Source of the DNA: Bacteroidota bacterium
GTDB lineage: Bacteria > Bacteroidota > Bacteroidia > Palsa-965
Assembly: GCA_006218065.1 (NCBI GenBank)
Contig: VBWE01000038.1
Coordinates: 1 to 49,294, forward strand
Length of the DNA stretch: 49,294 nt
Reading direction: 5' to 3'
A model generated the notes under the pieces. It did not search any database. It had not been told where the DNA came from and was given only the letters and a program-made list of their open reading frames with translations. The position numbers were made by a program, and so were the translations under genes. Below are positions 1 through 49,294 of this stretch, in pieces (the stretch's first letter is position 1; each line of letters starts with the position of its first letter).

Positions 1-1446
1 GGATACGATGTCCTTGGGTTTGTACAGGATGAAATATTCCGGCAGGTTTTCGGTCAGCAGTTGATCCGACGCGAGCAAAGCGTGCTGGATGCGGCGCGCG
101 TAATTGATGCTGCTGAGGATGTCCTTGTTTTTTTCTTCGATGATGGCTTTCTGCTCGGAAATTTCGGATGTACGTTCTTTTACTTTTCGTTCGAGCACGA
201 TATTCTGTTCGCGTATAAGTTTTTCATTTTCCTGCAGGGAAGCGAGTGTTTCCGCCTGCGCCTGCTGCTGGCCGCGCAAAGCGGTATTCAGTTTATCGCC
301 GATGGCGAAGGAAAGGATGATCGCTTCGAGCGCGGAACCGGTGAGCAGCACCACGTTGATATCGAAACCGGTAATGGCAGTCCCGGCAATGCCGAGTGCG
401 ATATATACGATCAGGCTGAGCATATAAATGCCGAAACCGAGCAGGTAAAACCGGGCCGGCGAGTACCCGGAACGCCAGGCAAGCACACCCGCCACGATAC
501 AGTATATCCCAAGCAGGAGCCCGAGATACTGGATCATGTGCGACCCGAGCAGCGGCCAGAAATAGCTGGAAGGAACCACGACTATGCAGGATATGTAGAA
601 GAAGATCAGCAGGCGGTGCCACCCCGGGCGGATTTTCTTCAGGTCGAGGAAATCCGCGGTGAACAATAAGCCGAATAATCCGAATGCAATCGGGATTAAG
701 GCACTCACTTCGGCCTGGATCAGTTGAATGAAACGGGGAAAATGAGTCGCGTACCCGTTTGTAAAAAGTATAAAGACGCCACAGAAAAAAACATACAGCG
801 CGTAGAAAATATATCCGCGGCTGCGATTGGAAATGAAGAGAAAAAGGTTGTACAGGATCATGATGATCAGGATACCGATATAGATTCCCCCGATCGTACT
901 CGCCGTATGGTCAGCCTTCAGCAGTGCGTTCGCGTTGCCTGTATTAAGCAAAACGAATAAAGGGTAGGTCGATTTTATCCGTACATAAAACTGCGCCGTA
1001 TCTCCGCGCGCTATATTCAGCGGAAATGCCAGCATGGCCATGTTTAACCCGTTATGATCCTTTGGATTGATGTACCCTCTCGCCGAGGATTTCCAACTGC
1101 CGTTTTCAAATGAGAAAAAGCGAAAATCAGTAACCATTTCCGGCGAAGCCTTGAGATACCATTTATCGGTAACAGCGCTGGTGCACTTGAACCTTATCCA
1201 GATTGCGGAAGATGTAATGTCAAAATTGCCGATGGTCTTTTCAAATGGACGGAAACGACCGGGAATATCGCCGGAACTGACCTGCATGATGGTCATGGCG
1301 GCGGAAGTATCTTCGAAAAATTCGCATTGCAGCACGATATTCCGCAACCCGTCTTCCGGTTTCAGTTCAATGACAGGCTGCGCAAGGGCAACAGCGCCCG
1401 GGATCAGCAGGAGAACAAGAAAAAAGAGGCGACGCAGGTCAGACAT
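1..1446 (-). CDS. 7TM-DISM receptor with PP2C/SpoIIE-type output, 3' end outside window
   Basis: Reading the minus strand from the ATG at 1446 gives 482 open residues before the window edge. A signal peptide (residues 1-22, ending ALAQ) is followed by a beta-rich sensor region of about 140 residues resembling 7TMR-DISMED2. About seven hydrophobic helices follow (roughly 185-390), then a coiled coil ending in LERKVKERTSEISEQKA. The last residues, INYARRIQHALL and YFILYKPKDIVS, match the opening of the SpoIIE/PP2C serine phosphatase module that follows 7TM-DISM or TPR sensors in Bacteroidota, so I infer a membrane receptor that dephosphorylates an anti-sigma-antagonist-like protein. The catalytic Asp residues lie beyond the window. 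A histidine kinase is less likely because that signature is typical of the phosphatases. The gene is divergent from the ECF sigma factor. Confidence 0.8.
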   Translation of the reverse strand, partial: MSDLRRLFFLVLLLIPGAVALAQPVIELKPEDGLRNIVLQCEFFEDTSAAMTIMQVSSGDIPGRFRPFEKTIGNFDITSSAIWIRFKCTSAVTDKWYLKASPEMVTDFRFFSFENGSWKSSARGYINPKDHNGLNMAMLAFPLNIARGDTAQFYVRIKSTYPLFVLLNTGNANALLKADHTASTIGGIYIGILIIMILYNLFLFISNRSRGYIFYALYVFFCGVFILFTNGYATHFPRFIQLIQAEVSALIPIAFGLFGLLFTADFLDLKKIRPGWHRLLIFFYISCIVVVPSSYFWPLLGSHMIQYLGLLLGIYCIVAGVLAWRSGYSPARFYLLGFGIYMLSLIVYIALGIAGTAITGFDINVVLLTGSALEAIILSFAIGDKLNTALRGQQQAQAETLASLQENEKLIREQNIVLERKVKERTSEISEQKAIIEEKNKDILSSINYARRIQHALLASDQLLTENLPEYFILYKPKDIVS

Positions 1447-1515
1447 CCGCAGCCAAGATAATCAAACAAGGCATTTTTCTCGAACAGTTCCTAAAAATGG
1501 AATTCCGATGTTTAG

Positions 1516-1523
1516 TACATTTG
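1516..1523 (+). promoter_or_regulatory. Candidate -7 promoter box of the sigma-factor gene
   Basis: TACATTTG fits the Bacteroidota primary-sigma -7 consensus TAnnTTTG. It lies 45 nt before the TTG start at 1569. No convincing TTTG -33 element sits at the expected distance. Confidence 0.5.
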
Positions 1524-1568
1524 CAATCCATCCGAACAGAATAATTCGTTTTTAACCGGTAACTGTCC

Positions 1569-2123
1569 TTGTCGCCAAAAATAAAAATAGAAGAACACGA
1601 ACTGGTCGCCCTGCTCAAGGCGCACGACCAGCGGGGGATTCGTATTTTGTACGACAACTATTCCGCGGCGCTTTTCGGGGTTATCAGCCGGATCATCACC
1701 GAGCAGGAAACCGCCGAAGACGTACTCCAGGAAACCTTTATCAAGATATGGAACAACATCGGGAATTACGACGCTTCCAAAGGCCGTCTTTTTACCTGGC
1801 TGCTTAACCTGGCCCGGAACCTGGCCATCGATAAAACCCGGTCGAAAGATTTTAAGAGTTCCGGTAAAGTCCGCAGCATCGAGGACTTCGTACATAATAT
1901 TGACCGGACGAGCAATACCTCGTTAGCCGTCGACCATATCGGTTTAAACAAAGTGCTCGATGAATTAATACCCGAGCACCGCGTGCTGATCGACCTGCTT
2001 TATTTCGGCGGGTACACGCAGGCCGAAGCCGCCAAAACCCTCGATATACCGCTGGGTACGGTAAAAACGCGGGTAAAAATTGCCATGACCCAATTACGTG
2101 AAATCCTGGGGGTGAAGATATGA
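1569..2123 (+). CDS. ECF RNA polymerase sigma factor (sigma-70 family)
   Basis: A 184-residue extracytoplasmic-function sigma factor that redirects RNA polymerase to stress or envelope promoters. Region 2 spans about residues 20-95 (AEDVLQETFIKIWNN, then the -10-binding helix around TWLLNLARNLAIDKTRS). Region 4, with its helix-turn-helix, spans about 130-180 (YTQAEAAKTLDIPLGTVKTRV). The start codon is TTG; there is no ATG near it and the residues directly after it already resemble a family N terminus. The stop overlaps the next start as ATGA, so sigma and anti-sigma are probably translationally coupled. The layout of sigma followed by an RskA-type anti-sigma is the common SigK/RskA-like pair. 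Confidence 0.92.
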   Translation: MSPKIKIEEHELVALLKAHDQRGIRILYDNYSAALFGVISRIITEQETAEDVLQETFIKIWNNIGNYDASKGRLFTWLLNLARNLAIDKTRSKDFKSSGKVRSIEDFVHNIDRTSNTSLAVDHIGLNKVLDELIPEHRVLIDLLYFGGYTQAEAAKTLDIPLGTVKTRVKIAMTQLREILGVKI

Positions 2124-2965
2124 GCGTGCAAGATTTCATAGCGTCAGGACTCATCGAAGTGTACGTGCTCGGGGCGGCAAACGAAACCGAACAGCGCGAA
2201 GTGGAACTTATGGTTTCCCGCCACCCCGAAGTCAAAGCCGCTTTGGAACAGGCCCGCGAAGATCTCGAATCCTTCGTCTCCGTACAGGGTACAGAACCCC
2301 GTCCCGAAATGCGCGATCGTATCCTGCAGGCTGTTGAAAACCAGGACAACGCCGAAGAAAAAGGCAGGATCATCCCGCTGAATAACGGCCGCACCGGTTT
2401 TGCATTCAGCCGCACAGCCGCCGCAGCAGTCATTGTGCTGCTGCTCGGAAGCGTCGCATTTAATCTTTACCTGTTCAGCGATATCCGCAAGGCGCACGAT
2501 GAAGTGAACCTCGTCAGCGCACAGGTGAAAAATCTCCGCGATTCGGTAAAAACAACCGCGGAACAAAAACAGGCTTTGCAGGCCCGTTTCGATACCATGA
2601 GCGCATCCTTCCGCAATTCCATGGATGCCATGCGCGCACTGGAAAATCCCGCGACTATCGTCATGAAAAGCGTAAAGAACGATGTTCCGCAGGCGCAGGC
2701 TGTAGTGTACTGGTGCAGCAACACGCGCCTGGTTTGCATCGATCCGAAGACGCTTCCTGTGCAGACTGAAACCGGGAAAGATTACCAGCTTTGGGCCATC
2801 GTGGACGGAAAACCGGTCAGTGTAGGCGTTTTCAGCAACGGTACGGATTCCGAACTGAAAATGATGCGGGTGGTTCCGCAGGCCGAGGCTTTTGCCGTAA
2901 CGCTCGAGAAAAAAGGCGGGGTCGCTTCTCCCGAAGGGCCGATGTACGTGATGGCCAAAATCTGA
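2120..2965 (+). CDS. RskA-like membrane anti-sigma factor
   Basis: 281 residues. The cytoplasmic N-terminal part (1-95) is the zinc-free anti-sigma domain, with the signature GLIEVYVLGAANETEQREVE. One transmembrane helix follows at about 98-117. The periplasmic part begins with a coiled coil (about 125-180) and ends in an RskA C-terminal domain (about 190-281, with YQLWAIVDGKPVSVGVF). It should hold the upstream sigma factor at the membrane until regulated proteolysis releases it. The ATG at 2120 overlaps the sigma stop codon. Family membership is clear, but the signal sensed is not visible. Confidence 0.9.
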   Translation: MSVQDFIASGLIEVYVLGAANETEQREVELMVSRHPEVKAALEQAREDLESFVSVQGTEPRPEMRDRILQAVENQDNAEEKGRIIPLNNGRTGFAFSRTAAAAVIVLLLGSVAFNLYLFSDIRKAHDEVNLVSAQVKNLRDSVKTTAEQKQALQARFDTMSASFRNSMDAMRALENPATIVMKSVKNDVPQAQAVVYWCSNTRLVCIDPKTLPVQTETGKDYQLWAIVDGKPVSVGVFSNGTDSELKMMRVVPQAEAFAVTLEKKGGVASPEGPMYVMAKI

Positions 2966-3009
2966 TCCGGCAGTTGTTTTCCTGCTCTTTTTCTTCCATC
3001 CCCCGCAGC

Positions 3010-3792
3010 ATGAATATCGCAGTTTTACGAACCCGGGAAAAATTATTCCACCGATACATTATCATCGGTCTCGCGGCAATATTGCTGTTTCTGCCGTCCC
3101 CTGTTTCGGCACAAATGAGCGACGAGCCTTATTATTATGTCCCCAACCCTGTTCCGATAAACAACCGGAATATATCCGACCGCCGCATAGCCTGTCTCTA
3201 TGAAACACATCGTGTGAAAGCCTGTTTTACCGTGACAACATTTAGCAGGGGCGAGATTACAGACTCGTTATTTATAAACACGTATGCGACTTTCCATCCA
3301 AACGGTTTCGTGGATTCTACCTGCAATTACATAACGAAGAAGAATTTTAAATATACCGTTGTCGGCGGGCGCATTGTCAGCGAAATGATTGCGGGTTGCG
3401 GCAACGATTCCCTGCTCACAGCCAAAGGCCCGCCGGACGAAAGCATACAAGCGCAGCCTTCTACGAATTCGAGGTTTGTGGTCACCTGCTTTTTTGATGC
3501 GAACGGGTATCTCCTCAAAAAAAAGAAAATGGCGAAAGGCCTGCTGAAGCATGAAGATTCATGGGACGGCAGTTGGAACAGCAAAACAGAAGTAAAGATC
3601 GACTCATCGGGCAATTTGCTGGAACTGACCCAATACCTTTCACATTGGTGGTTTTTCCGGGCACCCGAACGAAAATTCATTTTCCACTATGATGCAAAGG
3701 GATTGCTGACAGAGCAGGTTAAGATTAACTATTCCGGGAGAAAGATTCTTTCCGTAGAAAAGAGCAAATACAGCTACCTGTTCCGGGAATAG
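3010..3792 (+). CDS. Exported protein with YD-like repeats, function unknown
   Basis: I chose the ATG at 3010, 44 nt after the anti-sigma gene. The open frame extends further upstream, but only this start puts a hydrophobic signal (about residues 15-36, ending VSA-Q) near the N terminus. The 260-residue product has short segments such as FHPNGFVDSTCNY, FFDANGYLLKK, IDSSGNLLEL and FHYDAKGLLTEQ. These resemble degenerate YD/RHS-type or YwqK-like beta-strand repeats. I do not recognise a specific family. Position suggests it may be co-transcribed with the sigma/anti-sigma pair. Confidence 0.7.
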   Translation: MNIAVLRTREKLFHRYIIIGLAAILLFLPSPVSAQMSDEPYYYVPNPVPINNRNISDRRIACLYETHRVKACFTVTTFSRGEITDSLFINTYATFHPNGFVDSTCNYITKKNFKYTVVGGRIVSEMIAGCGNDSLLTAKGPPDESIQAQPSTNSRFVVTCFFDANGYLLKKKKMAKGLLKHEDSWDGSWNSKTEVKIDSSGNLLELTQYLSHWWFFRAPERKFIFHYDAKGLLTEQVKINYSGRKILSVEKSKYSYLFRE

Positions 3793-3843
3793 ACCGCTCA
3801 TCCGAATATCTTGCCGGGAGGGTATCTTCCGAAGAAAAATGCC

Positions 3844-3851
3844 TAAATTTG
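3844..3851 (+). promoter_or_regulatory. Candidate -7 promoter box of the lipoprotein gene
   Basis: TAAATTTG matches TAnnTTTG exactly, 44 nt before the ATG at 3896 and after the TAG of the preceding gene. It suggests a transcript separate from the sigma operon. Confidence 0.5.
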
Positions 3852-3895
3852 TCATTCATCCCCGGTAATTCACGTTAACCCGGATCAATTCAAGC

Positions 3896-4948
3896 ATGAA
3901 AAAATTCGTCCTGGCAGCCCTCGTTATCCCCGCACTGCTGCTCACTACCTGCAAAACAGACATCGATCTTTTAGATGACTGGAAAGAAACAGCCGTCGTT
4001 TATGGTCTGCTTGACCAATCCGTATACAAACCCGGAAGCGCTCTTCCGCCCAAGCAGTTCATCCGCATCCAGAAAGCGTACCTCGGTGAAGGCAATGCCC
4101 TGGAGATGGCGCAGGTGTACGATTCGATCAATTACATCAACTCGCTGAATGTGAACATCGAGGAATGGAATAACGGGAACCTGCTGAACACATACGTACT
4201 GCAGCCCGACACCACGATTATTAAAGACGCCGGGCTTTTCGCTTATCCCAATATGGTTCTTTATGCCACGCTGCCTACAGATACCCTGGATAATCCCACC
4301 AGCACATATAAATTAGTCATCCGGAATTCTGAAACCGGCAACGAGATTACGGCACAGACACTGCTGGTCGGTAATTTCAATATCACTGCGCCATCGGGAA
4401 GCACCGTCAATATCACCAAACTGAATGCTTCCTACAAAGTTACCGTCGGCTGGAACAGCGCCACCTACGGACGTGTTTACCAGCCTGCGATGCGTATTTT
4501 TTACAACGAAGTCGACATCAATAACGTAAGCAGTTCCCGGCTGCTGGAAATGCAGCTCGGTACCGAAAAATCGAACGGTCTTTACGGCGGTGAACCCATG
4601 GACGTGTCGCTCGAACCCGGTGACTTTTACCGTTTCCTGAACAACAACATCGCCAGCAATGCGAATATCCTGTACCGGACTTTCGATCATATCGAATTCA
4701 TCGTTTATGCAGGCGGCGACGACCTGTCCACCTATATTGATGTGAATGCGCCTTCGACTTCCATCGTGCAGGAAAAACCGATTTATACGAACATCAATAA
4801 CGGGCTGGGCCTGTTTTCTTCACGCTACAGCGTGATACGCGCGCCATACTCGGTAACGCCGACTACGCTCGATACGCTGGCATACAACGCCAACACCTGT
4901 CACCTGCGTTTCAAAGACCGGAATGGCGTGATCGGTTTCTGCCAGTAA
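3896..4948 (+). CDS. Outer-membrane-type lipoprotein, DUF4249-like
   Basis: 350 residues with a lipoprotein signal; the lipobox ends LLTTC with Cys19. After it comes an acidic stretch (TDIDLLDD), then a mature domain beginning AVVYGLLDQ. Later parts contain predicted Ig-like beta strands (YKLVIRNSETGNEITAQT). The layout of a short lipoprotein tail, a VxGLLxxx strand and then binding-type domains resembles the Bacteroidota DUF4249 lipoproteins. I cannot confirm that family by eye, and function is unknown. It has its own promoter-like box upstream and a possible small terminator just after the stop. Confidence 0.75.
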   Translation: MKKFVLAALVIPALLLTTCKTDIDLLDDWKETAVVYGLLDQSVYKPGSALPPKQFIRIQKAYLGEGNALEMAQVYDSINYINSLNVNIEEWNNGNLLNTYVLQPDTTIIKDAGLFAYPNMVLYATLPTDTLDNPTSTYKLVIRNSETGNEITAQTLLVGNFNITAPSGSTVNITKLNASYKVTVGWNSATYGRVYQPAMRIFYNEVDINNVSSSRLLEMQLGTEKSNGLYGGEPMDVSLEPGDFYRFLNNNIASNANILYRTFDHIEFIVYAGGDDLSTYIDVNAPSTSIVQEKPIYTNINNGLGLFSSRYSVIRAPYSVTPTTLDTLAYNANTCHLRFKDRNGVIGFCQ

Positions 4949-4971
4949 GGCGTTTTACTTCGCCTGTTTTT
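4948..4971 (+). terminator. Weak intrinsic terminator candidate
   Basis: A short stem AGGCG/CGCCT with an 8-nt loop is followed by GTTTTT directly after the lipoprotein stop codon. The stem is only five base pairs, so this is tentative. Confidence 0.35.
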
Positions 4972-5065
4972 GCATCCCGGTCCCCGGTCTGAACTTGTTT
5001 TCTCTTCACTTTTTCCGCGCAAAAAAATTCATCCGGCTTTCCTCTTCCCGAGCGTTTGTAATTAG

Positions 5066-5073
5066 TAATTTTG
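5066..5073 (+). promoter_or_regulatory. Candidate -7 promoter box of serC
   Basis: TAATTTTG matches TAnnTTTG, 22 nt before the serC ATG at 5096. No good -33 TTTG is seen. Confidence 0.5.
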
Positions 5074-5095
5074 AAAAATACTTTTCAAACGCTCT

Positions 5096-6169
5096 ATGAA
5101 ACCAGCCCACAATTTCAGCGCAGGCCCCGGTATTCTCCCGGCCGAAGTGCTGCAACAGGCTTCCGAAGCCTGCATCAATTTCGACAACCTCAATCTTTCT
5201 CTCCTGGAAATTTCTCACCGCAGCAAAAATTTCGAAGCGGTGATGGATGAATCGCGTGCGCTGGTGAAAGAATTGCTTGGCATCGGCGACGGATGGCAGG
5301 TGCTTTTCCTGGGCGGCGGCGCCAGCCTGCAGTTTGCGATGGTTCCGTACAACCTGCTCCGCACCGAAGGTTACGCCGCTTACGTAAACACGGGCGTATG
5401 GGCGAACAAGGCGATCAAGGAAGCGAAGACTATCGGCAACACGAAAGTGATCGCATCGTCGGAAGACAAGAAGTACACCTACGTTCCGAAAGGATTCGAA
5501 ATTCCCGCCGACGCCGATTACGTACACATTACCTCCAACAACACGATCTACGGCACACAGATGCACGCGTTCCCCCAATCGCCCGTGCCCATCGTCTGCG
5601 ATATGTCGAGCGATATTTTCAGCCGCCCGGTCGACGGGAATAAATTCGGCCTGATCTATGCCGGCGCACAAAAAAATATGGGACCTGCCGGTGCAACGAT
5701 GATCGCGCTCCGCGAAGACCTGCTCGGGAAAACCGGGCGCAAAATGCTGAGCATGCTCGATTATGCCGTGCATATCAAAGGCGGATCGATGTACAATACA
5801 CCTCCCGTTTTTTCCATTTATGTTTCCATGCTTACGCTGCGCTGGCTGAAAAAGAATGGCGGGCTGGCCTGGATCGGGAAACGGAATGCCGAAAAATCGG
5901 AAACCATGTACGCCGAGATCGACCGCAACAGTCTTTTTACAGGAACTACCGCGGTAGAAGATCGTTCGCAGATGAACGCCACTTTTGTCATGACCAAACC
6001 GGAACTCGAACCGGAATTCGACAAGATGTGGAAAGAAGCCGGCATAAGCGGCCTGCGCGGACACCGCGATGTTGGCGGCTACCGGGCTTCGCTCTACAAT
6101 GCACTCCCGGTCGAAAGCGTAAAGGTTCTGACGGATGTGATGCAGGCTTTCGAGAAAAAATTCGCCTGA
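5096..6169 (+). CDS. serC: Phosphoserine aminotransferase
   Basis: A 357-residue class V PLP aminotransferase converting 3-phosphohydroxypyruvate and glutamate to O-phosphoserine and 2-oxoglutarate, the second step of serine synthesis. The N terminus HNFSAGPGILP is diagnostic for SerC. FLGGGASLQFAMVPYN supplies phosphate contacts, and the PLP lysine is Lys193 in YAGAQKNMGPAG. Full length for the family, ending in the typical HRDVGGYRASLYNALP. It leads a co-directional block that reaches serA 1.7 kb downstream, but two unrelated genes lie in between. Confidence 0.97.
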   Translation: MKPAHNFSAGPGILPAEVLQQASEACINFDNLNLSLLEISHRSKNFEAVMDESRALVKELLGIGDGWQVLFLGGGASLQFAMVPYNLLRTEGYAAYVNTGVWANKAIKEAKTIGNTKVIASSEDKKYTYVPKGFEIPADADYVHITSNNTIYGTQMHAFPQSPVPIVCDMSSDIFSRPVDGNKFGLIYAGAQKNMGPAGATMIALREDLLGKTGRKMLSMLDYAVHIKGGSMYNTPPVFSIYVSMLTLRWLKKNGGLAWIGKRNAEKSETMYAEIDRNSLFTGTTAVEDRSQMNATFVMTKPELEPEFDKMWKEAGISGLRGHRDVGGYRASLYNALPVESVKVLTDVMQAFEKKFA

Positions 6170-6174
6170 GTCTC

Positions 6175-7299
6175 ATGGCTATTTCCCAAAAACGAAATAA
6201 AGATCGCGTCTACCTGGATTTTATTACACAAGTAAGACAGTCCATACAGCGAAGCCGCTACCAGGCCGCAAGACTCGTCAATAAGGAATTACTGCTGCTT
6301 CATTTGAAGATTGGAAGCCTGCTCAATGAACGCGTTGATTCGGAGGGCTGGGGAACGATGGTTATCCGAAGAATTTCATCGGATATCCAGCGCGCCTTTC
6401 CCGGAATAAAAGGGTTTTCCGCCCGAAATCTTTTTTACATGCTTTTACTTTACCGGGAGTACGCTCCGCAATTAGTGCAGACAGTGTCTGCACTAATTGA
6501 TAAACCTGCAGCCGGCAAAGAAAAAAAAAGCAAAAAGCAATTAGTGCAGGCAGTGTCTGCACTAGTTCCGGAAAAAAAATTCGCCGCCGCTTTTTTCAAT
6601 GTGGGGTTTTCACATCACATGGTTATCCTCAGCAAATGCAAAAGCCCGGAAGAACGCATATTCTATATGACCAAAACCGCTGAACAGCAATGGTCGTATC
6701 GCATACTTGATCATCATATTGATGCCAAGCTGTTTCGAAAACAAGGGAAACTTCAAAGTAATTTCAGGAAAATTCTTCCTGCTAAAATACAACAGCAGGC
6801 AATAGATGCCTTCAGGGATGAGTATTTGCTGGATTTTATCAATGTGCATGATACCGACAACGAAAATGTGCTGGAGCAAAAGATCGTAGGTAATCTCAGG
6901 AAGTTTCTGCTCTCGCTTGGAAACGAGTTTGCGTTTGTTGGTAACCAGTACAGGCTGGTAGTGGATGAAGAAGACTTTTTTATCGATCTTCTTTTTTATC
7001 ATCGGAAGTTGCGCTGCCTTGTTGCTTTTGAATTAAAAACGGGAAAATTTAAACCGGAATATACCGGCAAGATGAACTTTTACCTGAGCGCATTGGATGA
7101 TCTTGTGCGCATGCCGCATGAAAATCCGTCAATCGGTATTATTCTTTGCAAAGAAAAAAGTAAAACGATAGTCGAATATGCGTTCCGTGATACCTATAAA
7201 CCAATCGGTGTCGCCACTGTAAAATATACGAAAGAGCTTCCCGGCAAGTGGAAAGGTTTTTTACCCGGTCCCGATGCGCTTAAAAAACTGATGAACTGA
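6175..7299 (+). CDS. YhcG/DUF1016 family PDDEXK-type nuclease protein with duplicated palindromic insert
   Basis: 374 residues starting at the ATG five nucleotides after the serC stop. The N-terminal DUF1016 domain (about 10-100) carries the NKELLLLHLKIGSLL and FSARNLFYM motifs. The C-terminal part (about 150-350) has the nuclease-like core FFIDLLFYHRKLRCLVAFELKTG, with Asp271, Glu286 and Lys288 as the probable catalytic set. YhcG-type proteins are poorly characterised, and roles in DNA repair and in defence against foreign DNA have been suggested. Oddly, the linker between the halves contains QLVQTVSALI at 99-108 and QLVQAVSALV at 122-131, each encoded by a near-perfect DNA palindrome. Its place between serC and serA suggests insertion into an older serine operon. 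Confidence 0.88.
   Translation: MAISQKRNKDRVYLDFITQVRQSIQRSRYQAARLVNKELLLLHLKIGSLLNERVDSEGWGTMVIRRISSDIQRAFPGIKGFSARNLFYMLLLYREYAPQLVQTVSALIDKPAAGKEKKSKKQLVQAVSALVPEKKFAAAFFNVGFSHHMVILSKCKSPEERIFYMTKTAEQQWSYRILDHHIDAKLFRKQGKLQSNFRKILPAKIQQQAIDAFRDEYLLDFINVHDTDNENVLEQKIVGNLRKFLLSLGNEFAFVGNQYRLVVDEEDFFIDLLFYHRKLRCLVAFELKTGKFKPEYTGKMNFYLSALDDLVRMPHENPSIGIILCKEKSKTIVEYAFRDTYKPIGVATVKYTKELPGKWKGFLPGPDALKKLMN
6469..6499 (+). repeat. Palindrome, copy 1, inside the yhcG-like gene
   Basis: A perfect inverted repeat with 15-bp arms around a single central G (arm CAATTAGTGCAGACA). It is read in frame as QLVQTVSALI. Because it is a palindrome, the minus strand encodes a nearly identical peptide. Confidence 0.9.
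6538..6568 (+). repeat. Palindrome, copy 2, inside the yhcG-like gene
   Basis: 28 of 31 bases match copy 1, starting exactly 69 bp (23 codons) downstream. It is still almost palindromic and encodes QLVQAVSALV. The in-frame spacing preserves the reading frame. Confidence 0.9.
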
Positions 7300-7902
7300 A
7301 TGCGTACCACCGCGATGCACGATATTTTTCAGCCTTACCTTCTCGAAGACGAGAAACTCGAATGGACCGGGCAGCCGAGACAAGGATTCCTTTTTACATT
7401 TATCGATATCATCGCCATCCCGTTCAGCCTGGCCTGGTTCGGACTGGCCTGTACCTGGGAATCGCTGGCGCTTTTTGCGGGCGAAAACGAAGGCGGCATG
7501 CGCTGGCTTTTCGTACTGTTCGGAATTCCGTTTGTGTTCGTCGGTTACCAGATGCTTATCGGGCGCTTTTTCACCGATCGGAAAAGACGGGCGAACACGT
7601 ATTACGGCATCACGAACAAACGCGCACTGGTGCTGGAAGGCGTGAAGAAAAAAAGACTGCAAGAATACTTCCCGAAAGACCTGGACGATCTCCGCCTGCA
7701 GCGCAGCCGGAAAAAATATCCCAGTGTCGCTTTCGGGTACTGGAAAACCCGCGCACAGAAAAGAAGCATCATCTCGCACTGGCCTTACGGCGTTTTCAGC
7801 GGTTTCCGGATGACGGAGCAGGCTGCAGAAGCTTTTCATCTGCTGGAAAAATTGCGTGACATGAAGACCGAAGAAAAAACGAACAAGGCGTCAAACGATT
7901 AA
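7300..7902 (+). CDS. PH-domain-like membrane protein
   Basis: 200 residues; the ATG directly abuts the TGA of the nuclease gene, and a second possible start lies 15 nt downstream. The N terminus ends in the pattern LLEDEKLEWTGQP, common before bacterial PH (bPH) domains. Two membrane helices follow (about 30-52 and 68-90). Then TYYGITNKRALVLEG, the hallmark strand pattern of bacterial PH domains, leads into a basic C-terminal half. No enzymatic motif is seen. The family is probably a small membrane-associated binding module of unknown role. It sits between yhcG and serA with no visible promoter of its own. Confidence 0.75.
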   Translation: MRTTAMHDIFQPYLLEDEKLEWTGQPRQGFLFTFIDIIAIPFSLAWFGLACTWESLALFAGENEGGMRWLFVLFGIPFVFVGYQMLIGRFFTDRKRRANTYYGITNKRALVLEGVKKKRLQEYFPKDLDDLRLQRSRKKYPSVAFGYWKTRAQKRSIISHWPYGVFSGFRMTEQAAEAFHLLEKLRDMKTEEKTNKASND

Positions 7903-7915
7903 TTTTACTCCCATT

Positions 7916-8866
7916 ATGAGCAATACCATTCTCGCCAACGACGGCATCGATGCAGCAGGAAAAGCCCTGCTCGAAAAAGCAGGTTTCACGGTGATCACGG
8001 AAAAAGTGCCGCAGGAAAAACTGGCTGAAGCAATCAACAGCAACGGTTATGTTGCACTCACGGTACGCAGCGCAACCAAAGTGCGGAAAGACGTGATCGA
8101 TGCCTGTCCCGGGCTGAAAGTCATCGGCCGCGGCGGCGTGGGCATGGACAATATTGACGTGGATTATGCCCGCAGCAAAGGCATCGCCGTGATCAATACG
8201 CCGGCGGCTTCTTCGCATTCCGTTGCCGAACTGGTATTCGCACATTTGTTCGGCGCCGTTCGTTTCCTGTACGATGCCAACCGGCAGATGCCCGCCAAAG
8301 GCGATACGGAATTCGATGCGCTGAAAAAGAAATACGCCAAAGGCATCGAGCTGAAAGGAAAGACGATCGGCATTATCGGCTTCGGGCGCATCGGCCAGTC
8401 GGTTGCAAAAATGGCGCTCGGCCTCGGCATGAAAGTACTCGCACACGATCCGTTCATCGCCGAAGCCGTAATTGACATTGACATCGACGGCGCTGGAACA
8501 GTAAAAGTTCCGGTCAAAACCGTTTCCGTTGACCAGGCGCTCAACAACAGCGACTTTATCACGATGCACGTTCCCGGCGGGAAAGTCATTGCACAAAAAG
8601 AAATCGCCGGCATGAAAAACGGCGTTATCCTTTGCAATGCTGCGCGCGGCGGGGTGATCGACGAAACCGATCTTATCGCCGGGCTCGACAGCGGAAAAAT
8701 CGCACATGCCTGCCTCGACGTATTTGAAAATGAACCCACACCGTCGAAAACGATACTTGCGCATCCGAAAATTTCTCTGACACCCCATATCGGTGCGGCT
8801 ACGGAAGAAGCACAGGAGCGCATTGGTATCGAGTTGGCGGAAAAAATTATTAGTGCGCTGAAATAG
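7916..8866 (+). CDS. serA: D-3-phosphoglycerate dehydrogenase, short form
   Basis: 316 residues. It oxidises 3-phosphoglycerate to 3-phosphohydroxypyruvate with NAD, the first step of serine synthesis. The Rossmann motif GIIGFGRIGQS lies near 149-160. The catalytic Arg is in CNAARGGVIDE, the Glu in VFENEP and the His in LTPHIGAATEEA. It ends directly after the catalytic domain, so it lacks the C-terminal ACT domain that mediates serine feedback in longer SerA forms. That short form fits Bacteroidota. It lies 13 nt after the PH-like gene and 14 nt before the DUF1015 gene. A related 2-hydroxyacid dehydrogenase is possible by sequence, but the context favours SerA. Confidence 0.93.
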   Translation: MSNTILANDGIDAAGKALLEKAGFTVITEKVPQEKLAEAINSNGYVALTVRSATKVRKDVIDACPGLKVIGRGGVGMDNIDVDYARSKGIAVINTPAASSHSVAELVFAHLFGAVRFLYDANRQMPAKGDTEFDALKKKYAKGIELKGKTIGIIGFGRIGQSVAKMALGLGMKVLAHDPFIAEAVIDIDIDGAGTVKVPVKTVSVDQALNNSDFITMHVPGGKVIAQKEIAGMKNGVILCNAARGGVIDETDLIAGLDSGKIAHACLDVFENEPTPSKTILAHPKISLTPHIGAATEEAQERIGIELAEKIISALK

Positions 8867-8880
8867 TTAGTTTAGCAGTC

Positions 8881-10128
8881 ATGGCTACTATCGTACCGTT
8901 TAAAGGTATTCGTCCCGCAGCAGATAAAGTCCATCTCGTCGCATCACGCACGGTTGACAATTACTCCCGCGCCGACCTGAACGACAAACTTCGCGGAAAC
9001 CCGTACACGTTCCTCCACGTCATTCATCCCGACCTGAGCGACGGACAACGGACCAAACCCGGATCGCCGGAGCGTCTCCGTAAAGTCAAAGCGCAGTACC
9101 GGCAATTTCATAAAGAAGGCATTTTTGTCCGCGATCCCGGGACCTGTTACTACATCTACCGCCAGCAGAAACAGGGAAATACATACACCGGGATTATCGG
9201 CTGCAGCAGTATCGACGATTATTTCAACGGCACGATCAAAATTCACGAGCAGACTTTATCGGAGCGCGAAAAAAAGTTGAAAGACTATCTCGAAATCTGC
9301 GACTTCAACGCCGAGCCGGTTTTATTTTGTTATCCCGACGATGCGGCGATCGACAAACTTACCGCGCAGGTCACCGCGCGCCGCCCGGAATACGATTTCA
9401 CCACTACGGACCGCGTCAGGCATACGCTCTGGGTGGTGAGCGATGAAAAGGAAGTCGGGCTGATCCTCGAACGTTTCGGAAAACTGCCTGCTGTATATAT
9501 CGCCGACGGGCATCACCGTTCTGCGTCTTCGGCCCTGCTCGGAAAATCGCGCCGCGAAAAAAATCCGGGCTTCACCGGCAAAGAACCGTGGAATTATTAT
9601 CTCGGTATTTTTTTCCCGGAAACGCAATTGAAGATTTACGATTTCAACCGCGTGGTGAATGAACTGAACGGGCTGAGCGATGACCAGTTCCTGGAAAAAG
9701 TCGGTGATAAATTTACGATCGAAAATAAAGGAGAAACGACCGTCTGCCCGCAGAAGCTGCACGAATTCGGCATGTATCTTTCGGGCAACTGGTACCTGCT
9801 CACGCCGAAAAAAGGCGTAGTTAATAGCAATGATCCGGCCGGTTCACTCGATGCGTCGATCCTTACGCAGCATATCCTCTCCCCTGTCCTCGATATTCAC
9901 GACCTGCGTACCGATAAGCGCGTCGGTTTCGTTTCGGGCATCAAAGGACTCGGCGAACTGAAAAACCAGGTGGACAACTGGAACTTCAGCGTCGGTTTTG
10001 CGCTTTACCCGGTATCGATGCAGCAACTGAAACATATCGCGGATACGAACAGCATCATGCCGCCGAAAACCACCTACGTGGAACCGAAAATGCGGAGCGG
10101 ACTTGTGATTTATAGCCTTGAGGATTAA
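8881..10128 (+). CDS. DUF1015 family protein, candidate serine-pathway enzyme
   Basis: 415 residues, clearly DUF1015/COG4198: it opens IVPFKGIRPA and carries the invariant ADGHHR motif at 208-213 plus IHEQT at 121-125. The family has conserved His, Asp and Arg residues that look like an active site. It starts 14 nt after serA, and the window contains serC and serA but no serB. Linkage therefore suggests a role in serine or phosphoserine metabolism, possibly the phosphatase step. That is inference from context, not from a recognised phosphatase fold. The gene is full length. Confidence 0.88.
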   Translation: MATIVPFKGIRPAADKVHLVASRTVDNYSRADLNDKLRGNPYTFLHVIHPDLSDGQRTKPGSPERLRKVKAQYRQFHKEGIFVRDPGTCYYIYRQQKQGNTYTGIIGCSSIDDYFNGTIKIHEQTLSEREKKLKDYLEICDFNAEPVLFCYPDDAAIDKLTAQVTARRPEYDFTTTDRVRHTLWVVSDEKEVGLILERFGKLPAVYIADGHHRSASSALLGKSRREKNPGFTGKEPWNYYLGIFFPETQLKIYDFNRVVNELNGLSDDQFLEKVGDKFTIENKGETTVCPQKLHEFGMYLSGNWYLLTPKKGVVNSNDPAGSLDASILTQHILSPVLDIHDLRTDKRVGFVSGIKGLGELKNQVDNWNFSVGFALYPVSMQQLKHIADTNSIMPPKTTYVEPKMRSGLVIYSLED

Positions 10129-10237
10129 CAAAAAGCAAAATGCAAAGGGCAAAGGGCAAATAGCAAAAGGCAAAAAATAAAAAGAAAATCAATAATCGAA
10201 CATTGCCTTTTGCTTTTTTGCTTTTTGCCTTTTCTAA
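10129..10237. repeat. Intergenic word-built inverted repeat (CAAAAGGC type)
   Basis: The left arm (10130-10178) is a run of near-copies such as GCAAAATGCAAAGGGCAAA and AGCAAAAGGCAAAAAA. The right arm (10203-10236) has the complementary words TTGCCTTTTGCTTTTTTGC and TTTTTGCCTTTTC. Together they can fold into one long imperfect hairpin filling most of the gap between the DUF1015 gene and yggS. The right arm ends in a T-rich stretch, so it could also end transcripts. Confidence 0.8.
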
Positions 10238-10257
10238 AACGAACTTCTTTTTAACCA

Positions 10258-10911
10258 GTGACTAATATTGCTAAAAACCTTGCCGATATCCGCAGCCGGA
10301 TTTTTCCCGGTGTAACGCTTGTAGCCATTTCCAAAACCAAGCCGGTGGAAACCATACTGGAGGCGTATGATGCCGGTCAGCGCGTTTTCGGTGAGAACAA
10401 AGTGCAGGAGCTGGAAGCGAAGTACGAACAACTGCCGAAGGATATTCAATGGCATCTCGTGGGACACCTGCAATCGAATAAAGTGAAATATATCGCCCCC
10501 TTTGTTTCGCTCATTCATTCCGTAGACAGTCTCAAACTTCTGCAGGAGATCAACAAACAGGCGCAGAAGAACAACCGCGTGATCGATGTACTGCTGCAGA
10601 TTTTCATCGCGCAGGAAGAAACGAAATTCGGTTTAAGCTTCGAAGAAGCGGATACTTTGCTCGGATCGGATGAGTTCAAAAACATGAACCATATCCGCGT
10701 GCGCGGCCTGATGGGCATGGCATCCAACACGGAAAACATGCAGCAGGTGCGCAGCGAATTCGCTTCACTGAAAAAGAAATTCGATCAGTTGAAAAGCAGC
10801 CGCACGGATTTCGATATCCTGTCCATGGGCATGAGCGGTGATTATGCGATCGCTATCGAAGAAGGCAGCACGATGATCCGCGTGGGCAGTTCCATTTTCG
10901 GGGAACGTTGA
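10258..10911 (+). CDS. yggS: YggS family PLP homeostasis protein
   Basis: 217 residues from a GTG start at 10258; the N terminus aligns with the family from there and no ATG is available. It is the single-domain TIM-barrel PLP-binding protein (PLPBP/ProSC/YggS) that buffers pyridoxal 5'-phosphate. The PLP lysine is Lys26 in LVAISKTKP. Other family motifs are FGENKVQE, WHLVGHLQSNKV, RVRGLMGMA and LSMGMSGDYAIAIEEGSTMIRVGSSIFGER. Being next to PLP-dependent serine synthesis is suggestive but may be chance. A long hairpin repeat separates it from the upstream gene. Confidence 0.95.
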   Translation: MTNIAKNLADIRSRIFPGVTLVAISKTKPVETILEAYDAGQRVFGENKVQELEAKYEQLPKDIQWHLVGHLQSNKVKYIAPFVSLIHSVDSLKLLQEINKQAQKNNRVIDVLLQIFIAQEETKFGLSFEEADTLLGSDEFKNMNHIRVRGLMGMASNTENMQQVRSEFASLKKKFDQLKSSRTDFDILSMGMSGDYAIAIEEGSTMIRVGSSIFGER

Positions 10912-10927
10912 AAGGCTTACTCCTTTC

Positions 10928-10975
10928 TTACCGCTAAGGGGCGCAGAGACGCTGAGCAAACGCAGAGACAAACAG
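10928..10975. repeat. Intergenic repeat of CGCAGAGAC words
   Basis: Between convergent genes lies TACCGCTAAGGGGCGCAGAG followed by near-copies GACGCTGAGCAAACGCAGAG. It is a single arm of the same word type as the hairpin at 14340-14412, here without an obvious complementary arm. Confidence 0.55.
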
Positions 10976-10992
10976 ATTATTGAACGACGAAG

Positions 10993-12879
10993 CTACGCCT
11001 GCGATTTTGTAAATCTCTTTCGTACAAAAAACACAGCCAGCAAAAGTCCCAGTAAAATCCACAGCGAAGGCTCCGACATCTGGAATTCATCTTCGCTCGC
11101 ATCGAGACTTTTCTTCGAGCTCATCGTTTGCTTCTGTTTTTCGAGCAGCGCTTTTTCCTGCGCCTCCGTTTCCACGACGATATAAACGGTAAACGATGAA
11201 AGCAGCCTGGTTTTAAAACTTCCGCGCACGATATCGAGCCATTCCGCTTCCGTTTGCTCCGGGTGTAAAACAAGATTCCGGGCAGCGGCTTCCAGTTTCA
11301 GCGCATTTTCCAGCGTGGTTCCTTCACCGATTTCACCGGGTTCTTTTACCTCGCTGAAAACAAAGCTTCCCGAACTATCGGCAGGGAGATAATGCGTTTT
11401 TCCCGACTGATCATTATACTCATGAACAGGCGGCGACACAATGACCACCTTGCTTTGCGCAGTTTGCTGAACCGGGGCTTCGCCGATGGATTGCGGAACT
11501 AGATTCGCTTTTTTATCCAGCAAATAATAGCTATCGGATTCCGGCATTATGAAACGCATATCGGTCAGCGGGCGCGTATAAATCGCTTTATCCAGGCTAT
11601 CGCTAACCACTATAAATACCGGGCGCCGGTCATTTCCTGTTTTCGAAAAATGTTCCGCCAGTAATCGGCGCATGGCATTTTCAAGATTGAAACCGCCTTC
11701 GCAGGGAAAAGCGGAAAGTCCTTCGGTCCACGCCTCACCGATCTCCCAGCTCTGTGCCCGGTAATTGGCGGCAGCAACAACATCCTTTTTCTCCGGGGTA
11801 TTATGTTCTTTTTCAAACTGCCGGATGCGTTCAGCATAAGCACTCATCTTCGCGGAATTTCCGGCTGAAGCGTCCACGATAAAATAATATGCCGGATCGC
11901 GCGTCACCAATTTCAGTTTCTGCTTCGCTTCTTTACTTACGTATTGCATGGACGATCCGGGAAATCCTTGTATTCCTTTTACGTTATTTTTTGCCGGATC
12001 TCCCAACTGAACCCGCAGCGAATCCATGTCCAGCACAAACGGCTCGATATGTGAGAATGTAATGCCCGTCTGGCGGATTTCTCCGCCTGAAAAAGGGAAT
12101 ACGCGGAAATCGATTTTCCCGTCGTCGCGGTACCGCAGCAGTCCCGGGTCCTGCGCCCGCCGCACGATTTCCGTGAAAACCCAGGTCGCCGCTTTTTTCT
12201 CGGCGAGAATTCCTTTTTTCTTCTGGTCACCGACCACGAGGTAATAATCGCTGATCCAGCAACCGTCGGGAAGAGTAAAAACAGTGGAATAGGTTCGCCG
12301 GAATTCCGAAGCCGTATCCGTATTTTCTATTTGCAGGTCGAGCGTGGTTTTCCAGAGTTTTGCCGCCGGATCATATACGCTGCTCACGCGCTGGTCTTTT
12401 ATTTTCACCAGGCTGTCTTTCTCCGCGTTCAGGCGTGAAAAGAAACGCGGTCCGTTCCGGTCATCTGATCCGCAAAAAACACGGCGAAGCATATCGGTCT
12501 TCGAGCCGGACAGCGTAAGATGATCGAGCACCATCCAGCGGTAATACGCGTCGAGGTACGGCGTACCCTGCGTAAGCCCGGCAAACATATTCGGCCGGTC
12601 ATTTTTATTATGCTCCACGCGGTCCAGCGTCCGGTTCAGCGAAACCGTATCGATCCGCGGCTGCTCCTGCGAAAAATCCGGCTCGTAAAGCGAATCGAGC
12701 GCGTTGTGCAGCGTACGCCGGTCGGTGTAATACGTGATGGAAATAATAACCGGGATAACGGCAGAAGCGGCCACAGCAATACTATTGAGCAGTATTTTCC
12801 CATGATGCTGCCGATAGATAAAGGGAAATACGGAACGAAAACGAGAAAGAAATAAACCGTGAACACATAACTGAAACAA
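10993..12879 (-). CDS. XrtN-system VIT domain protein, C-terminal part (after frameshift)
   Basis: The ORF opens at an ATG at 12879, but its first 28 residues lie in the wrong frame. Coding character starts near 12800, where it continues the last transmembrane helix of the upstream ORF. A VIT domain follows (RTYSTVFTLPDGCWISDYYL, then KKAATWVFTEIVRRAQDPGLLR) and then a long exported region. The C terminus is a sorting signal of exosortase type: MSEPSLWILLGLLLAVFFVR plus basic residues. XrtN-linked VIT proteins are known partners of this exosortase. Together with the N-terminal ORF it would make one protein of about 918 residues, joined by a -1 shift at 12795-12801. Confidence 0.85.
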   Translation of the reverse strand: MFQLCVHGLFLSRFRSVFPFIYRQHHGKILLNSIAVAASAVIPVIISITYYTDRRTLHNALDSLYEPDFSQEQPRIDTVSLNRTLDRVEHNKNDRPNMFAGLTQGTPYLDAYYRWMVLDHLTLSGSKTDMLRRVFCGSDDRNGPRFFSRLNAEKDSLVKIKDQRVSSVYDPAAKLWKTTLDLQIENTDTASEFRRTYSTVFTLPDGCWISDYYLVVGDQKKKGILAEKKAATWVFTEIVRRAQDPGLLRYRDDGKIDFRVFPFSGGEIRQTGITFSHIEPFVLDMDSLRVQLGDPAKNNVKGIQGFPGSSMQYVSKEAKQKLKLVTRDPAYYFIVDASAGNSAKMSAYAERIRQFEKEHNTPEKKDVVAAANYRAQSWEIGEAWTEGLSAFPCEGGFNLENAMRRLLAEHFSKTGNDRRPVFIVVSDSLDKAIYTRPLTDMRFIMPESDSYYLLDKKANLVPQSIGEAPVQQTAQSKVVIVSPPVHEYNDQSGKTHYLPADSSGSFVFSEVKEPGEIGEGTTLENALKLEAAARNLVLHPEQTEAEWLDIVRGSFKTRLLSSFTVYIVVETEAQEKALLEKQKQTMSSKKSLDASEDEFQMSEPSLWILLGLLLAVFFVRKRFTKSQA

Positions 12880-13748
12880 CGCGCAGCATACAGGGCCAGC
12901 CGCAGTTTCTTATCCTGCGGCGATCCGAGGCAAAGTAAAATACCCGTTACCAAAGCTAATATGCTGAACCAGGACGATGAGAAATCGCCGAAAATGCCTA
13001 CCGCGTGCCTTGCTGTACCTTTCAGATCAAAAATGCCGTTGTTCAGCGCAAGTCCCAGTAAAGGGAAAGCAATAACCAGCGGAATTTTCCAGGCCAGGCT
13101 GTATTTTTTGAAGAACTCCGATTTCTTGCTGATGAGCAGGTAAATGGAACGCATCAGGAAGAACAAAAACAAAACCGTGCTCACGATAAAAATGATGGTG
13201 AGAATATGCCGCCAGGAATCGCCTTCGAAATCATAGGCGCGGAAAATGTTGATCACGTTGACAAGCAGGTACCAGGTAACCGGGAATGCAAGCGAGATGA
13301 GGAAACTCACCCAGCCTTTCGTATGCTGCACATCGGGCGTAAGCCAGTCCACCAGCAGCAGCACAGCGTACAGCAGCACCGGCATGATAAAGGTGTACGC
13401 GTACATGTGCAGGTCGCCCTGGAACATCATCCAGCGCGGAATATTCCAGGAAAGAATATCCGAACTTTTTTCAAAATACAGGTAAAGAAAGGACAGGTAA
13501 CCGGCCAGCAGGAAAATACAGAGCAGCGGGTGAATCGTTTTTTTCGTGAACTGGCAATACACGGCGTATCCCGTAAAAAGCAGCGTCATGCCGCCGAGCC
13601 AGCCGCCGAAAAGTTTCCAGTAATAGATATTCTCTTCTTCGAGCAGCGAACCGATTACATTGTACGCTCCTGCGAAAAGGAAAAAAAGTACGATTGCCGG
13701 TAACGTAACGAGCAGGTAAATCCAGAACGGTTTATGCAATGTTTTCAT
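12636..13748 (-). CDS. XrtN-system VIT domain protein, N-terminal membrane part (frameshifted)
   Basis: From the ATG at 13748, which overlaps the exosortase stop by 17 nt, the first 318 residues form about nine hydrophobic helices (FWIYLLVTLPAIVLFFLFAG onward). After 12795 this frame turns into Arg/Ser-rich text (SRLLFPSRITPTGVRCTTRS) with no membrane or VIT character, the usual look of out-of-frame sequence. The correct continuation is the -1 frame. The switch point contains GGGAAAA read as G GGA AAA, a textbook -1 slippery heptamer but also a homopolymer prone to indels. Recoding, mutation or sequence error cannot be told apart here. Confidence 0.82.
   Translation of the reverse strand: MKTLHKPFWIYLLVTLPAIVLFFLFAGAYNVIGSLLEEENIYYWKLFGGWLGGMTLLFTGYAVYCQFTKKTIHPLLCIFLLAGYLSFLYLYFEKSSDILSWNIPRWMMFQGDLHMYAYTFIMPVLLYAVLLLVDWLTPDVQHTKGWVSFLISLAFPVTWYLLVNVINIFRAYDFEGDSWRHILTIIFIVSTVLFLFFLMRSIYLLISKKSEFFKKYSLAWKIPLVIAFPLLGLALNNGIFDLKGTARHAVGIFGDFSSSWFSILALVTGILLCLGSPQDKKLRLALYAARCFSYVFTVYFFLVFVPYFPLSIGSIMGKYCSIVLLWPLLPLSRLLFPSRITPTGVRCTTRSIRFTSRIFRRSSRGSIRFR
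12795..12801 (-). other. Slippery heptamer GGGAAAA at the frame switch
   Basis: On the minus strand the zero frame reads ATG GGA AAA TAC. A -1 slip continues as ATA CTG CTC, giving IMGKILLNSIAVAASAVIP, an uninterrupted hydrophobic helix leading into the VIT part. No strong downstream stem is evident by eye. Confidence 0.6.
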
Positions 13749-14301
13749 AAGGCATTTTTGTTTTTATGCGGTAACGGAGCAGGAAATAATACGCGAGCAG
13801 GCAGGAGAAATAAATAAAAATGCCCAACGCTTCATGGGTTTTATGTTTACCGAGCCATTCCACGCGATCGCTGAAGGAAAGCGCGCCGGTTGCGGCAATG
13901 ATGCGGAAGGCATTCACCAGCACACCGAAACAGTAAGCCGTGAATCCGGTATAAAGCAAAGTAAGAAATCGTTCGCGCATCATTTTTTTCCTGCTCCACT
14001 GCATGGAAAAAGCCATCATCCAGGCAATGATGATGAAGTTGATCCCGGCGCAGGTCCGGCCGATGGCAATCACACCGTCCGCGCTGAGGTATCCTTTCGC
14101 CTCATCAAAAAAGTAAGGCATACCTGATTGCATCTCCACGATAAACGTCACAGGAGCGAGTAACCATTTCAACTGGCTGACCGGCGCATAATCCGTATGC
14201 AGTTTGAGCAGCACGACAGCCGTACCGGCAAAAAGCAGGATGACCAGAGTAGCCGGGGTGAGTATTTTTTTGATCTGCTGATTGTAATAAAGAAACTTCA
14301 T
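13732..14301 (-). CDS. xrtN: Exosortase XrtN
   Basis: 189 residues, an integral membrane protein with about five helices and the exosortase triad: Cys84 in GRTCAGINF, Arg133 in VNAFRII and His156 in HEALGIFIYF. Exosortases are transpeptidase-like enzymes thought to cut PEP-CTERM-like C-terminal signals at the membrane. In Bacteroidota, XrtN is paired with one dedicated VIT-domain protein, which is exactly the gene that follows and overlaps it by 17 nt. The symbol rests on that pairing. Upstream lies the repeat-rich gap at 14302-14965. Confidence 0.88.
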   Translation of the reverse strand: MKFLYYNQQIKKILTPATLVILLFAGTAVVLLKLHTDYAPVSQLKWLLAPVTFIVEMQSGMPYFFDEAKGYLSADGVIAIGRTCAGINFIIIAWMMAFSMQWSRKKMMRERFLTLLYTGFTAYCFGVLVNAFRIIAATGALSFSDRVEWLGKHKTHEALGIFIYFSCLLAYYFLLRYRIKTKMPYENIA

Positions 14302-14339
14302 GCTTTTTTCAAGCTATTGATTTTAAAGAAGAACAAACA

Positions 14340-14412
14340 ACCACAGAGGCACAGAGGACATGGAGTTCCACGGAGACTCTGTGTTTCTCTGTGTGCTCCG
14401 TGCCTCCGTGGT
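14340..14412. repeat. Intergenic word-built inverted repeat (CACAGAGG type)
   Basis: The left arm ACCACAGAGGCACAGAGGAC and the right arm, ending GTGCTCCGTGCCTCCGTGGT, pair imperfectly over about 35 bp. Each arm is itself made of near-copies of an 8-nt word (CACAGAGG / CTCTGTGT). Sequences of this look recur in intergenic regions of many environmental bacteria. It begins about 38 bp upstream of the exosortase start. Confidence 0.8.
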
Positions 14413-14603
14413 CGTTTTTGAAACAGTTCGTTTTGCTGTCTTCATGCGTTTAAGACCGGGTGTAAACGAAATATACTTCGCTTTAGTATCCGTATCGGCG
14501 CTTTTTGCAATTTTTCTGAATAACTGTTCCCTTTTTCCGGCTAAGTGTTTTTAACCCGCCATTAAATCCTTTCGTAAGGCGACTTTGCCACTCTTCACTT
14601 TAA

Positions 14604-14657
14604 CCCGACTTATGCAGCAGGAATCCGGAAATTGACCGGGGCGCTGCATTAGTCGGG
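14604..14657. repeat. Inverted repeat 1 of the gap array
   Basis: Arms CCCGACTTATGCAGC (14604-14618) and GCTGCATTAGTCGGG (14643-14657) match at 14 of 15 positions around a 24-nt loop. Confidence 0.85.
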
Positions 14658-14670
14658 GTTATCCCGATTT

Positions 14671-14722
14671 AGAAAAACACCATTCTGGTGCAATGAAATG
14701 AAGCCGGAATGGTAGTTTTTCT
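14671..14722. repeat. Inverted repeat 2 of the gap array
   Basis: Arms AGAAAAACACCATTC (14671-14685) and GAATGGTAGTTTTTCT (14707-14722) pair over 15 bp with one bulged base. The right arm ends in a T tract, so it could act as a terminator on the plus strand. Confidence 0.8.
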
Positions 14723-14733
14723 TAATCGCTATA

Positions 14734-14752
14734 CATTAGAAAAAATCTAATG
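14734..14752. repeat. Inverted repeat 3 of the gap array
   Basis: CATTAGA and TCTAATG flank a 5-nt A loop. The adjoining bases also form the 12-bp palindrome CTAATGCATTAG. Confidence 0.7.
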
Positions 14753-14805
14753 CATTAGCCTTGGATTATGTGTACCGTCAGCTTGCCGCTGTCCTGATAA
14801 TTTTA

Positions 14806-14862
14806 TCCCGAAATACGCATCAGCGATACAACAAATCTTTTATGGTCTGATGCTATCGGGAT
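14806..14862. repeat. Inverted repeat 4 of the gap array
   Basis: The left arm (14806-14823; TCCCGA then GCATCAG) and the right arm CTGATGCTATCGGGAT (14847-14862) pair over about 13 bp, with a small internal asymmetry and a 23-nt loop. Confidence 0.7.
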
Positions 14863-14872
14863 TCTCAAATCT

Positions 14873-14927
14873 AAGCGTTAGAAACCTCTTGATTAAAAAG
14901 AAACAGTACGAAAATTTTCTAACGCTT
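14873..14927. repeat. Inverted repeat 5 of the gap array, overlapping the promoter region
   Basis: AAGCGTTAGAAA (14873-14884) and TTTCTAACGCTT (14916-14927) are exact 12-bp inverted copies 31 nt apart. The right copy ends 10 nt before the -7 box at 14938, so it covers the expected -33 region. It could be an operator or a hairpin. Confidence 0.8.
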
Positions 14928-14937
14928 GATTTGGGTT

Positions 14938-14945
14938 TATCTTTG
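14938..14945 (+). promoter_or_regulatory. Candidate -7 promoter box of the Asp-box protein gene
   Basis: TATCTTTG matches TAnnTTTG, 20 nt before the ATG at 14966. A TTTTC stretch at 14915-14919 is the best -33 candidate, with an 18-bp spacer. Confidence 0.55.
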
Positions 14946-14965
14946 AACGTTTTATCCGCCACACT

Positions 14966-17836
14966 ATGAAACACATCCTGCTTTCCGCGCTCCTGCTCGC
15001 TTCCTTCATGTCAACGGCTCAGAAATCCGCTGACCCTTTACCTACTTTCGCCGCCGAGCGGATGGCCGGGCTGCAAAAGAAAAAAATGCTGGAACAGCGC
15101 TCGCTGGTTTCCAATATTGCATTCCGCTCCGTCGGTCCTACGGTGATGAGCGGGCGCGTGGTGGATATTGAAGTCAGTCCTTCCGATCCGACTAATTTTT
15201 TTGTCGCTTATGCTTCCGGCGGACTTTGGTTCACCGACAATAACGGCACGACCTTCCGCCCGCTTTTCGACCAGGAATATTCGATGACGATCGGTGATTT
15301 TGAAGTGGACTGGAGCAACGAAAAAAATCCGGAGATCTGGATCGGCACCGGCGAAGCGAATTCAAGCCGTTCCTCCTACTCCGGCACAGGCATTTACCAC
15401 AGCAAGAATTTCGGGAAAAGCTGGGAACATCTCGGGCTGGAAGAATCGCACCATATCGGCCGCGTGATCAAATGCCAGGGATTTAAAGAACCGGGAACGT
15501 TGCTGGTCGCTTCCATCGGGCATTTATATTCGCCGGGAAAAGACCGCGGCGTTTACAAAACAACCGACGGCGGAAAAACCTGGAAGCAGACCTTATTCGT
15601 GGACGAAAATACGGGCGTGATCGACCTGCAGCAGGATCCGAACAACGCGATGGTTTTTTATGCCTGCACCTGGCACCGCGAACGCCGCGCATGGAATTTC
15701 GTGGAATCGGGAAAAGGTTCGGGGATTTACAAAAGCACGGACGCCGGTGAAACATGGACGCTGATCTCCGGCCCGAAAAGCGGTTTCCCGCAAGGCGAAG
15801 GCATCGGGCGTATCGGTATTTCTGTTTTTTCGGGAACGGAAGGAAATCCGCACACCACGAGCCCGATCCTGTACGCTGTGGTGGACAACCAGACGCCCAG
15901 CCCGGATACTTCGAAACCGGGGGAAGAGAAAGGACTGCAGCCGGATGATTTTAAAAAGATGAGCCGCGAAGCTTTCCTGAAAATCGAAAAAGCGAAACTG
16001 GAAAAGTTCCTGGACGACAATAATTTTCCTGCGAAGTATTCCGCCGATTACATCACGCGCAAAGTCAGGAACAACGAACTGAAACCCGAAGCCCTTTCCG
16101 ATTTCCTGTACGATGCCAACCGCGACCTCTTCAGCACACCGATCACCGGCGCCGAAATTTACCGCAGCGACGATGCCGGCGCCACCTGGCGGAAAATGAA
16201 CGAAAAGGATATCGATAATTTCTTTTTCACCTACGGATACTATTTCGGCAAGATATGGGTCTCGCCCTGGGATGCCAACGAAATTTTCATTGCGGGTGTT
16301 TCACTGAAGCGCAGCGTGGACGGCGGGAAAACATGGAAAAGTATCGACGGCGAAAACCAGCACGGCGACCATCATGCGCTCTGGATCAGTCCCAAACGGC
16401 GTGGGCATCTCATCAACGGGAACGACGGCGGCGTAAATATCAGCTGGGACAACGGTGCTTCCTGGTTCAAGGCGAACACGCCGGCTGTGGGCCAATTTTA
16501 CAGCGTGAACGTGGACTGGGCGAAGCCGTACAACGTGTACGGCGGACTGCAGGACAACGGCGTGTGGATGGGTCCGAGTAATTACGAAGCCGGTCTTGGC
16601 TGGTACGGCACCGGGAAATATCCGTACGAATTTATTTTAGGCGGCGATGGCATGCAGGTACAGGTCGATCCGCGCGATAACAATACGGTTTATACCGGCT
16701 ACCAGTTCGGGAATTATTTCCGTTTGAATAAATCGGAGAACAGCAGCAAGGCGATCAAACCCGCGCATGAACTGGGTGAAAAACCGTTGCGTTTCAGCTG
16801 GCAGGCGCCGATCTGGCTTTCGGTGCATAACAACGACATCGTGTATTTCGGCTCGAACAAGCTGCACCGCTCGCTGAACAAAGGCGACGACTGGAAAACC
16901 GTTTCGGGCGACCTCACGCGCGGGCCGCGTACAAGCGACGTGCCTTTCGGAACGCTGAGCACGATACACGAGTCGCCCATGCGTTTCGGTTTGCTTTACA
17001 CGGGCAGCGACGACGGCTACATCCACCTCTCGCGCGACGGCGGAAATAACTGGATACGCATCAGCGACGCGCTTCCGCAAATGCTGCGCGTGAACCGTGT
17101 GATCGCATCCGCGCACAAGGAAAGCCGCGTATACGCCGCGCTCAGCGGTTTCCAGTGGGATCATTTCGCGCCGTATCTCTATGTTTCGGAAGATTTCGGC
17201 GCCACCTGGACGAAGATCGGGACCGACCTGCCGATGGAACCCGTTAACGTGATCCGCGAAGATCCCGAAAACCCGGACCTGCTTTTCATCGGCACGGATA
17301 ACGGGCTTTATATGAGTCTCGACCGCGGTAAAACGTGCATGCGCATGACGGGCGGGCTTCCCGCGGTAGCCGTCCACGACCTGGTTATTCACCCGCGCGA
17401 TCATGAACTCGTTGTCGGAACACACGGCCGTTCGATCTGGGTTGCAGATATTAAAAATGTGCAGCAGTTGCGCGATACGGTACTCGCCAAAACGCTTTTC
17501 GTTTTCCAGCCGGAAGCGGTGAATATCGGTCCGACCTGGAAACAGGTGGACGGCGACTGGCAGCAGATCAGGGAAGTATCCGCTGAAATCGGTTATTTTT
17601 CGAAGAAAGCGGCCGGCGTTACGATCCGCCTCAAAAATGCCAAGGGTGAAACCCTGAAAGAAATGCCGGACATGGCCGAAGCCGGAGTAAATATGGCCCG
17701 GCTCGATCTGCGCCTGAACAAAGACCCGGACATGAAAAAAGCCTTCCCGGCCGAAGGCGAATACACCGTGGAAATTTCGGACGCACAGGGAACAACTACT
17801 TCTGCCGGTATTCAGTTGAAAAGAAAACAGCGCTGA
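14966..17836 (+). CDS. Secreted sortilin/BNR-type beta-propeller protein
   Basis: 956 residues with a signal peptide (1-18, ending STAQ). The body carries at least six Asp-box (BNR) motifs of the form S-x-D-x-G-x-T-W: TTDGGKTWK, STDAGETWT, SDDAGATWR, SVDGGKTWK, SRDGGNNW, SEDFGATW and SLDRGKT. This predicts one or two VPS10/sortilin-like propellers. A charged non-propeller insertion lies at roughly 310-390. The final 110 residues form a small beta domain (LKNAKGETLKEMPDM, then GEYTVEISDAQG). No T9SS sorting domain is visible at the C terminus. Such proteins are often labelled glycosyl hydrolase, but no sialidase catalytic residues are recognisable, so substrate and activity are unknown. Confidence 0.85.
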   Translation: MKHILLSALLLASFMSTAQKSADPLPTFAAERMAGLQKKKMLEQRSLVSNIAFRSVGPTVMSGRVVDIEVSPSDPTNFFVAYASGGLWFTDNNGTTFRPLFDQEYSMTIGDFEVDWSNEKNPEIWIGTGEANSSRSSYSGTGIYHSKNFGKSWEHLGLEESHHIGRVIKCQGFKEPGTLLVASIGHLYSPGKDRGVYKTTDGGKTWKQTLFVDENTGVIDLQQDPNNAMVFYACTWHRERRAWNFVESGKGSGIYKSTDAGETWTLISGPKSGFPQGEGIGRIGISVFSGTEGNPHTTSPILYAVVDNQTPSPDTSKPGEEKGLQPDDFKKMSREAFLKIEKAKLEKFLDDNNFPAKYSADYITRKVRNNELKPEALSDFLYDANRDLFSTPITGAEIYRSDDAGATWRKMNEKDIDNFFFTYGYYFGKIWVSPWDANEIFIAGVSLKRSVDGGKTWKSIDGENQHGDHHALWISPKRRGHLINGNDGGVNISWDNGASWFKANTPAVGQFYSVNVDWAKPYNVYGGLQDNGVWMGPSNYEAGLGWYGTGKYPYEFILGGDGMQVQVDPRDNNTVYTGYQFGNYFRLNKSENSSKAIKPAHELGEKPLRFSWQAPIWLSVHNNDIVYFGSNKLHRSLNKGDDWKTVSGDLTRGPRTSDVPFGTLSTIHESPMRFGLLYTGSDDGYIHLSRDGGNNWIRISDALPQMLRVNRVIASAHKESRVYAALSGFQWDHFAPYLYVSEDFGATWTKIGTDLPMEPVNVIREDPENPDLLFIGTDNGLYMSLDRGKTCMRMTGGLPAVAVHDLVIHPRDHELVVGTHGRSIWVADIKNVQQLRDTVLAKTLFVFQPEAVNIGPTWKQVDGDWQQIREVSAEIGYFSKKAAGVTIRLKNAKGETLKEMPDMAEAGVNMARLDLRLNKDPDMKKAFPAEGEYTVEISDAQGTTTSAGIQLKRKQR

Positions 17837-17842
17837 TTCCAG

Positions 17843-17865
17843 CCATGTTAAATATTTTAACATGG
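17843..17865 (+). terminator. 3' hairpin after the Asp-box protein gene
   Basis: CCATGTTAA and TTAACATGG are perfect 9-bp arms around a 5-nt loop, 6 nt after the stop codon. There is no T tract, so it may protect the mRNA end rather than terminate. Confidence 0.45.
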
Positions 17866-17958
17866 TATACAAACCAATACTGATAGCCTTTCCGGCAAAA
17901 AGGTTCGAATTGTCCTCTATTTTTTTGAAAAAAAATTTTTTTGCTGAAAAAAGCACGA

Positions 17959-17966
17959 TAAATTTG
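17959..17966 (+). promoter_or_regulatory. Candidate promoter box of a small RNA
   Basis: TAAATTTG matches TAnnTTTG and has no ORF behind it. It is followed within 10 nt by the two-hairpin element described next. Confidence 0.5.
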
Positions 17967-17971
17967 CAGCA

Positions 17972-18047
17972 CTTGCACCGCCCGGTGCAAGAATAATGGC
18001 AAGAAGCGATTTGGGTCGGGGTTACCTTATCGCTCTTGCCTTTTTAT
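17972..18047 (+). ncRNA. Candidate small RNA of about 76 nt, family unknown
   Basis: The element starts just after the promoter box at 17959. Hairpin 1 (17973-17990) has the arms TTGCACC and GGTGCAA with a 4-nt loop. Hairpin 2 (17998-18040) pairs GGCAAGAAGCGAT with ATCGCTCTTGCC, one bulged A, and encloses an 18-nt loop containing GGGTCGGGG. TTTTT follows directly, so hairpin 2 is an intrinsic terminator. Promoter box, compact fold and terminator together make a complete small transcription unit. I do not recognise the class. It could instead be an attenuator remnant, but the nearest downstream start is 200 bp away. Confidence 0.55.
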
Positions 18048-18070
18048 AAGGGTTCCTGTTCCGTTTTTCA

Positions 18071-18162
18071 GAAAATGTAAAATGACAAATTTCAAAGGCA
18101 AAATGTAAAAGTGCCTGCGCCAATCACTTTGACATTTTACATTTGCCATTTTACATAATTTC
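18071..18162. repeat. Intergenic word-built inverted repeat (AAATGACAAATTTC type), copy 1
   Basis: The left arm has TGTAAAATGACAAATTTCAA and GGCAAAATGTAAAAGTG. The right arm has CACTTTGACATTTTACATTT and GCCATTTTACATAATTTC. The arms pair imperfectly because the short words are permuted. The same words occur at 49230-49294. Confidence 0.75.
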
Positions 18163-18230
18163 TCCCCGGAAAGTCCTTCTTTCTTAGCTTTTTTTAGGAA
18201 TCCGAGCCATATACTACCGGCATTCTTCCG

Positions 18231-18238
18231 TATATTTG
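18231..18238 (+). promoter_or_regulatory. Candidate -7 promoter box very close to the BatA-like start
   Basis: TATATTTG matches the consensus but lies only 7 nt before the ATG at 18246, which predicts a leader of a few bases at most. Confidence 0.45.
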
Positions 18239-18245
18239 ACCCTTG

Positions 18246-20369
18246 ATGAAGTTTGTCAATCCGTACTTCCTCTTTGCCCTCTTCTCCCTTGCCATCCCGG
18301 TTATTATTCACCTTTTCAATTTCCGGCGCTTCCGCAAAGTTTACTTTACCAATGTCCGTTTTCTCCGCGAAGTCAAGCAGGAAACACAATCGCGCAACCG
18401 GCTGAAGCATTTACTTGTACTTGCCTGCCGCTGCCTCACACTGATTTTCCTTGTCCTTGCTTTTGCACAGCCCTACCTGCCGGTAAACGACAGCAAAGTC
18501 GTGATCGGGGATAAAGCCGTTAGCATTTACGTGGACAATTCCTTCAGCATGGACGCGGTGAACAAAAGCAATACCGCTTTGCTGAAAGAGGCCAAGGACG
18601 CTGCCGCCGAAATTCTCGACGCCTATAAGCCCACGGATCGTTTCCAGTTGCTCACGAACGATTTTGAAGGCAGGCACCAGCGCTGGGTGAATAAAGAAGA
18701 ATTCCTCGAACTGCTCGAAGAAGTCAAAGCCTCGCCAGCCGTCCGTACGCTTTCCGAAGTAGTTTTACGCCAGCAGGACATGCTTTCGAATGCTGACGGA
18801 ATCCGGTCGAAAAACAAACTGGCATTCCTCGTCTCCGATTTCCAGGAAAGCATCTCGGATTTCAGCAGGATAAAAACGGATACGTCGATCATCGTCCGGC
18901 CGGTTCCCGTGATTGCGCAGAACCGCAACAACGTGTATATCGACTCCTGCTGGTTTTCTTCCCCGGTGAGGCGCGTGAACCAGCAGGAAGCCCTGCATGT
19001 CCGCCTGCGTAGCCGTTCCGACCAGTCGCTGGAAAACGTACCGATGAAACTGTTCATCAACGGGCAGCCCAAAACACCGGGAAGTTTCAGCATCGAAGCG
19101 AATTCGACTACCGATACGGTGATTTTCTTCACGGTCCGGGAACCGGGACTTCAGCAGGCGAAAATCGAGATCAACGATTACCCGGTAACCTTCGATAATT
19201 CGTTCTACTTTTCTTTCGAAGTACTCCGGCATATCCCGGTACTGCATATTCGCCCGGCAGCGGCTGCAGGCGGAACGACGGCCGTAAACTTTGACGCCGG
19301 GAATTACGTGTCCTCACTCATGAGTAGCGACTCCGCTTTCCGGTACACTGCGGTGGATGAAAACAAAATCGACTATGCTTCGCTTTCGGGTTACCGGATG
19401 ATCATTCTCGATAACCTGGACGCGGTATCATCCGGCCTGGGCCAGGAACTGAAAAAATTCGTGCAGACGGGCGGAAGCATTTTTGTTTTTCCTTCGGCGA
19501 AGATCGAACCGCAGGGATACAACGATTTCCTCACCGGCATGAATTGCAATACGTTCGGCAATTTCGATACCACGCGGATTGCGGTGGACAAGATCAACTA
19601 CGATCACCCGCTTTATGCCGGCGTGTTCGAGCGCCGTTCGGGAAATATCGACCTGCCGGTGATCCGCGGACATTATCCGCTGGGACGCAGCGTGCGCACT
19701 ACGCAGGAAGAACTGCTGAAACTGCGCAACGGCGAAATTTTCGCCTGCAGCAATACTTTCGGAAAAGGGAAAGTATATCTCTGCACCGCCCCGCTCGACC
19801 CGGCGTACAGTAATTTTGCGCAGCACGCGGTTTTTGTGCCCACGCTTTACCAGGCCGTCCTGTTCAGCCAGCCGCAGAACGATCTTTTCTACACCATCGG
19901 CAAAAGCGAAAACATCCATCTTCCCGGAGCATTAGCCGGCGGCGATAATGTTTTCCATGCTTCCAACAAGGCCAAAAATTTCGACGTGATTCCCGTCCAC
20001 TCCGTGAGCGAGTCCGGTGTCAGTATCAATTTGCACCGGCAGATCACCGAGCCCGGCAATTACATCATCAAAGCCGGCGAGAAACAGATCAGCGGAATCG
20101 CCTTCAATTACGACCGCAAGGAATCGGATCTCACCGTTTTATCGCCGGAAGACATCAAGAAAAATTACACCGACGCCGGGCTTACGAATTTCTCGCTGGT
20201 GGAAACGGGCGGAAAAGACCTGACTTCCACCCTGGCGGAAATCGATCTCGGTGTTCGTTTATGGAAATGGTGTATCTGGCTCGCGCTGATCTTCCTGCTT
20301 GCCGAAGTGCTTTTACTCCGCCTCTGGAACACACAGAAAAAACCAACTGCAGCTGCAACAACCGCATAA
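18246..20369 (+). CDS. BatA and VWA-like membrane protein
   Basis: 707 residues from the ATG at 18246; a TTG one codon earlier is less likely. The N terminus MKFVNPYFLFALFSLAIPVI, followed by IHLFNFRRFRKVYFTNVRFL, is the BatA N-terminal double-helix signature (about 1-78). A VWA-like domain follows with the MIDAS motif Asp97-Asn-Ser-Phe-Ser101. The middle has beta-sandwich segments and a glutamine-amidotransferase-like region (GYRMIILDNLDAV, VQTGGSIFVFPSA). A final helix lies near residue 680. BatA-like proteins are membrane scaffolds linked to MoxR systems; no moxR is present here. The dihydroorotase homologue starts 3 nt after the stop, so the two are probably one operon. Confidence 0.88.
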   Translation: MKFVNPYFLFALFSLAIPVIIHLFNFRRFRKVYFTNVRFLREVKQETQSRNRLKHLLVLACRCLTLIFLVLAFAQPYLPVNDSKVVIGDKAVSIYVDNSFSMDAVNKSNTALLKEAKDAAAEILDAYKPTDRFQLLTNDFEGRHQRWVNKEEFLELLEEVKASPAVRTLSEVVLRQQDMLSNADGIRSKNKLAFLVSDFQESISDFSRIKTDTSIIVRPVPVIAQNRNNVYIDSCWFSSPVRRVNQQEALHVRLRSRSDQSLENVPMKLFINGQPKTPGSFSIEANSTTDTVIFFTVREPGLQQAKIEINDYPVTFDNSFYFSFEVLRHIPVLHIRPAAAAGGTTAVNFDAGNYVSSLMSSDSAFRYTAVDENKIDYASLSGYRMIILDNLDAVSSGLGQELKKFVQTGGSIFVFPSAKIEPQGYNDFLTGMNCNTFGNFDTTRIAVDKINYDHPLYAGVFERRSGNIDLPVIRGHYPLGRSVRTTQEELLKLRNGEIFACSNTFGKGKVYLCTAPLDPAYSNFAQHAVFVPTLYQAVLFSQPQNDLFYTIGKSENIHLPGALAGGDNVFHASNKAKNFDVIPVHSVSESGVSINLHRQITEPGNYIIKAGEKQISGIAFNYDRKESDLTVLSPEDIKKNYTDAGLTNFSLVETGGKDLTSTLAEIDLGVRLWKWCIWLALIFLLAEVLLLRLWNTQKKPTAAATTA

Positions 20370-20372
20370 CGT

Positions 20373-21629
20373 ATGAAAGTCGTACTTCAGTCCGCACGCA
20401 TCCTCGACCCGCAGTCGCCGCACAACGGCAAAAGCGCCGACCTGCTCATCGAAAACGGCACGATCGTTTCTATCGGGAAAAACCTGACAGGCGACCGGGT
20501 GATTTCATCGGGCAACCTCTGCGTATCGCCCGGCTGGTTCGATCTCCAGGTTGATTTCTGCGACCCGGGAAACGAGCAGAAAGAAACGATTTCCAGCGGC
20601 GCAGCCGCAGCCGCCGCAGGCGGGTTTACGGGCGTACTGCTCATGCCTTCCACGCAGCCCGTTGTACAAAGCAAGTCGGAGATCGAATACCTGCTGCGCA
20701 AAGCGCAGGGACTGCTCACCGATATTTTTCCCGCCGGTGCACTGTCGCACGACCTGCACGGGAAAGACATGGCCGAACTGTACGATATGCATCTTGCCGG
20801 TGCAAAAGCCTTTACCGACGGGCATCTGCCGGTGAGCGACGCCGGCCTGGTCGTACGAACGCTGCTTTATACAAAAACATTCGGCGGAAAAATTTTCGCT
20901 TCCTGTGATGAACACAGCATCTCGCTCGACGGGAAAATGAATGAAGGCCCCACGAGCACCGCACTCGGCCTGAAAGGTATTCCCGCACTTGCCGAAGAAC
21001 TGATGGTGGCGCGCAACATGTACCTCTGCGAATACGCCGGCGCCCCGCTGCATTTCATGAACATTAGTACGGCCCGCTCCGCAGAACTGATCCGCGCCGC
21101 GAAGAAACAGGGACTTCCCGTTACGGCGGCGGTGAATGTATGCAACCTGGCCTGGGACGATTCCGCCCTCCACGATTTTGATACGAACCTGAAAGTAAAT
21201 CCACCGCTCCGCAGCCGCACGGACATCGACGCGCTCCTCGCCGCACTCGCCGACGGAACCATCGACGTGATCACGAGCGATCACCGGCCGGAAGACCCGG
21301 AATCCAAAGTCGTGGAATTCGATCTCGCCGCTTTCGGCATGATCGGGCTGGAAACCGCATTTGCCCTGGCGCGCACTGCCGCACCCAAATTGCCCATCGA
21401 AAAATTAGCCGCGATTTTTTCCGCGAACCCGCGCCGTTTGCTCGGCATAAACGTTCCTTCGGTGAAAGAAGGCGAAACCGCCAACCTCACCGTGTTTGAT
21501 CCCGATATGGAATGGACATTTACAGAGAAAGACATCTGCTCACTCTCGCGGAATACGCCGGCTGTGGGAATGAAATTAAAAGGGAAAGCGCTGGCTGTTG
21601 CCAATAATGGCTTGTGGAATTTTAGCTAA
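20373..21629 (+). CDS. Dihydroorotase-like protein lacking the metal ligands
   Basis: 418 residues of the amidohydrolase superfamily, closest to PyrC of the multifunctional type. Normal dihydroorotases have PGxxDxHxH; here it is PGWFDLQVDF, so both His ligands are replaced (Gln59, Asp61). The later HxHxST-type motif reads LHFMNISTA. TSDHRPED retains the Asp region. This resembles the inactive PyrC-like chains that associate with aspartate carbamoyltransferase, and the degenerate dihydroorotases common in Bacteroidota. A structural role in pyrimidine synthesis is possible; catalysis as a zinc hydrolase looks unlikely. Automated annotation would probably call it pyrC. Confidence 0.88.
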   Translation: MKVVLQSARILDPQSPHNGKSADLLIENGTIVSIGKNLTGDRVISSGNLCVSPGWFDLQVDFCDPGNEQKETISSGAAAAAAGGFTGVLLMPSTQPVVQSKSEIEYLLRKAQGLLTDIFPAGALSHDLHGKDMAELYDMHLAGAKAFTDGHLPVSDAGLVVRTLLYTKTFGGKIFASCDEHSISLDGKMNEGPTSTALGLKGIPALAEELMVARNMYLCEYAGAPLHFMNISTARSAELIRAAKKQGLPVTAAVNVCNLAWDDSALHDFDTNLKVNPPLRSRTDIDALLAALADGTIDVITSDHRPEDPESKVVEFDLAAFGMIGLETAFALARTAAPKLPIEKLAAIFSANPRRLLGINVPSVKEGETANLTVFDPDMEWTFTEKDICSLSRNTPAVGMKLKGKALAVANNGLWNFS

Positions 21630-21643
21630 GTAAAGGTTTAAAC

Positions 21644-21946
21644 TCACCCTTTCATCCTGGCAGGGTCTTGTCTCACATCAAACACATCAGTAACATAAAC
21701 TGTTTTTCCGCTGATGAAATAAATAATCTTGTAATTACCTTCTACAAGATACCTGTGATTTTGCCCAAGTTCAGATAAGTAAGTTTCGACAGATCCCGAA
21801 CGGGGAAATTTCTTCAATTGCAGGATGCGCCTGTAAATTCGTTCTGCTATTCGTTCTGCAAGGGTAATGCTTGCTCCGGTGGCAACCAGGAATAATAAAG
21901 CTTCATTCAAACTTGACTCCGCCTGTTCAGTAACCAGGATTTTCAT
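21644..21946 (-). CDS. ParE/RelE-type toxin
   Basis: 100 residues with the fold signature of type II ParE toxins: an N-terminal EQAESSLNEALLFL helix pair, FPRSGS, the strand NHRYLVEGNYKIIYFISG and the final strand TVYVTDVFDVRQDP. ParE members poison gyrase and RelE members cleave mRNA; the sequence alone does not decide which. The ATG overlaps the end of the upstream antitoxin gene by 4 nt, the standard antitoxin-first coupling. The pair lies 3' of a T9SS cargo gene and is convergent with the dihydroorotase-like gene. Confidence 0.9.
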   Translation of the reverse strand: MKILVTEQAESSLNEALLFLVATGASITLAERIAERIYRRILQLKKFPRSGSVETYLSELGQNHRYLVEGNYKIIYFISGKTVYVTDVFDVRQDPARMKG

Positions 21947-22170
21947 TTCTTCAACGCTGCTTTAGCGCGTTTAAGAAACTCCTCCGGAGGCATCACTTTA
22001 CCCGCCTTGATATCTGCGTTTGATTTCCGCGCACGGCGGATCAGTTTTTCCTTCAGTTCTTCTTCTTTCTGAATCATCTTTTCAAGCAAAGCCATTACAG
22101 CAGCCAGGTCACGCTCTTCGACCTGATCAATATACTTATGAGCACGCTTTCTTAATGTTGCAATTGTCAT
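21943..22170 (-). CDS. Antitoxin of the ParE-type pair
   Basis: I start at the ATG at 22170 (75 residues), giving MTIATLRKRAHKYIDQVEER. An ATG at 22218 would add 16 residues with no family look. The protein is small, charged and helical, with a DLAAVMALLEKM segment and a basic tail FLKRAKAALKK that could wrap the toxin. It lacks a clear ribbon-helix-helix, so the antitoxin call rests mainly on size, order and the 4-nt overlap with the toxin. Confidence 0.75.
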   Translation of the reverse strand: MTIATLRKRAHKYIDQVEERDLAAVMALLEKMIQKEEELKEKLIRRARKSNADIKAGKVMPPEEFLKRAKAALKK

Positions 22171-22220
22171 AACAATCGTCTTTTCTATAAATTTAAATCC
22201 TTCTCCGGATTCATACAAGT

Positions 22221-24143
22221 TTATCTCGCTATAACCACCCGCTTCGTAATCACAGCACCATTCTCTTGCGAAACAAACCGGAACAAATAAACGCCGTTCT
22301 GCAAAGCGGTAAGATCAACATTACCGGTGGAAACAGAACGATCCTGCATCACCAGGCGACCGGAAATATCGTAGCCCGAAAGTGTAAACAATCGGCCGCC
22401 GGTATTGATCTGCAATACATCCTGCACCGGGTTCGGATAAATACTTATGCTGTTTTCATCAGCAGAAACCATATTCACACCAGAAACATCGTCCGTAAAT
22501 CCGAAAAGCGGGCGCATCATCAACGCACCGGGATAAATGGAATTGTACCAGGACGAACCGAGGTTGTAAAAAATCTGGTTCGCTTTATCGGTGTTCAGGT
22601 CGAAACCGATATTGTATTGCGGCGCCACATCCTGCATCATGCCGATATAGAACGTGCCGGAAACAACTACAGTTCCGCTATCTATTGTGTATGTAGTAAA
22701 ACTATTATTCCCTTCCTGGACATACTCGGGAAACTGCGTCATTTGCTGGTACATCACGCTCCCGGGAACATTCCCGTTATTGGCCCAGATCATCAGGCGA
22801 AATGTACAGGGTTGCGGCGCGCAGGTTTCCAGGTTAGTAATAATCGGGTTGAAATACATCTGCACCGCCTTCAGCGTATCCGTTACGCCGGCAGGCAGCG
22901 TAAAACGGTACGCCAGTCGCGCGTACTGCTGGTTTAAACCGTAGCCGGCTTCCGCAGTGCCGTCGTCATACGCATAGTAATTGTAAAAACGCTGGATCGC
23001 ACGAACCGAATCGCGCGAATTGGTCAGACCCGAAGGAACCAGTACGTGATCGATCGTGAAAAACGTACTGTCCGTGGGCTGTGTCATGACCGGGAAACTC
23101 ACGTTGACCGAAACCGGCGGATTGGCGATCGGTGCATACGTATAATAACCCGTTGCATCGAACGGCTGTATCTCGTTGCCGGGACCGCTGGCTGCGTTGT
23201 ACGGATTATTCACGGCAGCAATAATATTTCCCAGGCGATCGCGCACGGTGTATGAATAACTCGCCACCTGGTGCTGCGTGGTATCGTTGTTGCGGATGAA
23301 CAAAGGAGCGGTAGCGGCCATGTGCGGCGGTTTGTAGTGCCAGAAAGGCATCGCCCTCCATTCTGTAAGGAAAGAAGGCATCTCGTAGGTAAAACGGATT
23401 TCAGGAAGCAGCGTATCGTTCATGTTCCTGTTCTTATCGAGTTCCACTTCGTCGAGGTGCCAGTGATCCACGTTGCCGCTGAGCGTGGCGTAATTGCGGA
23501 AACGGAAACGGAATCCTTTTACCATGTAACTGGCGCTGTCGAGCAATACCATCACGCGGTGAAAAGAACTGTCGTTGCTGGACGGATTATATCCTTCCAT
23601 GTACCAAACCCTTTTCCAGGTTGCGCCCCAGGCCGGGATATTGAATTCGAGCAAAAAAGAATCCAGCGCTTCGGGTGCGTTTCCGAGTCCTTCGGGCTGG
23701 TAGTAAAAACTCAGGTAAACGGAATCCGCTACCGACAATGTTCCGAGATCAATCGGTTTGCTCGTAAGATAGTCCGCAGCTCCGCTGCTGGTCGCCCCGG
23801 CTCCGAAATTATACGGGTAACCTACGGCGTTTAATCCTTCGAAAGTAGCCACACCGATATTTTTCGGCGCGCGCGGGTAGGTTTGATTGATGTACACCCA
23901 GGCCTGCTGGTCGGCCCAGCGCGACGTGTCGGGCGTGTACTGGCCGTAATTGAAATCGTCGTGAAAAGGTAGCGCCAGCGTATCGAGCACCACGGGAACC
24001 GTTTGCTGGTTCCGTGCCCGGCTTTGTGCTGCAAGCTCCGCCAGGTGCGGGTTAAACGTAAGTTCTGACAGCTGCTCCTGTGCAAATCCTGCAAAGAAAA
24101 GACAGGCAAGCAAAGCGGGTTTAATATGCTTCATCTTCTTCAA
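22221..24143 (-). CDS. Secreted protein with T9SS type A sorting domain
   Basis: 640 residues. The signal peptide (about 1-21) ends FAGFA-Q. Beta-sandwich regions follow, including LPFHDDFNYGQYTPDTSRWA at about 53-72, a motif seen near the start of many T9SS cargo proteins. The C-terminal 80 residues are a type A sorting domain: SIYPNPVQDVLQI, YDISGRLV, LTALQNGVYLFRF, KRVVIAR. It should be exported by Sec, then moved across the outer membrane by the T9SS and anchored or released. The start lies 2 nt after the PASTA gene stop, so it is in the ligase-PASTA operon. Confidence 0.92.
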   Translation of the reverse strand: MKKMKHIKPALLACLFFAGFAQEQLSELTFNPHLAELAAQSRARNQQTVPVVLDTLALPFHDDFNYGQYTPDTSRWADQQAWVYINQTYPRAPKNIGVATFEGLNAVGYPYNFGAGATSSGAADYLTSKPIDLGTLSVADSVYLSFYYQPEGLGNAPEALDSFLLEFNIPAWGATWKRVWYMEGYNPSSNDSSFHRVMVLLDSASYMVKGFRFRFRNYATLSGNVDHWHLDEVELDKNRNMNDTLLPEIRFTYEMPSFLTEWRAMPFWHYKPPHMAATAPLFIRNNDTTQHQVASYSYTVRDRLGNIIAAVNNPYNAASGPGNEIQPFDATGYYTYAPIANPPVSVNVSFPVMTQPTDSTFFTIDHVLVPSGLTNSRDSVRAIQRFYNYYAYDDGTAEAGYGLNQQYARLAYRFTLPAGVTDTLKAVQMYFNPIITNLETCAPQPCTFRLMIWANNGNVPGSVMYQQMTQFPEYVQEGNNSFTTYTIDSGTVVVSGTFYIGMMQDVAPQYNIGFDLNTDKANQIFYNLGSSWYNSIYPGALMMRPLFGFTDDVSGVNMVSADENSISIYPNPVQDVLQINTGGRLFTLSGYDISGRLVMQDRSVSTGNVDLTALQNGVYLFRFVSQENGAVITKRVVIAR

Positions 24144-24145
24144 AT

Positions 24146-24994
24146 CTATGGATTTTCTCCCGTGCCGGGGCCGGTGGTATCGCCGGGCGCGCGGAGTTTG
24201 TTTTTATCGTGCGTGAGAAAAATATCGACCGTGGAGCCGGGACTGAGCAGCCTTTCGGAATGCGGCGGCGGCGACTGACGATATACAACTGAACTGAGCG
24301 TATCGAATTTTTTATCTGCGACATCGGGAATCGCCGTCAGGTCCAGCCCGAGATCGCTGAGCCGGGAACGGGCCTGCTTGAAGTTAAGTCCGACAAGATT
24401 CGGCACGGAAATATCACCGCCGCCGTTGTTCTCGTTTTTACCGACGATGATGTCGATTTTAACGCCTTTTTCAATCAGCGTTCCCGGCTCGATGCGTTTA
24501 CCGTTCATGCGCTGCTCGACGACACAGCCGTTGCAGTCGGCTTTTTTCACGATAATTTTCGGAATCAGCCCGTAGCTTTCCGCAACCGCCATGGCCTGCC
24601 GGGCCGACATGTCTTCGAGCTTGGGCATGGCGATTTTCGGCGGAACGGTAGACGTAACGAAAAGATAAACGGTACGGCCTTCTTTCACTTTGGTTCCCGC
24701 TTCCGGGTCCTGGCTGACTACGATGCCTTTCGGTTTTTTCGGATCGTAAATGGAATCGACTACTTCGTAGAGCACGTCTTTACCGCTGACAAACCCGTCA
24801 AGCGCACCGATCTTCTGATCCAGGAAATTCGGCACATCCACAGTTTCGTTATGCCGGGTATACACATCGAGGAACTTGAATGCGCCCCAGATGAGCAACC
24901 CGACAAGCAGTATGGCGATACCGAAATGCTTCAGGAAAGTTTTACTGATGAAAAACTTCCCGACAGCGATAAAAAACTGTTTGATTTTACTCAT
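24146..24994 (-). CDS. PASTA domain membrane protein without a kinase domain
   Basis: 282 residues. The basic cytoplasmic N terminus is short, one helix spans about 22-42, and three PASTA domains follow (about 50-115, 116-188 and 198-265). Each has the pattern of a VPN(F/L)xG-type start and a final strand such as GRTVYLFVTS or GSTVDIFLTH. PASTA domains bind muropeptides or beta-lactams in Ser/Thr kinases and PBPs; here there is no kinase or transpeptidase. Its place directly after a D-Ala-D-Ala ligase gene supports a cell-wall role. Confidence 0.9.
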   Translation of the reverse strand: MSKIKQFFIAVGKFFISKTFLKHFGIAILLVGLLIWGAFKFLDVYTRHNETVDVPNFLDQKIGALDGFVSGKDVLYEVVDSIYDPKKPKGIVVSQDPEAGTKVKEGRTVYLFVTSTVPPKIAMPKLEDMSARQAMAVAESYGLIPKIIVKKADCNGCVVEQRMNGKRIEPGTLIEKGVKIDIIVGKNENNGGGDISVPNLVGLNFKQARSRLSDLGLDLTAIPDVADKKFDTLSSVVYRQSPPPHSERLLSPGSTVDIFLTHDKNKLRAPGDTTGPGTGENP

Positions 24995-24998
24995 ACGG

Positions 24999-25130
24999 TT
25001 ATGCGCCTACCGCAGCGCGATTTTTCTTTTTGAACGCAAAATCGAGAATGCGGTCGATGAATTCATAAGGCTTATAATTGTTGATAGCCGCCTGGTGGAA
25101 GATACAGGTGGCCGGCGTCATTCCCAAAAG
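24999..25130 (-). pseudogene. Out-of-frame 3' remnant of the D-Ala-D-Ala ligase gene
   Basis: In another minus-strand frame, bases just after the ligase IDAF segment read GMTPATCIFHQAAINNYKPY and continue EFIDRILDFAFKKKNRAAVGA to a stop at 24999. This is the usual C terminus of Ddl. The stretch that should join IDAF to GMTP, including the ExNTLPG metal-binding segment, is missing. The in-frame ORF instead ends with unrelated text at 25072. Confidence 0.8.
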
Positions 25131-27627
25131 CATCGATTCGTGTATAACCCTCAATATTTAACAGACGTGCGGCTGTGCCAAGGGTTGCTTTGACTTTGTC
25201 CGAAATTTTCTGCCGGGCGGCCGGATCGGGCGAATACCTTGCCGGGGTGATGTTCTGGCCCTGCCCGGCCAGGAATTTCTCTTCCAGCGAAAGCACTTCG
25301 CCTTCCGAAAGGGCTTCCGAAGCTTCAAACACCTCGTATTCGATTCCTTTTTCGGTGAAACGCGTGAGCATGCCGCCCGTGATTTCCAGGAAATGCGCCG
25401 CATCCCGTTTGCTGATCAGTTCTTCGACCAGGAACAGGGGTTTGGACGGAAATTCTTCTTTCGGTTTGATGTGCAGGATCTGTGCGGATTTTTCGTCGAG
25501 ATCGTCGGTTTTCCGAAAAATCAGCTGCGCAAAAGCGTCGAGTTCTTCTTTCGTTTTGATCTTCCGCACGGCCGAACTGCAGCCGTCGTCAACCGGTTTG
25601 GCGATAAACGGCCAGCGGATATTTTTATCGATGGCCTTCAGCACATCTTCTTTTTTCTTCGTCCAGTCTTCTTCCGAAACGAGCATGTGTTCGGCTACGA
25701 GCAAACCGTTTTCACGCAGGATGGCATTCGTGCGGAATTTGTCGATCGTGATTTCCGAACTGCTTTTGCCGGAGCCGTTGTACGGCAGGCCGAGCGCTTC
25801 CAGCTTTTCCTGTACCGCACCGTCTTCGCCCGGTCGTCCGTGCAGGGCGATGAACACGGCTTCGCAGGATTGCGCGAGTTCTTCATAACTGATCCGGCGC
25901 GGTGCAGCGAGATTCTCCGGCGTGGAATACGTGCCGGTGATCGAGGCGCTTTCGCGGATGATTTTCTGAACCACCGGGTGAACATGCCAGTGATCTATTT
26001 TTTCTTTGATATCATCAGCATTGTCCTTCAGCAGCACATTCACCGGGATGATGTAAAGCTGGTGATCGCTGCTGTTGCCCGTAAGGAAAACCGGGACAGG
26101 CGCGTACTTGGTTGACGAAGCGAGTTTTTCGTAAATATTCCTGCCGCTCTCCACGGAGATGTGCCGTTCGCTGGAATATCCGCCCAGGATGACGGCTACG
26201 CGGATTTTCTTTTCGCTGCCCAGGCGCGCATCGTGCATCGCTTTATCCAGCAGGGCCAGTTTCGCATCGTAACGCTGCCCGTTTTTATCGGCGCGTATCC
26301 GCTGCTGCAGCGAAGTACGGATGATGTACGTGAGAAACTGCGAAGGATTCAAACCGATTTCCGCCGCCTGGTGAAAGAAGAACGACGAAGGCATCATGCC
26401 CGACGTAGTATTCGGATCGTTGAGGAAAATTTTTCCTTCTTTATTGATGAACCCGTCGATGCGCGCATATACGTCGAAACGCAGCGCAATGAAAAGTTTT
26501 TCGCATTCCGCCCGGATCGCTTCGATCTGTTCGTCGGGCAGCTGGATGGGCGTGATCTTGCGTGAAAGTCCCGGCAGGTATTTGCTCCGGTAATCAAAAA
26601 GTTCCTTGCCCTTGCGGATTTCCGTGGGCGGAAGCGCGATGGCCCAACCCTGCTCATCCTTGACCACGATGCAGGAAAATTCCTTGCCTTCGATGAATCC
26701 TTCGATGAGCACGTCGCTTTCTCCGTCGGTAGCTGCAAGTATCCAGCCGCTTTTTTCCGTTGCGGCCGCTTTATCGAGATGCGTGATGAGATCGTCCGGG
26801 TGATGGATCAGCGTATCGTTTACCGTCAGCGGCATACCGATTCCTTCGCGGATATCGGCCAGCAGGCGTACGTATTCCAGTTTCGCTTCTGCCGGCATGG
26901 CTTTCCATTCGCCCGCATCGAGCCAACGCGTGAAAAACGCTTTTTCGACCGCGGACATAAAAGCGAATTCGCTGTCTTCATGCAGGATGCTGATGCCGAT
27001 GGAAGAGCCCTGGTTCGCTGGTTTGATGACCATGGGCAGGCCTGCTTCTTTTTTCGCGCGTTCGAAAAGTCCTTTGCAGTTGCCGCTGATATAATCATTG
27101 CGGTCGACCGTAAAAAATTTCGGGCTGTTGAAACCGGCGTTTACCATCAGGCGCTTCTGCACGGATTTATCGATCCCGATGGCGGAAGGCAGGATACCCG
27201 ATCCGCTGTACGGGATACCGAGATATTCCAGCAGGCCCTGGATTCGGCCGTCTTCCCCGAAAGGACCGTGGAGGCAGAGAAAAGCAAAATCGATGAGGCT
27301 TTTCAATTCATCCGCAGCGACTTTCCGGCCCAGTTTCCCGATCATGTCCAGCCGGGTGGCCTCGTCGGGATTCAAACTCTCGGCGTACACCTGGAATTCG
27401 CCGGGAGAAGGGCGCAGGAATTCGACCGGCGGGTAAAAATCACGGATAGAACCTTTGTAGATATATTGCCAGTCGAGCAGGGCGATATTCCCGAAGCTGT
27501 CGATAAAAAGCGGGACCGGTTCGAACAGCGCTTTGTTCAGATTATCATAAACGGTGCGGCCGCCTGCAAAAGAGATTTCCCGCTCTTTCGACTGGCCGCC
27601 GAACAGGATACCGACGCGAAGTTTCAT
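25072..27627 (-). CDS. ddl: Tandem D-alanine-D-alanine ligase, C-terminal half truncated
   Basis: 851 residues holding two ATP-grasp ligase modules. Module 1 (about 1-455) opens KLRVGILFGGQSKEREIS and has CLHGPFGEDGRIQG, PMVIKPANQGSSIG and the metal segment NDPNTTSGM. Module 2 (about 456-851) opens IRVAVILGGYSSERHIS and has ALHGRPGEDGAVQ and WPFIAKPVDDGCSSA. Module 2 stops in EGYTRIDAF followed by 17 out-of-frame residues; its metal-binding ExNTLPG segment is deleted. Ddl makes D-Ala-D-Ala for peptidoglycan. Module 1 could stay active if its Asp can replace the usual Glu. The fused form is about 2.5 times normal Ddl length. Confidence 0.9.
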   Translation of the reverse strand: MKLRVGILFGGQSKEREISFAGGRTVYDNLNKALFEPVPLFIDSFGNIALLDWQYIYKGSIRDFYPPVEFLRPSPGEFQVYAESLNPDEATRLDMIGKLGRKVAADELKSLIDFAFLCLHGPFGEDGRIQGLLEYLGIPYSGSGILPSAIGIDKSVQKRLMVNAGFNSPKFFTVDRNDYISGNCKGLFERAKKEAGLPMVIKPANQGSSIGISILHEDSEFAFMSAVEKAFFTRWLDAGEWKAMPAEAKLEYVRLLADIREGIGMPLTVNDTLIHHPDDLITHLDKAAATEKSGWILAATDGESDVLIEGFIEGKEFSCIVVKDEQGWAIALPPTEIRKGKELFDYRSKYLPGLSRKITPIQLPDEQIEAIRAECEKLFIALRFDVYARIDGFINKEGKIFLNDPNTTSGMMPSSFFFHQAAEIGLNPSQFLTYIIRTSLQQRIRADKNGQRYDAKLALLDKAMHDARLGSEKKIRVAVILGGYSSERHISVESGRNIYEKLASSTKYAPVPVFLTGNSSDHQLYIIPVNVLLKDNADDIKEKIDHWHVHPVVQKIIRESASITGTYSTPENLAAPRRISYEELAQSCEAVFIALHGRPGEDGAVQEKLEALGLPYNGSGKSSSEITIDKFRTNAILRENGLLVAEHMLVSEEDWTKKKEDVLKAIDKNIRWPFIAKPVDDGCSSAVRKIKTKEELDAFAQLIFRKTDDLDEKSAQILHIKPKEEFPSKPLFLVEELISKRDAAHFLEITGGMLTRFTEKGIEYEVFEASEALSEGEVLSLEEKFLAGQGQNITPARYSPDPAARQKISDKVKATLGTAARLLNIEGYTRIDAFGNDAGHLYLPPGGYQQL

Positions 27628-27634
27628 ATATACA

Positions 27635-27642
27635 CAAAGATA
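27635..27642 (-). promoter_or_regulatory. Candidate -7 promoter box very close to the ligase start
   Basis: On the minus strand TATCTTTG matches TAnnTTTG and ends 7 nt before the ATG at 27627, again predicting an almost leaderless mRNA. Confidence 0.45.
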
Positions 27643-27712
27643 ATTGATTTGACTGGGCGGAAAAGCGCGTTATCAATGAGTTTTCACCAGAATTAACAAC
27701 AAAGTAAGTAGT

Positions 27713-27884
27713 CCGGGGACTCACCCCCCGGCCCCCTCTCTCCGCCTTCGACATGTCAGCAGAAACGGAAGATCGTTTTGCGTCGAAGACGCAAAGAGGG
27801 GGAGCGGGTGAGTGATATGAAGACAGCATTTTGGAAAACCAACGAAACTCACCCGGAGAGAGGGGGCCGGGGGATGAGTCCCGG
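27713..27884. repeat. GC-rich three-part intergenic inverted repeat
   Basis: The left arm contains GGACTCACCCCCCGGCCCCC and then TCTCTCCG. The right arm (27848-27884) contains its near-exact complement GGAGAGAGGGGGCCGGGGGA and then TGAGTCCCGG. A third partial copy, AGAGGGGGAGCGGGTGAGT, sits between them (27795-27813). A nested CTTCGAC / GTCGAAG pair lies at 27746-27752 and 27782-27788. The element fills most of the gap between divergent genes. No ORF is seen in it. Confidence 0.85.
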
Positions 27885-27917
27885 AAAAATAACTAACATT
27901 GGATCAAAATAACATGT

Positions 27918-28862
27918 ATGGGTCTTTTTGATCAAAAAACAGATACGGAATCCGTGATGTTGATGTACCTGAGGAACTGGAAACTCATCAGCATTGTAGT
28001 ATTGACATGCACGATAATGGCGATAGTCGTGTCGTTTATGCTCACGCCGCGCTACCGGGCCAAAGCGTCTTTTTTCATTCCTTTCAATACTTCGCTGGAA
28101 CTGGCCAATGAAAATCCGCAATTCGGCTATGACGTGGAAGCCGACCGCCTGTTGCAGATTATCCGGTCGGAACAAATGAAAGATTCGGTTACACAGCGGT
28201 TCGATCTGCCCAAATATTACGGTATCGATACCAGCAAATACGGCTGGCAGCAATCGCTTTCCACTATTTATGACCAGCGTATTTTCGCCAACCGCACCAA
28301 TGTGATGGCTATCGTGATCGAGGCGGAAATGCACGACCCGCTTTATGCAGCGAAAATCGTAGATTATATCGTCGGGCTTTCCCAGCGCATGCGCGAACGG
28401 ATTCTCAAAACCAACAGCCTGCTGGCCGTGGAATCTTTCAAAAAGGATTTTCTTGCGAAGCAGGCGGAAGTGGATACTTTGCAGGGAAAAATCCTGGCGC
28501 TGCGCCAGTCGCTGGGCGAAAGCAATATATCGGTCGTGAACGCGCAGATTATCGTGAACAATAAAATTTCCGGGAGCAAGCCCGAACTGCAGTTGCAACT
28601 CGAAGCGATGAGCCAGGCTTTTATCAACGAGCAGGAATTGCTCAGCGAACTGAAAGCCAAATACGAAATGGCACAGAATACCTGGATGCGTCCCATTCCA
28701 CAATTTTATGTGCTGGACAAAGCCACGCCGATTTACAAAAAATCGTACCCGCTTACCATCTTTAACGTGAGCGCCGGTTTTTTCGGCTCGCTGCTGGTGA
28801 TGCTTGCCGGCTTGTACCTCAAACATGTGATCCGGGCTATCCGGAAAAACAACCTGGCGTAA
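27918..28862 (+). CDS. Wzz-like polysaccharide chain-length/co-polymerase protein
   Basis: 314 residues with helices at about 23-43 and 283-303 flanking a large periplasmic region that is mostly helical, the topology of Wzz/PCP proteins. TPRYRAKASFFIPF follows the first helix, as in GumC/Wzz families. The coiled-coil middle contains ESFKKDFLAKQAEVDTLQGK. No cytoplasmic tyrosine kinase domain is attached. It begins a four-gene operon with no gaps, next to an O-antigen ligase-like gene, supporting control of surface glycan length or export. Confidence 0.85.
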   Translation: MGLFDQKTDTESVMLMYLRNWKLISIVVLTCTIMAIVVSFMLTPRYRAKASFFIPFNTSLELANENPQFGYDVEADRLLQIIRSEQMKDSVTQRFDLPKYYGIDTSKYGWQQSLSTIYDQRIFANRTNVMAIVIEAEMHDPLYAAKIVDYIVGLSQRMRERILKTNSLLAVESFKKDFLAKQAEVDTLQGKILALRQSLGESNISVVNAQIIVNNKISGSKPELQLQLEAMSQAFINEQELLSELKAKYEMAQNTWMRPIPQFYVLDKATPIYKKSYPLTIFNVSAGFFGSLLVMLAGLYLKHVIRAIRKNNLA

Positions 28863-30347
28863 GTGTTCCGATTTTTCCAGATAAACTATGAACGTATACT
28901 GGTAGCAATATCCCTGCTGCTTTTCATGGTATCCATGTACAGCATTGCCGCCGGGAATTACCTGCTGACTTACGTTACGTTTATCCTGGGATTTACGGCC
29001 CTGGTAGTCGGGTATGTCGTGCTCAACCGCGCACAGCTTTTCAAAATGGTTTTCTTTTTCGCCCCGCTGTCGGTTTCCATCGGTATCGGCGGCGATTCGG
29101 AAATACAACTGCCCACAGAGCCGCTGATCGGCCTGCTCACGGTCCTGCTCTTCCTCTACATGTTCTCGCTGCGAAGCGAGCTCAAAGAAATATTTAGTCA
29201 CCCGGTCAGCCTCCTGCTGCTTGCCGAAATCGGCTGGATGATCGCCTGCACGTTTACCAGTGAACTGAAACTGGTTTCCCTGAAATACATCCTGATCCGG
29301 GTTTGTTATATCAGCGTCTTTTTTGTTTTGGGCACACTGCTGATGAGACAGGAGAAAAAGCCCTGGATATTTTACATCCTCTACGCCGTGGGTATGATCG
29401 TGCCGATCATCAACGGGATGATTTTCCATGCGAAACTGGGATTCCTGCAAAAAACATCGTACGTGATGCCCCAGCCTTTTTTCAACGATCATACCGTTTA
29501 CGGAGCCTGCATCGCGTTTCTGATCCCGGCTGTAATGGCCATGGCTTTCCGCAGCAAAACATTCATCCCGCATCCGGTTCACCGCTTCCTCGTTCTGCTC
29601 CTGCTCGCCCTGCTCCTGGTCGCCGAATATCTTTCGTATTCCAGGGCCGCGTGGCTGAGTCTCGGCGGAGCGTTCGGACTTTACCTCCTGCTGAAAATGA
29701 AATTCAGCGGAAGGGCGTTTATTATTTCGCTGCTATTGCTCAGCACAGCCGCCTGGTTTTTCCAGGATACTATCTACCGCAGCCTTTCCGAAAACAATGC
29801 GATCAGCAACAAGGAAAACCTCGAACTGCAGATCAAATCGATCACCAATATCAACACCGACGTTTCGAACAAGGAACGCCTCAACCGATGGAAATGCGCC
29901 ATACGGATGGGTGAAGAACGTCCCGTTTTCGGTTTCGGACCACGGACGTATAAATTTTTCTACGGCAATTACCAGCAGCGCAAGGACATGACGTATACCA
30001 GTACGTTCAATGGTACCAAAGGACATGCACATTCCGAATACCTGCAGTACTGGGCCGAAACGGGGATACCCGGATTCTGCCTGCACGTGTTTTTGTATAT
30101 CGTAGTCATGTTCAAAGGCATCAACGTATTCCAGCGTGCGCGCGAACAAAAGAACCGGGTTTTTGCCGGCATGGCCGTTCTCGGGTTCACCACGTATTTT
30201 ATTCACGGCGTATTCAACGGGTTTATGGATGACGAAAAAATGGCATCGCTGGTTTTTATCAGCATGGCCGTGATCGTGTATCTCGACCTGGATGAAAAGC
30301 GGGAAAGAGCGGGACAAAAAACGATCGCGGATGAAAACGGGAACTGA
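28863..30347 (+). CDS. O-antigen ligase/polymerase family membrane protein
   Basis: 494 residues from a GTG start immediately after the TAA of the Wzz-like gene. It has about ten to twelve hydrophobic helices. The large periplasmic loop near 310-400 carries the Wzy_C signature GHAHSEYLQYWAETGIPG at 387-404, with the conserved His390 and Glu392. This family covers WaaL ligases and Wzy polymerases, which cannot be told apart by eye. It should act on lipid-linked glycans at the periplasmic face. Confidence 0.9.
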   Translation: MFRFFQINYERILVAISLLLFMVSMYSIAAGNYLLTYVTFILGFTALVVGYVVLNRAQLFKMVFFFAPLSVSIGIGGDSEIQLPTEPLIGLLTVLLFLYMFSLRSELKEIFSHPVSLLLLAEIGWMIACTFTSELKLVSLKYILIRVCYISVFFVLGTLLMRQEKKPWIFYILYAVGMIVPIINGMIFHAKLGFLQKTSYVMPQPFFNDHTVYGACIAFLIPAVMAMAFRSKTFIPHPVHRFLVLLLLALLLVAEYLSYSRAAWLSLGGAFGLYLLLKMKFSGRAFIISLLLLSTAAWFFQDTIYRSLSENNAISNKENLELQIKSITNINTDVSNKERLNRWKCAIRMGEERPVFGFGPRTYKFFYGNYQQRKDMTYTSTFNGTKGHAHSEYLQYWAETGIPGFCLHVFLYIVVMFKGINVFQRAREQKNRVFAGMAVLGFTTYFIHGVFNGFMDDEKMASLVFISMAVIVYLDLDEKRERAGQKTIADENGN

Positions 30348-31281
30348 GCAGGATACCATCGTGGTTTTCGACGCCGGCGCCCGGAACGGTTTCCGTGAAA
30401 TTCCGCAACTGCACAGCCGCACAGCCCTGCACTGTTTTGAACCGGAGCCCGGATCATTTTCGGAATTGCAGAAGATGTATGCGGAACACGATTTCCGTTC
30501 CGTCCGTTTATCTTCCTCCGCACTTTCCGCCCGGCCCGGCAAAGCCCTGCTGCACCGCGCGAAAAATGCCGGCATGAGTTCGCTGCTCGAAGCAAACCCG
30601 GAAAGCTATGACCGGAATTTTTCATTGATCGAAGGCGGGGAAAACTGGAAAAACAGCATCCTTCCCGTGGACAGTATCGAAATTACCTGCACCACGATCG
30701 ACGCGTACATGGAGCAGGAAAAACCGGGACGGATCGATTTTTTGAAATTGGATACGCAGGGAACGGAACTGTTTATTCTGCAGGGCGCCATCGAAACCAT
30801 CCGCCGGAAAAAAATCAGCGTCATCAAAACCGAAGTGATGCTTACCGATATTTACAAGGGCCAGTGTTTCTTTTCGGATATCGATATTTTCCTGCGCGGA
30901 CAGGGCTACCAGCTTGTCGATTGCGACTTTTACACGGACGTCAAAGCGCGCGACCTCGTGGTTTCTTCGAAAAACCGGGTACGTGAAAAACCGAAGTCCG
31001 GTCCTTCCGGCGACGCGTTTTACGTGCTGAATTTTGCGGGCTACGAAGCGCCGGGAAAGCAGGTTCTGCATGCCGCGGAAATACTGGCGGCTCTCGGTTT
31101 TTACAGCAATGCCGCGCACCTGTACCGCAGCCTTCCGGGGAAAACGGAAGCCGGCGCGCTGGATTTTGTGCGACCGTTTGCGCAGCAGTCTTTTGGAAAA
31201 AGAACACGGCAGTTCATCAAAAAATTCATACCACCGGTTTTCCGGCAATGGTACCGGCAGCTGAAAAAAACGAACCGATGA
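30331..31281 (+). CDS. FkbM family methyltransferase
   Basis: 316 residues from the ATG at 30331, which overlaps the preceding gene by 17 nt; an in-frame ATG at 30292 would add a lysine-rich tail deeper in that gene. The SAM-binding motif is VVFDAGARNGF with FEPEP at the end of strand 2. The FkbM signature is FLKLDTQGTELFILQGA. The C-terminal 90 residues (YEAPGKQVLHAAEILAALGF onward) are an added helical domain. It probably O-methylates a sugar of the glycan made by this operon. Confidence 0.9.
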   Translation: MKTGTEQDTIVVFDAGARNGFREIPQLHSRTALHCFEPEPGSFSELQKMYAEHDFRSVRLSSSALSARPGKALLHRAKNAGMSSLLEANPESYDRNFSLIEGGENWKNSILPVDSIEITCTTIDAYMEQEKPGRIDFLKLDTQGTELFILQGAIETIRRKKISVIKTEVMLTDIYKGQCFFSDIDIFLRGQGYQLVDCDFYTDVKARDLVVSSKNRVREKPKSGPSGDAFYVLNFAGYEAPGKQVLHAAEILAALGFYSNAAHLYRSLPGKTEAGALDFVRPFAQQSFGKRTRQFIKKFIPPVFRQWYRQLKKTNR

Positions 31282-32393
31282 AAGCGAACGGGCTCCTGCG
31301 TTTTTTCAGCATCGATACGGTTCCTGGAAACCGGAACTTCGGGCTGGATGTGATGCGTGTGATCGGGTTGCTGATGGTTTTCTGCGGGCATTCCGTCCAC
31401 TTTTTCGAATCCTGGTTCCCAAAAATTTTCCGCATCTCGCATTTTGTGATCAACGGGATCGAACTGTTTTTTTCGCTGAGCGGTTTTTTGATCGGCGGGC
31501 TGCTGATCAAAGGTATGATCGAAAAAAACAGGTACACGCCCGCAGCGTTCTTCGACTTCTGCAAACGGCGCTGGTACAAAACACTGCCCGTGTACTACCT
31601 GGCGGTGGGCATCATTTATTTATCCGGTTATTTCATCACGGGTTTTCATGCGGATTTCAATTTCCGTTTTCTTTTTTTCTCGCAGAATTTTTTCCGGTCG
31701 GAAGGCTGGTTTTTCCCGGTGAGTTACAGCCTCGCCATCGAAGAATGGTTTTACATTTTGTTCCCGCTTCTCTTCCTGCTGCTCGTCGCGTTATTCCGCA
31801 GGTCGCAGAACCCGTACCGCTTGCTGCTGGTCACGGCTTTGATATTCGTACTGGTTTCACTCGGCATCCGCAGCTGGCTGTATTTTGAACAGCACGCGCA
31901 CTGGGACATGGTCATGCGCAAGTCCATCATCACCCGTTTCGACAGCAGTGTTTACGGCGTGATGCTGGCCATATTGTTTTACAGGTTCAAGGATCGCCTG
32001 CTTGCGCAGGCAAACCTGCTCCTCTTCGCCGGGCTTGCGCTTCACGCGCTCAGCCTGTTTTTCCGGTTGAAATACAGCGAGGGGTATTTTTATCACGTCA
32101 TTTATTTCACCACCATCCCGGTTTCGTTTGCGCTGATGATTCCCTGGTTTTACCGGCTGAAAGTAAACTCTTCTTTCCTGCTGAAATTTTTTACCGGCCT
32201 GAGCCTGATCTCGTATGCGTATTATCTCATCCACCTCAGCCCGCTGCAGGAAATCATGCTGCATTACCTGCACGATGTTTCACTTCCTGTGATGAGCGCG
32301 TGGTTTCTCGTTTATACCGTTGTCGGATTTTCGCTGGCGGTCTTGTGGTATAAGTATATCGAGAAACCGTTTACGGATTTGAGGGATAAATAG
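31278..32393 (+). CDS. Acyltransferase 3 (OafA/YrhL-like) family protein
   Basis: 371 residues. The ATG at 31278 overlaps the FkbM stop as ATGA, which favours it over the ATG at 31248. The family motif is LDVMRVIGLLMVFCGH, with Arg27 and His38 as the conserved pair, plus about ten membrane helices. SLAIEEWFYILFP is the second family motif. Members O-acetylate or otherwise acylate surface sugars in the membrane. It ends the polysaccharide operon with TAG. Confidence 0.92.
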   Translation: MKANGLLRFFSIDTVPGNRNFGLDVMRVIGLLMVFCGHSVHFFESWFPKIFRISHFVINGIELFFSLSGFLIGGLLIKGMIEKNRYTPAAFFDFCKRRWYKTLPVYYLAVGIIYLSGYFITGFHADFNFRFLFFSQNFFRSEGWFFPVSYSLAIEEWFYILFPLLFLLLVALFRRSQNPYRLLLVTALIFVLVSLGIRSWLYFEQHAHWDMVMRKSIITRFDSSVYGVMLAILFYRFKDRLLAQANLLLFAGLALHALSLFFRLKYSEGYFYHVIYFTTIPVSFALMIPWFYRLKVNSSFLLKFFTGLSLISYAYYLIHLSPLQEIMLHYLHDVSLPVMSAWFLVYTVVGFSLAVLWYKYIEKPFTDLRDK

Positions 32394-32432
32394 CCTGTTT
32401 TCCAAAAGGAATTCATTCCATTTGACGCTGCT

Positions 32433-32505
32433 CTTTGTGATTCTTCGTGTATTTGTGGCGACCTGTACAGTTCTTGCCACAAAGGCACCAAGACACAAAG
32501 TCACA
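32433..32505. repeat. Intergenic word-built inverted repeat (CACAAAG type)
   Basis: The left arm (32433-32459) starts CTTTGTGATTCTTCGTGTAT and ends TTGTGGC. The right arm (32476-32500) starts GCCACAAAGGCACCAAGACA and ends CAAAG. They pair over about 25 bp with a few mismatches. The words CACAAAG and CACCAAG repeat within the right arm. Confidence 0.75.
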
Positions 32506-32547
32506 CAAAATGGATTCAAACGGAGGCCTTGTCTTTCTGTAAACACT

Positions 32548-32578
32548 TTTGCTTTTCTGCCCGCTTTCCCTATATTTG
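32548..32578 (+). promoter_or_regulatory. Complete Bacteroidota-type promoter (-33 TTTG, 19 bp, TATATTTG)
   Basis: TTTG at 32548-32551 and TATATTTG at 32571-32578 are separated by 19 bp, the expected spacing. The start codon lies 48 nt downstream. This is the best-formed promoter in the window. Confidence 0.65.
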
Positions 32579-32626
32579 AAATAACACAGGCAAACGTTTT
32601 ACCGGCATTCACTTAATCTGTTACTC

Positions 32627-33442
32627 ATGCGTCCAGGTCTCTTCACCAGGCTGACTTGCGCCATAAGCCTGCTGGCATGTCCGGCTTCGCGACTGGCTGC
32701 ACATACACACGAAACCGAAAAGGTTAAAAATCTCCTGGCTGTTACAAGCGGTATCACCGGTTTCGAAGAAAATAAAGGCCAGTTCACCGACCAGGAGGAC
32801 AAACCTGTTCCCTTCGTCCTGTTTAAAGCCGGCGCGCAGGGAGTCGACTTCTACATTACGGAAAACGGGCTCACGCTGGTTTTGCTGCAGAAAGAACACA
32901 AAGCCGAAAACGGGAAGCATGCCGATACGCCGGTTGAATACGCCCGCATCGACATGAAACTGCCCGGTGCACAGATCCGCAAAGAAAATATCCTGGCCGA
33001 ACTTCCTTCGAAAGATTTCACCAATTACTATTACGCACACGCGCCGCAGGGAATAAAAGAAGTGCGTAAATACGGACGCATTACCGTGCACAATATTTAC
33101 CCCGGCATCGACTGGGTTTGGCATGCGGATGCAGCACAGGGTATGAAGTACGATTTCGTTGTACATCCCGGCGCCGATCCCGCGCAGATCAAAATGGAAT
33201 ACCAGTGGGCCGACATCATTCCGCAGGAAGGCAATTCCAGTATCCGCCTGCACACCCCGCTCGGCGACCTGCTGGAAGGCGGGCTTCGTACGTTTTGCGG
33301 CGAAAAAGAAATTCCTTCTGCGTATACCGTCAAAGGCAAAAGCGTCAGTTTCCGCATCGCCGGCTACGACCGCAGCAAAGACCTGGTTATCGATCCGCCG
33401 CTGACTTTAATGTGGGGTACTTATTTCGGCGGAAACAGCTAG
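32627..33442 (+). CDS. SBBP-repeat cell-surface protein, N-terminal part before an in-frame TAG
   Basis: 271 residues. A signal peptide (about 1-25) precedes a domain opening GFEENKGQFTDQEDKPVPFV, the usual N-terminal domain of SBBP-repeat proteins. It ends in LVIDPPLTLMWGTYFGGNS, the canonical entry to the first propeller blade, and then a TAG at 33440-33442. Translation after the TAG in the same frame continues EKNTDIKHDIDAQGNIFVTC, a normal SBBP repeat, so the stop cuts one gene of about 1017 residues in two. A full promoter lies upstream. Confidence 0.88.
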   Translation: MRPGLFTRLTCAISLLACPASRLAAHTHETEKVKNLLAVTSGITGFEENKGQFTDQEDKPVPFVLFKAGAQGVDFYITENGLTLVLLQKEHKAENGKHADTPVEYARIDMKLPGAQIRKENILAELPSKDFTNYYYAHAPQGIKEVRKYGRITVHNIYPGIDWVWHADAAQGMKYDFVVHPGADPAQIKMEYQWADIIPQEGNSSIRLHTPLGDLLEGGLRTFCGEKEIPSAYTVKGKSVSFRIAGYDRSKDLVIDPPLTLMWGTYFGGNS

Positions 33443-33556
33443 GAAAAAAACACAGATATCAAACACGACATCGATGCGCAGGGAAATATTTTCGTCACCT
33501 GCAATACGATTTCGAGTACATTCCCGACGGTAAATCCCGGCGGCGGCGCATATTTC

Positions 33557-35680
33557 ATGGGGTTCTACAACGGCGGCATGGCCGGCATCCAGGGAAAAGG
33601 CGGCGATGTAGCTATGCTCAAATTCAGCAATACGGGTGTTTTGAACTGGAGTACGTATATAGGTGGAACCAACGATGATAACGGTGTAGCCATCGCCTGC
33701 GATGCCAACGACGAAGTCTGGGTAACCGGCTGCTCGCAGTCCACCAATTTCCCGGTGCTGACCTGGGGCGGTGCATATTACCAGCCGGCTTTCGCAGGCG
33801 GAACAACAGCCACCTACGAAGGCGGCGACGTGATCATGATGAAATTCAGCAACAGCGGTGTCATGCAATGGTCAACATACCTCGGCGGAACAGGCAGCGA
33901 AATGGCTTTCAGTATGGACAACGATCCGTCGGGCAATATCTGGGTTACCGGGCGCACGGCCTCGACCAACTTTCCCCTGCTCAATGCAGGAAGCGGCGCG
34001 TATTACCAAGCCACACCCGGGGGCGGAGACGATGTGTTCGTGCTCAAGTTCAACAACCTCGGCGTGATGCAACATTCCACATATTACGGCGGAACTGATT
34101 TCGATCACGGGGAATATCTTATTTGCGACGATGCGGGCGACGTGTATGTCACAGGCGCCACCGCATCCACGAATTTCCCGCTGCTGGATATGGGTAGCGG
34201 CGCGTATTACCAGGCCACGCATGCAGGAACAGGAAGTACGGGCTGGGGAGGCACATTTTACTACCGCATGGACTACGGCGATGCTTTTGTACTTCGCTTC
34301 GCAAACAGCGGACAACAAAAATGGGGTACTTTTCTCGGCGGAAGCGATAATGATGCCGGGCGCGGACTAACCGTAAATCCTGCCGGGCAACTGTACGTGA
34401 TCGGCGATACGAAGTCGGGTAATTTTCCTGTGCTGCAGGGAACGGGGTATTGGCAAACGATGAACGGTACCGGGTCGACCAGCGCCGACGATGCGTTCAT
34501 CACGGTATTTTCACCGGCCGGTGTGCAGCAGCACGCTACGTATTACGGAGGTTCGGGCGACGACCGTGCAGGCGCGATCCTGGCCGACGACTGCGGCCAC
34601 ATTTACGGAGCCGGGCATACCTTCTCGCTTGATCTGCCCACGGTCGACCCCGGCAACGGCGCCTATTTCATCAATGCGCTCGTGGCCAGCGACGATGTTT
34701 TTTTCTTCCAGCTCGACAACAGCAACAGCCTGACCTGGTCCACTTATAATGGTTGTTCCGGCTTCGATGAAAAAGGGACTTCGCTGCGCGTCGATCCAAG
34801 CGGAAGATTATTTGCGACAGGGTACTGGTGTTTTTACAGTACGAGCAACGGCTGTTATAATCCGGGCGGAGGCGCTTATTACAAAACGAATATCGATGCT
34901 GATGATTTCTTCATCATGAAATTCGACGCACCGGCATCCGGTGTGCTTTCCTCGTCGCTGGTACCCACCAACATCAGTTGCAACAATGCCTGCGACGGAC
35001 AACTGACCGCCAGCGGAAACGGATCCTGCTTCCTTCCTTACACGTACTTGTGGCTGCCTTCGGGAGATACTACGGCAACCATCACCGGACTTTGTCCCGG
35101 AACGTTTACCGTAATTATTACCGACGCGAACGGCGACACGGTAACGGCGACAAGCACGCTCAGCCAGCCGCCGCCCGTAAGTTTTTCAGTCAATGGAAAT
35201 CTCACTATTTCACCGGGCGACAGCACGACGCTTTCCGTCAGCGGCGGATCAACGTACCTGTGGAGCGATAGCAGCACGACTTCGAGCATAACCGTTTCAC
35301 CGCCTGCCACTACTTCCTATACCGTAATTATAACCGATGCGAACGGATGTTCCGATACGATCACCGTTACTGTGAACGTGGATGATTCGACACCGATTTA
35401 TATCTGGATACCGAACGTATTCACGCCTAACGGCGACGGCAGCAACGACGAGTTTTTGGTTACCGCGACCGGTTTCAACGAACTCCAGCTCTGGATTTAC
35501 AACCGCTGGGGACAATTACTTTACGAGTCGGCGACTTTCCCGGTGAAATGGAACGGCTACAATATGCAGAACAAACTCTCCTCCGACGGAACCTATTACT
35601 GGGTGGTGAAGGGCGTGCAGCAGGACGGTATTTTGTATGAAAACACGGGATTCCTGACGCTGATTGACGGCAGGCATTGA
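33557..35680 (+). CDS. SBBP/SprB-repeat protein with T9SS type B sorting domain, C-terminal part
   Basis: The coding signal really starts at 33443 in the frame of the preceding ORF; 33557 is merely the first ATG. At least six SBBP blades are visible, e.g. DPSGNIWVTGRTASTNFPLL and NPAGQLYVIGDTKSGNFPVL. Then come a SprB-like repeat (NISCNNACDGQLTASGNGSC) and a PKD-like segment. The end is a type B sorting domain typical of gliding-associated proteins: PNVFTPNGDGSNDEFLV, IYNRWGQLLYES, DGTYYWVV. The full protein would be an exported adhesin-like T9SS cargo. Alone, this half has no signal peptide and should not be exported. Confidence 0.9.
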   Translation: MGFYNGGMAGIQGKGGDVAMLKFSNTGVLNWSTYIGGTNDDNGVAIACDANDEVWVTGCSQSTNFPVLTWGGAYYQPAFAGGTTATYEGGDVIMMKFSNSGVMQWSTYLGGTGSEMAFSMDNDPSGNIWVTGRTASTNFPLLNAGSGAYYQATPGGGDDVFVLKFNNLGVMQHSTYYGGTDFDHGEYLICDDAGDVYVTGATASTNFPLLDMGSGAYYQATHAGTGSTGWGGTFYYRMDYGDAFVLRFANSGQQKWGTFLGGSDNDAGRGLTVNPAGQLYVIGDTKSGNFPVLQGTGYWQTMNGTGSTSADDAFITVFSPAGVQQHATYYGGSGDDRAGAILADDCGHIYGAGHTFSLDLPTVDPGNGAYFINALVASDDVFFFQLDNSNSLTWSTYNGCSGFDEKGTSLRVDPSGRLFATGYWCFYSTSNGCYNPGGGAYYKTNIDADDFFIMKFDAPASGVLSSSLVPTNISCNNACDGQLTASGNGSCFLPYTYLWLPSGDTTATITGLCPGTFTVIITDANGDTVTATSTLSQPPPVSFSVNGNLTISPGDSTTLSVSGGSTYLWSDSSTTSSITVSPPATTSYTVIITDANGCSDTITVTVNVDDSTPIYIWIPNVFTPNGDGSNDEFLVTATGFNELQLWIYNRWGQLLYESATFPVKWNGYNMQNKLSSDGTYYWVVKGVQQDGILYENTGFLTLIDGRH

Positions 35681-35690
35681 CGACCGGTCG

Positions 35691-36851
35691 CTATTTCTTT
35701 TCGAAATAATCCGGCTCCTGCCCTACCGTCTCCCGCACCGACAGCGGAACAGCGAGGTTTTTTTTCCCGGCCATACTGTCGATATAATACCGGTAATACG
35801 AATCGCCGAGGAAAGGAAATTCCTCGTAAACGTGCGTCTGCAGTTTCGCCGTTTTTGTTTTCACGGCCAGCGGATCCATCTTCCACTCCGCTTCAATCCG
35901 CATGGCGGCCGGTTCCATAAAACTGATGTAAAGCAATTCGCTGTACGTATGGTCCTGCTTTTTCGTGAAATCGATTTCCGATTGCAGCTTCGCGCGATAG
36001 TCTTCCAGTCTTTTTTGCATCACCGAACGGCGGCGTTCAAACTCTTCGTTACTCATCATCCGTTCCACGGCCCGGTTTTCAAAAAACAGCGGCTGGATCA
36101 CGATCTCGTGGCACCAGAGGCATTTCGACGGTTTTCCCGCCTTGCCCAGTTTCGACGGGCTTCCGGGAATTAGTTTTCCGTTCGCATCATACACGGCAAA
36201 ACGCAATTGGCCGTTCGGCATAAAATCCATCGCTTCGTAAACGGCTTCGTGAAATCCCGGTTTGCTGATCGAATCTTCCGTTTCCACGGCATAAAACGCC
36301 GTCTGCATAATATCGGCCGTATCGTTAAAGCGTATGACCCGGTGATGTTCCGCCACGCATGATTTCGTTACGCCGAATTCCAGCGGCTGCTGCAGCCTGT
36401 ATTTTTTTATAAATGCCGCGAGATCTTTTTCCACGCCCGTGATCCGGTAATAATGCCAGCTAGAATGTAAAGTCAGCACGAGAAAACGGGAAAGGTCTAT
36501 GCCCTGGTCGCGTTTGTATTCCGGCGTTTTTTTGATACTGTCGCAAACCAGGTCGAGCGCCTGCAGGGCCGGTTCGTTAAAACCGAGCAGGCTGTAATCC
36601 AGCTGCAGGCTTGTGCTGTCGGTGCGTACAGTTGCTTTTTCCCAGCAGCCTTTCGGCAGATCGGCGCCGAGAAAAGAAAGCGACCAGAGCAAACCGGTTT
36701 TTACGGCGGACCAGTTTTCGGCCGGGTAGGCTTTATGCCAGCGCAGCACGATGGTATGATCAGGCAGTTTTTCCTGGCAGTTCATGGATGATGAAACCGC
36801 GAGTGCAACCAGCGAGGAAAGAAAGAGAAAAAAGACCAGCCTGCGTTTCAT
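35691..36851 (-). CDS. Exported protein with a CxxCH heme-binding motif
   Basis: 386 residues. A signal sequence (1-20) is followed by Cys25, possibly a weak lipobox. The motif CLWCH at 244-248 is a covalent heme c attachment site, with His195-type residues earlier (CVAEHHRV) as possible extra ligands. The rest shows no family I recognise. Its ATG lies 1 nt from the stop of the GT87 gene, in an operon that also holds a GlcD-type flavoenzyme. An electron-transfer role is possible but unproven. Confidence 0.75.
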   Translation of the reverse strand: MKRRLVFFLFLSSLVALAVSSSMNCQEKLPDHTIVLRWHKAYPAENWSAVKTGLLWSLSFLGADLPKGCWEKATVRTDSTSLQLDYSLLGFNEPALQALDLVCDSIKKTPEYKRDQGIDLSRFLVLTLHSSWHYYRITGVEKDLAAFIKKYRLQQPLEFGVTKSCVAEHHRVIRFNDTADIMQTAFYAVETEDSISKPGFHEAVYEAMDFMPNGQLRFAVYDANGKLIPGSPSKLGKAGKPSKCLWCHEIVIQPLFFENRAVERMMSNEEFERRRSVMQKRLEDYRAKLQSEIDFTKKQDHTYSELLYISFMEPAAMRIEAEWKMDPLAVKTKTAKLQTHVYEEFPFLGDSYYRYYIDSMAGKKNLAVPLSVRETVGQEPDYFEKK

Positions 36852-36852
36852 A

Positions 36853-38445
36853 TCATCGGTTTTTCACGAGCGCTTCAAATTCTTTCACCGGCATGCAAAA
36901 CAAATTATACAGGCCTGCGCCGCGTTTATAATCGGAAAGAAATACAACCGTGTCATTCACGCGGGTAAATTGTTTCGCCTGCCAGTGACCGGGCAGAAAA
37001 ATTTCCTGCGCCTGGTTCAGCCGGTGCAGCATAGTATCTTCATCCTGCCGCAGCAAAGGTTTATCCGCGTGCTTTTCCTGTTGGGCGCTTTTATTATCCC
37101 AGTACGTGTATTGCAGTCCGGCCGGATCAAGCCGGTAGCGAAACACATAATGTTCCCTGATTTTTTCCGGCGCATAATAACTTATCGCAGGAATGTCTTT
37201 GGTATTCATCGATTTCGCCAGCAGGAAAATGCCGGAAAATCCCAGTACATAAAATCCTGCGACAGGAATGCTGAAAATCGCTTTGCCGTCGCGAAACTGC
37301 AAAAACAAAACAGCGAGGAACAACCAGAACTTATAATGCGCCAGCAAAACCGGCCAGCCGTCGAAAAGGCGCGGCGGAAGCGCGAAGGCAAGAGCCAACA
37401 GGAAAACCGAAATCCAATCTTTCCGCGAATTCACCGCCGGAAAAAATGGGAATAGCAGCAGTAAAGAATACGTTGACATATAACCGGAACTAAGGTTGAG
37501 AAACAGGAGCAGGACAAAAATACCAGCCGCCGGTTCGTTCCACTTTTTCCATACCAGCGAAAATGCGATCCAAAGCGTGAGCAGGCTGATCAAACCGCTT
37601 ACGATGCTGATCCAGGCGCTGCCTGCGTCGGACAAGGCCTGCGGATTGAGCAAGGCATCGGGAGAAAATAATTTCCGCAGGATGACAATGAAACCGTGAA
37701 ACGAGGTGGAATACGGGTCGCTCACATACCCGTCACTGATCCGTGGAAAAATATGCGCATAATAATTATACACCGTTTCGAAACCCGTCGCAGGAATCGT
37801 CAGCGCAAGGAATAGGAGACAAATAAAAACCGTTCCGATTACAAACCGCCAATCCTTTTTCAGGATAAAGTACAAGAGTAAAACAAGCGGCGTGGTTTTG
37901 AGCGAAATCACCACAGCCAGCAGCAGCGAGGCGGGCAGCCATTTTCCTTTTTCGTACAGCAGGAGCATACCGATCAGCGCAGCGGCGATATATGTGTACG
38001 ACTGCCCGAAAGCGATATTATAATAAAAAGGGATCAGCGCCGGGATGGCGAGCAGGTACAAACCCGTTTTCGATTTCAGCAAAGGCGAACGCAGCAAACG
38101 GTGAAGCGCAAAAACAAAAAGTAAAACGCCGAAAAGATTGAACAGGAACCTGGACAGGTAAACATCTTCCGCAAAACGGAAAGGCAGGTAAAACAGCATG
38201 CTTTGCGGCGGCACCGGGGTGTGGTTCAGGAAAACACCTTCGCCGCTGTACTTTACATTGAAGGCGAAAACATCATACACATTGCTCCACACTTTGTCAC
38301 CAAAAGCTTCGCGCGAAGAGAAAAAATAATTACCGAAATCGGAAACGGGTTTATGATACGCATAGATCGCAAAACCAAGTCCGGCCAGTGCAAACAGCAG
38401 GCAAAGCACTGTATCCAATCGCCTGTTCTGTATTTGTCCCGTCAC
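36853..38445 (-). CDS. GT87-type (DUF2029) membrane glycosyltransferase
   Basis: 530 residues with about ten to twelve membrane helices. After the first helix, a periplasmic loop carries SDFGNYFFSSREAFGDKVWS, and VFLNHTPVPPQSMLFYLPFR follows. This is the D-x-x-x-YxxxxxA...YPP layout of GT-C fold polyprenyl-phosphate-mannose-type transferases of family 87. It would add a sugar from a lipid carrier on the outer face of the inner membrane. The C-terminal 100 residues form a soluble tail. Neighbours do not reveal the acceptor. Confidence 0.82.
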   Translation of the reverse strand: MTGQIQNRRLDTVLCLLFALAGLGFAIYAYHKPVSDFGNYFFSSREAFGDKVWSNVYDVFAFNVKYSGEGVFLNHTPVPPQSMLFYLPFRFAEDVYLSRFLFNLFGVLLFVFALHRLLRSPLLKSKTGLYLLAIPALIPFYYNIAFGQSYTYIAAALIGMLLLYEKGKWLPASLLLAVVISLKTTPLVLLLYFILKKDWRFVIGTVFICLLFLALTIPATGFETVYNYYAHIFPRISDGYVSDPYSTSFHGFIVILRKLFSPDALLNPQALSDAGSAWISIVSGLISLLTLWIAFSLVWKKWNEPAAGIFVLLLFLNLSSGYMSTYSLLLLFPFFPAVNSRKDWISVFLLALAFALPPRLFDGWPVLLAHYKFWLFLAVLFLQFRDGKAIFSIPVAGFYVLGFSGIFLLAKSMNTKDIPAISYYAPEKIREHYVFRYRLDPAGLQYTYWDNKSAQQEKHADKPLLRQDEDTMLHRLNQAQEIFLPGHWQAKQFTRVNDTVVFLSDYKRGAGLYNLFCMPVKEFEALVKNR

Positions 38446-38458
38446 GTTTCAGCTGGTA

Positions 38459-39871
38459 TTATGCGCGTGTAAATATTTTCCCCGGGTTCAGGATCAGGTG
38501 CGGATCGAAAATCTTTTTGATTTCGCGCTGCAGTTCCAGGTGCTTTTCCGGCAGCGCGATGTGCATGTACGGCTGCTGCACCAGGCCGATGCCGTGCTCA
38601 CCCGAAATGGTTCCGCCGAGTTTCACGCAGAGTTCGAAAATTTCCGTAATCCCCTTCGGAAGTTCATTATTCCATACCGCATCCGGCAGGTCGCCTTTGA
38701 TGATATTCACGTGCAGGTTGCCGTCGCCGGCATGACCGTAACAAACGCTTTTGAAACCGTATTTTTTCCCGATCGCTTTTACTCCGGCAAGCAGTTGCGG
38801 CAATTCAGCGCGGGGAACAACGGTATCCTCTTCTTTGTAAATACTGTTCGATTTCACCGCTTCCGCCACTTTGCGCCGCATTTTCCAGAGCATCGTTTTC
38901 TGGTCGGCGCTTTCGGCGAAAAGAATTTCATCACAACCGAACTGCGACATGAGTTCACTGATCCGTTCACAGTCTTTATAAAGTACGTCGGGATCATTTC
39001 CATCCACTTCCACCAGCAGGTGCGCCTGGATTTCGTCCTTCACGTCGATATGGATATCGGTTTCGAATTTCCGCACCCAGTCGATCGCGTCACGTTCCAT
39101 AAACTCGAGCCCGGAAGGCACGATGCCGGCGCGGAATACGGCGCTCACGGCTTCGCAGGCTTTTTCGGCGGAGAAGAACGGCACGAGCATCACCAAATTA
39201 TGCTGCGGATACGGGATCAGCCGGAACACGATTTTCGTGATCACACCGAGCGTACCTTCACTGCCGATCATGAGCTGCGTGAGGTTGTAACCCGTGGAAT
39301 ACTTCAGCACATTCGCGCCGGTCCAGATGATTTCACCGGTGGGCAGCACCACCTGGATATTGAGTACATAATCGCGGGTGGTTCCGTATTTCACGGCTTT
39401 GGGTCCGCCGGAACTGTGCGCGAGATTTCCGCCGAGGAAACAACTGCCTTTGCTGGCCGGATCGGGCGGGTAAAAAAGTTTTTTTTCTTTTACGGCATCC
39501 TGGAAAACTTCGTTGATCACGCCCGGTTCGACCGTAGCCTGCAAATTACGTTCGTCGATTTCCAGTACCCGGTTAAAACGCTCCATGCTCAGGCTCACGC
39601 CTCCGAATACCGGCAAAGCTCCGCCGCTCAGGCCAGTTCCTGCGCCGCGGGGCGTAACGGGAATATGATTTTCGTGACAGGTTTTCAGAATGGCGGAAAC
39701 TTCTTCGGGTGTTCCGGGTTTTAAAACGACAACCGGTTTGTAAACGAGGTCTTCCGTTTCATCCTGGCCGTAACGTTCGAGCGATTCTTCGTCGGACAGC
39801 ACGTTTTTTTCGCCGAGCAGTTCCCGGAATTGTTCCAGCAGTTCTTTCGAAACGGTTTTGTAATCCGGCAT
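38459..39871 (-). CDS. FAD-binding oxidase, GlcD/D-lactate dehydrogenase type
   Basis: 470 residues from the ATG at 39871, 4 nt after the upstream gene; the open frame reaches 39991 but only overlaps that gene. The PCMH-type FAD domain (about 40-215) has VTPRGAGTGLSGGALP and FLGGNLAHSSGGPKAVKYG. The cap domain ends with YGHAGDGNLHVNI and SGEHGIGL, with His residues typical of alpha-hydroxy-acid oxidases. It likely oxidises glycolate or D-lactate (or D-2-hydroxyglutarate) to the oxo acid. No GlcE/GlcF partners are next to it. Confidence 0.92.
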   Translation of the reverse strand: MPDYKTVSKELLEQFRELLGEKNVLSDEESLERYGQDETEDLVYKPVVVLKPGTPEEVSAILKTCHENHIPVTPRGAGTGLSGGALPVFGGVSLSMERFNRVLEIDERNLQATVEPGVINEVFQDAVKEKKLFYPPDPASKGSCFLGGNLAHSSGGPKAVKYGTTRDYVLNIQVVLPTGEIIWTGANVLKYSTGYNLTQLMIGSEGTLGVITKIVFRLIPYPQHNLVMLVPFFSAEKACEAVSAVFRAGIVPSGLEFMERDAIDWVRKFETDIHIDVKDEIQAHLLVEVDGNDPDVLYKDCERISELMSQFGCDEILFAESADQKTMLWKMRRKVAEAVKSNSIYKEEDTVVPRAELPQLLAGVKAIGKKYGFKSVCYGHAGDGNLHVNIIKGDLPDAVWNNELPKGITEIFELCVKLGGTISGEHGIGLVQQPYMHIALPEKHLELQREIKKIFDPHLILNPGKIFTRA

Positions 39872-39875
39872 GTGT

Positions 39876-41336
39876 TTAATGAATAACCAGGAATTTTCCC
39901 GCAGCCTGCGCATGATCGCCGGTGAGCCGGTATGAATAAACGCCCGCCGCAAGGTCCGAAATACCGATGCGGTGATTGCCGTTTGCTTCAATCAATTCTT
40001 CGCGGATCATCCTGCCCTGCGCATCGAAAATACGGAAACGGGATTTTTCGTTCGCACCGTTCACGCGAAGCAGCAATTCTTTATCTGCGGGATTCGGGAA
40101 AACCTGCACGATACTTTCTTCCGGCTGCAACTCATTCGTCCCCACAAAGCCGCTGATGCTGCCCGTGCGGTAAATGATCGAGTTGGTTACCAGATCGGTG
40201 TACACAAAATGGAAAAGCCCGTTATGATACGCGAGGTGCACATTGTTTTGCGTTCCGCCATCGTTCATCGAATCGTTCACCTGCACGAGCGTATTCAATC
40301 CCGGCACACCGCTGATCGAAATGCTCATCCAGCAATCCACGTTCCCGTTGCGGAGATCGTCCCATACAACTGCAAGAGTATCGTTACTTCCTGCAACAGA
40401 CGGGTGCGCCTGGGTGGTGGCCGGCGGATTCGGGTCGGCAAAACGGTTCCAGCCGAACTGCTGCGTAGCGAAATTCCAGGTTCCCGTAAAAATTTTGTTG
40501 GTTGTTCCCGAACGCGCCGCCCACACCGCCTGCACGGAATCTCCCACCGTGATCATGTCGGGTGCGGAAGAAGGACAGTTCGTAATATTCCAGCCGGAAA
40601 AATCGATCTGCGAAGGCAACTGAAAACTGTTTCCCGAATTGCCGGAATACGAGATATAACATTCGCGGATATTGCTCATGTTGTTCCGGAAAAGCACCAT
40701 CACCGAAGTATCTTTTACCGCGAGCGCCGGTGTGCAGCATTCGCAGGGCTGACCGAGCGCAGGTGAACTGGCGACAACTTCCGGCGAAAAACTCGTTCCG
40801 GCATCGGTTGACCGCGTGAAAAACTGGTTTGGAGAACCCATGCTTGGGGTGGCCGCTTCATAAGCTATATACGGATTGCCGCCCGGCCCGATTTCCACCA
40901 CGGGAGAATAGGAATCGAGCGAATCCTGCTGATCGACGCGAAGCGTATCACTCCAACTGGTTCCGCCATCAAAAGAACGCACGAGATAAACTTTCGAATC
41001 GCTGGCTGAAAAGTACGTTACATAAACCGTATCGCCTTTCGCCGCGATATCCGGTCCTTCGGGCAGGCCGGAATAGATGGAGACGCCAACCGGTGAAATC
41101 TGTACCGGGCTTGTAAAACCGCTGCCGTTCCATTGTGATACAAAAACGGTTGTTCCTGATTTTCCCCAGCAAACCACCGGTACGGAATCGTGCGCGAGGG
41201 CAATGCGCGGGCGCGTTGTTCCGTAAGTGCTGCCGCTGGTAACGGTTACCGGCGCCGAAAGGGTTACGGCCAGTTGCTGGGCTTGCAGGCCGGCGGGGAG
41301 AAATAAAAGAAAAAACAGAGGCAACTTTTTAGTCAT
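39876..41336 (-). CDS. Secreted sialidase-like (BNR) protein with T9SS type A sorting domain
   Basis: 486 residues. The signal peptide (1-19) ends GLQA-Q. The middle is a beta-propeller with Asp-box motifs (SFDGGTSWSD, STDAGTSFSP) and the surface segment CECCTPALAV. A C-terminal type A domain begins VQVFPNPADKELLLRV and ends YSYRLTGDHAQAAGKFLVIH. It may bind or cut glycans, but the Arg triad of true sialidases was not identified. It is the first gene of the minus-strand operon reaching 35691 and is divergent from the DPP IV gene. Confidence 0.88.
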   Translation of the reverse strand: MTKKLPLFFLLFLPAGLQAQQLAVTLSAPVTVTSGSTYGTTRPRIALAHDSVPVVCWGKSGTTVFVSQWNGSGFTSPVQISPVGVSIYSGLPEGPDIAAKGDTVYVTYFSASDSKVYLVRSFDGGTSWSDTLRVDQQDSLDSYSPVVEIGPGGNPYIAYEAATPSMGSPNQFFTRSTDAGTSFSPEVVASSPALGQPCECCTPALAVKDTSVMVLFRNNMSNIRECYISYSGNSGNSFQLPSQIDFSGWNITNCPSSAPDMITVGDSVQAVWAARSGTTNKIFTGTWNFATQQFGWNRFADPNPPATTQAHPSVAGSNDTLAVVWDDLRNGNVDCWMSISISGVPGLNTLVQVNDSMNDGGTQNNVHLAYHNGLFHFVYTDLVTNSIIYRTGSISGFVGTNELQPEESIVQVFPNPADKELLLRVNGANEKSRFRIFDAQGRMIREELIEANGNHRIGISDLAAGVYSYRLTGDHAQAAGKFLVIH

Positions 41337-41438
41337 AATGGTGTCTTTCAGAGGCTGAATTTACCGCTTCTCCCCGATAGCACCAGCAGTTTGCCGATTA
41401 GTTGTTATTTTCAGGCTCTCAAAAACAGCAAACACGCA

Positions 41439-43634
41439 ATGAAATACAGCGCCAGAACTGCCATTTTCCTGCTCCTGGTCCTCTCCCGGGCGGCATTCGC
41501 ACAGCAAGCCAAAACAATCAGTCTCGAGGATGTCTGGGGACCGAAACCGGTTTTCAAGCCGGAAACAGTAGTGGGCATGAATTCGATGAACGACGGGATT
41601 CATTATTACGCCAAGACCGCGGAAGGGGACCTGGGCAAATACGAATACAAATCCGGCAAGATGGTCGGTACCATTTTCAAAGCGGGCGACCTGGTGGATA
41701 CCGACGGGACGAGGATAGACTATACGGAATTCACGCTGAGCCCGGAAGAAGGAAAAGTGATGTTCAGCACGCAGGTGGAACATATTTACCGTTATTCTAC
41801 CATCGAGTTCAATTACATTCTCGACCTGAAAACCAAACTGCTTTACCCGCTTTCCGCCAACGGCAAACAACGGCTTGCTGCTTTTTCTCCGGACGGGAAA
41901 AAAGCCGCTTTCGTGCGCGGCAACAATATTTTCACGGTCGACCTGAACAACTGGAAAGAGGAACAGGTTACAACCGACGGCGAGATGAACAAGATCATCA
42001 ACGGCGCTACCGACTGGGTTTACGAAGAAGAATTCACGCTCAAGACCGGCATTTCCTGGTCGCCCGACAGCCGGAAAATCGCCTTCTACCGTTTCGACGA
42101 GAGCCGTGTAAAAGAATTCGTCATGCCGATGTACGGCTCACTTTATCCTTCGGAGTACCGTTATAAGTATCCGAAAGCCGGGGAAGAAAATTCCGTCGTT
42201 TCGATTCATGTGTATGATCTCTCCACGAAGAAGACCACCACGGTGGATGCCGGCCCGGAAAAGGACCAGTATATCCCACGCGTCAAATGGACCAAAGACC
42301 CGAACCAGCTCAGCCTGTACCGCGTGAACCGTCTGCAAAACAAAGGGGAACTGCTCCTCGCCGATGCAACTACAGGACAATCGAAAGTGATTCTCACCGA
42401 AACAAGTCCGCAGTACATCGAAGTGTATGATCACCTTACTTTTCTTTCCGACGGAAAAACGTTCATCTGGAGCAGCGACCGCGACGGTGGTGTGCAGTTG
42501 TATCATTACGGGATCGACGGAAAACTTATCCGCCAGCTCACCCGGGGAAAATTCGAGGTGATCACCTATTACGGCTACGATGAAAAATCAAAAACGATCT
42601 TTTACCAGTCGAACGAAGAATCCGTCATCACGCGCACCGTGTACAGCATTAAGATCGACGGCAGTGACAAGAAAAAATTATCTCTGCGCAAAGGCACCAA
42701 CAGTGCGCAGTTCAGCACAGGCATGAAATATTTCATCAACACCTGGAGTGATGCGAATACGCCTGGGTATATATCCGTGCACGATGCCACGGGCAAGGAG
42801 ATCAAGATGCTGAAAGACAATGCAAAACTGCAGGGTCAGGCAAAGGAATACGGCTTTGTAAAAAAAGAATTCTTCACTTTTAAAAACCGCGCGGGAACCG
42901 AACTCAACGGCTGGATCATGAAACCCGGCATGTACAACCCGGACGATCCTACGGCAAAATACCCGGTACTCATGTTCGTTTACGGCGGCCCGGGACGCAA
43001 TACCGTTTCCGACGAATGGAGCCTCAGCAGCGATTTTTACTGGTACCAGATGCTTTGCCGGATGGGTTACGTGATTGTTTCGGTGGACAACCGCGGTACA
43101 GAGCACAACGGCAACGATTTCAAAAAATGCACGCACAAACAGATGGGCAAACTCGAAACGGAGGACCAGGTCGACGCTGCCAAATACCTCGGCACGCTTC
43201 CTTTTGTCGACAAGGATCATATCGGCATCTGGGGCTGGAGCTACGGCGGGTACATGAGTTCGATGTGCCTGATGAAAGGCGCCGACGTTTTCCGCATGGC
43301 GATGGCCATTGCCCCGGTTTCCAACTGGCGTTATTACGATTCGATTTATACCGAGCGGTATATGGGTATGCCGAAGGACAACGGATCGGGCTATGATGAT
43401 AATTCACCCACAGGCAATGTAAACGGCCTGCGCGGAAAATTTTTCCTGGCCCACGGTACCGGCGACGACAACGTACATTTCCAGAATTCGGTGGAACTGG
43501 TGAGCGCGCTTCAAAAAGCGAATAAGCAATTCGACTTTTACATGTACCCCGATAAAAATCACAGTATCCGCGGGGGAAACTCGAAGCTGCACCTGTACAC
43601 CAAGATGACGGACTTTATCCGGAAGAATCTTTAA
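41439..43634 (+). CDS. Dipeptidyl peptidase IV, S9 family
   Basis: 731 residues from the ATG at 41439; an ATG at 41391 would add 16 polar residues before the signal peptide (1-22, ending AAFA-Q). The N-terminal eight-bladed propeller (DPPIV_N) carries the DWVYEEEF motif near 195, the double-Glu that binds the substrate amino terminus. The alpha/beta hydrolase end has Ser601 in GWSYGG, Asp676 in GTGDDNVHF and His708 in DKNHSIRGG, a complete triad. It should release X-Pro or X-Ala dipeptides in the periplasm for the two peptide transporters downstream. Confidence 0.96.
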   Translation: MKYSARTAIFLLLVLSRAAFAQQAKTISLEDVWGPKPVFKPETVVGMNSMNDGIHYYAKTAEGDLGKYEYKSGKMVGTIFKAGDLVDTDGTRIDYTEFTLSPEEGKVMFSTQVEHIYRYSTIEFNYILDLKTKLLYPLSANGKQRLAAFSPDGKKAAFVRGNNIFTVDLNNWKEEQVTTDGEMNKIINGATDWVYEEEFTLKTGISWSPDSRKIAFYRFDESRVKEFVMPMYGSLYPSEYRYKYPKAGEENSVVSIHVYDLSTKKTTTVDAGPEKDQYIPRVKWTKDPNQLSLYRVNRLQNKGELLLADATTGQSKVILTETSPQYIEVYDHLTFLSDGKTFIWSSDRDGGVQLYHYGIDGKLIRQLTRGKFEVITYYGYDEKSKTIFYQSNEESVITRTVYSIKIDGSDKKKLSLRKGTNSAQFSTGMKYFINTWSDANTPGYISVHDATGKEIKMLKDNAKLQGQAKEYGFVKKEFFTFKNRAGTELNGWIMKPGMYNPDDPTAKYPVLMFVYGGPGRNTVSDEWSLSSDFYWYQMLCRMGYVIVSVDNRGTEHNGNDFKKCTHKQMGKLETEDQVDAAKYLGTLPFVDKDHIGIWGWSYGGYMSSMCLMKGADVFRMAMAIAPVSNWRYYDSIYTERYMGMPKDNGSGYDDNSPTGNVNGLRGKFFLAHGTGDDNVHFQNSVELVSALQKANKQFDFYMYPDKNHSIRGGNSKLHLYTKMTDFIRKNL

Positions 43635-43639
43635 CAAAA

Positions 43640-43724
43640 GTTCGGAGCGTTGAGCGCGCTTCGCTTGAGTCCGGAGCCTTTTATAGACATAAAGGCTCCG
43701 AACTCAAAGCTCCAAACTCCGAAC
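43640..43724. repeat. Intergenic word-built inverted repeat (CTCCGAA type)
   Basis: The left side starts GTTCGGAGCGTTGAGC and ends CCGGAGCCTTTTA; the right side starts TAAAGGCTCCGAACTCAAAG and ends CTCCAAACTCCGAAC. The central arms CGGAGCCTTT and AAAGGCTCCG are perfect over 10 bp. It starts 5 nt after the peptidase stop and could stop transcripts. Confidence 0.75.
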
Positions 43725-43773
43725 CCGTTTAAAACAAAAAACAATATCTTCGCAAACCAACAAAACTAAACCA

Positions 43774-45831
43774 ATGAGCGAACAACCGACGACGGCAAGG
43801 CATCCGAAGGGATTATACCTGCTTTTTGCCACCGAAATGTGGGAACGATTCAATTTTTACGGGATGCGTGCCATCCTTTCGCTGTTCCTTGTCAATGCGC
43901 TGGCCTATTCCGATGCCGAATCGTCCGTGATTTACGGCGGATTCCTCGGGTTGTGTTACCTGACCCCGATGCTTGGCGGTTTTGTAGCCGATAAATACCT
44001 CGGTAACCGTACCTGTATCCAGCTCGGCGGTTTAATGATGGGCGTAGGCCAGTTACTCCTGTTCTTCAGCGCCACAGTTTACGCGAGCAACGTGGAAACA
44101 GCGCGCATGATTCTCTGGACGGCGCTCGGTATTATCATTCTCGGTAACGGTTTTTTCAAACCGAACATTTCCTCGATGGTCGGCAGCCTCTACCCGAAAG
44201 GCGATTCCCGTCTCGACTCGGCCTTCACGATTTTCTACATGGGCATCAACCTCGGCGCATTCATCGGCATGAACATCTGCGCGATTGTGGGCGACGTGAA
44301 AGACAAATCAGGCATGCGCGACATCAGTGCATTCAAGTGGGGTTTCCTCGCCGCATCCATCGCCATGATTCTCGGGGTCGTTATTTTCCGACTCTGGAAA
44401 CACAAATACATCGTTACACCCGAAGGCAAAGCCATCGGCGCAAAGCCGAGCAAAGCCGGTGAAGACGGGCATATCGAACAGGCTAAGTTTACTTCTACGG
44501 CCGTGATGATGGCAGTAGGTTTTGCCGTCGGACTGATCTGTCTTTTCCATTTCGTATTCGGGCAGAACTGGATCTATGCATTTATCTACAGCAGCGGTCT
44601 TGCACTCGCCGGTCTCATCATGACGGACAAGTCGCTCACCAAAGTAGAACGCGACCGTATCCTCGTCATTTACATCATTGGATTTTTTGTCATCTTCTTC
44701 TGGGCTTGTTTCGAACAGGCCGGTTCATCGCTTACATTTATCGCCGACAAGCAAACCGATACCAATATACTGGGATGGCAAATGCCGCCGAGCCTGGTGC
44801 AGAACTTCAACTCGATTTTCGTAATTGCTTTGGCGCCGCTTTTCGGTATTCTCTGGATTGCGCTCAACAAACGTAAACTGGAACCGATCTCGCCGGTCAA
44901 GCAGGCTATCGGTTTGTTTATCCTCGCACTCGGTTATTTACTTATCGCTTCACAGGTAAAAGGCCTCGGTGGAACCAAACTCGGTGTGATCTGGCTCATC
45001 CTGATGTACTTTTTGCATACGATTGGTGAACTTTGTCTTTCCCCCATCGGTCTTTCGCTGGTATCGAAACTTGCGCCGGCGCGTTTTTCCTCGCTGCTCA
45101 TGGGCGTCTTCTTCCTTTCGAATGCTTCCGGTTACGCACTCGCCGGTACACTCGGCGCACTGTATCCGCCCGATGTAGCCGTAGAGAAGCAACTCGAGGC
45201 AAAAGAATTTACGTACCTCGTCGCTCCCGCGCATGACACTGTACCCGAAGTAAAAATGAATGTTAAAAACGACAGCGCTTTCTTCGTCAAAAATGTTGGT
45301 GAACCGTTAGACGTATTCAACAAAACGTTCGACCAGGTACTTCCTGCAGGCCAGAAAGATTCTGTACTTATGCTGAAGCCCGGCATCGCTTCCTGGACTT
45401 TCGATACCCTTTCTGTAAAAGACGAAAAAGGCAAAACGAAAATCGAACTCCGGGGCCTGAAAAATAATTTTGGCGCGACAACTGCCAGCATTCCGCTGTA
45501 CAAGTTCAAGCAGATTGCCAACGTATATTTCGAGAAAGTAAAAGGCGACAATGCCGCTGAGCAGGCCAATATCGATGCAAAATGGACTTCCTCTACCGAT
45601 GAGCGCCGCTCGCAATTCGGCTTTTCGTCCGACGGAAAAACATTCGTGGTTTGGGAAAAAGGTAAAATCACGCTCTGGAACCTCGATCCGCCGAAACCGA
45701 AATTCATGGGCTTCGAAATCCACAACCTCTACGAATTCTTTATGGTATTCGTTCTTCTTCCCGGCATAGCGGCATTGCTCCTGTTCCTGATCTCGCCCCT
45801 GCTGAAGAAAATGATGCACGGCGTTCGTTAA
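43774..45831 (+). CDS. POT/PTR family peptide transporter with a large extra domain
   Basis: 685 residues, an MFS proton-coupled di/tripeptide symporter. The POT signature EMWERFNFYGMRAIL (residues 21-35, ExxERF) and the second signature FTIFYMGINLGAFIG are intact. The core has about 13 helices. Unlike typical 450-500 residue POTs, about 180 non-membrane residues (about 465-643: EFTYLVAPAHDTVPEVKMNV onward, rich in strands) are inserted before the last helix. The insert should lie in the periplasm. The gene lies 139 nt after DPP IV and before the OPT gene. Confidence 0.93.
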   Translation: MSEQPTTARHPKGLYLLFATEMWERFNFYGMRAILSLFLVNALAYSDAESSVIYGGFLGLCYLTPMLGGFVADKYLGNRTCIQLGGLMMGVGQLLLFFSATVYASNVETARMILWTALGIIILGNGFFKPNISSMVGSLYPKGDSRLDSAFTIFYMGINLGAFIGMNICAIVGDVKDKSGMRDISAFKWGFLAASIAMILGVVIFRLWKHKYIVTPEGKAIGAKPSKAGEDGHIEQAKFTSTAVMMAVGFAVGLICLFHFVFGQNWIYAFIYSSGLALAGLIMTDKSLTKVERDRILVIYIIGFFVIFFWACFEQAGSSLTFIADKQTDTNILGWQMPPSLVQNFNSIFVIALAPLFGILWIALNKRKLEPISPVKQAIGLFILALGYLLIASQVKGLGGTKLGVIWLILMYFLHTIGELCLSPIGLSLVSKLAPARFSSLLMGVFFLSNASGYALAGTLGALYPPDVAVEKQLEAKEFTYLVAPAHDTVPEVKMNVKNDSAFFVKNVGEPLDVFNKTFDQVLPAGQKDSVLMLKPGIASWTFDTLSVKDEKGKTKIELRGLKNNFGATTASIPLYKFKQIANVYFEKVKGDNAAEQANIDAKWTSSTDERRSQFGFSSDGKTFVVWEKGKITLWNLDPPKPKFMGFEIHNLYEFFMVFVLLPGIAALLLFLISPLLKKMMHGVR

Positions 45832-45851
45832 AACAAGCATTACCGATTTGG

Positions 45852-45886
45852 AAAAGCGCCTTCCCCCGGAGGCGCTTTTTCTTTTC
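45852..45886 (+). terminator. Intrinsic terminator after the POT gene
   Basis: Arms AAAAGCGCCTTCC and GGAGGCGCTTTTT pair over 12 bp with one extra T, a 3-nt loop and TTTTTCTTTT behind. It separates the POT and OPT genes into different transcripts. Confidence 0.75.
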
Positions 45887-45924
45887 CATGATATTTCTTC
45901 GATATTTACCGAAAGCCTAAAAAC

Positions 45925-47976
45925 ATGTCAGAACAGAGCGAATTCAAACCCTACGTCGGCGACGATGTGAACATGCCGGAATTCACCTGGCGCGCTATTA
46001 TTTTCGGTTGCGTTTTCGGGGTGCTTTTCGGAGCGGCCAACGTGTACCTCGCACTCAATGCGGGACTCACCGTTTCGGCATCGATCCCGATCGCCGTGCT
46101 GGCCATCTCGCTCGGGCGGAAGTTTTTACGCACTTCCATCCTCGAAAACAATATCATACAAACCACCGGCTCCGCGGGCGAGTCGATCGCGTCGGGCGTT
46201 GTTTTTACGCTGCCCGCGTTCCTTTTCCTTTCGCCCGACAGCAACGGTGAAGTATATTTCAATTACTGGACGATCCTGGCCCTGGCCGTGATCGGCGGAT
46301 TGCTCGGCACGCTCATGATGATCCCTTTGCGCCGCTCACTCATCGTAAAAGAACACGCCACGCTTCCTTATCCCGAAGGCACAGCCTGCGCGCAGGTGCT
46401 CGTGGCCGGCGATAAAGGCGGAAGTTTTGCCAAAACGGCGTATATCGGTCTCGGTGTTGCTTTTGTATATGCCATCCTGCAGAAAGTATTCAACGTCATT
46501 TCCGATGTTCCCACCTGGCTGTCAGCGCAAACCAACAAGTTCTGGCCATCGGCGCGCATCGATGCCGAGATCACGCCGGAATACATGGGCGTGGGCTATA
46601 TCATCGGGCCGCGCATTTCCGGGCAGCTTGTCGCAGGTGGTGTGCTGGCCTGGCTGGCGCTGATCCCGCTGCTTTCTTTTCTCGTTCCCGCCGATGCGAT
46701 CGCGCTGCAACTGGTGAAACTCGGCCTGCTGAAAGACATCGCCATTGCCGGCGGAGGTTTCGGCTGGGACCCGGTTACGCATACGTTTGCCGATACCGCC
46801 GAAGCCGTTTACCGCGCATACGTGCGGCAGATCGGTGCGGGCGCTGTGGCTGCAGGCGGTTTCATCACGCTGATCAAAACACTGCCGACTATTATTTCCT
46901 CTTTCCGTGAAGGCCTCACGTCCATGCGCAACCCGCAGGCAGCCGATAGCGTGCGCAGAACACAACGCGACCTCTCGCTGAAAGTAACGCTGATCGGTTG
47001 TTTCGTACTCGTGCTCATCATGGGATTCCTGCCGGTTATTCCTTCGGCGGGCATCGGTGGAAAATTGCTGATCGGCGTACTCGTAATCGTCTTCGGTTTT
47101 TTCTTCGTTACCGTTTCGAGCCGCATCGTCGGTATAATCGGGTCGAGCAACAGCCCCGTTTCGGGCATGACCATCGCCACGATCATGGGAACTTCACTCG
47201 TGTTTATCGGCTTCGGTTTAAGCGGATCTTTTTACGAACCGATGGTCCTCGTAGTCGGCGGACTGATCTGCATCGCCGCGGCGAATGCCGGGAATACGTC
47301 GCAGGATCTGAAAACGGGTTTCCTGATCGGTGCAACGCCGCGCAGCCAGCAGCTCGCGCTTTTTATAGGTGCGATCGTTTCCACGCTGGTCATCGGTTTT
47401 GTGGTCAAACTGCTCGATACGCCGACCGCTGCGCAGGAAGCAGAAGGGATCAAACACGCCATCGGGACTACTTACAATGCTCCGCAGGGCACGCTGATGG
47501 CCACGCTTATAAAAGGACTGCTTTCATTTAACCTTGACTGGCAGTTTGTACTGGCGGGCGTGTTTCTCGCCGTTACGGTTGAACTCTGCGGTGTGAACTC
47601 ACTTTCTTTTGCTGTTGGCGCTTACCTCCCGCTTTCGACCACCCTGCCGATTTTTGCCGGCGGCTGTGTAAAAGGTGCAGTGGACTGGAGAGCGAAACGC
47701 AAAAAAGAAAAAACGGAAGACGCCGAACTGGGCAAAGGCAGTTTATTTGCCACCGGGCTGGTTGCGGGCGGGGCGCTCATGGGCGTGATCATCGCGATAC
47801 TTTCCGTATTCGAATCCACGAATAATTTCCTGCTGCAGCTCAGCATGGAAGAGTTCCTGAACAAAACACTCGGCTCTGGCGGTTATATGCTGCTGGGCGT
47901 TGTGTTCTTCGTGGGACTGGGTTATCTGCTGTATCGCATCGGCGTGAAGAAGGACCCGGAAAAGACCCAGCCCTGA
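45925..47976 (+). CDS. OPT family oligopeptide transporter
   Basis: 683 residues with about 14-16 helices. Family motifs include [21 protein letters not shown] near 33-53, TAGSAGESI-like [20 protein letters not shown] near 80-99, and [19 protein letters not shown] proteins import oligopeptides or metal chelates by proton symport. Being next to DPP IV and POT suggests peptide or peptide-metal uptake. A terminator precedes it, so it has its own promoter, not clearly identified. Confidence 0.93.
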
Positions 47977-48010
47977 TTTTTTGTACCTTAGTAGTTCAAA
48001 TCATGAACCG

Positions 48011-48553
48011 ATGAAACGAGTATTGCTTATCGGAATATTGGCCACCGTTTTTTTGGGGACAACAAGTTTCCGCCCGAAAGGCGGGGACGCTTCCCCGATC
48101 AAATGGTACACGCTTGCCGAAGCCCAGAAGCTGAGCGAAACCAAGCCAAAGAAAATTTTCATGGACGTGTATACGAGCTGGTGCGGCTGGTGCAAGGTGA
48201 TGGACCAGAAAACTTTTTCGCACCCGGTGATCGCGGCGTATATGAACAAGCATTTCTATCCCGTGAAATTCGACGCGGAAACCCGCGATACGGTTTATTT
48301 CAACGGGCAGAAATTCATCAACGACGGACCACCGAACCGCGGCGCGCACCAATTTGCCAGTACGGTGCTGCAGGGCCGGCTCTCCTACCCGTCTTTCGTT
48401 TTCATCGACGAAACCCGGACGAACTTTACCATCATGCAGGGCTTCCAGGAAGCCAAAAACTTTGAGCCTTACCTGCATTATTACGCGGAAGACAAGAACA
48501 AAACGACCAGCTGGGACGATTTCCAGAAAACGTTTAAAGGCGAAGTCAAATAA
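48011..48553 (+). CDS. Exported thioredoxin-like protein
   Basis: 180 residues from the ATG at 48011. The signal peptide region is 1-24. A thioredoxin-fold domain carries the redox motif CGWC (Cys58, Cys61) in YTSWCGWCKVMDQKTFSHP, close to DUF255/thioredoxin_7 families that have an N-terminal VxWCGxC-type active site. The cis-Pro is in LSYPSFVFID. A periplasmic disulfide reductase role is likely; partners are not visible. The genes after it follow at 14 nt and 11 nt. Confidence 0.88.
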   Translation: MKRVLLIGILATVFLGTTSFRPKGGDASPIKWYTLAEAQKLSETKPKKIFMDVYTSWCGWCKVMDQKTFSHPVIAAYMNKHFYPVKFDAETRDTVYFNGQKFINDGPPNRGAHQFASTVLQGRLSYPSFVFIDETRTNFTIMQGFQEAKNFEPYLHYYAEDKNKTTSWDDFQKTFKGEVK

Positions 48554-48567
48554 TTTCTCCGGAATTT

Positions 48568-48978
48568 ATGGACGAGCATACTCACGAAACAGAAGGCCCT
48601 TCACTGAAAGAACGGATTGTCGCCGTTCTGCGCGCGAAAAACTTTTCCTACAGCGAGCTGGTCAATTATCTCGGCACGAGCGAAGAAGCGCTGGACCAGG
48701 CCCTCGCCGACAGCACCATCGAAATCCGCACGCTCGAGCAGATTTCAAAAGAACTGCGCATTCCGCTCTACAGCTTTTTCCGCGACCCGTCCCTGCTGGG
48801 CGGAGACGAGTCGGATGAACAGGCGTATTACAATGTCAATATCTGGGCGCCATCGGAAATCCAGTTGCTCACCGAAAACGATCGCCTGCGTAAAGAAATC
48901 GAGCAGCTTAAACTCGAACTGGCGAAAAAAGAACTGCTCATCCAGTCGATAGAAGAACAATTTAAAAACCGTAAATAA
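48568..48978 (+). CDS. Small HTH protein with C-terminal coiled coil
   Basis: 136 residues. The N-terminal 75 residues look like a Cro/C1-type helix-turn-helix (LKERIVAVLRAKNFSYSELV, LGTSEEALDQALADS, IEIRTLEQISKELRIPLYSF). A coiled coil follows (about 95-132, LLTENDRLRKEIEQLKLELA). Such proteins are probably dimeric DNA-binding regulators. It is co-directional with the thioredoxin-like and metal-binding lipoprotein genes. The target is unknown. Confidence 0.8.
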   Translation: MDEHTHETEGPSLKERIVAVLRAKNFSYSELVNYLGTSEEALDQALADSTIEIRTLEQISKELRIPLYSFFRDPSLLGGDESDEQAYYNVNIWAPSEIQLLTENDRLRKEIEQLKLELAKKELLIQSIEEQFKNRK

Positions 48979-48989
48979 TTTTTCCTGCC

Positions 48990-49223
48990 ATGAAAAAATC
49001 AACGCTCCTTTTCTCTTCCGTACTGCTGATCGCTGCACTCGCTTTTTCATCCTGCGGAGATGCCAAAAAACCTGATCCTGCTCCCGACAGCATGATGAAG
49101 AAAAATGACAGTACTGCGCAAGCTTCCGCTTACGTCTGCCCGATGGGACCGGAATGCGGCAAAGGAGATGCGCCGGGTAAATGCGCCGGCTGCGGGATGG
49201 ATCTTGTGGCCAGCAAGAAATAA
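48990..49223 (+). CDS. Heavy-metal-binding domain lipoprotein
   Basis: 77 residues. The lipobox ends FSSC with Cys22. The C-terminal domain YVCPMGPECG then GKCAGCGMDLV matches the heavy-metal-binding (HMBD) motif usually written YTCPMHPE...GxCPxCGM. Cys50, Cys56, Cys65 and Cys68 plus Met residues could bind copper or silver. The usual His of MHPE is Gly here. It is the last complete gene of the window. Confidence 0.9.
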   Translation: MKKSTLLFSSVLLIAALAFSSCGDAKKPDPAPDSMMKKNDSTAQASAYVCPMGPECGKGDAPGKCAGCGMDLVASKK

Positions 49224-49229
49224 ATATCA

Positions 49230-49294
49230 AATGACAAATTTCAAATGCAAAATATCAAAGGCTGATCACTTTAGCGTTTGACATTTGAAATTTG
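49230..49294. repeat. Intergenic word-built inverted repeat (AAATGACAAATTTC type), copy 2
   Basis: The left arm CAAATGACAAATTTCAAATG and the right arm TTTGACATTTGAAATTTG pair imperfectly; the middle has TGATCACTTTAGCG. It shares words with the element at 18071-18162 and is cut by the window end. Confidence 0.7.

Follow-up and report, generated by a model that had tools for sequence, protein, structure and literature searches.

The chain of five hairpins between two divergent genes of a Bacteroidota bacterium very probably consists of two MITE-like transposable elements, here called A and B, that are small, non-coding, and made of hairpins and that inserted next to each other. The window, by which we mean the whole stretch of DNA analyzed, comprises 49,294 nucleotides (contig VBWE01000038.1, assembly GCA_006218065.1). 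Elements of this kind form dispersed multicopy families with precise ends and 5-bp duplications, their units also occur singly, and the fold of A is maintained by compensatory change. A preliminary description of this DNA had raised, among other possibilities, that hairpin-forming mobile DNA uses the region as a landing zone; the DNA is mobile, but it is made up of two inserted elements themselves and not of a landing zone. This kind of element is already known, and what is unusual is that the modular fold is conserved and that no mobilizing enzyme was found.

All five of the consecutive inverted repeats that had been described were found. H1 has arms at 14604-14618 and 14643-14657 with 14 of 15 positions paired, H2 and H3 extend over ∼14665-14728 and ∼14731-14758, H4 is an inverted repeat at 14806-14860, and the arms of H5 (14873-14884 and 14916-14927) pair at 12 of 12 positions. 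When both strands were folded, as the preliminary description had proposed, the hairpin region was far more stable than its dinucleotide shuffles (z scores of -9.0 and -6.9 for the + and - strands), and of the 490 340-nt windows taken from the 49 kb it had the lowest GC-corrected folding energy. Hairpins with at least 12 positions per arm and no more than one mismatch number three in this region, compared with a mean of 0.05 and a maximum of 1 in the shuffles. These data demonstrate that the five hairpins are real and that chance would not give so many long arms, as had been argued. The same description held the repeats to be unrelated to one another, which does not hold for all of them, as the units have common CCC/GGG ends and fall into two repeat families.

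Other palindromes were observed in the window. The gap itself holds a third palindrome (14335-14417), a large hairpin that is imperfect and contains repeats of the CACAGAGG type. Ranking second in structure within the window, the region 27701-27920 is an intergenic long inverted repeat, GTCCGGGGACTCACCCCCCGGCCCCCTCTC...GAGAGGGGGCCGGGGGATGAGTCCCGG, that looks like another dispersed palindrome, and two close palindromic copies of GCAATTAGTGCAG(A/G)CAGTGTCTGCACTA lie in a coding region at 6460-6560.

Element B (14807-14935, + strand) is a two-hairpin MITE-like element of 129 bp, composed of H4 (14807-14860) and H5 (∼14867-14935) and flanked by perfect TTTAT target-site duplications at 14802-14806 and 14936-14940. 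A search of the source genome with the gap found 14802-14944 repeated at ∼30 places with an identity of up to 92%, and oriented alignment gave sharp ends, CCCGAAATAC...TTGATTTGGG. Each of the 23 copies measured lies outside ORFs, and these copies occupy many unrelated intergenic sites in different orientations. Some copies contain an extra short palindrome between both hairpins, others are truncated, and one (L025) consists of H4 alone with perfect ATAAT duplications. B was not found elsewhere in 395 genomes of the class Bacteroidia. In several copies (L273, L270, and L015), the motif AGGCTGTTAGGAA / TTCCTAACAGCCTC substitutes for part of B and is possibly the end of another element inserted there.

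Element A (14604-14764, + strand) is a three-hairpin MITE-like element, identified by homologues elsewhere and by a covariance model built from ten members, which the window copy matches over positions 1-161 of 161 (129.6 bits, E 3.5e-30). It starts with the unit H1 (14604-14657, + strand), which runs from CCC to GGG; this is followed by a GTTAT spacer at 14658-14662 and a second unit (14663-14764, + strand) that contains H2 and H3 and is closed by CCC...GGG pairing. The copy in the window is decayed, since it has lost part of the conserved internal-loop motif of H1 (about TAG-AAG...GAA-CTA); the copy of B is intact. From its sequence and the family rule, the left flank TTTAA (14599-14603) is a probable target duplication, and its right partner has probably decayed: the right flank ATTAT (14765-14769) agrees with it at only 3 of 5 positions, which counts against reading this copy as an insertion. 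A is present as a single copy in the source genome and is multicopy in other Bacteroidia genomes, where the covariance model found 41 (G023), 38 (G113), 27 (G052), and 17 (G261) copies; those of G113 are nearly identical to one another. At least one match to the A fold (E <= 1e-4) was present in 20 of the 395 sampled Bacteroidia genomes, which belong to 15 families; there was none in 11 genomes of the window's own family.

All copies of A and B start with CCC, end with GGG, and are flanked by a duplicated 5-bp target, NTNAN, whose second and fourth positions are almost invariably T and A, respectively. When the bases left of CCC were compared with those right of GGG, the 5-mers were perfectly duplicated in 35 of 52 A copies (10,000 shuffles gave 6.9 on average and never more than 18) and in 11 of 23 B copies (shuffled mean 4.3, maximum 11). 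Letter by letter, 234 of 260 positions matched for A (shuffled mean 172, maximum 194) and 99 of 115 for B (shuffled mean 84.9, maximum 96). The match peaked at exactly 5 bp, with none at 3, 4, or 6-8 bp. Unusual targets were also equal on both sides (ATCAG/ATCAG, ATAAC/ATAAC, TTGAT/TTGAT, and ATAAT/ATAAT), and this pairing of non-consensus targets excludes a shared flanking motif as the explanation.

MITEs are recognized by a size under about 600 bp without a transposase gene, dispersed copies with precise ends, a target duplication of fixed length, and terminal inverted repeats. A and B are 129-165 bp long and contain no ORF, their dispersed copies have precise ends, their target duplication is the 5-bp NTNAN, and their CCC...GGG termini are accompanied by a degenerate inverted repeat of ∼17 bp (about CCCAAATTAYGCATTAG), the two repeats not being identical. 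A third family in G113 (L323, L327, L331, and L332) has the same CCC...GGG ends with TTAAA-type flanks and a different interior of ∼150-210 bp.

Copies of H1 alone also have perfect duplications (L229, GTTAA/GTTAA; L230, GTTAT/GTTAT), and such single-hairpin copies make it probable that a lone hairpin is the smallest unit able to move. Full A elements have exactly five bases of NTNAN type between H1 and the second unit, and the T and A of this spacer are conserved and unpaired in 41 or more of the 42 copies aligned. The GTTAT at 14658-14662 is thus likely an internal target duplication. On the simplest reading, units would stack by insertion at each other's duplicated target, and the three-hairpin A is probably the product of such an event, in which one unit entered the duplicated target of a second and the invariant 5-nt spacer stayed behind. 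For B, the internal junction fits this reading less clearly.

The interior of A is conserved as a structure. In an alignment of 42 diverse members that was fitted to the covariance model, a procedure that favors the structure, 89.9% of cells were paired and 45 of 56 pairs had changed on both sides; compensatory cells numbered 390, compared with 44-92 in slid controls and 122 in shuffles, and the covariation score was 0.443, compared with at most 0.097 in slid controls. The first, structure-free MAFFT alignment already contained 13 pairs with double changes. In H1, covarying stems lie on both flanks of the conserved internal-loop motif. The excess of G-T over A-C wobble cells in A (127 versus 56) is no guide to the folding strand because an RNA model guided the alignment and B runs in the opposite direction (7 versus 15); the form under selection may be RNA, single-stranded DNA, or a cruciform. 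These results show that the interior fold of A is kept between families by compensatory change, which is unusual for a MITE. Such changes had been expected to support a functional RNA; they are abundant in the relatives of A, but they are tied to a dispersed element and not to this locus.

The two elements lie between an exosortase K gene (start 14301, - strand) and a gene for a sortilin/Asp-box repeat protein (start 14966, + strand). The former had been taken for XrtN, but it scores 107 bits against TIGR04287 (cut-off 55), the exosortase K model. Downstream of it, an MSEP-CTERM gene (TIGR04286) is apparently split into overlapping frames, 12636-13748 and 10993-12879, that cover profile positions 1-299 and 335-919. 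Directly after B and ∼20 bp before the start codon of the 14966 gene, TATCTTTG (14938-14945, + strand) overlaps the right duplication of B and matches the Bacteroidota -7 box consensus TAnnTTTG (PMC9723704); it is a probable promoter element of the 14966 gene, and the hairpins are probably upstream of its transcription start and not in the mRNA leader. The two insertions would have pushed apart the upstream region of this gene, B would have replaced its original upstream region, and the placement of B's right end at the -7 box may have changed its expression. Comparison of homologous gaps, as had been suggested, found neither element in 11 genomes of the same family or at 80 loci with the downstream gene. 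The comparison genomes include none of the same genus, and no true empty site was recovered.

Two readings that keep the chain in place for the benefit of this locus can be weighed against these results. A structured regulatory RNA or mRNA leader (riboswitch-like or an sRNA), as proposed in the preliminary description, would account for the strong fold and for the heavy covariation in the relatives of A. We consider it very unlikely, as the chain is composed of two different families whose copies, each with its target duplication, are scattered over unrelated places. In relatives, the corresponding gap has neither element, and there is no credible match in Rfam 15 at gathering or permissive thresholds. 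In particular, every hairpin lies upstream of the probable promoter, which makes a leader role unlikely. It is also highly improbable that the hairpins are stacked repressor sites or other protein-binding palindromes kept for regulation of the 14966 gene, another earlier proposal. The palindromes are near a promoter, and four B copies adjoin TATCTTTG, but these are just 4 of 23, and the copies as a whole are spread over many unrelated intergenic sites and orientations.

Two further readings invoke known recombination systems. Like A and B, REP/BIME palindromes, which are mobilized by the Y1 tyrosine transposase RAYT through single-stranded hairpins, are small, intergenic, multicopy units that can be single or composite, and Y1_Tnp genes are present in all but one of 16 genomes examined. 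An origin of A and B in this system is nevertheless very improbable in our judgment, given the exact 5-bp target duplication; IS200/IS605-type (Y1) transposition is not known to make a target duplication. No fold match was found within about 1 kb of sampled Y1 genes, so that A and B, in contrast to REP/BIME units, were not found to flank such a gene, and Y1 genes are equally common in element-free genomes. REP elements also have a GTAG or CGTC tetranucleotide tag next to the hairpin (PMC3733652), whereas A and B have none and end in CCC/GGG beside NTNAN. We give almost no credence to integron attC-like recombination sites. The H1 ends ACCCAAC...GTTGGGT in G016 and G023 fit the degenerate RYYYAAC/GTTRRRY boxes, but these boxes are absent in many members (CCCAGATT, CCGCAATT), no cassette array was seen, and the 5-bp duplications at the dispersed copies refute this reading.

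As MITE-like elements, A and B would be moved by a transposase supplied in trans that cuts each end with a stagger of 5 bp. Target duplications of a fixed 5 bp typify DDE enzymes, in contrast to those of the Y1/HUH class, and we therefore infer that the enzyme would be of the DDE type. A MITE is expected to have a cognate autonomous element with matching ends; searches with IS1380, DDE_Tnp_1, Y1, and terminal patterns found neither such an element nor a transposase bounded by these ends, which counts against the MITE-like reading. IS1380, IS982, and IS4/IS5-type (DDE_Tnp_1) elements also have short fixed target duplications made by DDE transposases, but none was found with A or B ends, and IS1380 is missing from most carriers. 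No partner was found by end pattern in the source genome or in the 1-kb interval between two A copies of G023; in G113, the end pattern recovered one more MITE family that shares these ends, but no transposase. There was also no match among plasmids, phages, or viral contigs. Copies at contig ends were just MITE copies broken by assembly, and a DDE_Tnp_1 locus near a weak fold match was an IS982-like element with different ends. This element (G113, L281:1010-2084; ends ACCTGAGTTCGATTAATAA, terminating in ACCTGAG) adjoins another repeat (ACCAATGTGATTTATAAATTATGCC...) that is probably a further MITE family. A more speculative proposal, which we regard as possible though unlikely, is that Bacteroidia harbor a class of elements that are mobile as a folded single strand (an ssDNA or RNA hairpin with the conserved internal-loop motif). 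The enzyme responsible would be undescribed and would generate the 5-bp duplication, and the units would stack by insertion at each other's duplicated targets.

Prokaryotic MITEs such as Correia, QMITE2, and BrickBuilt (PMC10969869) are, like A and B, small, non-coding, intergenic, and multicopy, with inverted-repeat ends, flanking direct repeats, and a stem-loop fold. A and B differ from them in that their interior consists of separable hairpins, each bounded by CCC/GGG, in that the interior fold of A is kept by compensatory change across many families, and in that no parental insertion sequence was found. Both families are part of a widespread MITE-like superfamily that is apparently undescribed; we found no description of either in the literature.

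The usual view of MITEs is that they are short-lived remnants, derived by deletion from a single insertion sequence. An A fold that is common to genomes of 15 families and maintained by compensatory substitution suggests that mobility or persistence depends on the fold itself. The superfamily accounts for a class of strongly folding intergenic Bacteroidota regions that would otherwise be annotated as candidate riboswitches or sRNAs, and its missing mobilizing enzyme is a well-posed search target.
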